Positions 1 to 32,540 of a stretch of 32,540 nucleotides of DNA are shown here, in pieces. Position numbers and translations under genes: made by a program. The stretch is taken from NCBI GenBank assembly GCA_003132105.1, contig PKWS01000323.1:1-32540 (forward strand), read 5' to 3'. The stretch is from Desulfosporosinus sp. GTDB lineage: Bacteria > Bacillota > Desulfitobacteriia > Desulfitobacteriales > Desulfitobacteriaceae. Each line of letters begins with the position of its first letter. Position 1 is the stretch's first letter. The notes under the pieces are model-generated. The model made no database searches. It was not told the origin of the DNA and saw only the letters and a program-made list of their open reading frames with translations.

Positions 1-2142
1 AACCAAGGAAGTTTTGCGAATAATTCTAATGCTTATTTGTATGTAGTCGATTCTACCGGGGCTGCTAGTAACGCTCTTGCTATTACTTTCGGTAGTGGTA
101 GTGGAGGAGGTGGGCCGGTGGTCACCAGTTTTACTCTTCCATCTACCTCTGCTTCTCTAACTGTACCTATCAGTTCTTTTACAGCTACAGATCCAAATGG
201 TGTTACAGGATATTGTGTAACTACTACTAATTCTTCTTCAGGATGCTCTTGGAATTCATCCCCCAATACTTCCATTACTTTTGGATCAAGTGGAAGTCAA
301 ACTGCATACGCTTGGGCTAAAGATGCAGCAGCAACCATAAGTTCTTCAGTTTCGGCTAGTACCACCATTAATCTTTCTTCAGGGGTAACTACAGCCGATA
401 CCAACGCTAATGCCCGAACGGTGGCTACTCTTTCATATCTTAAAAATTTATCTAATCAATATGTTGGTGGACAAATGACGCAAATTGGTTGGGATAATAT
501 GATCCCAACAATCAAGTCCAATTTTGGAAATTATCCAGGTGTTATAGGATTTGATGCTCATTATGATTATTCTTCTTCAGAGCTTAGTCAATTAGCTTCT
601 TGGTCTAATGGCCAAGGAAGTAATAGCAATAGTCTTATAACTCTAGTTGAACATTTGAATAATCCTGTGACTCAATCTAGCATTCATTCTCCTGGAAGTG
701 GAAGTGGAAGTGGAACAGCCTGGGATACTACAAGCGTTGACTTTTCTACTCTCACAACTAATTCTAACTTTCTTGCAGATCTAAGTGATGTAGCTAATAC
801 CATAGCAACTCTTCAAACAGCTGGTGTTACTGTTCTTTATCGGCCCTTCCATGAGATGAATGGTAATTGGTTCTGGTGGGGAAATAAACCAGCCGCACAA
901 TTTATAAGTGTTTGGCAATTTATCTTTAACTATTTAACAGTGACTAAGGGACTCCATAATATTCTCTTTGTCTATTCTATCAACGGTAATACAGGAAATG
1001 ACACAACTTACTATCCTGGAACAAATTATGTTGATATAGTAGGTTACGATATATATAATGGTGTAAACCCGGTTATATCTAGCGATTATTCTGCCTTAAC
1101 TGCTCTAGGCAAACCTTTTGCTATTACAGAATATGGGCCTTGCACTGCCAGCGGATGTTCTTCCAATACTAATTGGTCTGCATTTATTTCTGATGTAAAG
1201 AGCAGTATGCCTAAGACAACTTACTGGATGAACTGGAGTGATAACGGATCTCCTGCTACATCTGGCAATAGTTGGGTTTATAACTCTTCTGGCACTACCG
1301 GAATTTTAGCTGATTCATCAGTTATAACCGGAAATGAAATCTCGCTAGGATCTTCACCTTATAGTATTACAACCAGTGTAAGTGGTGGAAATGGTAGTCT
1401 TAGTTGCTCGCCAACTACGGTTTCTAGTGGAGGAAGTAGCACTTGCACTTTATCCCCAAACACCGGATATTCAATATCTAGTTTAACTGATAATAGTAGC
1501 AGTGTAATGTCCTCTCTTTCTGGAAAAACATATACTATTTCCAATGTAATCGGTAATCATAGTATAATTGCTGGATTTATAATCAACTCTTACACTGTTA
1601 CAGCTACACCAGGTAGTAATGGTACTTTAGATGGTAGCACTACTTCCCCTAAAACTGTTAATTATGGAGGAACAACTGATTTTCTATTTGATGCCAACAC
1701 TGGATACTATGTTAAATCCATTAGCGGATGTAATCAAACTGCATTCAACAATAGTCTTAACACCGTAAACTCCCAATCCTATACTACTGGTACTATCACC
1801 GGAGCATGCACTGTTACTGGAAATTTCAGTATCCAGGTTTGGCCCATGACCTTTTTGGCTGGACCCAATGGGTCTATAAGTGGAACCAGCCCTCAAAATA
1901 TCAATTATGGGTCTAATTGCACATCAGTTACCGCAGTACCTAATGCTGGATATAATTTTGTTAATTGGACTGGAACAAATGGTTTTTCGCTTACTACTGC
2001 TAACCCATTAACTGTAACAGGGGTGACTACATCTCAAACCATTACTGCTAATTTTACAGCCACAGTGGGGTCTATAGGGTTGGGAAATGTTATATTTGGT
2101 CGGCATGGAAAAATAACTGGAACAATAATCTCTCATCCTTAA
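1..2142 (+). CDS. GH26 family glycoside hydrolase with Ig-like and InlB-like repeats (5' partial)
   Basis: The reading frame is open from base 1, so the gene starts left of the window; the TTG at 37 is only an internal codon. An Ig-like Ser/Thr-rich segment (about residues 30-120) leads into a GH26 catalytic domain (about 135-440). The GH26 signature RPFHEMNGNWFWWG lies at 281-294 with acid/base Glu285, and ITEYGP holds nucleophile Glu377. The 92-residue spacing is normal for GH26 beta-mannanases and related endo-glycanases. Three Gly/Asn-rich repeats of the divergent InlB B-repeat type follow (about 450-690), then a short tail ending GTIISHP. Family knowledge predicts hydrolysis of a beta-linked mannan- or xylan-like polysaccharide. 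Its place just before the lysis genes fits a virion-associated depolymerase or tail spike, but a secreted enzyme is possible. The domain call is firm, the substrate open. Confidence 0.85.
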   Translation, partial: NQGSFANNSNAYLYVVDSTGAASNALAITFGSGSGGGGPVVTSFTLPSTSASLTVPISSFTATDPNGVTGYCVTTTNSSSGCSWNSSPNTSITFGSSGSQTAYAWAKDAAATISSSVSASTTINLSSGVTTADTNANARTVATLSYLKNLSNQYVGGQMTQIGWDNMIPTIKSNFGNYPGVIGFDAHYDYSSSELSQLASWSNGQGSNSNSLITLVEHLNNPVTQSSIHSPGSGSGSGTAWDTTSVDFSTLTTNSNFLADLSDVANTIATLQTAGVTVLYRPFHEMNGNWFWWGNKPAAQFISVWQFIFNYLTVTKGLHNILFVYSINGNTGNDTTYYPGTNYVDIVGYDIYNGVNPVISSDYSALTALGKPFAITEYGPCTASGCSSNTNWSAFISDVKSSMPKTTYWMNWSDNGSPATSGNSWVYNSSGTTGILADSSVITGNEISLGSSPYSITTSVSGGNGSLSCSPTTVSSGGSSTCTLSPNTGYSISSLTDNSSSVMSSLSGKTYTISNVIGNHSIIAGFIINSYTVTATPGSNGTLDGSTTSPKTVNYGGTTDFLFDANTGYYVKSISGCNQTAFNNSLNTVNSQSYTTGTITGACTVTGNFSIQVWPMTFLAGPNGSISGTSPQNINYGSNCTSVTAVPNAGYNFVNWTGTNGFSLTTANPLTVTGVTTSQTITANFTATVGSIGLGNVIFGRHGKITGTIISHP

Positions 2143-2154
2143 GGAAATAAACCA

Positions 2155-2601
2155 ATGATAACTACGGAGCAAGCATGTGCAAAAATGCATGATGCTGCAA
2201 TTAAAGAATTAGGTATTCATGAGTCCGGAACAGCTACTTCTACAGCTAGAATTATAGAATACGATCAGCATACAGCACTAAAAGCAACATCAGATCATGT
2301 TGCATGGTGCTCATCTTTTATTAATTTTATTTCAGATGAATGCAGTTTCCCCGGAACTAATTCAGCAGCTGCCATTAATTGGCTGACATGGGGAAAGAAA
2401 CTGAAAGAACCTATTCTGGGATGTATAGTGGTCTTGAAAAGGGATGATTCTCAGAATCCTAATGCTGCTCATGTCACATTATGTGATCACCCCAATATTG
2501 CAAATGGGATGATAAGGTGTTTGGGAGGAAACCAGAGTGGCGGAGTAAAAGTCTCCAGATACCCAACTAAAAATGTGCTAGGGTATAGATCTCCAATATA
2601 G
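2155..2601 (+). CDS. TIGR02594-type peptidoglycan hydrolase (endolysin)
   Basis: The 148-residue protein matches the TIGR02594/CHAP-like cysteine hydrolase pattern: an N-terminal helix with KELGIHE, then AWCSSFINF with candidate nucleophile Cys52, INWLTWGK around 74-81, AAHVTLCDH with His106, CLGGNQ with Asn126, and a C-terminal LGYRSP. These are the hallmark positions of small phage lysins that cut peptide bonds or amides in peptidoglycan. There is no signal peptide, so a holin would be needed for export, and a holin-like gene follows. The ATG at 2155 has AAGGAAA upstream that overlaps the stop of the GH26 gene. Full family length, no damage visible. Confidence 0.85.
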   Translation: MITTEQACAKMHDAAIKELGIHESGTATSTARIIEYDQHTALKATSDHVAWCSSFINFISDECSFPGTNSAAAINWLTWGKKLKEPILGCIVVLKRDDSQNPNAAHVTLCDHPNIANGMIRCLGGNQSGGVKVSRYPTKNVLGYRSPI

Positions 2602-2610
2602 TTTGAACAA

Positions 2611-2682
2611 GCAAGGTGGTACCAGAAAGGGCCGAACGTAGTTAAACCTTTATCTTCCTACTACCTAAAATAAAAGAGGTGT
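2611..2682 (+). other. Conserved intergenic element, copy A (possible structured RNA)
   Basis: Between the endolysin stop and the next ribosome site lies GCAAGG, then twelve bases after its first base CAGAAAGGGCCGAACG (2623-2638). A small stem follows, with GTAGT near 2637 pairing with ACTAC near 2664. The same core with identical internal spacing recurs at 30004-30031, also directly after a hydrolase gene. The ribosome site of the next gene closes the segment. No function is known to me. Confidence 0.45.
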
Positions 2683-2685
2683 TAA

Positions 2686-2850
2686 ATGGACTATTTGAAG
2701 AGGTTTGATCCGATAGAAATAATATTTGCATTTGCAATATGCGCCGCGGGGGTGTGTGCGACAATAAATGGGGATCAGAGTACAATCAGTTTTTGCTTAG
2801 GAGCGGCGGCCACCTATATTAAAGGCAAAACAACCTCTGTCCCAAATTAA
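2686..2850 (+). CDS. Small two-helix membrane protein, holin-like
   Basis: A 54-residue ORF with a good AGAGGTG ribosome site. Residues 10-26 (EIIFAFAICAAGVCATI) and 32-44 (TISFCLGAAATYI) form two hydrophobic stretches separated by a short NGDQ turn. The N-terminus carries KR and the C-terminus is KGKTTSVPN. Two short helices with a charged tail, beside an endolysin, is the usual class II holin arrangement. Holins are too diverse to identify by sequence alone, so the role is inferred from topology and position. Confidence 0.6.
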   Translation: MDYLKRFDPIEIIFAFAICAAGVCATINGDQSTISFCLGAAATYIKGKTTSVPN

Positions 2851-2852
2851 CT

Positions 2853-2869
2853 GGCCCTTCGAAGGGGCC
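2853..2869 (+). other. GC-rich hairpin upstream of the Ala-rich protein gene
   Basis: GGCCCTTCGAAGGGGCC is an almost perfect inverted repeat with one bulged G, placed three bases after the holin-like stop and just upstream of the next ribosome site (AAGGAG). No T tract follows, so it is more likely an mRNA processing, stability or translation-control hairpin than a terminator. Confidence 0.4.
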
Positions 2870-2885
2870 TACAAGGAGAAACAAC

Positions 2886-3341
2886 ATGTTTGATTTATTC
2901 GCAAAGATTGAAACGGACCTCAACAATTTGAAGACATTCAACAGTAACATCGCTGCAAAATTAGAGACAGCCTTAACGTCTCATAATAATTTTGTTACCG
3001 ACATGGAAGCTCTTACCCAGCAGCTTCAGGGGACTGGGCTTCCTGTGCCAATGGTAGTTAGTACAGCTATAGCTCAATTGGCTAATGCACAGCCCATGTT
3101 GGCAGCTTTCGGGCCAAAGATAGCTGGCATTACAGCTGCAATGAATCAGGTTCTTAGCGATATGGCAGCTCCCTTAGCTCCTGCAGTTGCTCCGGTACTT
3201 ACTCCGGCAGAACTTGTAGCCGCAGCACCTGCAAGTGCTCTTGGCCCAGCAGCAGGTGTTCCTGTTGGTGCTTCAGCGACTCCAAGTTCTGCAACTGCTG
3301 CAGTTGAAGCAATCTTGATGGGAGCATCAGCGGTAAAGTAG
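2886..3341 (+). CDS. Ala/Pro-rich hypothetical protein
   Basis: A 151-residue protein that I do not recognise. Residues 1-100 look amphipathic and helical (KIETDLNNLKTF, AAKLETALTSHNNF, MEALTQQLQ). From about 100 the chain becomes Ala/Pro/Val-rich (APLAPAVAPVLTPAELVAAAP) and low in complexity. No transmembrane helix or signal peptide is evident. The ribosome site AAGGAG lies 9 bases before the ATG. It is the last gene before a strong terminator, at the end of the late/lysis unit. A structural or virion-accessory role is possible, but nothing in the sequence proves it. Confidence 0.6.
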   Translation: MFDLFAKIETDLNNLKTFNSNIAAKLETALTSHNNFVTDMEALTQQLQGTGLPVPMVVSTAIAQLANAQPMLAAFGPKIAGITAAMNQVLSDMAAPLAPAVAPVLTPAELVAAAPASALGPAAGVPVGASATPSSATAAVEAILMGASAVK

Positions 3342-3416
3342 CAACGGGGCCTCCAATTATTGAAGCGGATGCCCCTATTCCGGCTAGATAATTTCATTTT
3401 TATTGTTATTGTTATT

Positions 3417-3466
3417 GCCCCAGGTGTTTTTCTCCTTTTACGCCTGGGGTATTTTTACCTTTTTAA
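3417..3466 (+). terminator. Rho-independent terminator of the late/lysis unit
   Basis: The arms CCCCAGG (3418-3424) and CCTGGGG (3443-3449) form a perfect 7-bp stem, followed by TATTTTTACCTTTTT. A TTATTG triplet repeat precedes it. This separates the late genes from the control region. Confidence 0.85.
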
Positions 3467-3734
3467 CAGAAACTAAAATACCCTATATAGCAGCCAAATT
3501 AAATTAATTACCAAAAACTTTTTGGTAATTATTTATTTTAGAGATATTCTTGTATTCTTGTATTCTGGAGGTTAAGAATTAAGCTAAATTCCTTAATAAA
3601 TAAGGTATTTAGCTATCCCAGTTGCCAAAATACACTAAAGGTAAAGAAATATTTTGGTATTTATTTAATTCCAGCTCTATATACAGGTATTTTAGAAGGC
3701 CGCTTTAGGTTAAATTAAAATAATATCTGAGGGC
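3467..3734. other. Gene-free control region with three inverted repeats
   Basis: No ORF with a ribosome site is visible. Three inverted repeats follow one another: 3506-3530 (12-bp perfect arms AATTACCAAAAA/TTTTTGGTAATT, 1-base centre), 3582-3614 (14-bp arms with one mismatch, AGCTAAATTCCTTA/TAAGGTATTTAGCT, 5-base loop) and 3625-3657 (8-bp arms CCAAAATA/TATTTTGG, 17-base spacer). An 8-bp repeat TATTCTTG occurs near 3545-3566, and GGTATTT recurs three times. Position between a terminator and an early promoter fits an operator cluster or a replication origin. Confidence 0.6.
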
Positions 3735-3780
3735 TTTACTTTTTTCTAAAGGTGTTTATAATTGGCTTTAGGATTAAAGG
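3735..3780 (+). promoter_or_regulatory. Sigma70-like promoter for the helicase unit
   Basis: TTTACT (3735-3740), a 16-base spacer and a perfect TATAAT (3757-3762). The leader carries GGATTAAAGG at 3771, a motif recurring in other leaders of this window, and runs into the GGGAGG ribosome site of the gene at 3793. Confidence 0.75.
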
Positions 3781-3792
3781 GAGGATTTAAAA

Positions 3793-3957
3793 ATGCTTAC
3801 CGATATGATTTGGCGTTGGCTGTTTACTCCTAAACCATGTGGTTGTACATTTTGGTTAGCATGTGATGCCCACAGCCGAATACTCTCAGAAATTGATGAA
3901 GATTTAAGGAAAGAAGAGAATAAAAAAGCAGATATCCATGTAAAACTACAATGGTGA
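3793..3957 (+). CDS. Small hypothetical protein preceding the helicase
   Basis: A 54-residue ORF with a strong GGGAGG ribosome site, first gene after the promoter. It starts MLTDMIWRWLFTPKPCGC, holds three Cys (16, 18, 24) and ends in a charged segment (EIDEDLRKEENKK). Its last seven bases overlap the start of the SNF2 helicase, so the two are probably translationally coupled. Function unknown to me. Confidence 0.6.
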   Translation: MLTDMIWRWLFTPKPCGCTFWLACDAHSRILSEIDEDLRKEENKKADIHVKLQW

Positions 3958-5594
3958 GTATTACAGATTATAAGCCCAAGACTGCATTCCTTGAGCATCA
4001 GGCTGAAGACTTCCTTCTGGCTCGGGATTGGAAGGTCTGTGCAATTACTAGTGAGATGGGTACAGGAAAGAGTAAGCAGATCATCGATAATGCAGCCTGG
4101 CTCTTTCTCCGGGGTAATATTACCTCACTTCTAATAATCGCCCCTAATGGCCCTCACCGCGCATGGTGTGAAGATCAGATTCCAGAACATATGCCCGAAT
4201 ATATCCCAGTAAGGGTAGCTTATTGGGCCGCCTCTCCAAATAAAGTGGAGAAAAAAGCATTAGACACTACAGAAAAAATAGTATTCTCTGGTCTGGATAT
4301 TCTAAGCATGAACATACAGGCTATAGCTACTAAGAGAGGATTTGAGTTTGCTCAGAAGTTCCTTAGAAACAGTGGCGCTTGTATGATGGTAGTGGACGAA
4401 TCCTCCGGAATTAAGAACCCATCGGCTATTTGTACTAAAAATATCTTAAAGTTAGTGCCCCTTACAAAATATAGACGTATTCTTAATGGCACACCTGTTA
4501 GCAATGGCGGTCCTAATGATCTATGGGCACAGTATGGATTTTTGGATTTTAATATCATAGGCCACTCTAGTTTTATTACTTTTAAGGCTAGATATACTCA
4601 ATTAATTGATGTAGCTTTAGTACTTGCTATGGGTAAATTTTCCCCTTCCCATGAAATTAGGCAGGCTCAACAAATTCAAAGAATTATTCATAAGACGCCT
4701 AGAGCTGCATTTGCTCAGTTTGAATTAAAGGATGAAAATGGGCGTCCTCAGTATCAACGACTAGAGGAGTTAAGGAGTAAGGTTGTCCCTTATACTATTC
4801 GCCGTACTAAGGCTGAGTGCCTAGACCTTCCGGAAAAGCTCTATGTGAAACGATATGTAGAGTTGAGTACAAAACAGAGAAGGATCTATGATCAGCTTAA
4901 AAAAGGCATATTGGTTGAATGTGATGGGCATGTAATGTCAGCGCCTATGGCTGTAACTAAGTTAATTCGATTACAGCAGGTTACTGGAGGATTTTTTGTA
5001 CCGGATCTTATGTCGGTTAATGATTCATGGTCTGAACCAGGATTGTTTCATGATGATGATTTTACTCCGGTTACTGGTTATTCCTGTATAGATCGATTAC
5101 CTCAACCTATAGATGAAATAAATCCCAGGATTGAATGTCTTATGGATCTACTAGAAGAAACTTCTGGAAAGGTAATTATTTGGGCTAGGTTCAGAGCTGA
5201 AATAGCCCAGATTGTAAAGAGAATAAAAGATGTATACGGTGAGGAGTCGGTTGTTGAGTATCATGGTGGGGTGGACAACACCGAAAGGCAGAATTCAGTT
5301 AAGGCTTTCCAAACTAATTCTACCGTCAAATATTTTGTGGGACACGTACAGGCTGGCCGTTTTTTTCTTACTTTAACTGCTGCACAAACTGTGGTATATT
5401 TTAGTAACAACTTTTCACTCCTCGACCGAAATCAGTCTGAAGATCGGGCGCATAGGATCGGGCAAAGGAATCCTGTAACCTATGTGGATTTAGTAGCACT
5501 TAATACATTAGATGTAAAGATTATCGGGATGCTTAGGGGTATGCAGGATGTAGCTAGTATGATTACGGGGGAAAATATTAGGGAGTGGATTTAA
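3951..5594 (+). CDS. SNF2-family DEAD-like helicase/ATPase
   Basis: This 547-residue protein carries the SF2/SNF2 motif set in order: motif I SEMGTGKSKQ (about 34-43, Walker A), Ia IIAPNGPHRAW, motif II VVDESSGIKNP (147-157), motif III RRILNGTPVSNGGPNDLWAQ, motif IV/V KVIIWARFR and VVYFSNNFSLLDRNQSEDR, and motif VI AHRIGQRNPV (about 500-508). The HRIGQ box is typical of SNF2 proteins rather than replicative helicases. Phage members are thought to act as ATP-driven DNA translocases in replication or repair. The ATG at 3951 overlaps the upstream gene and has no good ribosome site, so coupling is likely. The GTG at 3954 is an alternative start. All motifs look intact. Confidence 0.9.
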   Translation: MVSITDYKPKTAFLEHQAEDFLLARDWKVCAITSEMGTGKSKQIIDNAAWLFLRGNITSLLIIAPNGPHRAWCEDQIPEHMPEYIPVRVAYWAASPNKVEKKALDTTEKIVFSGLDILSMNIQAIATKRGFEFAQKFLRNSGACMMVVDESSGIKNPSAICTKNILKLVPLTKYRRILNGTPVSNGGPNDLWAQYGFLDFNIIGHSSFITFKARYTQLIDVALVLAMGKFSPSHEIRQAQQIQRIIHKTPRAAFAQFELKDENGRPQYQRLEELRSKVVPYTIRRTKAECLDLPEKLYVKRYVELSTKQRRIYDQLKKGILVECDGHVMSAPMAVTKLIRLQQVTGGFFVPDLMSVNDSWSEPGLFHDDDFTPVTGYSCIDRLPQPIDEINPRIECLMDLLEETSGKVIIWARFRAEIAQIVKRIKDVYGEESVVEYHGGVDNTERQNSVKAFQTNSTVKYFVGHVQAGRFFLTLTAAQTVVYFSNNFSLLDRNQSEDRAHRIGQRNPVTYVDLVALNTLDVKIIGMLRGMQDVASMITGENIREWI

Positions 5595-5731
5595 TGAATA
5601 TAGTGAAACGACCGAGATGTTTTAGATCTAAACCGAATTATATAGAACAGACTGAAAATGATTGTTACGAATGTATATACGGGGAAGAATGTCTAGGAAT
5701 AGGAGATTTGTTGACTCCTAAAGAAAAATAA
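5594..5731 (+). CDS. Small Cys-rich hypothetical protein
   Basis: A 45-residue ORF whose ATG shares one base with the helicase stop (TAATG), suggesting coupled translation. It has Cys9 and a cluster CYECIYGEEC (24-33), a possible zinc knuckle. It ends before the next promoter and is the last gene of its unit. Function unknown. Confidence 0.5.
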   Translation: MNIVKRPRCFRSKPNYIEQTENDCYECIYGEECLGIGDLLTPKEK

Positions 5732-5734
5732 CTA

Positions 5735-5784
5735 TATACTTTTTATTTTTAGTGTATATAATGAAATAGCTAAAGGATTACAGG
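5735..5784 (+). promoter_or_regulatory. Putative promoter with GGATTACAGG leader
   Basis: A perfect TATAAT at 5757-5762 has only a weak -35 (TATACT, 5735-5740, 16-base spacer). GGATTACAGG follows at 5775 and runs into the GGGAG ribosome site of the gene at 5798. Confidence 0.55.
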
Positions 5785-5797
5785 GAGAATATAAAAT

Positions 5798-6169
5798 ATG
5801 GGTGAAAAGAAGAGTGGCCGAGTTTTTATTCCTCAAGAACCAATGCGGAAAATAGATGGCCGCATGGTCTCTATTATGAATTTTAATAATGCTAGAAAAT
5901 TTGGTGAGCCAATAATTCTTTGCCAGACAGGGCCAGCTGCATTAAATACCATGCCAACTACCTGGGGGCTAAAGGATGCACTAAGAGATTTTTGTGACGA
6001 AGATTATTTAATTTGTGTAGGCGATCCTACTTTAATTGGAATGTCATCTGCAGTAGCTAGTAATGCCAATAGGGGAAAGATAAATTATTTGAAGTGGGAT
6101 AATGAATTGCGGATGTACATAGTTGTTAATTTTGACCTGTTCCAGAAGTTAAACCAATTGGAGGGTTAA
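5798..6169 (+). CDS. Conserved phage-type hypothetical protein
   Basis: A 123-residue protein with ribosome site CAGGGAG. It reads as a soluble mixed alpha/beta protein with LCQTGPAALNTMPTTWGLKDALRDF, a Cys-containing YLICVGDPTLIGMSSAVAS stretch and a C-terminal MYIVVNFDLFQKLNQLEG. I recognise no catalytic motif. It opens an operon with the 239-residue gene (3-base gap) and the zinc-knuckle gene after it, inside the replication region, so a DNA-metabolism role is likely but unproven. Confidence 0.6.
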   Translation: MGEKKSGRVFIPQEPMRKIDGRMVSIMNFNNARKFGEPIILCQTGPAALNTMPTTWGLKDALRDFCDEDYLICVGDPTLIGMSSAVASNANRGKINYLKWDNELRMYIVVNFDLFQKLNQLEG

Positions 6170-6172
6170 AGC

Positions 6173-6892
6173 ATGTCTAAAAAGGATTTACTATTAGATG
6201 AGATTATGGGAACAATTGAGGAAGAAAATGTTGAACCAAGTAATCTAAAGAATGAGGGACTTCAGCAGGTGGCAGAACTTGCAAAAAGACAACTTAACCT
6301 ACTGGGAACTACTTTCGAGGGTGAGCAAATTACTAAAGTTCCCAGTCAATCTGCTATTGGCGATTTAATGAAATGGGCTAAAGAACAGGGAGTTGGCTCA
6401 ATAGATCCTGAACTGTTTAATAAGGACTTGTCTATTTCAGACTTAGCTGGAATGATCTTATACCGAATCCAGGAATTACGGACTCTTTCTGAAGTAACTA
6501 TTCCAGAATTAATGGCCTCGCTTGGTGGTATGTCTGAATTTAAACTCGCTTCTGGATTTGTAGTCAAGGTACAGCCTGATCTTACTGCGGCAATCAAGAA
6601 GGGTAGTGAGGATGACGCAGCAGATTGGCTTTCATCTAAAGGCTTCGGTGATATTGTTAAGGATGAATTAAGTATAACGCTGGGAAAAGAGGATAAGAAG
6701 ATGGCTATAGAATTTAAGAATTTAGCCACTATACTTGGTATCCCTATTTCAGAGAAGATAGGCGTACACTGGGCTACTCTTAAAGCATTAGTAAAGGAAC
6801 AACAGGGCCGAGGGGTTGAATTTCCGGAAGAGTGCTTTCAGATTTACAATTATAATAAAACAGAGATTAAACCTGCGGGGAAAAAGAAATGA
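6173..6892 (+). CDS. Conserved phage protein with HxxTLKAxVKE motif (DUF7173-like)
   Basis: A 239-residue soluble protein. The C-terminal half has a pattern I recall from many phage proteins near replication genes: AADWLSSKGFGDIV, a helical segment, GVHWATLKALVKEQ, then GVEFPEECFQIYNYNKTEIKP. I believe this corresponds to DUF7173, but that name is from memory. The middle contains FKLASGFVVKVQPDLTAAI. No enzyme motif is visible. It sits three bases after the previous gene and its stop overlaps the next start as ATGA. A role as a replication or recombination accessory factor is inference from location. Confidence 0.65.
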   Translation: MSKKDLLLDEIMGTIEEENVEPSNLKNEGLQQVAELAKRQLNLLGTTFEGEQITKVPSQSAIGDLMKWAKEQGVGSIDPELFNKDLSISDLAGMILYRIQELRTLSEVTIPELMASLGGMSEFKLASGFVVKVQPDLTAAIKKGSEDDAADWLSSKGFGDIVKDELSITLGKEDKKMAIEFKNLATILGIPISEKIGVHWATLKALVKEQQGRGVEFPEECFQIYNYNKTEIKPAGKKK

Positions 6893-7056
6893 CTAAATAT
6901 TTTTGTGATAGATGCCAGAAGGAAGTTAACAGTAAAAAATTGCTTTTAATACCGGATTCTGACTTTTCATATCCAAGTGGAAGTAATAAAGTTGCATGGG
7001 AGCTATGTAAAGAATGCTTAGAAAGTTTTGAAGTATGGGTAAAGATGAATAACTAA
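6889..7056 (+). CDS. Small zinc-knuckle protein
   Basis: A 55-residue ORF overlapping the upstream stop by ATGA. It has two CxxC pairs, CDRC (6-9) and CKEC (40-43), spaced as in zinc ribbons or treble clefs that bind one zinc. The rest is charged with two Trp near the C-terminus. It may bind nucleic acid or protein, with no specific function visible. Confidence 0.6.
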   Translation: MTKYFCDRCQKEVNSKKLLLIPDSDFSYPSGSNKVAWELCKECLESFEVWVKMNN

Positions 7057-7070
7057 AGGGAGGTGATTCA

Positions 7071-7202
7071 GTGGCAAAGGGTTTTATATTTATCAACTAT
7101 TATGATACACTTGGGCAATATGTATTTCAAATGGTAATGGAATCCACCTTTTTTCCGTCGCGGAGGGACGGTCAGTCAATATACCTGCAATTTAGCGCCT
7201 AA
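7071..7202 (+). CDS. Small hypothetical protein, GTG start
   Basis: A 43-residue ORF with one of the best ribosome sites in the window (AGGGAGGTGA, 7057-7066) before GTG at 7071. The product is aromatic-rich (FIFINYYDTLGQYVFQ). Codon use and the gap-free arrangement support translation. No family recognised. Confidence 0.5.
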   Translation: MAKGFIFINYYDTLGQYVFQMVMESTFFPSRRDGQSIYLQFSA

Positions 7203-7216
7203 CTAAGGAGATAGAA

Positions 7217-8026
7217 ATGGGAAAAGTTGTTAAGGAAGAATCCAAAGCAGTAGCGATTAAAGAAGCTGCCTCAGTACCAATGGAAAGCCAGTTGGCAGCT
7301 ATGATGGAAGAAGATTCCGGAGTAGGTTTCGAGAATGGTACGGCAGCCGATTATGCTATCCCCTTCCTGCGGGTTATTCAGAAGGGCAGTCCTGAGTGCG
7401 ATGAGGCAAGTCCAGAATACGATGAGACAATGCGTCCTGGTATGTTCCAGAATAGCGTTACAGGCAAGCGATATGACGGCAAGAAGGGTGTGCTTTTTGT
7501 CCCGGCTATGTATCTCCGGGTGGGAACCAAATGGGCTTCAAATAAGGCTGATGGTACCGGATTTAGGGGGCAGATATCTGCAGCGGATCTGGATCGGGTG
7601 CTACTTACCTGTGAGCGTGACGAGAAAGGCCACGATATTCTTCCAGATGGGCTTATGCTAGTAGATAATCGGCAATGGTTCGGCCTTACTCTTGACGACG
7701 AAGAAGTATCCCCTGTATTATTTTCTCTTAAAGCCACCCAGATTAAGAAGTCAAAGAAATGGTATGCTTTTGCCAACGGACTTCGGCACAATGGCAAACC
7801 TACACCACTATATTCCCAAGTCTACCGTATTACTACTGTCCCGGAAAAGAATGACCAAGGCGGCTGGATGGGTGTTACAATTACCCATGAAGGTACTGTG
7901 CCAAATGTGGAAGTAGCTCTTGAAGCTAAGAACTTCCGGGGGATGATCCTCAGCGGCACGGCCAAGCCTGTCGAGCCTGATATTGAAGAATCTACCGGTG
8001 CCGAACCCTTTAACAATCAATTTTAG
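7217..8026 (+). CDS. Conserved phage protein, possible ssDNA-binding or replication factor
   Basis: A 269-residue protein with ribosome site AAGGAG. After a charged N-terminus comes a pattern I recall from a widespread phage family: YAIPFLRVIQKGSPE, a MRPGMFQNSVTG segment and GVLFVPAMYL. A beta-rich region follows (PVLFSLKATQIKKSKKWY), with a C-terminal acidic linker ending GAEPFNNQF. Acidic linkers with a terminal aromatic tip occur in ssDNA-binding proteins, and the gene sits upstream of a primase. That function is a guess, as I see no OB-fold signature. A structured terminator follows directly. Confidence 0.6.
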   Translation: MGKVVKEESKAVAIKEAASVPMESQLAAMMEEDSGVGFENGTAADYAIPFLRVIQKGSPECDEASPEYDETMRPGMFQNSVTGKRYDGKKGVLFVPAMYLRVGTKWASNKADGTGFRGQISAADLDRVLLTCERDEKGHDILPDGLMLVDNRQWFGLTLDDEEVSPVLFSLKATQIKKSKKWYAFANGLRHNGKPTPLYSQVYRITTVPEKNDQGGWMGVTITHEGTVPNVEVALEAKNFRGMILSGTAKPVEPDIEESTGAEPFNNQF

Positions 8027-8028
8027 TA

Positions 8029-8096
8029 GGGTCGATTTCAATGCCCTAGCTCCGAAGCGAATCGACCTTCGACAACTAGGAGCTAGGGCTTTTTTG
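8029..8096 (+). terminator. Terminator with interleaved second stem (possible pseudoknot)
   Basis: The terminator stem is GCCCTAGCTCC (8043-8053) pairing perfectly with GGAGCTAGGGC (8079-8089), followed by TTTTTTG. A second perfect stem interleaves with it: GGTCGATT (8030-8037) with AATCGACC (8060-8067). Arm order 1-2-1-2 is that of an H-type pseudoknot, with connecting segments of 5, 6 and 11 bases. Confidence 0.75.
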
Positions 8097-8107
8097 AGGA
8101 GATTATA

Positions 8108-8368
8108 ATGCGTAAAATTCAAGATGTCTCCACTGAGGTACTTCAGGACCAGCTTCAAGCATTAAATAGTGAAGATCTTGATCTAAATATATGTAGTGTA
8201 GATACTACTTCTTGCAATGGTCCTGGAGAGCAGCTGCAATTTTGTTATAATTGCTCGTATGTCTGGTTTGAAGGAGATGTATGTCGATTAGATATAACAG
8301 AAGAACAGCGGCTGAAGTGGATTGACGGAATAACTGAGGAATTGGCGACTAGACGCATTGTTTCATGA
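8108..8368 (+). CDS. Hypothetical protein upstream of primase
   Basis: An 86-residue acidic protein with ribosome site GAGGAG inside the tail of the terminator structure. It has Cys29, a CNGPGEQLQFCYNC stretch (36-49) and Cys59, a possible metal site, flanked by helical segments (TEVLQDQLQAL, EEQRLKWIDGITEELATRR). Its stop overlaps the primase start (ATGA), implying coupled translation. Function unknown. Confidence 0.6.
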   Translation: MRKIQDVSTEVLQDQLQALNSEDLDLNICSVDTTSCNGPGEQLQFCYNCSYVWFEGDVCRLDITEEQRLKWIDGITEELATRRIVS

Positions 8369-9966
8369 GTCTCGGCGAAAGATTTCATACATTATTCATG
8401 GGGCTTGAAAAGTCTCATGGAACCTATAAAGTCGATGACTCAAAGAAGCCAGCTGGCGATAAGGTAAAAGGGAAAGCTCTTACTGTTCATGCATCAGTTA
8501 CAAATGCGTTATGGGATAGGCATCTGGCTGGAGAGATTGGTATTGGGATTATTCCCATTCGAGAGGATGGGACTTGTCTTTGGGGAGCTATAGATGTAGA
8601 TGATTATACTACTGATCATATAGAATTAGGGCAAAGAATTAAAAATATTGGGGCGCCGCTATTAGTATGCCGAACTAAAAGCGGTGGCGCTCATATGTAT
8701 ATGTTTTTCTCTGAGCCTATTCCCGGAACCTTACTTAGGGATAAATTAAGAGAATGTTCAGTAGCTCTTGGGGTATGGAAAAAAGAACTAGAGATTTTTC
8801 CTAAACAAAAAGCATTAGAAACGGATGCTACTGGTAATTGGATTAATATGCCTTACCAGCATGCAGATTTTACTACAAGGTATTGCATTCATAATGAAAA
8901 ACCTCTTGCAGCTGAAGAATTCTTAACTCTGGCTGAATCTTATAAAGTTAACCTTCAATTTATTCAATCTTTTATACCTAAACTTGCTAAGAATGATGAT
9001 AATCTTGATGATGAATGGAGTGAGGCACCGCCTTGTCTGGAATACTTAGTTAAAAACGGCTTCCCGGAAGGGTCTAAAAACAATGCTCTTTTATCCTTAG
9101 CTGTGTATGCCCGAAAACGATATGAAGATTGGAAGACTAAAGTTTCAGAATATAATACGGCATGGATGAGAGGTAGTTTTGAAGAAGTAGCAGGTATTAT
9201 TAAAAGTATCGGGAAAAAAGAATATAGATATAAATGCGGTGATGTACCGCTTTGGGAACATTGTAATAAAGAGCAATGTAAACGGCGTAGATTTGGAATT
9301 GGAGAAACAAGAGGAGTAGGCCGACCATCTGCAAGTGCAGCTGATAAAGACGCAATACTCTGTGTATTAGAGGAAGTGGATCGGCCGATAAGAGTATATC
9401 GTCCGCCTGATGGCAGTAGCGATGAGCCTCAATGGATTTTTCCCATGTCCAATGGGCATCAACTGGATGTAACTCTGGATATGATATTAGATCAAGGGCG
9501 ATTTTTACGAGAATATACCAAGCGATTTGAGCGAGTACGGCTCCCAGTTCCGGCACCTAAATGGCAGATCCTAGCGAATGAGCTTATGGCTGAAGCTGAG
9601 GTAATGGAATTACCAGCGGATGCTGGTCCGGAAGGGCAATTAATGTTACATTTAGAAGCATTCTGCCTAGGGAAAGTTACCGGCCTGGATAAAGATGAGA
9701 TTACACTTGGTCATCCATGGACAGATCCAGATGGAATAACTTGGTTTAGGAGCAAAGACTTTCTTAAATACCTTAATCAAGAGCGATTTAAAGCATTTAA
9801 ATTAAATGAATTATATGCAATCTTTAGGAAGCATGGGGGTAAGAATGACAAATTTATGATTAAAAAGAAATGCTGGGGTGTATGGGGATTCCCTGAGTTT
9901 CAACATCAGACTGAGGATTTTGCTTCAATAGTAATTCCCTTAAAGGATGAAGAAGAGAGGTTTTAA
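8365..9966 (+). CDS. Archaeo-eukaryotic-type (AEP) DNA primase
   Basis: The 533-residue protein has the AEP catalytic set: LWGAIDVDDY with the metal-binding pair Asp77 and Asp79, CRTKSGGAHMYMFF with the SGGAH motif at 106-110, and EIFPKQ (143-148) followed by GNWINMPY (157-164). A Cys cluster, CGDVPLWEHCNKEQCKRRRFG (roughly 290-310), resembles the zinc element after the catalytic domain in phage and TOTE-type primases. The C-terminal 200 residues look like an accessory domain (DITLGHPW-like EITLGHPW, FRSKDFLKYL). It would synthesise replication primers. The start overlaps the upstream stop by ATGA. No helicase domain is fused; separate helicases flank it. Confidence 0.88.
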   Translation: MSLGERFHTLFMGLEKSHGTYKVDDSKKPAGDKVKGKALTVHASVTNALWDRHLAGEIGIGIIPIREDGTCLWGAIDVDDYTTDHIELGQRIKNIGAPLLVCRTKSGGAHMYMFFSEPIPGTLLRDKLRECSVALGVWKKELEIFPKQKALETDATGNWINMPYQHADFTTRYCIHNEKPLAAEEFLTLAESYKVNLQFIQSFIPKLAKNDDNLDDEWSEAPPCLEYLVKNGFPEGSKNNALLSLAVYARKRYEDWKTKVSEYNTAWMRGSFEEVAGIIKSIGKKEYRYKCGDVPLWEHCNKEQCKRRRFGIGETRGVGRPSASAADKDAILCVLEEVDRPIRVYRPPDGSSDEPQWIFPMSNGHQLDVTLDMILDQGRFLREYTKRFERVRLPVPAPKWQILANELMAEAEVMELPADAGPEGQLMLHLEAFCLGKVTGLDKDEITLGHPWTDPDGITWFRSKDFLKYLNQERFKAFKLNELYAIFRKHGGKNDKFMIKKKCWGVWGFPEFQHQTEDFASIVIPLKDEEERF

Positions 9967-9970
9967 GAAA

Positions 9971-10069
9971 TTGAGATATTTAGTGGTTTATCCATCACAT
10001 AATAAATATTTTAAGGAGCACGCACGCATTAGGCGCGAGTGTAAAATTCGGGGGGCTGAGTATGAATAA
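9971..10069 (+). CDS. Possible very small basic protein, TTG start
   Basis: A 32-codon ORF between primase and UvrD helicase, with GAGAGG upstream and a TTG start. The product is basic (YFKEHARIRRECKIRGAEYE). It overlaps the likely helicase start at 10062. Support is limited to spacing and the ribosome site, so it may be spurious. Confidence 0.3.
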   Translation: MRYLVVYPSHNKYFKEHARIRRECKIRGAEYE

Positions 10070-10093
10070 TCAGACGGTCATACTTGGCCCCCC
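10050..10093 (+). promoter_or_regulatory. mRNA hairpin sequestering the helicase start region
   Basis: GGGGGGCTGAGTA (10050-10062) can pair over all 13 positions with TACTTGGCCCCCC (10081-10093), two of them G-U pairs, around an 18-base loop. The left arm holds the only ribosome-site-like G run and the A of the ATG at 10062, so the fold would limit helicase translation. Confidence 0.55.
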
Positions 10094-10096
10094 CGG

Positions 10097-11491
10097 TTGA
10101 GTACTGGTAAATCCTTCGAATTGCTTAAGATAATAGATATGGAATTAATTAATGGGATAGATCCTAGTAGAATAGCAGTCTTGACTTTTACTAAAAAGGC
10201 CAACGAAGTTATTTTAACTAGAGCTATTGAGAAATTTGGGTTTAATGAGAAAGATGCACCATACTGGGTGACTCTTCACGCACTAGCATATCGTAGACTA
10301 GGGCTACGACGTAATGAAGTAATGGGACCAAAGAATTATACTGAGATAGGAAATGCTCTTGGCCTTACATTTGGAGGGAGTGTTGCTGCAATTGAGGAAG
10401 GATTTTATGGAGGTAGAAATAAAGGAGATAGATACCAATTTTTAGATGGCTTTGCTCGTAACAGAATGATCACCACTGAAGAAGCATTTAGACTATGCGC
10501 AGGAGATGGTGATGAAGAATTAAATAAATTTGAGATGAGAAGATTTAGCAATACACTCCTATCCTATAAAAAGGATAGAGGCATCTTGGATTTTACAGAT
10601 ATGTTGGAAATTCCTCAAGGGCCAATAGATGTTGATGTGGTAATAGTAGATGAGGCCCAGGATCTTTCAACCTTGCAATGGGATTATTTACGGCGGGTAG
10701 TAATTCCTAATGCGCAAAGAGTATATATTGCAGGAGATGACGATCAAGCTATTTACCAATGGAGTGGAGCGGATGTGGTGCAGTTTCAAACTCTTCCTGG
10801 ACGTAGAGTAATCTTGGATCAAAGTCATAGAATCCCACGAGCTATTCACCAATTAGCTGAAAAGATTTCTTTTACAATTAAGACTAGATGTGCTAAGATG
10901 TATAAACCAATGGATAAAGAAGGTTTAATTCGATATTATAGTGATCCTGAAGATGTGGATTTATCGGTATCTGGTACATGGTATCTTTTAGCCCGTAACT
11001 CATATTTGCTTTCTCAATTAATTACAATAGTTCGTGATCAAGGATATACTTATTCAATTCGAGGAGAAAGTGCAATTATTAGTAAACACGTAGATGCAAT
11101 CTTAGCTTATGAAAAATGGCGTAAAGGTATAGAACCATCTACAGCAGATAAGAACCTGGTGGAAAAATTGTCTACTCACCCTTGGCCCGGTACTATCTGG
11201 CATGAGGCTTTAGATAAGATACCTAGGAACGAGCGAGATTGGTATATAAGCGTACTTCGACGTGGGGGTAGTCTAACTAAAGCTCCTAGAATTAATATAG
11301 GCACAATTCACTCTGTTAAGGGCGGAGAAAGTGATCATGTATTACTTATGACAGATATGAGTATGGCAACATGGCATGCAGCTGAAATGAATCCTGATGC
11401 AGAAAAGAGATGTTGGTATGTGGGCGCTACACGAGCACGGGAATCACTTCATATTATCCGTGCACAAAGGGATACAGCATGGGATCTGTAA
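10097..11491 (+). CDS. UvrD/Rep-like superfamily 1 helicase with disrupted P-loop
   Basis: SF1 motifs are clear in this 464-codon frame: AVLTFTKKANEVI (Ia), TLHALAYRRLG, VVIVDEAQDLSTLQW (II, DEAQD 185-189), YIAGDDDQAIYQWSG (III, about 210-224), LDQSHRIPRAI (IV), INIGTIHSVKGGESDHVLL (V, about 400) and CWYVGATRARESLHII (VI). The expected start is ATG at 10062, reading MNNQTVILGPPG. That frame meets TGA at 10098, and the helicase continues in another frame from STGKS. Removing five bases (TGAGT) would give a canonical GPPGTGKS Walker A. The TTG at 10097 has no ribosome site, so as sequenced the P-loop is incomplete. It may be an inactive gene, a recoding site or an assembly error. Confidence 0.8.
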   Translation: MSTGKSFELLKIIDMELINGIDPSRIAVLTFTKKANEVILTRAIEKFGFNEKDAPYWVTLHALAYRRLGLRRNEVMGPKNYTEIGNALGLTFGGSVAAIEEGFYGGRNKGDRYQFLDGFARNRMITTEEAFRLCAGDGDEELNKFEMRRFSNTLLSYKKDRGILDFTDMLEIPQGPIDVDVVIVDEAQDLSTLQWDYLRRVVIPNAQRVYIAGDDDQAIYQWSGADVVQFQTLPGRRVILDQSHRIPRAIHQLAEKISFTIKTRCAKMYKPMDKEGLIRYYSDPEDVDLSVSGTWYLLARNSYLLSQLITIVRDQGYTYSIRGESAIISKHVDAILAYEKWRKGIEPSTADKNLVEKLSTHPWPGTIWHEALDKIPRNERDWYISVLRRGGSLTKAPRINIGTIHSVKGGESDHVLLMTDMSMATWHAAEMNPDAEKRCWYVGATRARESLHIIRAQRDTAWDL

Positions 11492-11769
11492 GTGGGAAAG
11501 CTAAGAAATTATTTTCAAACTGTTATATGTTAGATGGAACCCCAGTTAGATGCCCCTATTGTGGCGGATATAGAATCAGAACTAAAGTTAGGGATAGCTC
11601 AGATGGAATAAATTCGCTAGAGGAAGAATATTATTGCGGTGAATGTGGTATTATCCTGGCCTTTTGGTCTTATGGCCATTTTGACACAGAATTACGGGAA
11701 GATCCTCCGAATATAACTAAGGCTGAATTAACTATGCAAAATACAGCCGGTCTTTTGGAGGATGAATGA
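11479..11769 (+). CDS. Zinc-ribbon hypothetical protein
   Basis: I choose ATG 11479 (96 residues), which overlaps the helicase end by 13 bases and has AAAGG nearby; longer upstream extensions are just helicase sequence in another frame. Two knuckles, RCPYCGGY and YYCGECGI, flank a polar segment, the layout of a zinc ribbon. The C-terminus is acidic (ITKAELTMQNTAGLLEDE). Possibly nucleic-acid-binding, with no family assigned. Confidence 0.6.
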   Translation: MGSVSGKAKKLFSNCYMLDGTPVRCPYCGGYRIRTKVRDSSDGINSLEEEYYCGECGIILAFWSYGHFDTELREDPPNITKAELTMQNTAGLLEDE

Positions 11770-11914
11770 TTTGGAAAAATTCATGTAAAAATTGCGGAAT
11801 AATAATTAAATGGAAAGCTGATAGTTTTTTGATGCGGCTGATAAACATCCAAAAGGCTGGGTATATGACCCTGTTTTAAAAGGTATTGTCTGTCCAAAAT
11901 GTAAGATAGTTTGA
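11766..11914 (+). pseudogene. Small zinc-ribbon gene split by a -1 frameshift
   Basis: ATG 11766 overlaps the previous stop (ATGA) and reads MIWKNSCKNCGIII, then leaves the conserved frame at a T6 run (11825-11830) and stops at 11879. In the -1 frame the chain continues FDAADKHPKGWVYDPVLKGIVCPKCKIV to a stop at 11914. That restores the second CxxC pair needed for a zinc ribbon. The run is read T_TTT_TTG, a canonical -1 slippery heptamer, so either programmed slippage or loss of one T explains it. Confidence 0.6.
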
Positions 11915-11925
11915 GGGAGTATAAA

Positions 11926-12240
11926 ATGCGTAATACAGACAAAAGATTACTTAATGATAAGGAATTCTCTAATGCTGACAAGGAATTCTCTAATGCTGAC
12001 AAGGTATTTCCTACACTAGAGGAAGTTGAAGAATACCTCAAGCAAGATGAAGATAAGATCCGACTGTTACTAGGAATTATAGACGGTAAGATAAAACTAA
12101 ACTTTGGGGATCGGCCTGTGAAGTGGATAGCATTTACTCCGGATCAGGCTGCTCGGATAGCTTATGATATACTGGTACTGGTGAAGAAATTAACTGTTCC
12201 GGAAGAGGAACAAGGAGAAAAAAGGAGTATTATAATATGA
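11926..12240 (+). CDS. Hypothetical protein with duplicated KEFSNAD segment
   Basis: ATG 11926 is preferred over the TTG at 11911 because GGGAG stands just upstream. The 104-residue product begins MRNTDKRLLND, followed by two exact tandem copies of KEFSNAD (a 21-bp DNA repeat at 11959-11979 and 11980-12000) and a third degenerate start KVFP. The remainder is helical and charged, with IAFTPDQAARIAYDILVLVKKL. Its stop overlaps the next start. Function unknown. Confidence 0.6.
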   Translation: MRNTDKRLLNDKEFSNADKEFSNADKVFPTLEEVEEYLKQDEDKIRLLLGIIDGKIKLNFGDRPVKWIAFTPDQAARIAYDILVLVKKLTVPEEEQGEKRSIII

Positions 12241-12392
12241 AATATTGTAAGTTCAAAGTAACGGAATTAAAAGAGATACTCAATGTAATATATAAACATG
12301 TGGGGCTATATCCTACTGACGATCTGATTATTGAATTAAAAATTGAGAGAAGAATAAAAAGTGAAATATTAGCAAGAGGATTGTCAGTATGA
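12237..12392 (+). CDS. Small hypothetical protein
   Basis: A 51-residue ORF with ribosome site AAGGAG. ATGA overlaps at both ends tie it to its neighbours. The sequence is lysine-rich and helical (TELKEILNVIYKHVG, DDLIIELKIERRIKSEILARG). It could be a small helical DNA- or protein-binding factor, with no motif recognised. Confidence 0.55.
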   Translation: MKYCKFKVTELKEILNVIYKHVGLYPTDDLIIELKIERRIKSEILARGLSV

Positions 12393-12739
12393 CTGTCTCT
12401 AAACGGCCAGCTAAAGTGCCGAGTTTTACTCTTCAGAAAGAGACTCATTGCGGCCCAATGTATATAATTGTAGGTCATATTAATGGAAAGATAATAGAGG
12501 TATTCGCTATACTAGGGAAGGCTGGCGGTTGCGGGTCCGCAGTGGTTGACGGTATGGCTAGGATGATCTCATATGGACTTCGTAGCGGAATGGAACCAGA
12601 TAGAGTAATCAAAGGTATGAGCGGTATTCAATGCCACCAGGGGCCAGATACCTGTTGTAACGCTATTGCTTTAGCAGTTAAGGAAGTAATGAATGAATTG
12701 GAGGAAATGGAAATATGTGAGGAGGGCTATGACCGATAA
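12389..12739 (+). CDS. Stand-alone TSCPD-domain protein
   Basis: A 116-residue protein consisting almost entirely of a TSCPD-type domain: ETHCGPMYIIVG (Cys21), IIEVFAILGKAGGCGSAVVDGMARMIS (Cys48), RSGMEPDRVIKGMSGIQC (Cys82) and DTCCNAIALAV (Cys89/90). In class II ribonucleotide reductases such as NrdJ this domain is a C-terminal metal-binding extension with a consensus SCPDAI; here that site reads TCCNAI. No reductase core is visible in the window. A role in nucleotide metabolism or as a free metal-binding adaptor is inference. Start overlaps the previous stop by ATGA. Confidence 0.8.
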   Translation: MTVSKRPAKVPSFTLQKETHCGPMYIIVGHINGKIIEVFAILGKAGGCGSAVVDGMARMISYGLRSGMEPDRVIKGMSGIQCHQGPDTCCNAIALAVKEVMNELEEMEICEEGYDR

Positions 12740-13421
12740 CATCTGGGAACAAATAGTTACTAGCAAATTATCTATCTCAACAGAAATTGCTCAACCCAAA
12801 ACTAATAAATCAGTTATACCAGATGAATGTTTATCAGCTTTTGCTCCCATGTTCCTAGATACAGAAACATCGGGCATGATCCTTAGACGTATGCCCATGA
12901 ATCATGTTTGCCAACCTGATATTATCCAGATAGCAATGATATTGGATCATGCTGATGGGTATTTTAGCCGCTCTATGATTGTAAATCCTAGTGATATTAA
13001 TTCAGACTGGGAATTAGATCCGCAGGCTGAAGCTGTACATGGTATCTCGAAAGAGCAAATTCTGGATGAAGGTATTCCCAGTAGAGCAATGCTGGAAGAG
13101 GTAAAGTATATATTGTCACGATCTTCAGTAATGGCCTGTCATAACTGGGGGTTTGATTCGCAAATGTTAGCCATAGCATTTAATCGAGCAGGTGATACTA
13201 AGAGCGCAATGAAGATCTTGAATGGAAAAAGATATTGTACAATGATAGCAAGCACAAATCTCTGTAGGCTTCCAGGTAAGTTCGGAAATTATAAGTGGCC
13301 TAAACTAGAGGAACTTCACCAATTTTTATTTATGGAATCAGTACAAGGAGCACATGATGCTCTAAATGACACAATAGCAATTCGAAGATGCTATCATGAG
13401 ATGAGGAGAATGGGAATATGA
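12729..13421 (+). CDS. DnaQ-like DEDDh 3'-5' exonuclease
   Basis: ATG 12729 follows a GGAGGG ribosome site and overlaps the TSCPD gene by 11 bases. The 230-residue product has all three exonuclease motifs: FLDTETSG (Asp44, Glu46), HNWGFDSQML (Asp143) and GAHDALNDTIAIRRCYHEM (His209, Asp214), defining the DEDDh subclass used in proofreading, RNase T-like trimming and repair. The polymerase in this window already carries its own exonuclease domain, so this one may act in recombination, primer removal or host-nucleic-acid degradation. Confidence 0.88.
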   Translation: MTDNIWEQIVTSKLSISTEIAQPKTNKSVIPDECLSAFAPMFLDTETSGMILRRMPMNHVCQPDIIQIAMILDHADGYFSRSMIVNPSDINSDWELDPQAEAVHGISKEQILDEGIPSRAMLEEVKYILSRSSVMACHNWGFDSQMLAIAFNRAGDTKSAMKILNGKRYCTMIASTNLCRLPGKFGNYKWPKLEELHQFLFMESVQGAHDALNDTIAIRRCYHEMRRMGI

Positions 13422-13597
13422 GCAAAGTCTCTGTAAAATTTAGGTGTAGAGCATGCGAGAATGGACCATGCACAGTTAAAACTCACACAATAAGTGTTCC
13501 TCAGGTATGTATACATGGACATGGAAGATATGATGTAAATTGGTTTTTCTACTCTCAAGAATTGGAAGATATGTCAAAGAAGGAGAAAAAGGCATGA
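13418..13597 (+). CDS. Small Cys/His-rich protein
   Basis: A 59-residue ORF joined to neighbours by ATGA at both ends. FRCRACENGPC (8-18) provides three Cys and CIHGHGRYDVNWFFY (31-45) adds Cys and His, a plausible single zinc site. The tail is lysine-rich. Function unknown. Confidence 0.55.
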   Translation: MSKVSVKFRCRACENGPCTVKTHTISVPQVCIHGHGRYDVNWFFYSQELEDMSKKEKKA

Positions 13598-13842
13598 AAG
13601 TACGAACAGTTGAAGAGAATAGAGTTTGTAGGTTGGCATGGTGCGGAAAGGTATTAGTAAGAAATGAAAATGAGAGTGCTGCCGGTTTTAGGAAAAGACA
13701 GACATGTGGCCGAGCACACGGAGCGGAACTTTCTTTTATGCATAAAAAGATGCCACGACCGACAATTATTAATCAGATCGGATTGCTAACTAACCCGGAC
13801 GACAAGGGCCGACCATACGCGTCAAAGGGGCGAGGATGGTAG
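13594..13842 (+). CDS. Zinc-finger-like phage protein
   Basis: ATG 13594 overlaps the previous stop and gives 82 residues. The segment CRLAWCGKVLVRNENESAAGF followed by RQTCGRAHG resembles small phage zinc fingers of the form CxxxxCGKxLVR...F..R.TC. An upstream extension to 13540 would run through the previous gene and is rejected. The C-terminus (NPDDKGRPYASKGRGW) is basic and Gly-rich. Confidence 0.6.
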   Translation: MKVRTVEENRVCRLAWCGKVLVRNENESAAGFRKRQTCGRAHGAELSFMHKKMPRPTIINQIGLLTNPDDKGRPYASKGRGW

Positions 13843-14003
13843 ATACCGAGGTGGAGATATTACTAGGCAGGCTATGCGTCCGAGTACTTAAGAAACGAAC
13901 TAATTTAAAGGGAGCTGCACAGCATATGGAGGAGGACGGAGGTTATCGAGTAACCGGCTTTTGGCACGATAAAAAATTTTGTATCGAGATAAGAAAAATG
14001 TGA
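13836..14003 (+). CDS. Small hypothetical protein
   Basis: A 55-residue ORF overlapping the end of the zinc-finger gene by seven bases, with AAAGGGG and GAGG just upstream. The sequence alternates helical (VEILLGRLCVRVLKKRT) and strand-like (GYRVTGFWHDKKFCIEIRKM) parts. It ends immediately before a promoter and closes the unit that began upstream. Confidence 0.5.
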   Translation: MVDTEVEILLGRLCVRVLKKRTNLKGAAQHMEEDGGYRVTGFWHDKKFCIEIRKM

Positions 14004-14011
14004 AGAACCGC

Positions 14012-14072
14012 TTTACAACCCAATATCATAGTGATATGATTATTCTAGAGTTACAGATTAAAGGATTAAAGG
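14012..14072 (+). promoter_or_regulatory. Early-type promoter with GATTAAAGG leader
   Basis: TTTACA (14012-14017), a 17-base spacer and TATGAT (14035-14040) with an extended TGA in front. The leader has two overlapping copies of GATTAAAGG at 14056-14072. The box GTGATATGATTAT is shared with the promoter near 23157. Confidence 0.75.
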
Positions 14073-14081
14073 AGAGAAATT

Positions 14082-14282
14082 ATGAATAAAATTAAGGATA
14101 TTCCGGAAGGCTCTAAGGTAATTATTTTGGGCTTTGGGGCGGGAGACAGCCGAAAAGGGGTGGAAACTTCATATGTTGGACGGCTTGCTATTGGGGAGCT
14201 AGTTAATCTTCCAAAAGAAATAAGTATAGATGGCCACATTTTTAATTTACAGGTTAAGGTTTTGGTGATTAATGAAGATTAA
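14082..14282 (+). CDS. Small hypothetical protein
   Basis: A 66-residue protein, first gene after a promoter, ribosome site AAAGGAGAG. It looks like a small beta barrel: EGSKVIILGFGAGDS, YVGRLAIGELVNLPKEISIDG, FNLQVKVLVINED. Such SH3-like patterns are common in phage accessory proteins. No family named. Its last 11 bases overlap the next start. Confidence 0.6.
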   Translation: MNKIKDIPEGSKVIILGFGAGDSRKGVETSYVGRLAIGELVNLPKEISIDGHIFNLQVKVLVINED

Positions 14283-14547
14283 AAGTTGTATACCGACTCG
14301 GCCTTGCCCCGTATGCAGAAGTGTGGCTACAGGGGTGTATCATTCTCAAGGTTGTAGCTGTACAAATGTAAGGTGGGTAAAGGAAAGGTATTATTTAGCT
14401 CATTACCATTATGTTTGTAAAATTTGTAACCTGGAGTGGGTAATTCCCTATGTTACAATTGAGCTTAAAGTTTGTGACGATGGTAGCCTTGTTTATCGGG
14501 CCCGTTTTTGTACTACTGGCCTTGGCTATACCAACCCCAAAAAGTAA
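14272..14547 (+). CDS. Zinc-ribbon hypothetical protein
   Basis: A 91-residue protein with paired knuckles RPCPVCRSV and YVCKICNLEW flanking a Cys/Tyr-rich loop (GCSCTNVRWVKERYYLAHYHY). The second half is strand-like (IPYVTIELKVCDDGSLVYRARF). Probably a single zinc-stabilised fold. Translation is likely coupled to the upstream gene. Confidence 0.6.
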   Translation: MKIKSCIPTRPCPVCRSVATGVYHSQGCSCTNVRWVKERYYLAHYHYVCKICNLEWVIPYVTIELKVCDDGSLVYRARFCTTGLGYTNPKK

Positions 14548-14586
14548 GTAGTAGATTAATTTAGGATTATAGGAAGGAGCCTTGCC

Positions 14587-14946
14587 ATGCTTAAAGCCTA
14601 TCGAATAGAAAGCGAAGGTATGGGAATATGTTCTAAATCAGCTTCAGCTGGTATCCTTATGAGTTGCGCCGGATTGTTTAAACCTCCTTTAGATTATTCG
14701 GCGGGGGCATATCAGCATTGGTTCACTCGGAAGGGATACCGAAAGATGGGGGAAATGATAATTGCTTTAAGTAAAGCTGGGAAACATCAAATCCATATCA
14801 GAACCGCTCTTATTCCTAGTAGCCTTATCCAATATTTCGATGAATTCCAGGTAGTAATCCTATGGGAAGAACAAGTTAAAATAATTCCCTGGAAATTAAC
14901 AAAAAAGTGGACCGTCGGCTTTCTTGATGATATATTTGTCTTGTAG
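14587..14946 (+). CDS. Hypothetical protein
   Basis: A 119-residue protein with AAGGAG upstream; its leader carries GGATTATAGG at 14564. Mixed helical and strand segments (GEMIIALSKAGKHQIHIRTALIP, FQVVILWEEQVKIIPWKL) with no Cys cluster, signal peptide or known motif. It lies in a run of small genes, each with its own GGATTAWAGG-type leader, suggesting individual translation control or short transcripts. Confidence 0.6.
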   Translation: MLKAYRIESEGMGICSKSASAGILMSCAGLFKPPLDYSAGAYQHWFTRKGYRKMGEMIIALSKAGKHQIHIRTALIPSSLIQYFDEFQVVILWEEQVKIIPWKLTKKWTVGFLDDIFVL

Positions 14947-14978
14947 GTAAGAATTATAGGATTAAAGGAGGTAAGACA

Positions 14979-15218
14979 ATGAGACTTAATTCTGAGCATG
15001 TCGAGAAGCATAAATTATCAGTTGCCGAGGTAAGAAAGTACGAGACCGAATTGCGGGCAAAAGAGGCTCGGTTAGAATTCCTTCAAGAGATGTTTGTGCA
15101 TAGCTCATTAGGGGCTAAGGATGATTTTTCCGAGGTTAATAGATTAACAACTCGGATTAAATTTCTCGAACAAGTTATTGATCGTGGGTTTGAGTACAAA
15201 AAGTTGAAGGAACTATAA
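14979..15218 (+). CDS. Coiled-coil hypothetical protein
   Basis: A 79-residue, strongly charged and helical protein: VEKHKLSVAEVRKYETELRAKEARLEFLQEM, then a loop, then FSEVNRLTTRIKFLEQVIDRGFEYKKLKEL. This predicts an antiparallel two-helix coiled coil. Ribosome site AAAGGAGG; leader motif GGATTAAAGG at 14959. Its stop overlaps the next start by one base (TAATG). Possibly a small oligomerising adaptor. Confidence 0.6.
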   Translation: MRLNSEHVEKHKLSVAEVRKYETELRAKEARLEFLQEMFVHSSLGAKDDFSEVNRLTTRIKFLEQVIDRGFEYKKLKEL

Positions 15219-16195
15219 TGCGGAAGAAAGTATCAGAAATAGAAATTCGTGCTTTCTTTCTTGAGAACCCTATAGCTCTACAAGTCTGTAGGGACTCATA
15301 TGCTCATGTGTACTTGCACTTAGCCCATGCTAGTGGCCGAGTAGTATTGCTAGGGATGATTCAGGATAAGGAATCCTCTACTGGGGTAACGGATGAGTCT
15401 CTTCGAGATATTCTTAAATTTACAGTAGAGGATTATAAGCGTTATTTTAAACCACTGGGAACAAGTCCAGATCAGCTTGCACATATCTGGTTAACTTCCC
15501 CCATTCCGCTCACTGAGCGAGCAAAGGAGATTCTAATGGTAATTAACATTGATCGTCGAACTGCGGGTGAAGTAAAGTATCTTGGTAAGTACAATGATCT
15601 GGAGGAAGGAGTCAAGTCAGCTGAGGTGGGAACAGAAGTGGCAAAGGTACCGGAAGAGTTGAATCAATTTAGCACACCTATTCTTACTCAGATATATAAT
15701 GCGATAGTCGGGCCGGAGAAGAAGGTCAAAGGCTTTAGCAATAAGACCTTGGCTATGGATCGGGTAACTAAAGCTATATTTGATCTTCCTGTATCTGAAA
15801 CTCTTGTATCCAACAAGGTACCTACTGAAATTCCTGCGCCCCAGATATTAGCTGAATCCAAAATCCCTGCGGAACCCAAGGCAGTAAAGGTGCCTACTAA
15901 AGAACTTGTTAAACCCCTTAAACTGAATAAAATTGTCAGTATCCCTCTTTCTACAAAAATTCATATTTTGGCGCCTAAGAATCCACACCGGGAAGGAACC
16001 GGTCTCTATGTTCGGTGGGATCTTTATAGTGACGGTATGACTATCGGCGAGGCGCTTAAAGCTGGTATTACTAGGGCGGATCTACCTTGGATGGCTGAGC
16101 ATAAATATATTGAGTTTGAGGTAATCGCGGCAATAGCCGAACAGTCCGAGCAAGAAATTAATAATGTAGAGGGTGTAGAGACTATAGCCGAGTAA
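15218..16195 (+). CDS. Putative DNA-binding phage protein (DUF3489-like segments)
   Basis: A 325-residue modular protein. An N-terminal alpha/beta domain (1-110) is unassigned. Residues 148-190 (LNQFSTPILTQIYNAIVG, FSNKTLAMDRVTKAIF) resemble the repeated segment of DUF3489-type proteins. A Pro/Lys/Ala-rich linker (190-245) follows. Residues 250-305 (HILAPKNPHREGTGLYVRWDLYSDGMTIGEALKAGITRADLPWMAEHKYIEF) look like a small winged-helix-like unit often found with that segment. DNA binding is inference from those resemblances. It is the last gene before a terminator. Confidence 0.55.
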   Translation: MRKKVSEIEIRAFFLENPIALQVCRDSYAHVYLHLAHASGRVVLLGMIQDKESSTGVTDESLRDILKFTVEDYKRYFKPLGTSPDQLAHIWLTSPIPLTERAKEILMVINIDRRTAGEVKYLGKYNDLEEGVKSAEVGTEVAKVPEELNQFSTPILTQIYNAIVGPEKKVKGFSNKTLAMDRVTKAIFDLPVSETLVSNKVPTEIPAPQILAESKIPAEPKAVKVPTKELVKPLKLNKIVSIPLSTKIHILAPKNPHREGTGLYVRWDLYSDGMTIGEALKAGITRADLPWMAEHKYIEFEVIAAIAEQSEQEINNVEGVETIAE

Positions 16196-16222
16196 TTATA
16201 TACGGTGAGGTTATTGCATACG

Positions 16223-16252
16223 GGGCCGGTCTTTTAAACGGCCCTTTTATTT
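16223..16252 (+). terminator. Rho-independent terminator
   Basis: GGGCCG (16223-16228) pairs with CGGCCC (16239-16244) across a 10-base loop, then TTTTATTT. It lies between the DUF3489-like gene and the clamp gene, whose ribosome site AGGGAG follows directly. Confidence 0.75.
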
Positions 16253-16265
16253 AGGGAGCTTAAAT

Positions 16266-17204
16266 ATGATCAATGAACTAAATTTACTGGATAAGTTTGT
16301 ACCTAAATCGGAGTTTAAGTCGGCTACTTGGGAATGTTTTAATGTAGCAGATGGCCAGGTTACAGCTACAGATTTTGCCATAACCATGTCAATGTATATT
16401 CCGGAACTAGCAGGCTTTAATTTTAATGTACCTGCTCATAAGTTTACTGCAGCCATAAGTGTTTGCAAGAATCCTCAATTGAGTCAGAATGATGATGTCT
16501 TGACGATCCGGGACGGATCTTTTAAGATCGATATTCAACTAATAATGAATGCCTTTGGGAATATTTTTATGCCCGAAGGAGAAGGACTAAAGTTTGGACC
16601 TATTCTTCCTGTTCTTAAGGTGCTTCAAGGCTTTATGGGGTCTCCCAAGCGGCCTAACCTCCAGGGAATATTCTTTAATGATAATTTTGCCTATGCCAGT
16701 GATGGTAGTGTAGCCGCTAAAATTCCATGCAGGGCTGAAGGCATTTCCGCAGTTATTCCAGCCAAAGCTATATCGGAGCTTCTTAATAATGGGAATGAGC
16801 CGGTTAAAACAGTTTTAAACAAGAACCAGGTGGCTTTTTTTTATACCGATAAGGACTGGCTTCAAGCTAATGTTCTTGATACCAAATTCCCCGATATTAA
16901 TAAGATCCTAAATAAGGTTGTATTTATCGATAATAAGGTAGATCCGGCTTTACTTATAGGAATCAATCAAATTCTTCAATTTACCGAGGGCGAGTTTACT
17001 CAAATTACATTTGATGAGAAGGGGATCAAGGGTGGTTCAGCAGAGTTTTATATTAGCAGCCTGTATCCTTCATGCTGGAATGGCAAGACCCTTAGAGGGG
17101 TGCTGGAGCTTGCTGAAACTATAAATTTCGAGGCATGGCCTAATCCAGCAGGTTGGAGAGGGGCAAACGGGCTTGAAGGTGTACTCTGCGGATTGATTAA
17201 ATAA
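16266..17204 (+). CDS. Sliding-clamp-like protein (DnaN/beta-clamp fold candidate)
   Basis: A 312-residue protein, shorter than bacterial DnaN (about 366). Clamp-like repeats are visible: WECFNVADGQVTATDFAITMSM at 23-44, LTIRDGSFKIDIQ, LQGIFFNDNFAYASDGSVAAKIP, then AVIPAKAISELLNNG, VKTVLNKNQVAFFY and LQANVLDTKFPDINKIL, which mimics the central DnaN domain pattern with its FPD near the end. The C-terminal third is more diverged. It would tether the family B polymerase encoded about 3 kb downstream. Remote homology only, but position between replication genes supports it. Confidence 0.65.
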   Translation: MINELNLLDKFVPKSEFKSATWECFNVADGQVTATDFAITMSMYIPELAGFNFNVPAHKFTAAISVCKNPQLSQNDDVLTIRDGSFKIDIQLIMNAFGNIFMPEGEGLKFGPILPVLKVLQGFMGSPKRPNLQGIFFNDNFAYASDGSVAAKIPCRAEGISAVIPAKAISELLNNGNEPVKTVLNKNQVAFFYTDKDWLQANVLDTKFPDINKILNKVVFIDNKVDPALLIGINQILQFTEGEFTQITFDEKGIKGGSAEFYISSLYPSCWNGKTLRGVLELAETINFEAWPNPAGWRGANGLEGVLCGLIK

Positions 17205-17264
17205 GGCTTTTACTTGGCTCCCAGATATATTTGTAGTAACTAATTCCAGCAGGAGAAGGATAAT

Positions 17265-17600
17265 ATGAGACCAAAGAATGAAAAGAAGCAATATGAGGAG
17301 GAGAAAGAAGCGGTTCGGACCTTGTCTATTTTTGATGAAGATGATGAAGCTGAAGATAAGAATACTTGGAGTAAAGAATGGAATGATATGCCTGAGTTTA
17401 TTCAAGAGAATGACCCACCCTTTGAATATATTAAGGTATGCTTTAGAAGTATAGATGATCGAAAAGCCTTCGCTAAATTAACTAACTTAACTGTTACGGA
17501 AAAGACCAAGACAATCTGGTTTCCTGCATTAATAGAGCGAAGAGGTATGGATAAGAATGTAGAATATATAGATGAGATAGAAGAGGAGGAAAGGTTTTGA
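17265..17600 (+). CDS. Conserved phage protein of the modification cassette
   Basis: A 111-residue protein with an acidic N-terminus (IFDEDDEAEDKN), then a pattern I recall from many phages: WNDMPEFIQENDPPFEYIKVCFRSIDDRKAFAKLTN, followed by VTEKTKTIWFPA. In other phages such proteins are, to my recollection, often neighbours of TET-associated glycosyltransferases or ParB-like proteins, as here. No catalytic motif. It ends 31 bases before the glycosyltransferase. Function unknown; an adaptor or sensor role in base modification is inference. Confidence 0.65.
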   Translation: MRPKNEKKQYEEEKEAVRTLSIFDEDDEAEDKNTWSKEWNDMPEFIQENDPPFEYIKVCFRSIDDRKAFAKLTNLTVTEKTKTIWFPALIERRGMDKNVEYIDEIEEEERF

Positions 17601-17631
17601 ATGAATTAGTCTCAATTAAGGGTAATTTATA

Positions 17632-18459
17632 ATGCAACCAAAATATCCAGTATATATTATCTCGAAGGGCCGGTGGGAGAGCAGATTAACAGCAAAATGT
17701 CTGGAGAAGATAAATGTACCTTACCATATCGTAGTCGAACCCCAAGAATATGACCAATATGCAAAGGTAATTGATCCTTCTAAAATCTTTGTATTACCTT
17801 TCTCCAATTTAGGATTAGGATCTATTCCTGCTAGAAACTGGGTATGGGAACATGCCATATCTATCGGAGCAGAACGACATTGGATCATGGATGATAATAT
17901 CTATAACTTTTATCGTCTGAACCAAAATTTTAAAGGTCGGGTAACATCAGGAACTGTCCTAAAGCTAGCTGAGGATTTTGTAGATAGGTACGAGAATGTA
18001 GCCCTATCTGGTTTTCAATATACACTATTAACAGCTGCCCCCAAAAAAAACCCTGCTTTCTGTCTTAACACTAGAATCTATTCTTGTATTTTAATTAAGA
18101 ATGATCTTCCTTACAGGTGGAGAGGAAAGTATAATGAGGATACCGATCTAAGTTTAAGAGTGTTGAAAGATGGATGGTGTACGATTCTGTTTTATGCCTT
18201 TTTAGCCAATAAAATGACAACATTGGTAATGAAAGGTGGGAATATGACGGAGTTATATAAAGATGATGGTCGTTTGAAGATGGCTGAGTCGCTAAGAGAT
18301 CAGCATCCAGACGTATGTTGTATTACTTGGAAATGGAATCGCTGGCAACATCATATTAATTATAAACCTTTTAAAAAGAATAAACTCATCATGAAGGAAG
18401 GTTTAGTCATTCCCAAAGGAAATAATGAGCATGGAATGAAATTAGTAAGACTGAAATAA
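17632..18459 (+). CDS. TET-associated-type glycosyltransferase (TAGT), putative DNA base glucosylation
   Basis: The 275-residue protein matches the TAGT family closely: YPVYIISKGRWESRLTAKCLEK at the N-terminus, VEPQEYDQYAKVIDPSKI (35-52), VLPFSNLGLGSIPARNWVWEHA (54-75), RHWIMDDNIYNFYRLN with a DD metal/nucleotide-sugar motif (Asp87-Asp88), EDFVDRYENVALSGF, LNTRIYSCILI, then YRWRGKYNEDTDLSLRVLKDGWCTILF (161-187). These are the family's invariant blocks and none is missing. Known members attach sugars to 5-hydroxymethylcytosine made by a phage TET/JBP dioxygenase. No such dioxygenase is in this window, so the acceptor base is uncertain. Confidence 0.85.
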   Translation: MQPKYPVYIISKGRWESRLTAKCLEKINVPYHIVVEPQEYDQYAKVIDPSKIFVLPFSNLGLGSIPARNWVWEHAISIGAERHWIMDDNIYNFYRLNQNFKGRVTSGTVLKLAEDFVDRYENVALSGFQYTLLTAAPKKNPAFCLNTRIYSCILIKNDLPYRWRGKYNEDTDLSLRVLKDGWCTILFYAFLANKMTTLVMKGGNMTELYKDDGRLKMAESLRDQHPDVCCITWKWNRWQHHINYKPFKKNKLIMKEGLVIPKGNNEHGMKLVRLK

Positions 18460-18470
18460 AGGAGTTGTTT

Positions 18471-19445
18471 ATGTGGAAAAAGATGAAACAGATAAAGCGA
18501 ATAAAGCCACTAGGGTCTACTTCACCTCGGGTCTGGGTAATAGAACCTTCATTTGGATGTAATCTAAAATGTGGTCATTGTTGTTCTGATTTAATACAGT
18601 ATGAAGATAAATTACTCATGTCTAAAGAAGTATGGACAGCCACCTGGAATATTCTGGGCCAAGTATCTCCAACTGTTAGGGTCGATATTTGCGGAGTAGT
18701 AGGGGAACCTACCCTAAATCCGGATTTAACAGAGTGGCTGCCAATAGGCAGACAATTAGCTCCTCTTTCCCAGATCCAAATCACTACTAATGGTACTAAA
18801 TTGATAAGTGGTGCTGTTACATTTAAGAGGTTATTAGATGCCGGAGCTAATATTATTTATGTAGATCAATATGGGCCCCCAGAAATATTTGAAAAACTGG
18901 CTGAAGAATCAGGTTATCCTTGGTATAAATATTATGACGCTCCCGAGGATGCCCCTAGTCCCTGGAAATATTATGGTCCACATCCCAAATTTATTGTATT
19001 AATGGATCATCCTGGGCTTTGGCCAAAATCACGATTTAGGGCAGGGTTACTCGGTAACTGGTATGGGAATCTTAACTGGGAAAAGGCAAAAGAATTTGGA
19101 ATGAAGCCATTAGAGCAACCTTTAACTCGCCGCTGTAATCAGCCGTTTCTCTATGTCAATGTTGGAGCTGATGGCAACTATTTGCTATGCTGTCAAGATG
19201 GATTACATATAACTTCTGGGAAGTTTGGAAGTGTATTAGAAGGGCAGTATGGATTTAATTCATTTTGGTATGGAAAGGAAATGCAGATAGTACGTCAGCG
19301 ATTAAGAAATAAAGATCGAGCAGGTACGCTTTATGCTTGTGCCAAATGTAATATTACATTTTCCCGATGTGATTTTAGACACTATAGTAAAGAAGAATTA
19401 TCAAAATATTTGGAAAATGGCGAATGGGTTAAATTTAAGGATTAA
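18471..19445 (+). CDS. Radical SAM enzyme with SPASM-like C-terminus
   Basis: ATG 18471 is chosen over TTG 18465 because AAAGGAG lies 7 bases upstream. The 324-residue protein has the radical SAM cluster CNLKCGHC (Cys30, Cys34, Cys37), a VVGEPTLNP motif (77-85) in place of the usual GGEP, and ITTNGTKL. A C-terminal set of Cys follows, RRCNQPF, YLLCCQDG and CAKCNITFSRC (290-300), that would hold an auxiliary iron-sulfur cluster. It starts 12 bases after the glycosyltransferase stop. Phage members of this type often accompany TAGT genes, so it may further modify the base or the attached sugar. The reaction is unknown. Confidence 0.85.
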   Translation: MWKKMKQIKRIKPLGSTSPRVWVIEPSFGCNLKCGHCCSDLIQYEDKLLMSKEVWTATWNILGQVSPTVRVDICGVVGEPTLNPDLTEWLPIGRQLAPLSQIQITTNGTKLISGAVTFKRLLDAGANIIYVDQYGPPEIFEKLAEESGYPWYKYYDAPEDAPSPWKYYGPHPKFIVLMDHPGLWPKSRFRAGLLGNWYGNLNWEKAKEFGMKPLEQPLTRRCNQPFLYVNVGADGNYLLCCQDGLHITSGKFGSVLEGQYGFNSFWYGKEMQIVRQRLRNKDRAGTLYACAKCNITFSRCDFRHYSKEELSKYLENGEWVKFKD

Positions 19446-19451
19446 GCTATT

Positions 19452-19652
19452 ATGCATAAAAGAAAGATATTAGGTGTAGAAATTTGGGTATGTGAAAAAG
19501 CCGAAGCTAATGCTCTTGACAAACAAAATAAGGAAGAGAGTTGGCGAATATGGATACAAGAGGAAGTAGACAAATATCTTTTAGCTTCTCCTGAGGAACT
19601 ACAAGCAATTATTGATAAGAAAAGATTGCGACCAGGCTCATATTTAAAATAG
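19452..19652 (+). CDS. Small hypothetical protein after radical SAM gene
   Basis: A 66-residue, charged helical protein (WVCEKAEANALDKQNKEESWRIWIQEEVDKYLLASPEELQAIIDKKRLRPGSYLK). It lies 6 bases after the radical SAM stop with a weak AAGGAT ribosome site inside that gene's end, so it is probably co-translated. No family recognised. Confidence 0.55.
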   Translation: MHKRKILGVEIWVCEKAEANALDKQNKEESWRIWIQEEVDKYLLASPEELQAIIDKKRLRPGSYLK

Positions 19653-19662
19653 GAGTATAAAC

Positions 19663-19842
19663 ATGGCTAGTAACATAGTAGAATTCAAATTAAGAAATGA
19701 ACAATATTGTAAAACAACTGAAATCAAAGCTATCCAAAAACTTCGAACTAATATGTTTAAGATATGCAGGAAAGATAAACTCCAATTAATTGAAGTAGAT
19801 GAAACTCATCTTCCTTTTGATGTTTATAAATGGGAAAAGTGA
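19663..19842 (+). CDS. Small hypothetical protein
   Basis: A 59-residue basic ORF with ribosome site TAGGAG 7 bases before the ATG: MASNIVEFKLRNEQYCKTTEIKAIQKLRTNMFK and then KLQLIEVDETHLPFDVYKWEK. No motif. It packs tightly between neighbours (10-base gap upstream, 1-base gap downstream). Confidence 0.5.
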   Translation: MASNIVEFKLRNEQYCKTTEIKAIQKLRTNMFKICRKDKLQLIEVDETHLPFDVYKWEK

Positions 19843-19843
19843 T

Positions 19844-20044
19844 ATGCTACGAACCGATCATCCATATATCCATCCTTTGGTAATAAATAATGCTGAGGAA
19901 ATGCTTGAACTACTCCGCAGTATCTGGAATAGAATAGATGGAATTAATCGGGGGCAATTATCTATAGCGCATCAGGAAGCTATTGAGAGATTAGTCTTTA
20001 AGATGAGGACGGTTAAGGTGTGTGGAAAAGATGGCCCAGACTAA
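19844..20044 (+). CDS. Small helical hypothetical protein
   Basis: ATG 19844 gives 66 residues; the longer frame from 19799 would overlap the previous gene by 44 bases and has no ribosome site. Mostly helical (NAEEMLELLRSIWNRIDGINRGQLSIAHQEAIERLVFKMR). Probably coupled to the upstream stop, two bases away. Function unknown. Confidence 0.5.
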   Translation: MLRTDHPYIHPLVINNAEEMLELLRSIWNRIDGINRGQLSIAHQEAIERLVFKMRTVKVCGKDGPD

Positions 20045-20246
20045 AACCTACAGTCTATTGGAGAGCTGTACTAATATTATAGTTGGCTGCGGGGTAACTC
20101 TTTTAAGTCAGATTATTATCTTTCCGTTGTTTGGAATACATATTCTGCTTAGAGATAATTTAATGATGACAGCATGGTTTTCTGTATTGTCAATTACAAG
20201 AGGCTACCTTATAAGGAGGTTCTTTACTTTATATGTCAAGCGATAA
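20031..20246 (+). CDS. Small membrane protein, DUF7220-like
   Basis: A 71-residue protein from ATG 20031 (GTG 20022 is an alternative). The pattern MAQTKTYSLLESCTNIIVGCGV, LLSQIIIFPLFGIHI, NLMMTAWFSVLSITRGYLIRRFF resembles a phage family I know as DUF7220: conserved ES..N, a FPLFGI centre, and an R.Y..RR.F end. Two hydrophobic helices with a basic C-terminus predict inner-membrane location. It overlaps the polymerase start by 14 bases. Role unknown. Confidence 0.6.
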   Translation: MAQTKTYSLLESCTNIIVGCGVTLLSQIIIFPLFGIHILLRDNLMMTAWFSVLSITRGYLIRRFFTLYVKR

Positions 20247-22077
20247 ACCTCAAGCTGTATGGGATACTGAGTGTGGGCCTAATTACTGGCTGATTAAATT
20301 TATGAGATTGTCTGATAATGTAATGGCGGAGTTTGAGCAGCTAGAAGATAAGCCGTTAGACTATAAAAAAATTCGAGAAATAATCAATAAATATGAGTTA
20401 ATTGATTTTAATGGTATTAAATATGATGTTCCAATGCTACAGTTTGCTTTAGCTGGTGCCACCAACACCCGGTTAAAGGAAATTTCTGATAAATTAATAG
20501 TAGAACATACCCCAGAATGGAAGCTAAAAGGAGAATACAAAACTGTTCCATTAAACATTGATCATATTGATCTAATAGATTTGCCTCGGGGTAAAGACTC
20601 ACTTAAAACTTATGCCGGTCGATTACATGTAGAGGAGTTGCAAGATCTACCTGAAGAAATGTTCAATAGAGTATTGACTAGAGACGAAATGAATGCAGTT
20701 GCTACTTATTGCGGGAAGGATCTAAAGGCAACAGCACTACTTTATAATCATATATTGCCTCAGATAGATCTTCGTCGAACTATGTCTAAGCGATATAATA
20801 CGGATCTGAGATCAAAGTCGGATGCTCAGATAGCAGAAATAATACTTACTTTAAATTTGACTAAAGAGTTGGGGTATAAGCCTTGTAAAGCACTTACCGT
20901 AGAGAAAGAATTTAAGTATGACATTCCAGAGTTTATAACACTAGATCATGAAGTACTTGATATAATTTCTGGGTGTAACTTTACCTTAGATAAGCTTGGG
21001 CATATAGTTATGCCTCCAGAACTTGATAATTATGAGATCAAGATCGGCAAGTCTATTTATCGGCTAGGAATAGGTGGACTTCATTCTTCCGAGAGTTCGG
21101 TCTGGTATAAGGCTGAAGATGGCTGGGGTCTAGCTGATCATGATGTTACTGGGTATTACCCTGCCACTATACTACGTTGTGGAATAAGTCCTAAGCACAT
21201 TGGGCCTGCTTTTTTAAAAGTATTTAAGACCAGTGTGGATGAGCGTACTGTAGCAAAGTCAACAAATGATACAGAAGTTGCTGATACTTTAAAGATTGTA
21301 AATAATGGATCTTTTGGGAAGCTATCATCTAAATACTCTATTTTATATGAACCAAAGTTAATGCTCCAGGTAACACTAACTGGGCAGCTATTGCTATTAA
21401 TGCAGATAAATTCCTTAGAAGAGCATGGGCTTCAAGTAGTTAGTGCCAATACTGACGGTATAGTGGTGCGCTATCCACTTAGTTTAGAGACTGTGCTAAC
21501 TCGTTGTATTAAGGAATGGGAACAAATAACCCGGTTATCGATGGAAAGAAGCGAGTATTCAGCTCTTTATTCCAGAGATGTAAATAACTATTTTGCTATT
21601 AAGAAGAATGGTAAGATTAAAACCAAAGGATGTTTTGGACCTCCGGCTGTTAGTAACCTAGAAGCAAAGAACCCCCAAGACGAAATTTGTAACGATGCTC
21701 TTTTTGCCTACGTTCAACATGGTACTCCATTTGAGCAAACAATCAGAGAATGTAAAGATATTCGTAAATTTCTGACATTAAGGAAAGTGGAGGGCGGGGC
21801 AGTAAAGGATGGAGTCTACTTGGGAAAAATAATCAGATGGTATTATGGAAAAAACGCTAACGGGGCTATTAAGTACCAAAGCAACGGCAATAATGTAGCC
21901 TTAACCGATGGTGCGCAGCCGCTAATGGCTCTTCCTGTAGATTTTCCTAAAGATATTGATTACAACCGGTATTTGGGCAAATGTGAAAGTTTATTATACG
22001 ATGTAGGCCTTAAACACAGCTTTAATCCTCAGTGCAAATTCGGTAATACTTCATCCAAACTAATCAAATTATTTTAA
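20233..22077 (+). CDS. Compact family B-like DNA polymerase with 3'-5' exonuclease
   Basis: The 614-residue protein has an N-terminal exonuclease: VWDTECG (Asp11, Glu13), IDFNGIKYDVPM (Asp65 area) and YCGKDLKATALLYN (Asp163). The polymerase core follows: motif A DHDVTGYYPATIL (Asp304), motif B KIVNNGSFGKL (354-364) and motif C SANTDGIVV, where Asp408 is the retained second acidic residue and the first position of the usual DTD is Asn406. At 614 residues it is shorter than T4- or RB69-type polymerases (about 900). It would replicate the phage genome with the clamp-like protein and primase. AAGGAGG lies about 13 bases before the ATG, slightly far. Confidence 0.88.
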   Translation: MSSDKPQAVWDTECGPNYWLIKFMRLSDNVMAEFEQLEDKPLDYKKIREIINKYELIDFNGIKYDVPMLQFALAGATNTRLKEISDKLIVEHTPEWKLKGEYKTVPLNIDHIDLIDLPRGKDSLKTYAGRLHVEELQDLPEEMFNRVLTRDEMNAVATYCGKDLKATALLYNHILPQIDLRRTMSKRYNTDLRSKSDAQIAEIILTLNLTKELGYKPCKALTVEKEFKYDIPEFITLDHEVLDIISGCNFTLDKLGHIVMPPELDNYEIKIGKSIYRLGIGGLHSSESSVWYKAEDGWGLADHDVTGYYPATILRCGISPKHIGPAFLKVFKTSVDERTVAKSTNDTEVADTLKIVNNGSFGKLSSKYSILYEPKLMLQVTLTGQLLLLMQINSLEEHGLQVVSANTDGIVVRYPLSLETVLTRCIKEWEQITRLSMERSEYSALYSRDVNNYFAIKKNGKIKTKGCFGPPAVSNLEAKNPQDEICNDALFAYVQHGTPFEQTIRECKDIRKFLTLRKVEGGAVKDGVYLGKIIRWYYGKNANGAIKYQSNGNNVALTDGAQPLMALPVDFPKDIDYNRYLGKCESLLYDVGLKHSFNPQCKFGNTSSKLIKLF

Positions 22078-22093
22078 AAATTTAATAATTTTT
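22066..22093 (+). terminator. Weak AT-only hairpin after polymerase
   Basis: AAATTATT at the end of the polymerase gene pairs with AATAATTT across about ten bases, followed by TTTCC. An all-AT stem is a poor terminator but it marks the end of the replication unit. Confidence 0.3.
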
Positions 22094-22097
22094 CCTA

Positions 22098-22148
22098 TTC
22101 TATTCTGCTCAAGTTGCGCTATATTAAAAATATAGATAAGGATTATAG
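22098..22148 (+). promoter_or_regulatory. Putative promoter and GGATTATAG leader before accessory genes
   Basis: TATATT at 22120-22125 has a weak TTCTAT -35 (22098). GGATTATAG at 22140-22148 is one more copy of the leader motif. The next start is GTG 22177 with AGAGGAG. Confidence 0.45.
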
Positions 22149-22176
22149 AAATTAAAAGGGTCAGAGGAGACATAAA

Positions 22177-22395
22177 GTGGAAAACATTATTAGAAGAAAT
22201 CGGCTAATGACTGTATTCGCATATGCCATAGAATCTCTTCGGAAGAATGAAAGTCATGGCGGAAATATTTCAGTATTTCATAAAAAATTATTGGTCGAAC
22301 TAGAAGAGCATCTGAATCAAGCCGCTAATGGTGTATCTCTTAAGATAGGTACTTCAGAAAAGAAGATTGTGCCATATGACTGTGGGGAGGATTAG
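22177..22395 (+). CDS. Small hypothetical protein, GTG start
   Basis: A 72-residue helical protein (RNRLMTVFAYAIESLRKNES, FHKKLLVELEEHLNQAANG) with ribosome site AGAGGAG before GTG. No motif. It is the first gene of the accessory unit, two bases before the nuclease gene. Confidence 0.6.
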   Translation: MENIIRRNRLMTVFAYAIESLRKNESHGGNISVFHKKLLVELEEHLNQAANGVSLKIGTSEKKIVPYDCGED

Positions 22396-22397
22396 CT

Positions 22398-22823
22398 ATG
22401 AGAGAATCGGGATTATGGCATACAATACGTACCAATCTTCCTGATGTCTCAGGAGCCTTTCACATGGAAAGGTTTGAAAATCCTATTGGGCTGGGAACCC
22501 CAGATATTAATCTATGCTATAAAGGAATCGAAGCATGGGTGGAAATTAAATATCTAGAGAAGTTCCCTGTTAAGCCCACTACTTCTGTTAAGATTCCCCA
22601 TTTTTCTAATGATCAAAGAAATTGGTTGAAGAGGCGGGGAGAGTGTAGTGGATTAGCATGGCTTTTTGTTCAGACCGGAACAGAGTATTTTTTATTTGAC
22701 TGGAAAAATGCTCAGTATATAGGAGAACTAGTTACTTTAGACTGGGAGCACTTTGCAAAAGGATATTGGAATAAGCGGTGCAATTGGCAAGAATGGCTAA
22801 GGATAGTTACTAAAATAGATTAG
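22398..22823 (+). CDS. PD-(D/E)XK nuclease (resolvase-like / VRR-NUC-like)
   Basis: A 141-residue protein with the core motif GTPDINLCYKGIEAWVEIKYLE: Asp36, then Glu49-x-Lys51, typical of PD-(D/E)XK nucleases, plus Glu24 in HMERFENP. FSNDQRNWLKRRGE and GLAWLFVQTG match the distal helix and strand of phage VRR-NUC or Holliday-junction-resolvase-like proteins. It would cut branched or damaged DNA during replication or packaging. GGGGAGG lies upstream. The whole fold fits; no DNA-binding extension is present. Confidence 0.8.
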   Translation: MRESGLWHTIRTNLPDVSGAFHMERFENPIGLGTPDINLCYKGIEAWVEIKYLEKFPVKPTTSVKIPHFSNDQRNWLKRRGECSGLAWLFVQTGTEYFLFDWKNAQYIGELVTLDWEHFAKGYWNKRCNWQEWLRIVTKID

Positions 22824-22835
22824 ATGGAGGTAAAA

Positions 22836-22976
22836 ATGAATTGCCCCAGGTGCCAAGGTAAGCTAGAAAATAGGGAATTTCCTAATCAGAAAGAATATGT
22901 CTGTGAGAATTGCGGAGATACATACACAGCCGAAGATTTAGAGATCTGGAAGAAGATGGAAGGAAACGCGCTATGA
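22836..22976 (+). CDS. Small zinc-ribbon protein 1
   Basis: A 46-residue ORF with ribosome site TGGAGG. MNCPRCQGKL and YVCENCGDTY give a four-Cys zinc ribbon, then a short acidic helix. It overlaps the next gene by ATGA, and the two share the same plan, so they look like tandem paralogues. Confidence 0.65.
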   Translation: MNCPRCQGKLENREFPNQKEYVCENCGDTYTAEDLEIWKKMEGNAL

Positions 22977-23092
22977 ACTGCCCAGACTGTGGAGCTGAGA
23001 TGAATTATGATATGTGGGAAAATGAATATGAATGTTGGGACTGCGGGCGTATTGTAAATAGGTATAAAGATAATCCGAAGGAATGGGATTAA
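22973..23092 (+). CDS. Small zinc-ribbon protein 2
   Basis: A 39-residue protein from ATG 22973, coupled to the previous stop. MNCPDCGAEM and YECWDCGRIV repeat the paired-knuckle plan of its neighbour, with a charged tail. Likely a single zinc ribbon, perhaps contacting RNA polymerase or nucleic acid; inference only. Confidence 0.65.
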   Translation: MNCPDCGAEMNYDMWENEYECWDCGRIVNRYKDNPKEWD

Positions 23093-23099
23093 ACAGCAA

Positions 23100-23189
23100 A
23101 TAGAAATAGTTTCTATGTAAAATTAATATTAAAATTGGCCTTTACTGTAGATTTTTGTGATATGATTATCTTGTAGTTGAGGATTAAAG
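23100..23189 (+). promoter_or_regulatory. Extended -10 promoter with operator-like repeat
   Basis: ATAGAAA-TAG-TTTCTAT (23100-23116) is a perfect 7-bp inverted repeat. TTTACT (23141) and TGATATGAT (23158-23166) follow, with a short 14-base spacer, so the extended TGN box may matter most. GGATTAAAG stands at 23181. Same GTGATATGATTAT box as at 14031. Confidence 0.6.
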
Positions 23190-23209
23190 AATTGATAAGG
23201 AGGGTGCCC

Positions 23210-23488
23210 GTGAAAAATAGGACTTGCAGGGAGCATCAGAAGCATCTCCAGACTTTATTGCTGCTGGCTTACAATATAGACAGGGTCTACGATAGCCAAG
23301 GTAAGGATCTTACTGAAGTATTTTTTCGTGTTCTAGCTACCTTGCGGGGAACTACACCAAGGCTGGAATCAGAAGATCATGTATGGGATAGCAAAAGGGA
23401 AGAATGTACCTGCGGCTATAGTCCATATCATGATGCTATGTTTAATTGTCCAAACCATAAAGAATTTAAGCCAGGGATAGGATTCTAA
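23210..23488 (+). CDS. Small protein with HxWD...CxCG motif
   Basis: GTG 23210 follows AAGGAGGG and gives 92 residues; the TTG at 23177 precedes the ribosome site. An N-terminal helix (HQKHLQTLLLLAYNIDRVYD) is followed by EDHVWDSKREECTCGYSPYHD and then FNCPNHKEF. The same H-x-W-D, C-x-C-G unit occurs in the protein at 26592. Probably a metal-binding mini-domain. Role unknown. Confidence 0.6.
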   Translation: MKNRTCREHQKHLQTLLLLAYNIDRVYDSQGKDLTEVFFRVLATLRGTTPRLESEDHVWDSKREECTCGYSPYHDAMFNCPNHKEFKPGIGF

Positions 23489-23512
23489 TCAGGAAGAAAA
23501 AGGAGAAATACC

Positions 23513-23644
23513 ATGTTAAGTATATTAACAGTCATATTCTGCTTATTCGCTTTGATAGTTGTTGTTAGTCAGCTTTCACTTCCAGTAATGATGTTAATGG
23601 AAATGGTTAAGGGATTATTTTCTAAGAGAACAGGAAGGAGTTAA
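23513..23644 (+). CDS. Small single-pass membrane protein
   Basis: A 43-residue ORF with AAAAAGGAG upstream. Residues 2-26 (LSILTVIFCLFALIVVVSQLSLPVM) form one long hydrophobic helix and the C-terminus is basic (KGLFSKRTGRS), predicting an inner-membrane peptide with cytoplasmic tail. Function unknown. Confidence 0.55.
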   Translation: MLSILTVIFCLFALIVVVSQLSLPVMMLMEMVKGLFSKRTGRS

Positions 23645-23646
23645 AC

Positions 23647-23814
23647 ATGTATAAGGAATTTCAGGAACAGTGGAGTGAAGAATGGACTAATACTCCTGAA
23701 GAATGGAGTAATACTCCTCAATTTCATAGTTCTTATTGTCTATTCTGTGATAATACTTATCTAAATCTAATTCGGTGGGAAAATATCGAATGGGATAAGT
23801 TAATGGAGGATTAA
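23647..23814 (+). CDS. Small acidic protein with duplicated EEW(T/S)NTP unit
   Basis: A 55-residue Trp-rich ORF. EEWTNTP and EEWSNTP stand in tandem (residues 11-24), a recent 21-bp duplication, followed by YCLFCDNTY, a single CxxC pair. The ribosome site GGAAGGAG lies in the end of the previous gene. Function unknown. Confidence 0.5.
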   Translation: MYKEFQEQWSEEWTNTPEEWSNTPQFHSSYCLFCDNTYLNLIRWENIEWDKLMED

Positions 23815-23815
23815 T

Positions 23816-24004
23816 ATGATTACTAATATTAATAAGGCATGCCGATACTTTACACTAGATCCAAAACTATTCTATTTTTCCTTAGGGTGTCTTTATGGGC
23901 TAAAATCATCATTGCCAAAAGAAAAGGCTGAGGACCAGATTATTACAATGCTCATGCGAATAATACAGAAACATAGTTCAATAGAAGGAGGAGAAGAATG
24001 GTAA
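23816..24004 (+). CDS. Small hypothetical protein
   Basis: A 62-residue ORF with a strong GGAGG ribosome site one codon inside the previous gene's end. A helical middle (KLFYFSLGCLYGLKSSLPKEKAEDQIITMLMRIIQKH) and a GGEEW end that overlaps the next start by seven bases. No family recognised. Confidence 0.55.
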   Translation: MITNINKACRYFTLDPKLFYFSLGCLYGLKSSLPKEKAEDQIITMLMRIIQKHSSIEGGEEW

Positions 24005-24273
24005 AGCTGGTTGGTTGGGTAACAGGAGTATGGGTAAGATATTGGACTGGGGTGTGGGGAAAGTATTTTCTCGGATGGTTTACACCTGTGGTAAAATGCG
24101 AAGGTTGTGGAGCAATATATGAGGATATTACCTCACAACCTTTTGGGTCTCAATGGTGTCCAAATCATTTGATGGTAAGATCTGATGGCAAACGGGCCTG
24201 CTATTATGTTCGATATAATTCCGGATTACAAGTTGAGATGGTCTATGCCAAATTAAAAGGGGAAATAAAATGA
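23998..24273 (+). CDS. Trp-rich zinc-knuckle protein
   Basis: A 91-residue protein with ribosome site GGAGGAG. Residues 1-30 are aromatic and partly hydrophobic (WVTGVWVRYWTGVWGKYFLGWF), possibly membrane-peripheral. VKCEGCGAIY and QWCPNH follow, a likely zinc site with Cys and His. Its stop overlaps the pentapeptide gene (ATGA). Confidence 0.55.
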   Translation: MVKLVGWVTGVWVRYWTGVWGKYFLGWFTPVVKCEGCGAIYEDITSQPFGSQWCPNHLMVRSDGKRACYYVRYNSGLQVEMVYAKLKGEIK

Positions 24274-25103
24274 GCCAAGACTTAATAGAAGGGCCAATAG
24301 ACGGTTATAAGTTAACAGATGAAAATATGGTTTGTTGCCCAGACGGTATACCTTACCAGTATGAACTTGGTAAACGACATCAATTGGTAGAAGAAAACAG
24401 GCCTTTAGATTTGTGCGAGTATGGTTTCCACTTCTGCTTATATCCTTCAGGTGTTTATGTATATAAAAATATAGGTAGAGTTTTTAAAGTAAGAGCCTAC
24501 GGAGTTTTGAAATTGGATAAAACTCCGGGAGCAGATTTAAAGATGGTTTGTAAGGAGATAGAATTTGTTGAAGAAATAACGCCTACAGGTAACCAGAATA
24601 CAGGCCACCGGAATACAGGCTGCCAGAATACAGGCGACCAGAATACAGGCGACCAGAATACAGGTAACTGGAATACAGGTAACTGGAATACAGGCGAACG
24701 GAATATAGGCGACCAGAATACAGGTAACTGGAATACAGGTAACTGGAATACAGGCGAACGGAATATAGGCCACCTGAATACAGGCCACCGGAATACAGGC
24801 CACCAGAATACAGGTAACCAGAATACAGGCCACCGGAATACAGGCGACCAGAATACAGGTAACTGGAATTGTGGTAATTTTCATACTGGTTATTTTGGAT
24901 TGTTAGACGCGCCTGTTTATGTGTTTGATAAAATCTGCGAAGTAAAAAGACAAGACCTCAATATGGTATTATTCTACGAATTGGGGAAAAGGCTATTAGA
25001 GAATGCCCCTTTTGATATTAAGCCTTTCCTTGGTATCCCTAACGCAACAGAAATAAAAATTACAAACCTCCACCAAGCTTTTATAAAGGCGCGTAAGAAA
25101 TGA
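24270..25103 (+). CDS. Pentapeptide-repeat protein with DUF7666-like N-terminal domain
   Basis: A 277-residue protein in three parts. Residues 1-105 (IDGYKLTDENMVC, LCEYGFHFCLYPSGVYVYKNIGRVFKVRAYG, then MVCKEIEFVEEI) resemble DUF7666. Residues 107-210 hold about 20 units of NTGxx (NTGNW, NTGDQ, NTGHR, NIGDQ), expected to form a right-handed beta helix. Residues 210-277 are a C-terminal cap-like domain. Pentapeptide helices can mimic DNA, but this NTG type is not the A(D/N)LXX form of gyrase-protecting proteins, so function is open. A 60-bp block is exactly duplicated (24651-24710 and 24711-24770). Confidence 0.8.
   Translation: MSQDLIEGPIDGYKLTDENMVCCPDGIPYQYELGKRHQLVEENRPLDLCEYGFHFCLYPSGVYVYKNIGRVFKVRAYGVLKLDKTPGADLKMVCKEIEFVEEITPTGNQNTGHRNTGCQNTGDQNTGDQNTGNWNTGNWNTGERNIGDQNTGNWNTGNWNTGERNIGHLNTGHRNTGHQNTGNQNTGHRNTGDQNTGNWNCGNFHTGYFGLLDAPVYVFDKICEVKRQDLNMVLFYELGKRLLENAPFDIKPFLGIPNATEIKITNLHQAFIKARKK
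24588..24872 (+). repeat. 15-bp coding repeat array with an exact 60-bp tandem duplication
   Basis: About 19-20 degenerate 15-bp units of the type GGNNAYNRGAATACA encode the NTGxx helix. Bases 24651-24710 and 24711-24770 are identical, showing recent expansion by four-unit steps. The array stays in frame throughout. Confidence 0.9.
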
Positions 25104-25180
25104 TTTATGGCTACACTAGAGTATCCACCGGCCAACAGAGTATAGAAGGTCAAAAGCTTAGCGGCATTAGAAGGGGGTGA
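25100..25180 (+). pseudogene. Truncated serine recombinase (N-terminal fragment)
   Basis: The ATG at 25100 overlaps the pentapeptide stop (ATGA) and reads MIYGYTRVSTGQQSIEGQKL before a stop after 26 codons. YTRVSTxxQS...Q is the invariant start of resolvase/invertase-type serine recombinases, including the catalytic Ser (residue 9). Everything after the first helix is gone. The next gene has foreign base composition, so this looks like the scar of an integration or excision event. Confidence 0.7.
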
Positions 25181-25252
25181 GAAAGGGGGTGAAAGTTAAA
25201 GGCTAGTATACAAACCATAGATATTCAGCATTTACACTCCTAGGAGGAACAC

Positions 25253-25807
25253 ATGTCATTTCAGAGAGAACGCAATTACTTCGTGTTTAAGACTTCCGAC
25301 CTGGTTGGGTTTGACGCCGCTAGATACCACCTTGAAAACACTGAGAAGACGATCGGCCTATACCGTAAGCTCGGAGGTAAAGCCCCTCTTGAATGCCTGG
25401 TCATTGAATCAGACTGGCCCGAGTACGAACCGGCTTGGGATGAGATTCAGCGCCGGGTAGAAGGTCGGCCAACCATCACGGATGAGGAAATGGGCCGCTG
25501 GCAGGACACGATTTACAAGCTGGCTTGCGACCTTGCTCCAGACGCCCAGATCGACGGCGGCGGTTGCGACTCAGGCGATCCGCTTGACCTCACCACAGAC
25601 AAGATTGCTCAGGCGTTCAACTACTGGGACAATCTCCTGTTCGATACCCTGAAGTCGGTTAGCCATGCCAAGGTGGAAGGTTCGACCTTCAAGGCGGCTG
25701 CTGCGACGATAACCACCCTCGCTGACGAGAATGAGAAACTGCAGCGGCAGGTAACTAACCTGGAAGAGAAGCTGCTCTCTCTTCTGAGCGAGGCTGAGCG
25801 GCAATGA
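25253..25807 (+). CDS. GC-rich hypothetical protein with C-terminal coiled coil (likely acquired)
   Basis: A 184-residue protein with CCTAGGAGG upstream. It has an alpha/beta N-terminal region (FVFKTSDLVGFDAARYHL, ECLVIESDWPEYEPAWDEI), a middle with DAQIDGGGCDSGDPLDL, and a C-terminal coiled coil (FKAAAATITTLADENEKLQRQVTNLEEKLLSLLSEAERQ). Three 60-base lines I counted inside the gene have 55, 58 and 63% GC, against 32-47% in nearby lines, and codons favour C/G at third positions unlike the neighbours. Together with the recombinase fragment upstream, this suggests recent horizontal acquisition. Function unknown. Confidence 0.7.
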   Translation: MSFQRERNYFVFKTSDLVGFDAARYHLENTEKTIGLYRKLGGKAPLECLVIESDWPEYEPAWDEIQRRVEGRPTITDEEMGRWQDTIYKLACDLAPDAQIDGGGCDSGDPLDLTTDKIAQAFNYWDNLLFDTLKSVSHAKVEGSTFKAAAATITTLADENEKLQRQVTNLEEKLLSLLSEAERQ

Positions 25808-25848
25808 GCGGATACTAGGGATGCTAGGATTATAGAAAAGGAGCGCCC

Positions 25849-26100
25849 ATGAAATATAGCCCATCCGATCCGAGACGCAAGGTGTGTGAATTTTATCTTT
25901 TGCCTTGCGAAATGGATAAATGCCCGGTTACTCTAAACACAATATGCCGGAATAAGGATTGTTGGCATATCCTTTCGCATTCGGTATGGGATGAAGCCTT
26001 TGAAAAATATGTGCCGAAGTATTGCCCTAATCCAGACTGTTTTTATCACACTCATGAACAGACAGAGAAGGAAGAAAGGTGGAGGAAAATTCATGACTAA
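25849..26100 (+). CDS. Cys-rich hypothetical protein
   Basis: An 83-residue protein with AAAAGGAG upstream and the leader motif GGATTATAG at 25827. Cys positions are spread as VCEFYLLPCEMDKCPVTLNTICRNKDCWHIL and YCPNPDCFYHTH, enough for two metal sites. Base composition returns to the AT-rich norm. No family recognised. Confidence 0.6.
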   Translation: MKYSPSDPRRKVCEFYLLPCEMDKCPVTLNTICRNKDCWHILSHSVWDEAFEKYVPKYCPNPDCFYHTHEQTEKEERWRKIHD

Positions 26101-26212
26101 TAGCTATTTTAATAAGAAAACTCAGGATAAAATTGCAGTTGTTGTATCAACAATAGCTGCTATTCTTTGGGGTGGAGCTGTTATATGGTTGATGATTTGG
26201 GTTTACAAATAG
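26093..26212 (+). CDS. Small single-pass membrane protein
   Basis: ATG 26093 with GGAGG upstream gives 39 residues; the longer frame from 25991 lies inside the previous gene. After a polar start (TNSYFNKKTQDK) residues 13-37 form one hydrophobic helix (IAVVVSTIAAILWGGAVIWLMIWVY). Overlaps the previous gene by 8 bases. Confidence 0.55.
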   Translation: MTNSYFNKKTQDKIAVVVSTIAAILWGGAVIWLMIWVYK

Positions 26213-26228
26213 ATAAAGGAGAAATAAA

Positions 26229-26540
26229 GTGAAAGAGCGTAGAAATGAAACCCGAGTTGCAATTGCACATCTTCGGACGGGGTTAGACCTTATACATGTA
26301 TCATTGGAACAGCTTCCAGACCCTAAAGGCGATGGGTGTAACACCTTTAAAAGTTGCTCTGTATGTGATCCAATATGTGCCGGGACTCATGCTTTAAAGG
26401 CTGCAGAATACTGGATGGCTGAGGGAATGCTTAGGCTTGAGAATGTAGAGAAAGTTCACCTGGCTGAACATCTTGGGATCGAAGCTGCTAAAGAGAGGAT
26501 GCTGAAGATACATGGGGCATCTATGTGTAGAGAAACATAG
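26229..26540 (+). CDS. Hypothetical protein, GTG start
   Basis: A 103-residue helical protein with AAAGGAG before GTG 26229. A central CNTFKSCSVCDPICAGTHALKAAEYWMAEGMLRLE carries four Cys, possibly a metal or disulfide site. The last codons run into a remnant homologous to the DUF7666-like gene, so the original C-terminus may have been replaced there. Confidence 0.6.
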   Translation: MKERRNETRVAIAHLRTGLDLIHVSLEQLPDPKGDGCNTFKSCSVCDPICAGTHALKAAEYWMAEGMLRLENVEKVHLAEHLGIEAAKERMLKIHGASMCRET

Positions 26541-26590
26541 GTAGAGTTTTTAAAGTAAGAGTCTATGAATTTTTAAAAGGAGATACAAAT
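26531..26590 (+). pseudogene. Fragment of a second DUF7666-like gene
   Basis: In frame from 26534 the sequence reads NIGRVFKVRVYEFLKGD, matching NIGRVFKVRAYGVLKLD of the protein at 24270. At DNA level 26537-26561 is identical to 24471-24495 and similarity continues to about 26578. Only this piece remains, and the ribosome site of the next gene now lies within it. Confidence 0.65.
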
Positions 26591-26591
26591 A

Positions 26592-26969
26592 ATGCCAATA
26601 TGCGGAAGAGATGGGACAAGACTCAAGCTATTAAAATCAGGATTGAGTTTTAATGATGGACGTATCCATGCTAAAGATGAAAGATCCTATGCCGATCTAT
26701 ATGTATGCTCAGTATGTGAGGCATCAATACTAGAGATAGGGAATAATAATTATTTTGTTGACGACCCGGATCAACAGCCAGATGCATCGATAATAACAAA
26801 AGAAGTCAGATATTCCCAGGAAATAGTAGAAAGAGCATCCAAACTGGGAATTAGACTGCCACAAATTGTTTTATTTGTTAAAGCAGAGCATACCTGGGAT
26901 CATCACACCGGAAGATGCAGTTGTGGTTGGCCTTGGCCTTTTGAGTCCCTATTACATAAGGAGAAGTGA
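26592..26969 (+). CDS. Metal-binding small protein with HTWD...CSCG motif
   Basis: A 125-residue protein with ribosome site AAAAGGAG. MPICGRDGTRLKLL, then LYVCSVCEASI, may form one zinc site. The C-terminal AEHTWDHHTGRCSCGWPWPF repeats the H-x-W-D, C-x-C-G unit of the gene at 23210. The middle is helical (SQEIVERASKLGIRLPQIV). Function unknown; the shared unit suggests a modular binding element in this phage. Confidence 0.6.
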   Translation: MPICGRDGTRLKLLKSGLSFNDGRIHAKDERSYADLYVCSVCEASILEIGNNNYFVDDPDQQPDASIITKEVRYSQEIVERASKLGIRLPQIVLFVKAEHTWDHHTGRCSCGWPWPFESLLHKEK

Positions 26970-26971
26970 CT

Positions 26972-27157
26972 ATGAAATGGGAAGATATAGTGGCAATATT
27001 AATGACAGCAGTTATATTAGTTGCAATATTAATACTAGGAATTAAGGCGAAAGTAGTCCATGGCGAGGAGTTAACTGGAATAACTGAGAATAGCCTGGTA
27101 GATAATGCTGTAGCCCAGATGAAGGAGTGTTATTTTTTAGCATTAAAACCTTCATGA
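26972..27157 (+). CDS. Small membrane-anchored protein
   Basis: ATG 26972 has AAGGAG at ideal distance, unlike GTG 26966. The 61-residue product has an N-terminal hydrophobic helix (IVAILMTAVILVAILILGI, residues 6-24) then a soluble tail. Its last 28 bases overlap the end of the convergent gene on the other strand. Confidence 0.55.
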   Translation: MKWEDIVAILMTAVILVAILILGIKAKVVHGEELTGITENSLVDNAVAQMKECYFLALKPS

Positions 27158-27543
27158 AAACCTTGCTGATAATCTTCGTCATTTGCAAATTTAATTAATA
27201 CTTTTATTATATCTATTGTATTATCAGAGCAACCGTATGGATCTTTATCATACCTGTAAATAAGATTTTTAAACTTAGTGGCATTCCATATTCCAGTAAT
27301 ACCTAAAGTTTTACCAAAACTATCAAAGTTCATTTGTTTACGACGAAATGCTTTGAGAAAATATGGCATAAACTTACGATCTTCTCTAAGCTTAAATTTG
27401 AGGGTATCAGGAAGTAGTTGAGGTAAAGGAAAATTCATAATTAATTGTTCAAAGCATTCATTCCGAGATATATGCAAGCTATTACAAATTTCAGCTACTC
27501 TAACACCTGCTTCTTTTGAAATATCAATAATTCGTTGAGGCAT
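27130..27543 (-). CDS. Leftward putative helix-turn-helix regulator
   Basis: The only convincing leftward gene: 137 residues with ribosome site GGAGGT and a strong promoter of its own. The N-terminus (IIDISKEAGVRVAEICNSLHISRNECFEQLI, about 5-35) fits a helix-turn-helix; a second helical block (FDSFGKTLGITGIWNATKFKNLI, then TIDIIKVLIKFAN) follows. Lone opposite-strand genes with HTH regions near the early/late boundary are often repressors. It is not an obvious CI or Cro homologue, so the role is inference. An AATTATAATT palindrome lies just downstream of its -10. Confidence 0.6.
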   Translation of the reverse strand: MPQRIIDISKEAGVRVAEICNSLHISRNECFEQLIMNFPLPQLLPDTLKFKLREDRKFMPYFLKAFRRKQMNFDSFGKTLGITGIWNATKFKNLIYRYDKDPYGCSDNTIDIIKVLIKFANDEDYQQGFHEGFNAKK

Positions 27544-27586
27544 TTAGGACCTCCAATATGGTTAAGCTGTATGCAAAATTATAATT

Positions 27587-27615
27587 ATTATACTCTTTTC
27601 TTAGGCTTATGTAAA
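27587..27615 (-). promoter_or_regulatory. Strong sigma70-like promoter of the leftward gene
   Basis: On the minus strand: TTTACA, 17 bases, TATAAT (plus-strand TGTAAA at 27610-27615 and ATTATA at 27587-27592). The palindrome AATTATAATT at 27577-27586 would overlap the transcription start and could be an autoregulatory operator. Confidence 0.8.
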
Positions 27616-27665
27616 GTTAACTAAAACTTATATTTATATTACTGGTTGGCAAGGAAGGTGGCGTG

Positions 27666-27761
27666 ATGGACGATTATCTCAAATTCTTAAAAAGTAAACT
27701 CATAACATCTGCCCCGTCTGGCTTCGATATTGACCGGGGATTCTGGGGGGTGAAACTGTGA
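27666..27761 (+). CDS. Very small ORF resembling the N-terminus of phage helicase/DNA methylase proteins
   Basis: A 31-residue ORF with GGAAGGTGG upstream: DYLKFLKSKLITSAPSGFDI resembles, from memory, the first residues of large phage proteins joining a helicase-like and a DNA-methyltransferase region. The chain stops after GFWGVKL and the catalytic parts are absent here. Either a remnant or a short independent peptide. Its stop overlaps the next GTG. Confidence 0.4.
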   Translation: MDDYLKFLKSKLITSAPSGFDIDRGFWGVKL

Positions 27762-27954
27762 AAATACTCTACTACCCAATACTCTACCCAATATGCGGCT
27801 TACTTACGGCCATGGTTGGCTATCACATCCACGGCGGATGGTTTTGGACCACCTGCAACTTTTTTTCTGGTTTCCCTCCTGGGCGAAGTGGTTGTTTTGC
27901 CATGAGGTCACTTTGCCAATAATTAAGGCAACCTTTTCTTGGTTTCTTGGCTGA
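27758..27954 (+). pseudogene. Small phage membrane-protein gene with a -1 frameshift at T7
   Basis: GTG 27758 (overlapping the previous stop) reads MKILYYPILYPICGLLTAMVGYHIHGGWFWTTCNFF and after a T7 run (27868-27874 area) leaves frame, stopping at 27922. In the -1 frame the chain continues FWFPSWAKWLFCHEVTLPIIKATFSWFLG to TGA 27954. That continuation fits a small phage membrane family I recall (GYxIHG, then KWLxCHEVTL, then TFSWF). One extra T would restore a single ORF of about 65 codons. Confidence 0.65.
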
Positions 27955-28192
27955 TTAATTCAACAGCCCTGCCTCCCCCCAAAACTCTGATGCTTTGGGA
28001 CATATCGGGATCGAGAGGGGCGGTGGGGCGAAGGAGGGTAGAACGAGCTTCGCCGCTACGTTAATTCTTCAAAGTTTCGCTGCGGTAACGAGCTTGACGG
28101 TTACGTGAATGTTTCCGATGTTATCAACAGGCTTTCAGACTTTTAAATAAAACCGTTTCCTAGTATCGGACAAACTAGGGAGGGATAACAAA
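27955..28192 (+). other. Gene-free GC-rich patch with G-quadruplex motif and hairpin repeats
   Basis: No ORF with a ribosome site. It holds a G3-N7-G4-N4-G4-N7-G3 quadruplex motif (28007-28038), two 45-base-spaced copies of AACGAGCTT (28042 and 28087) each flanked by short complementary arms (GTAG/CTAC and GTAAC/GTTAC), a DnaA-box-like TTATCAACA near 28120 and a hairpin CCTAGT/ACTAGG (28159-28179) that overlaps the following ribosome site. One line counted has 58% GC. Confidence 0.5.
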
Positions 28193-28327
28193 ATGAAAGG
28201 TTATTATTTGAGAATGAACGGTTGTTATTTTGGTAAAATGTTTAAGACTTATCAAGAGGCTGTGAATTTTGCTGAAGGTATGAATAAGGTAGGACATGTG
28301 ACTTCTTACACAATTGAGGAAATTTAA
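28193..28327 (+). CDS. Small hypothetical protein
   Basis: A 44-residue ORF with ribosome site GGGAGGG: MKGYYLRMNGCYFGKMFKTYQEAVNFAEGMNKVGHVTSYTIEEI. The form (strand, Phe/Lys-Thr-Tyr turn, helix, strand ending TIEEI) resembles tiny phage proteins of about 40-45 residues. The ribosome site lies in one arm of the upstream hairpin, so translation may be controlled. Function unknown. Confidence 0.5.
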   Translation: MKGYYLRMNGCYFGKMFKTYQEAVNFAEGMNKVGHVTSYTIEEI

Positions 28328-28412
28328 AAATGAGAACTTTTTAGCGGCATGTGGTGCAAGTCTGAATACACCTTGCGTGAATTCCTTGCAGGCAGAGATT
28401 TTGGTTGTCAAC

Positions 28413-28430
28413 AATAATTTATAAATTATT
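28413..28430. promoter_or_regulatory. Perfect 18-bp AT palindrome (candidate operator)
   Basis: AATAATTTATAAATTATT is its own reverse complement over 18 bases. It precedes a small gene and lies near the leftward regulator, so it may be a repressor site. No direct evidence. Confidence 0.45.
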
Positions 28431-28444
28431 TTAGGGGGCGCAAA

Positions 28445-28655
28445 ATGCAGGTTACAGAATCGGCCATTGAGGGCTTAGAAAGGCTTTTAACGGAACTAGG
28501 GAATCAGGTGACGGGTTAGAGTTATTCTTTACTCCGGAACTAGGGAATCAGGTGACGGGTTAGAGTTATTCTTTACTCCGGAACTAGGGAAGCTGGGAAA
28601 TCAGGCAAAAACCTTAATAACTACACTTTCCACTATACAGGGCGGAAATAATTAA
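28445..28655 (+). pseudogene. Small coiled-coil gene interrupted by 44-bp tandem repeats
   Basis: ATG 28445 (GGGGG upstream) reads MQVTESAIEGLERLLTELGNQVTG and stops at 28519. If the two 44-bp units are removed the frame reads ERLLTELGKLGNQAKTLITTLSTIQGGNN to TAA 28655, a plausible 40-residue helical protein. The 88-base insertion is not a multiple of three, so expansion broke the gene. Confidence 0.5.
28491..28591 (+). repeat. 44-bp tandem repeat, two full copies plus 13 bases
   Basis: Units at 28491-28534 and 28535-28578 are identical, and 28579-28591 repeats the first 13 bases (CGGAACTAGGGAA). The identity implies very recent duplication. Confidence 0.9.
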
Positions 28656-28859
28656 ATAATTAAATAATAATCCTGATAATAATTATTTGGTTTAACCTTT
28701 AATTAATTACGAATATCTCTCTATATAGGGGATTAAATAATTTAAGTAAATTTCTGACTGCCGGCCATATTTGACTTGGAGCCAATTCTGACTGCCGGTC
28801 ACAATTTTAATTTTCCGCTAGATAAAAATTTAATAATAGTTTTTTCCTCCAGAAAGGTT
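28656..28859. other. AT-rich gene-free region with direct repeats upstream of packaging genes
   Basis: No ORF. TTCTGACTGCCGG occurs at 28752-28764 and again at 28786-28798, both continuing as similar CAYA/AATTT stretches, a 34-base period. AT-rich repeats upstream of a small terminase gene fit a packaging (pac/cos) or regulatory region. Confidence 0.45.
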
Positions 28860-28865
28860 TATAAT
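28860..28865 (+). promoter_or_regulatory. Perfect -10 box almost touching the small-terminase start
   Basis: TATAAT at 28860-28865 lies only ten bases before ATG 28876, and no ribosome site stands between, so a transcript from it would be nearly leaderless. The -35 region (TAGTTT) is weak. Confidence 0.4.
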
Positions 28866-28875
28866 ATTTATTATT

Positions 28876-29418
28876 ATGACCCAGGGATGTCACAATTCAG
28901 ATGGTACTCACCTTAACCCCAGATCATGGGGAGGTGGGCGTAAGAAGGGCGGTAAGAACAAGGATATATATCAAGTTCGAGCCGCATTCGATAGAGCCGT
29001 GTTCGTCGGCTGGAATCCTATTGAAGAAATGGCTAGGATGGCTCATACCGGACTGATGCAGCTATTCGATCCGCTAACTCAGCTGCCATATGATCCACCT
29101 CAATTTGTCCCAATAGAGAACAAGATTCGCGCTCGAATGTATGAAGAAGTAGCCTCATACAGTTTTCCCAAATTAAAATCAATAGAATTTCAAGACTCGG
29201 ATAATATTCATACTAGGGTAGGTCTAACAGTGGAGATGGTAAGCGGAGGATGTGTCCAGAGCCAAGAACTTTCTAACAATGGGCCACTAAAAATTACGAA
29301 AGAGATTGAATTAACCCCAGCCGAAACATGGGAAATAGTCGGGGATGATGAAGAAGATGAAGAAGATGAAAAAGATGAAGAAGATGAAAAAGATGAAGAA
29401 GATAAAGAAAAGGATTAA
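28876..29418 (+). CDS. Terminase small subunit-like protein with acidic tail
   Basis: A 180-residue protein. The N-terminus is basic (GGGRKKGGKNKD, as in DUF5681-type phage proteins), followed by helices (AAFDRAVFVGWNPIEEMARMAHTG, ENKIRARMYEEVASYSFPKLKSIEF) in the pattern of many phage small terminases, where a helical repeat ends in PKLKSIE. The last 30 residues are an Asp/Glu/Lys simple repeat (DEEDEKDEEDEKDEED) encoded by a low-complexity GATGAA tract. In tailed phages this subunit recognises DNA for packaging, and the large terminase lies 1.3 kb downstream. No ribosome site is visible. Confidence 0.65.
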   Translation: MTQGCHNSDGTHLNPRSWGGGRKKGGKNKDIYQVRAAFDRAVFVGWNPIEEMARMAHTGLMQLFDPLTQLPYDPPQFVPIENKIRARMYEEVASYSFPKLKSIEFQDSDNIHTRVGLTVEMVSGGCVQSQELSNNGPLKITKEIELTPAETWEIVGDDEEDEEDEKDEEDEKDEEDKEKD

Positions 29419-29448
29419 GAAGATAAACTATAAGGTAAAGGGGAACAA

Positions 29449-29994
29449 ATGAACATTAATGCTCTACTTCCTGAGATTCAGACAGGAGACTATGCCTTAT
29501 TTCGTGGGCATAGTGTCATGTCAGCCGGTATTGAGTGGTTAGCTAAAGTTACTGACTCCAAGTGGGTAAGTAAATTTGGAGTTTATTCTCATATTGCTAA
29601 GTTCTTTTGGGAACAAGGGCAACTTAACGTAGCAGAAATGTGGGATGTAGGGGGGTATCGGGATCTTCGAGCTGTAGCCCGGCTAAAGGAATATGATGGG
29701 CTTTGTTTCTTTGCCCCAGCTCCTCATATTGTACGTGATAACCCGATGGGTACATTCTTCATGATCAATGAGTTTAGAATCACTCCAGCTTTGCAGCATT
29801 ACGGTAATTCAACACTTGGCCTAGTAGCTCTATCCGATCTAACTAATATCCATATTCATCCCGATTCTGTTCAGTCGGTATGCTCTGGGTTTTGTCAGCA
29901 TTGCGATGAGGCTTGCGGCATGACATTTGATCGCCTATTTGCCCCTTCTGATTATCTGGCTATCATAGACAAGGTTGTACCGATAGAATTGTAG
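29449..29994 (+). CDS. Permuted NlpC/P60-like (YiiX-type) cysteine hydrolase
   Basis: A 181-residue protein with ribosome site AAGGGG. It starts IQTGDYALFRGHS and has YSHIAKFFWEQG with His48, VAEMWDVGG with Glu63, LCFFAPAP, and near the end VCSGFCQHCDEACGM with Cys145, then PSDYLA. The order His, then Glu, then Cys is that of the circularly permuted papain-like fold of the YiiX/YebB group. Family members cleave peptide or amide bonds, some in peptidoglycan. It may be a second lysin or a virion-associated hydrolase. It is followed by copy B of the conserved element. Confidence 0.7.
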   Translation: MNINALLPEIQTGDYALFRGHSVMSAGIEWLAKVTDSKWVSKFGVYSHIAKFFWEQGQLNVAEMWDVGGYRDLRAVARLKEYDGLCFFAPAPHIVRDNPMGTFFMINEFRITPALQHYGNSTLGLVALSDLTNIHIHPDSVQSVCSGFCQHCDEACGMTFDRLFAPSDYLAIIDKVVPIEL

Positions 29995-30003
29995 GATCAA
30001 AGA

Positions 30004-30076
30004 GCAAGGGTATAGCAGGAAGGGCCGAATGATAGTAAGGTAAGAAAAGTATACTACTAAAAATCAAACGGCCTTT
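30004..30076 (+). other. Conserved intergenic element, copy B (possible structured RNA)
   Basis: GCAAGG at 30004 and CAGGAAGGGCCGAATG at 30016-30031 match copy A at 2611-2638 without gaps. Here TAGTA pairs with TACTA, and AAGGGCCG (30020-30027) can pair with CGGCCTTT (30069-30076) around that inner hairpin with one G-U pair, giving a nested two-stem structure. Confidence 0.5.
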
Positions 30077-30099
30077 AAACCGCAAATTTGGAGCTTGAT

Positions 30100-30189
30100 A
30101 TGCACATATTATCAGAACATGCAGGATTAATTTTTTTGTTTGTTTTTATGTCGGCCTTTGCAATTTTTGTTTTTTGTATCACAAAATGA
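30100..30189 (+). CDS. Tiny single-helix membrane peptide
   Basis: A 29-residue ORF with GGAG upstream: after MHILSEHAG come about 18 hydrophobic residues (LIFLFVFMSAFAIFVFC) and ITK. Its stop overlaps the lipoprotein-like gene start (ATGA). Possibly a holin- or antiholin-like peptide of the second lysis module; function inferred from position and topology. Confidence 0.45.
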   Translation: MHILSEHAGLIFLFVFMSAFAIFVFCITK

Positions 30190-30437
30190 GAACCATGTTG
30201 GCGGTTATCTGGGAGATTATTCAATCCCTAGCCTGGATGTTCTTAATATATATAATCCTTCAGGTTATGATCGGATGCTCCTCATTTCCTTATAAAATGA
30301 CAGGTTTTGATGTTAGCGCGACCGGTGGCCAGCAATTTTGGAATAATGGCCCTGGGCCGTCTCAGCCGTACTTTACTGAGAGTATTACGGTTAGTGGGCA
30401 TTTTTCAGATCCGCGGTATCTTAGGGAAAATAAGTGA
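30186..30437 (+). CDS. Small lipoprotein-like protein (spanin-like candidate)
   Basis: ATG 30186 is coupled to the upstream peptide (ATGA); TTG 30174 is a poorer choice. The 83-residue protein has a long N-terminal hydrophobic helix (SLAWMFLIYIILQVMIGC) ending in a plausible lipobox at the Cys, then SSFPYK and a polar, Gly/Pro-rich tail (FDVSATGGQQFWNNGPGPSQPYF). A lipid-anchored small protein in a lysis-like cluster resembles an outer-membrane spanin subunit, which would imply a Gram-negative host. The lipobox is imperfect, so it may be a simple membrane protein. Confidence 0.5.
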   Translation: MRTMLAVIWEIIQSLAWMFLIYIILQVMIGCSSFPYKMTGFDVSATGGQQFWNNGPGPSQPYFTESITVSGHFSDPRYLRENK

Positions 30438-30532
30438 AGGACAAGGTTACACTGCTGGAGGTATATCTAAAATGATATTCCCAGTGAAGGACAAGGTTAC
30501 ACTGCTGGAGGTATATCTAAAATGATATTCCC
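30433..30532 (+). repeat. 50-bp exact tandem duplication carrying a start site
   Basis: 30433-30482 and 30483-30532 are identical except at the first junction. Each unit holds GGAGGT and ATGATATTCCCAGTGAAG. The first copy encodes only a 17-codon peptide (30472-30525) and the second starts the real gene at 30522. Confidence 0.9.
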
Positions 30533-30683
30533 AGTGAAGCAGTGGCAGCATGGTAAGTACATTGCAGTATGTGTATTTAAGCATCATAGTTATACCTGTA
30601 GTTTGTTCTTTGACAATTTAATGCTTCGATTCGCTCAGCTCGGGACAGAGAACCGCCGGGCTATTGTAGTTTGCAGAATATGA
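30522..30683 (+). CDS. Small hypothetical protein upstream of terminase
   Basis: A 53-residue ORF with GGAGGT upstream: MIFPVKQWQHGKYIAVCVFKHHSYTCSLFFDNLMLRFAQLG. Its stop overlaps the large terminase start by ATGA, so it probably couples terminase translation. Its first 17 bases are identical to the first 17 of the gene starting at 32522. No family recognised. Confidence 0.55.
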   Translation: MIFPVKQWQHGKYIAVCVFKHHSYTCSLFFDNLMLRFAQLGTENRRAIVVCRI

Positions 30684-32512
30684 GTAGCCCTTACCCCAAA
30701 ATCCAGTTTCCTTTAATATTGGCCCCACTTTTTGAGCCGCATCTTTATAAAGTTGTATGGGGTGGCCGTGGAGGACTTAAAACAAGAAACATCGCCCAGG
30801 CTTTGGTAATCCTGGGCGCTGCTACATCTATCAGAGTAATTTGTTGCAGAGAGATCCAAAAGTCTCTTAAAGATTCAGTACATCAGGAACTAGCCGATGC
30901 TATAGTTCGTGCTGGGCTTGATGATTATTATCGCATCCTGGATAATGAGATCCGGGGTATAAATAATGGTACATTCTTCATCTTCACTGGTCTTAAATCC
31001 AATAGCTCCTCGATTAAATCCACAGCAGCTTTAAATATAGCTTGGGTAGAAGAAGCCGAAGGTGTATCTAAATCATCGTGGGAGTTCCTTGAACCTACGA
31101 TGAGAACACCTTGGCTATTACCCTGCCAGTTCTGGCCCATAGGTACTAAGTTCACGCCGGAAGAACGAAGATTAAATGGTCGGTGGGTAGATCCTGAGAT
31201 CTGGTGTTCATTCAATCCAGATGATGAGACTGACGAAACATATGTTAAATTTGTAGGAGGAGATCCGCCTAGATCAGGATGGAAGCCGCCGCCCGGAGCC
31301 TGGATATGTATGACTTCTTGGCGTGATAATCCATGGATGCCAAGTAATCTTATCATGCAGAAGGACCATCTTGAGGCCACTGATTATGATGCTTATCTTC
31401 ATGTGTGGGAAGGTAAGCCCAGAAAGATGTCTGCAGCTCAAGTACTTCGAGATAAATATGTGAAGCAATGGTTCGAACCCGATCCAGACACATGGGATGG
31501 CCCATATGATGGAACTGACTGGGGATTCTCTAGTGATCCATCAGCTCATAGCCGATGCTGGGTATTCCAAAGACGATTATATATAGAATATGGTTATTAT
31601 GGCTATGGTGTGGAGAATGATGATCTATCTGAATGGTTGAATCAAATGCCCGATGCAGCTAGGCAAGTAAATAGGGCAGACTGTGCCAGGCCAGAAACTA
31701 TCAGCCATTGTCGCAGGCATGGTCATCCGTTAATGATACCGTGTGAGAAATGGCCAGGATCAGTAGAAGATGGAGTTTCATACCTACGTGGTGAATTTGA
31801 TCAGATTGTAATCCACCCGAGATGTGAATCAGCACTGGAAGAAGCTCGGTTATGGTCCTATGAGATAGATAAGAATAGTCAAGAAGTATTGCCTAAACTA
31901 AAGAAAGGCCATGATCATATAATGGATTCTATACGTTACGCTATAGGCCCACTCATTCGAGGCGCTGTTAAGTTGCCTGGTAACTGGTGGCGTAGATGGA
32001 CTGAGACAGAAGCCACGGAACGAGCCATTTCAATCAAGTACGTCATTGTAACCGTTGATGAAACAACAGAAGGAGCTGCTGAACTACGGGCCGTATTCCA
32101 ATTATGGGGTGTTGGTGGCTATAGTAAGATATTCCTGTTAAAAGAGGCAGGCTGTTTTGGCCTATTACCTGAGATCATGGATGAGATAGCTAAATTCTGG
32201 GAGGAATGTGCCCAGTTTGGCAGTTATGTTAAAGCAGCTAGTGAGTTATGGTGTGAGAGTAAATCAATTGGATCTACATTGATCAAAACTCTACGCGCAA
32301 AAGGTATACCTGCAAGGGAATGGGATCAAGAAGATTTGAGCATGAATGATCCATCCTGGAGGGCAAAGCAAGCTTCAGTTCATCTGCATGACGGTAGGGT
32401 ATATATTCCAGTTGGCCCATGTATAGCTATGCAAGAAATAGAAGGTCTTGCCACTAATGCGTTAACTCTAGCATTAATGGTTTGGCAGAAGAGGGGCGGG
32501 GGCGTAGGATAA
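30680..32512 (+). CDS. Large terminase subunit (PBSX/Terminase_3 type) with extra C-terminal domain
   Basis: ATG 30680 overlaps the upstream stop; TTG 30671 is a poorer start. ATPase motifs: VVWGGRGGLKTRNIA (Walker A-like, 25-39), CCREIQKSLKDSVHQ, NIAWVEEAE (Walker B with catalytic Glu, 119-127), SFNPDDETD (coupling, 177-185). The RNase H-like nuclease follows with YDGTDWGFSSDPSA (Asp280), ADCARPETI (Asp334) and HDHIMDSIRYA (Asp416). Terminases of this class end near residue 430-450. Here about 180 more residues follow (VIVTVDETTEGAAELRAVFQLWGVG, LWCESKSIGSTLIKTLRAKGIP) that resemble a second, degenerate nuclease-fold domain of TIGR01630 type. It packages DNA into the prohead and cuts it. Confidence 0.9.
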   Translation: MSSPYPKIQFPLILAPLFEPHLYKVVWGGRGGLKTRNIAQALVILGAATSIRVICCREIQKSLKDSVHQELADAIVRAGLDDYYRILDNEIRGINNGTFFIFTGLKSNSSSIKSTAALNIAWVEEAEGVSKSSWEFLEPTMRTPWLLPCQFWPIGTKFTPEERRLNGRWVDPEIWCSFNPDDETDETYVKFVGGDPPRSGWKPPPGAWICMTSWRDNPWMPSNLIMQKDHLEATDYDAYLHVWEGKPRKMSAAQVLRDKYVKQWFEPDPDTWDGPYDGTDWGFSSDPSAHSRCWVFQRRLYIEYGYYGYGVENDDLSEWLNQMPDAARQVNRADCARPETISHCRRHGHPLMIPCEKWPGSVEDGVSYLRGEFDQIVIHPRCESALEEARLWSYEIDKNSQEVLPKLKKGHDHIMDSIRYAIGPLIRGAVKLPGNWWRRWTETEATERAISIKYVIVTVDETTEGAAELRAVFQLWGVGGYSKIFLLKEAGCFGLLPEIMDEIAKFWEECAQFGSYVKAASELWCESKSIGSTLIKTLRAKGIPAREWDQEDLSMNDPSWRAKQASVHLHDGRVYIPVGPCIAMQEIEGLATNALTLALMVWQKRGGGVG

Positions 32513-32521
32513 GGAGAAAAA

Positions 32522-32540
32522 ATGATATTCCCAGTGAATA
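32522..32540 (+). CDS. Start of the next gene (portal expected), 3' partial
   Basis: AAGGAG and ATG 32522 begin an ORF reading MIFPVN before the window ends. Portal genes usually follow the large terminase, but six codons cannot prove it. Its first 17 bases equal those of the gene at 30522. Confidence 0.5.

Follow-up and report, generated by a model that had tools for sequence, protein, structure and literature searches.

Activator-dependent late promoters of tailed phages, such as those of the P2 Ogr or Mu C type, occur in a few copies per genome, carry a conserved block 5′ of a weak AT-rich opening region and precede late or lysis operons. Lambdoid phages have module-boundary or linker sequences, which are short, conserved, placed at gene boundaries and common to otherwise unrelated genes; it takes a comparison of related phages at a single place to recognise them. 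In UAG read-through and pyrrolysine-insertion contexts (PYLIS type), a conserved nucleotide stretch starts a fixed few bases after the UAG. Here we describe a twin element in a phage contig that has a partial likeness to each of these; positions are those of the window, by which we mean the whole stretch of DNA analysed, 32,540 nucleotides. With the late promoters the twin element shares copy number, block layout and placement ahead of operons, whereas its blocks in this phage have no clear dyad. Like the lambdoid linkers, it is a short conserved sequence at the boundaries of otherwise unrelated genes, but it occupies two places of one genome and its conservation is patchy. With PYLIS-type contexts it has in common a conserved stretch at a fixed short distance 3′ of a UAG, but it has no stem-loop common to its copies and no conservation of the coding type, and neither an Rfam match nor a phage tRNA gene was found. 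The reading that we favour, with a probability of roughly one in three, is that a single cis-acting nucleotide element is present in two copies that have diverged, as a putative transcription control site (promoter or activator site) for the genes downstream.

The core of the element, GCAAGG followed by six variable bases (N6) and CAGRAAGGGCCGAAYG, had been described in an earlier note on this DNA as occurring twice and gap-free; a pattern search bears this out and puts both copies on the same strand (Table 1). No third place in the window matches, even with three mismatches allowed. Both copies are intergenic and share the strand of the genes that they precede, and in each the TAG stop of the upstream gene lies 9 nt 5′ of the core. 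Aligned from that stop codon over 78 nt, the copies show no length change between blocks, and their identities are distributed unevenly: 4/9 between stop codon and core, 6/6 in GCAAGG, 2/6 in N6, 14/16 in CAGRAAGGGCCGAAYG, 4/20 over the stretch that follows and 14/18 for a block of the form TACTAC..AAAA, which those 20 unconserved nucleotides separate from CAGRAAGGGCCGAAYG. A runs test on the clustering of identities gives p = 0.0018 for an alignment that had itself been chosen for its core, and block clustering of this kind would be unlikely under even decay. Mismatches are spread over the three codon positions as 11, 10 and 8, without a third-position excess; by this comparison the conservation is not codon-like, the test being a weak one on two sequences.

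Table 1. Coordinates of the two copies, their parts and the adjoining genes in the window.
Feature	Position	Strand	Basis or description
Gene 5′ of copy 1, TIGR02594-family hydrolase-type protein, 148 aa, stop TAG	2155–2601	+	TIGR02594, 98.2 bits (cut-off 70.55)
Copy 1, whole stop-anchored element	2599–2676	+	78 nt from TAG stop of upstream gene; 47/78 identical to copy 2, gap-free
Copy 1, 28-base core GCAAGG, N6, CAGAAAGGGCCGAACG	2611–2638	+	Pattern search and block identities
Copy 1, downstream AT-rich block TACTACCTAAAATAAAAG	2659–2676	+	14/18 identical to copy 2, equal spacing
ORF 3′ of copy 1, 54 aa, with hydrophobic stretch	2686–2850	+	Stretch read from sequence; no Pfam or PHROGs family
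Gene 5′ of copy 2, 181 aa, stop TAG	29449–29994	+	Without recognised family
Copy 2, whole stop-anchored element	29992–30069	+	78 nt from TAG stop of upstream gene; stop-anchored and gapped comparisons
Copy 2, 28-base core GCAAGG, N6, CAGGAAGGGCCGAATG	30004–30031	+	Pattern search and block identities
Copy 2, downstream AT-rich block TACTACTAAAAATCAAAC	30052–30069	+	Block identities
Hydrophobic ORF 3′ of copy 2, 29 aa	30100–30189	+	Read from sequence; no Pfam or PHROGs family

The genes on either side of the copies agree in part with what had been said of them. Cell-wall hydrolase genes had been proposed upstream of both copies. This stands for copy 1, where the product of the upstream gene, besides its TIGR02594 assignment, matches PHROG 1259 (baseplate hub/tail lysozyme, E 2e-24) and is related to the hydrolase domain of phage tail lysozymes. 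It is not confirmed for copy 2, where searches of Pfam, PHROGs, NCBIfam, PDB sequences and phage records with the product of the upstream gene returned nothing, and where a structure model, predicted without relatives, is unusable (mean pLDDT 33). As the gene ahead of copy 2 cannot be recognised as a hydrolase, the supposed link to lysis genes has support at copy 1 only. The placement of each copy ahead of a small membrane-type protein gene is upheld, with a short hydrophobic ORF following both. The large terminase gene, terL (30671–32512, Pfam Terminase_3 match), follows copy 2 at a distance of about 640 nt.

The contig, whose main genes are on the + strand and which also carries a DNA polymerase gene (20233–22077, PHROG 1252 match), is part of a genome bin of 430 contigs (G000, 79% complete). 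The bin's genus is probably one of the Bacillota, such as Desulfosporosinus; an assignment to Methanosarcina was considered and rejected, since McrA is absent and the PylS C-terminal genes are of the short kind. The same phage is present in IMG/VR as a 62,758-base and an 11,983-base contig, 99.9–100% identical where compared, and the contig overlaps suggest a genome of roughly 68 kb. Directly 3′ of copy 2, at position 30209, both IMG/VR versions carry a TnpB-type (IS200/IS605-like) element (L026 1–1448; L002 from about 1836), and the window contig has the empty site. A Glyco_hydro_19 protein is encoded at L026 4694–5335 (E 7e-8) and a lipobox-like small protein at window positions 30174–30437; we associate this combination with phages of Gram-negative hosts. 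Such features are at odds with a Bacillota-like bin, and the phage contig may have been wrongly binned.

Several other repeats were seen in the same DNA. A perfect 50-bp tandem duplication lies at 30433–30532, with an extra 20-bp copy after terL at the very end of the contig (32519–32538), and the IMG/VR contig has related repeats that continue 3′ of terL. Two perfect 44-bp tandem repeats with partial copies (28491–28605), in a long noncoding region 5′ of the gene at 28876, make that region a candidate packaging or control region. The protein encoded at 24270–25103 contains many 15-nt repeats (five residues, of the N-T-G-x-x type; 19 overlapping repeat windows were listed). A 43-nt intergenic sequence (TGATATGATTAT...AGGATTAAAGGAG) is present in three copies, at 14032–14074, 14928–14970 and 23158–23200; copies are 70–72% identical to the reference copy and end 3′ in a run resembling a ribosome-binding site, and the sequence is a possible early promoter or leader element.

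The earlier note had made its proposal depend on further copies in related phages. None was found in IMG/VR, INPHARED, GTDB or distant relatives, a weak result from collections without a close relative; because none of the searched collections contains a close relative of this phage, the absence of further copies says little about function. Exact and relaxed patterns in IMG/VR returned only the same phage, together with matches within unrelated coding sequence, and blastn of each copy against 50,697 INPHARED phage records returned nothing relevant. A sequence model of the two copies had no match in 79 loci around relatives of the DNA polymerase (about 38–46% identity) or in 40 whole virus records; its matches in the genus of the bin were rejected as weak (E 0.24 to 0.76), the two best lying within one coding gene family. 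Also rejected were eight GTDB contig matches, which were without any flanking features, and the hits of a three-mismatch pattern in 198 genomes, which matched 13 places outside the window, nearly all with three mismatches; the reversed control matched about 8. Nothing on intergenic repeats near lysis genes turned up in a literature search. Within the window, a third copy at 16193–16262, promising in a matrix scan, failed a shuffle test (p about 0.08) and the sequence-model search. That site, which follows a gene ending at 16195, has a weak stop-anchored similarity to copies 1 and 2, and it is the only one with a terminator-like hairpin, GGGCCG-10 nt-CGGCCC followed by TTTTATTT (16223–16252; about −12.9 kcal/mol).

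Taken by itself, outside the stop-codon register, the 28-base match is no better than chance. A zero expectation obtained from the pattern search is unusable, since the argument is circular, the pattern having been built from the two copies themselves. When all ungapped direct matches in the window were compared all against all with composition-aware scores, the pair reached 27.5 bits, other pairs scored alike (28.6, 28.5, 28.4, 28.0 and 27.7 bits), and dinucleotide shuffles of the window (n = 25) contained on average 0.76 direct-repeat pairs at least as good. A core match at the level expected for a window of such length, at a position noticed post hoc, is what a chance similarity of two gene ends would give; even so, we hold this explanation to be improbable, on account of where the match lies. 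For a random pair of positions in the window, the probability of falling at equal offsets up to 30 nt after gene ends is 2.8e-5. When 80 nt at all called phage gene ends were compared in stop-codon register (4371 pairs, one of them trivial, the same gene in two contigs), the copies, at 28.4 bits, were a clear outlier: the next real pair reached 16.0 bits and no pair in 40 shuffled sets exceeded 19.6, and the matches in TACTAC..AAAA come in addition and in the same register. In a gapped comparison of both copies, 0/2000 shuffles were as good. The pair is significant because of its register with the stop codon, as only the stop-anchored comparison gives significance. These sequence comparisons show the copies to be related and anchored at the stop codon, and the twin element is probably real despite the chance-level match of its core. 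Related copies could also be a relic of duplication or module exchange, in which the stop codon and about 75 nt would have been copied on acquisition of one of the two genes, much like the boundary sequences of phage modules, and would have no dedicated function. We regard this as rather unlikely: it would account for a similarity that is intergenic, starts at the stop codon and is limited to two copies in one phage, but not for the patchy divergence, in which near-perfect blocks stand beside background-level stretches with no indels, as even decay does not predict.

Two further alternatives place the function of the pair in RNA or in protein. The earlier note had described stems whose arm sequences differ between the copies while pairing is kept. 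The arms, GTAGT/ACTAC and TAGTA/TACTA, turn out to be the same TAGT/ACTA plus one different neighbouring pair, and they occupy different alignment columns in the two copies; compensatory changes were looked for and none was seen, and no perfect stem of at least 5 bp lies in the same register in both copies. Perfect stems of at least 5 bp number 3 and 4 in the copies, against shuffle means of 0.8–1.9. Minimum free energies of four stretches (z of 0.09, −1.99, −1.15 and −0.39) are ordinary save that of −1.99, which belongs to a longer stretch of copy 2 and in which AAGGGCCG pairs with the downstream CGGCCTTT. Neither copy has an Rfam match at a lenient threshold (E up to 5). A structured RNA, without covariation, unusual folding energy or an Rfam match, is thus unsupported. 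The copies could instead act in cis as RNA at the 3′ end of the upstream gene, to control the small gene downstream in its translation or stability, for instance by way of a protein bound to the purine-rich core. This would suit the location of the copies, between a stop codon and the ribosome-binding site that follows, and the one fold of copy 2 agrees with it; we judge it unlikely, in view of the other three folding energies, the missing Rfam match and the lack of a stem common to both copies in register. Very unlikely is a coding stretch in which decoding of the UAG, perhaps as pyrrolysine, would extend both proteins by related C-terminal tails, FEQARWYQKGPNVVKPLSSYYLK and DQRARV-UAG-QEGPNDSKVRKVYY. 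In its favour, the two TAGs stand in register, the gap-free alignment of the tails has A-R-x-x-Q-x-G-P-N and Y-Y in common, and genes for the PylS C-terminal domain (short genes) score over the cut-off in 20/29 genomes of the bin's genus. Against this, no PylS exceeds the cut-off in the window's own 79% complete bin, a tRNA gene search of the phage found none, TAG is the stop of 13 of the 95 called phage genes, a second in-frame TAG lies inside tail 2, no homologous tail is present in phage records, and the mismatches lack the third-position excess, a weak test on two sequences. More remote still is a version in which leaky UAG decoding would give two unrelated phage proteins a related C-terminal tail of 21–23 residues while the core would be kept at the nucleotide level since it favours that read-through.

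Of the shared RNA or DNA signal controlling lysis genes that the earlier note had put forward, what survives is a nucleotide-level signal, favoured by a conservation that is stop-anchored, arranged in blocks and not codon-like; structured RNA is unsupported, and a tie to lysis genes has support at copy 1 only. If the signal is a transcription control site, it is to be read as DNA. A protein of phage or host would bind the upstream blocks, GCAAGG and CAGRAAGGGCCGAAYG, and the promoter would open at the AT-rich block TACTAC..AAAA, 20 bp further down. From copy 2, the small genes and, behind them, terL and the late operon would be transcribed; copy 1 would drive the small gene or genes ahead of a hairpin at about 3418–3451. 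We count in favour of a control site the stop-anchored outlier score, the conserved blocks at unchanged spacing between background stretches, the shared strand with the downstream genes, the proximity of copy 2 to terL, the lack of codon-like conservation and the lack of a shared stem. On the other side stand the fact that only two copies are known and the chance-level match outside the stop-codon register. A sigma-70 scan (TTGACA and TATAAT hexamers, 16–18 nt apart) found no standard promoter within either copy, which counts against a promoter; intrinsic terminators (a GC-rich hairpin followed by a T run) were likewise not found on the + strand at copies 1 and 2. Two copies with blocks at fixed spacing are the minimum that qualifies as the several copies of an activator-dependent late promoter.

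The case shows how much weight position can carry: without the stop-codon register, which carries the evidence, the sequence match does not stand out from chance. If the twin element is indeed a control site, it would mark genes that are switched on together in this uncultured phage, a small membrane protein beside a hydrolase of the tail-lysozyme type and the packaging and structural operon.
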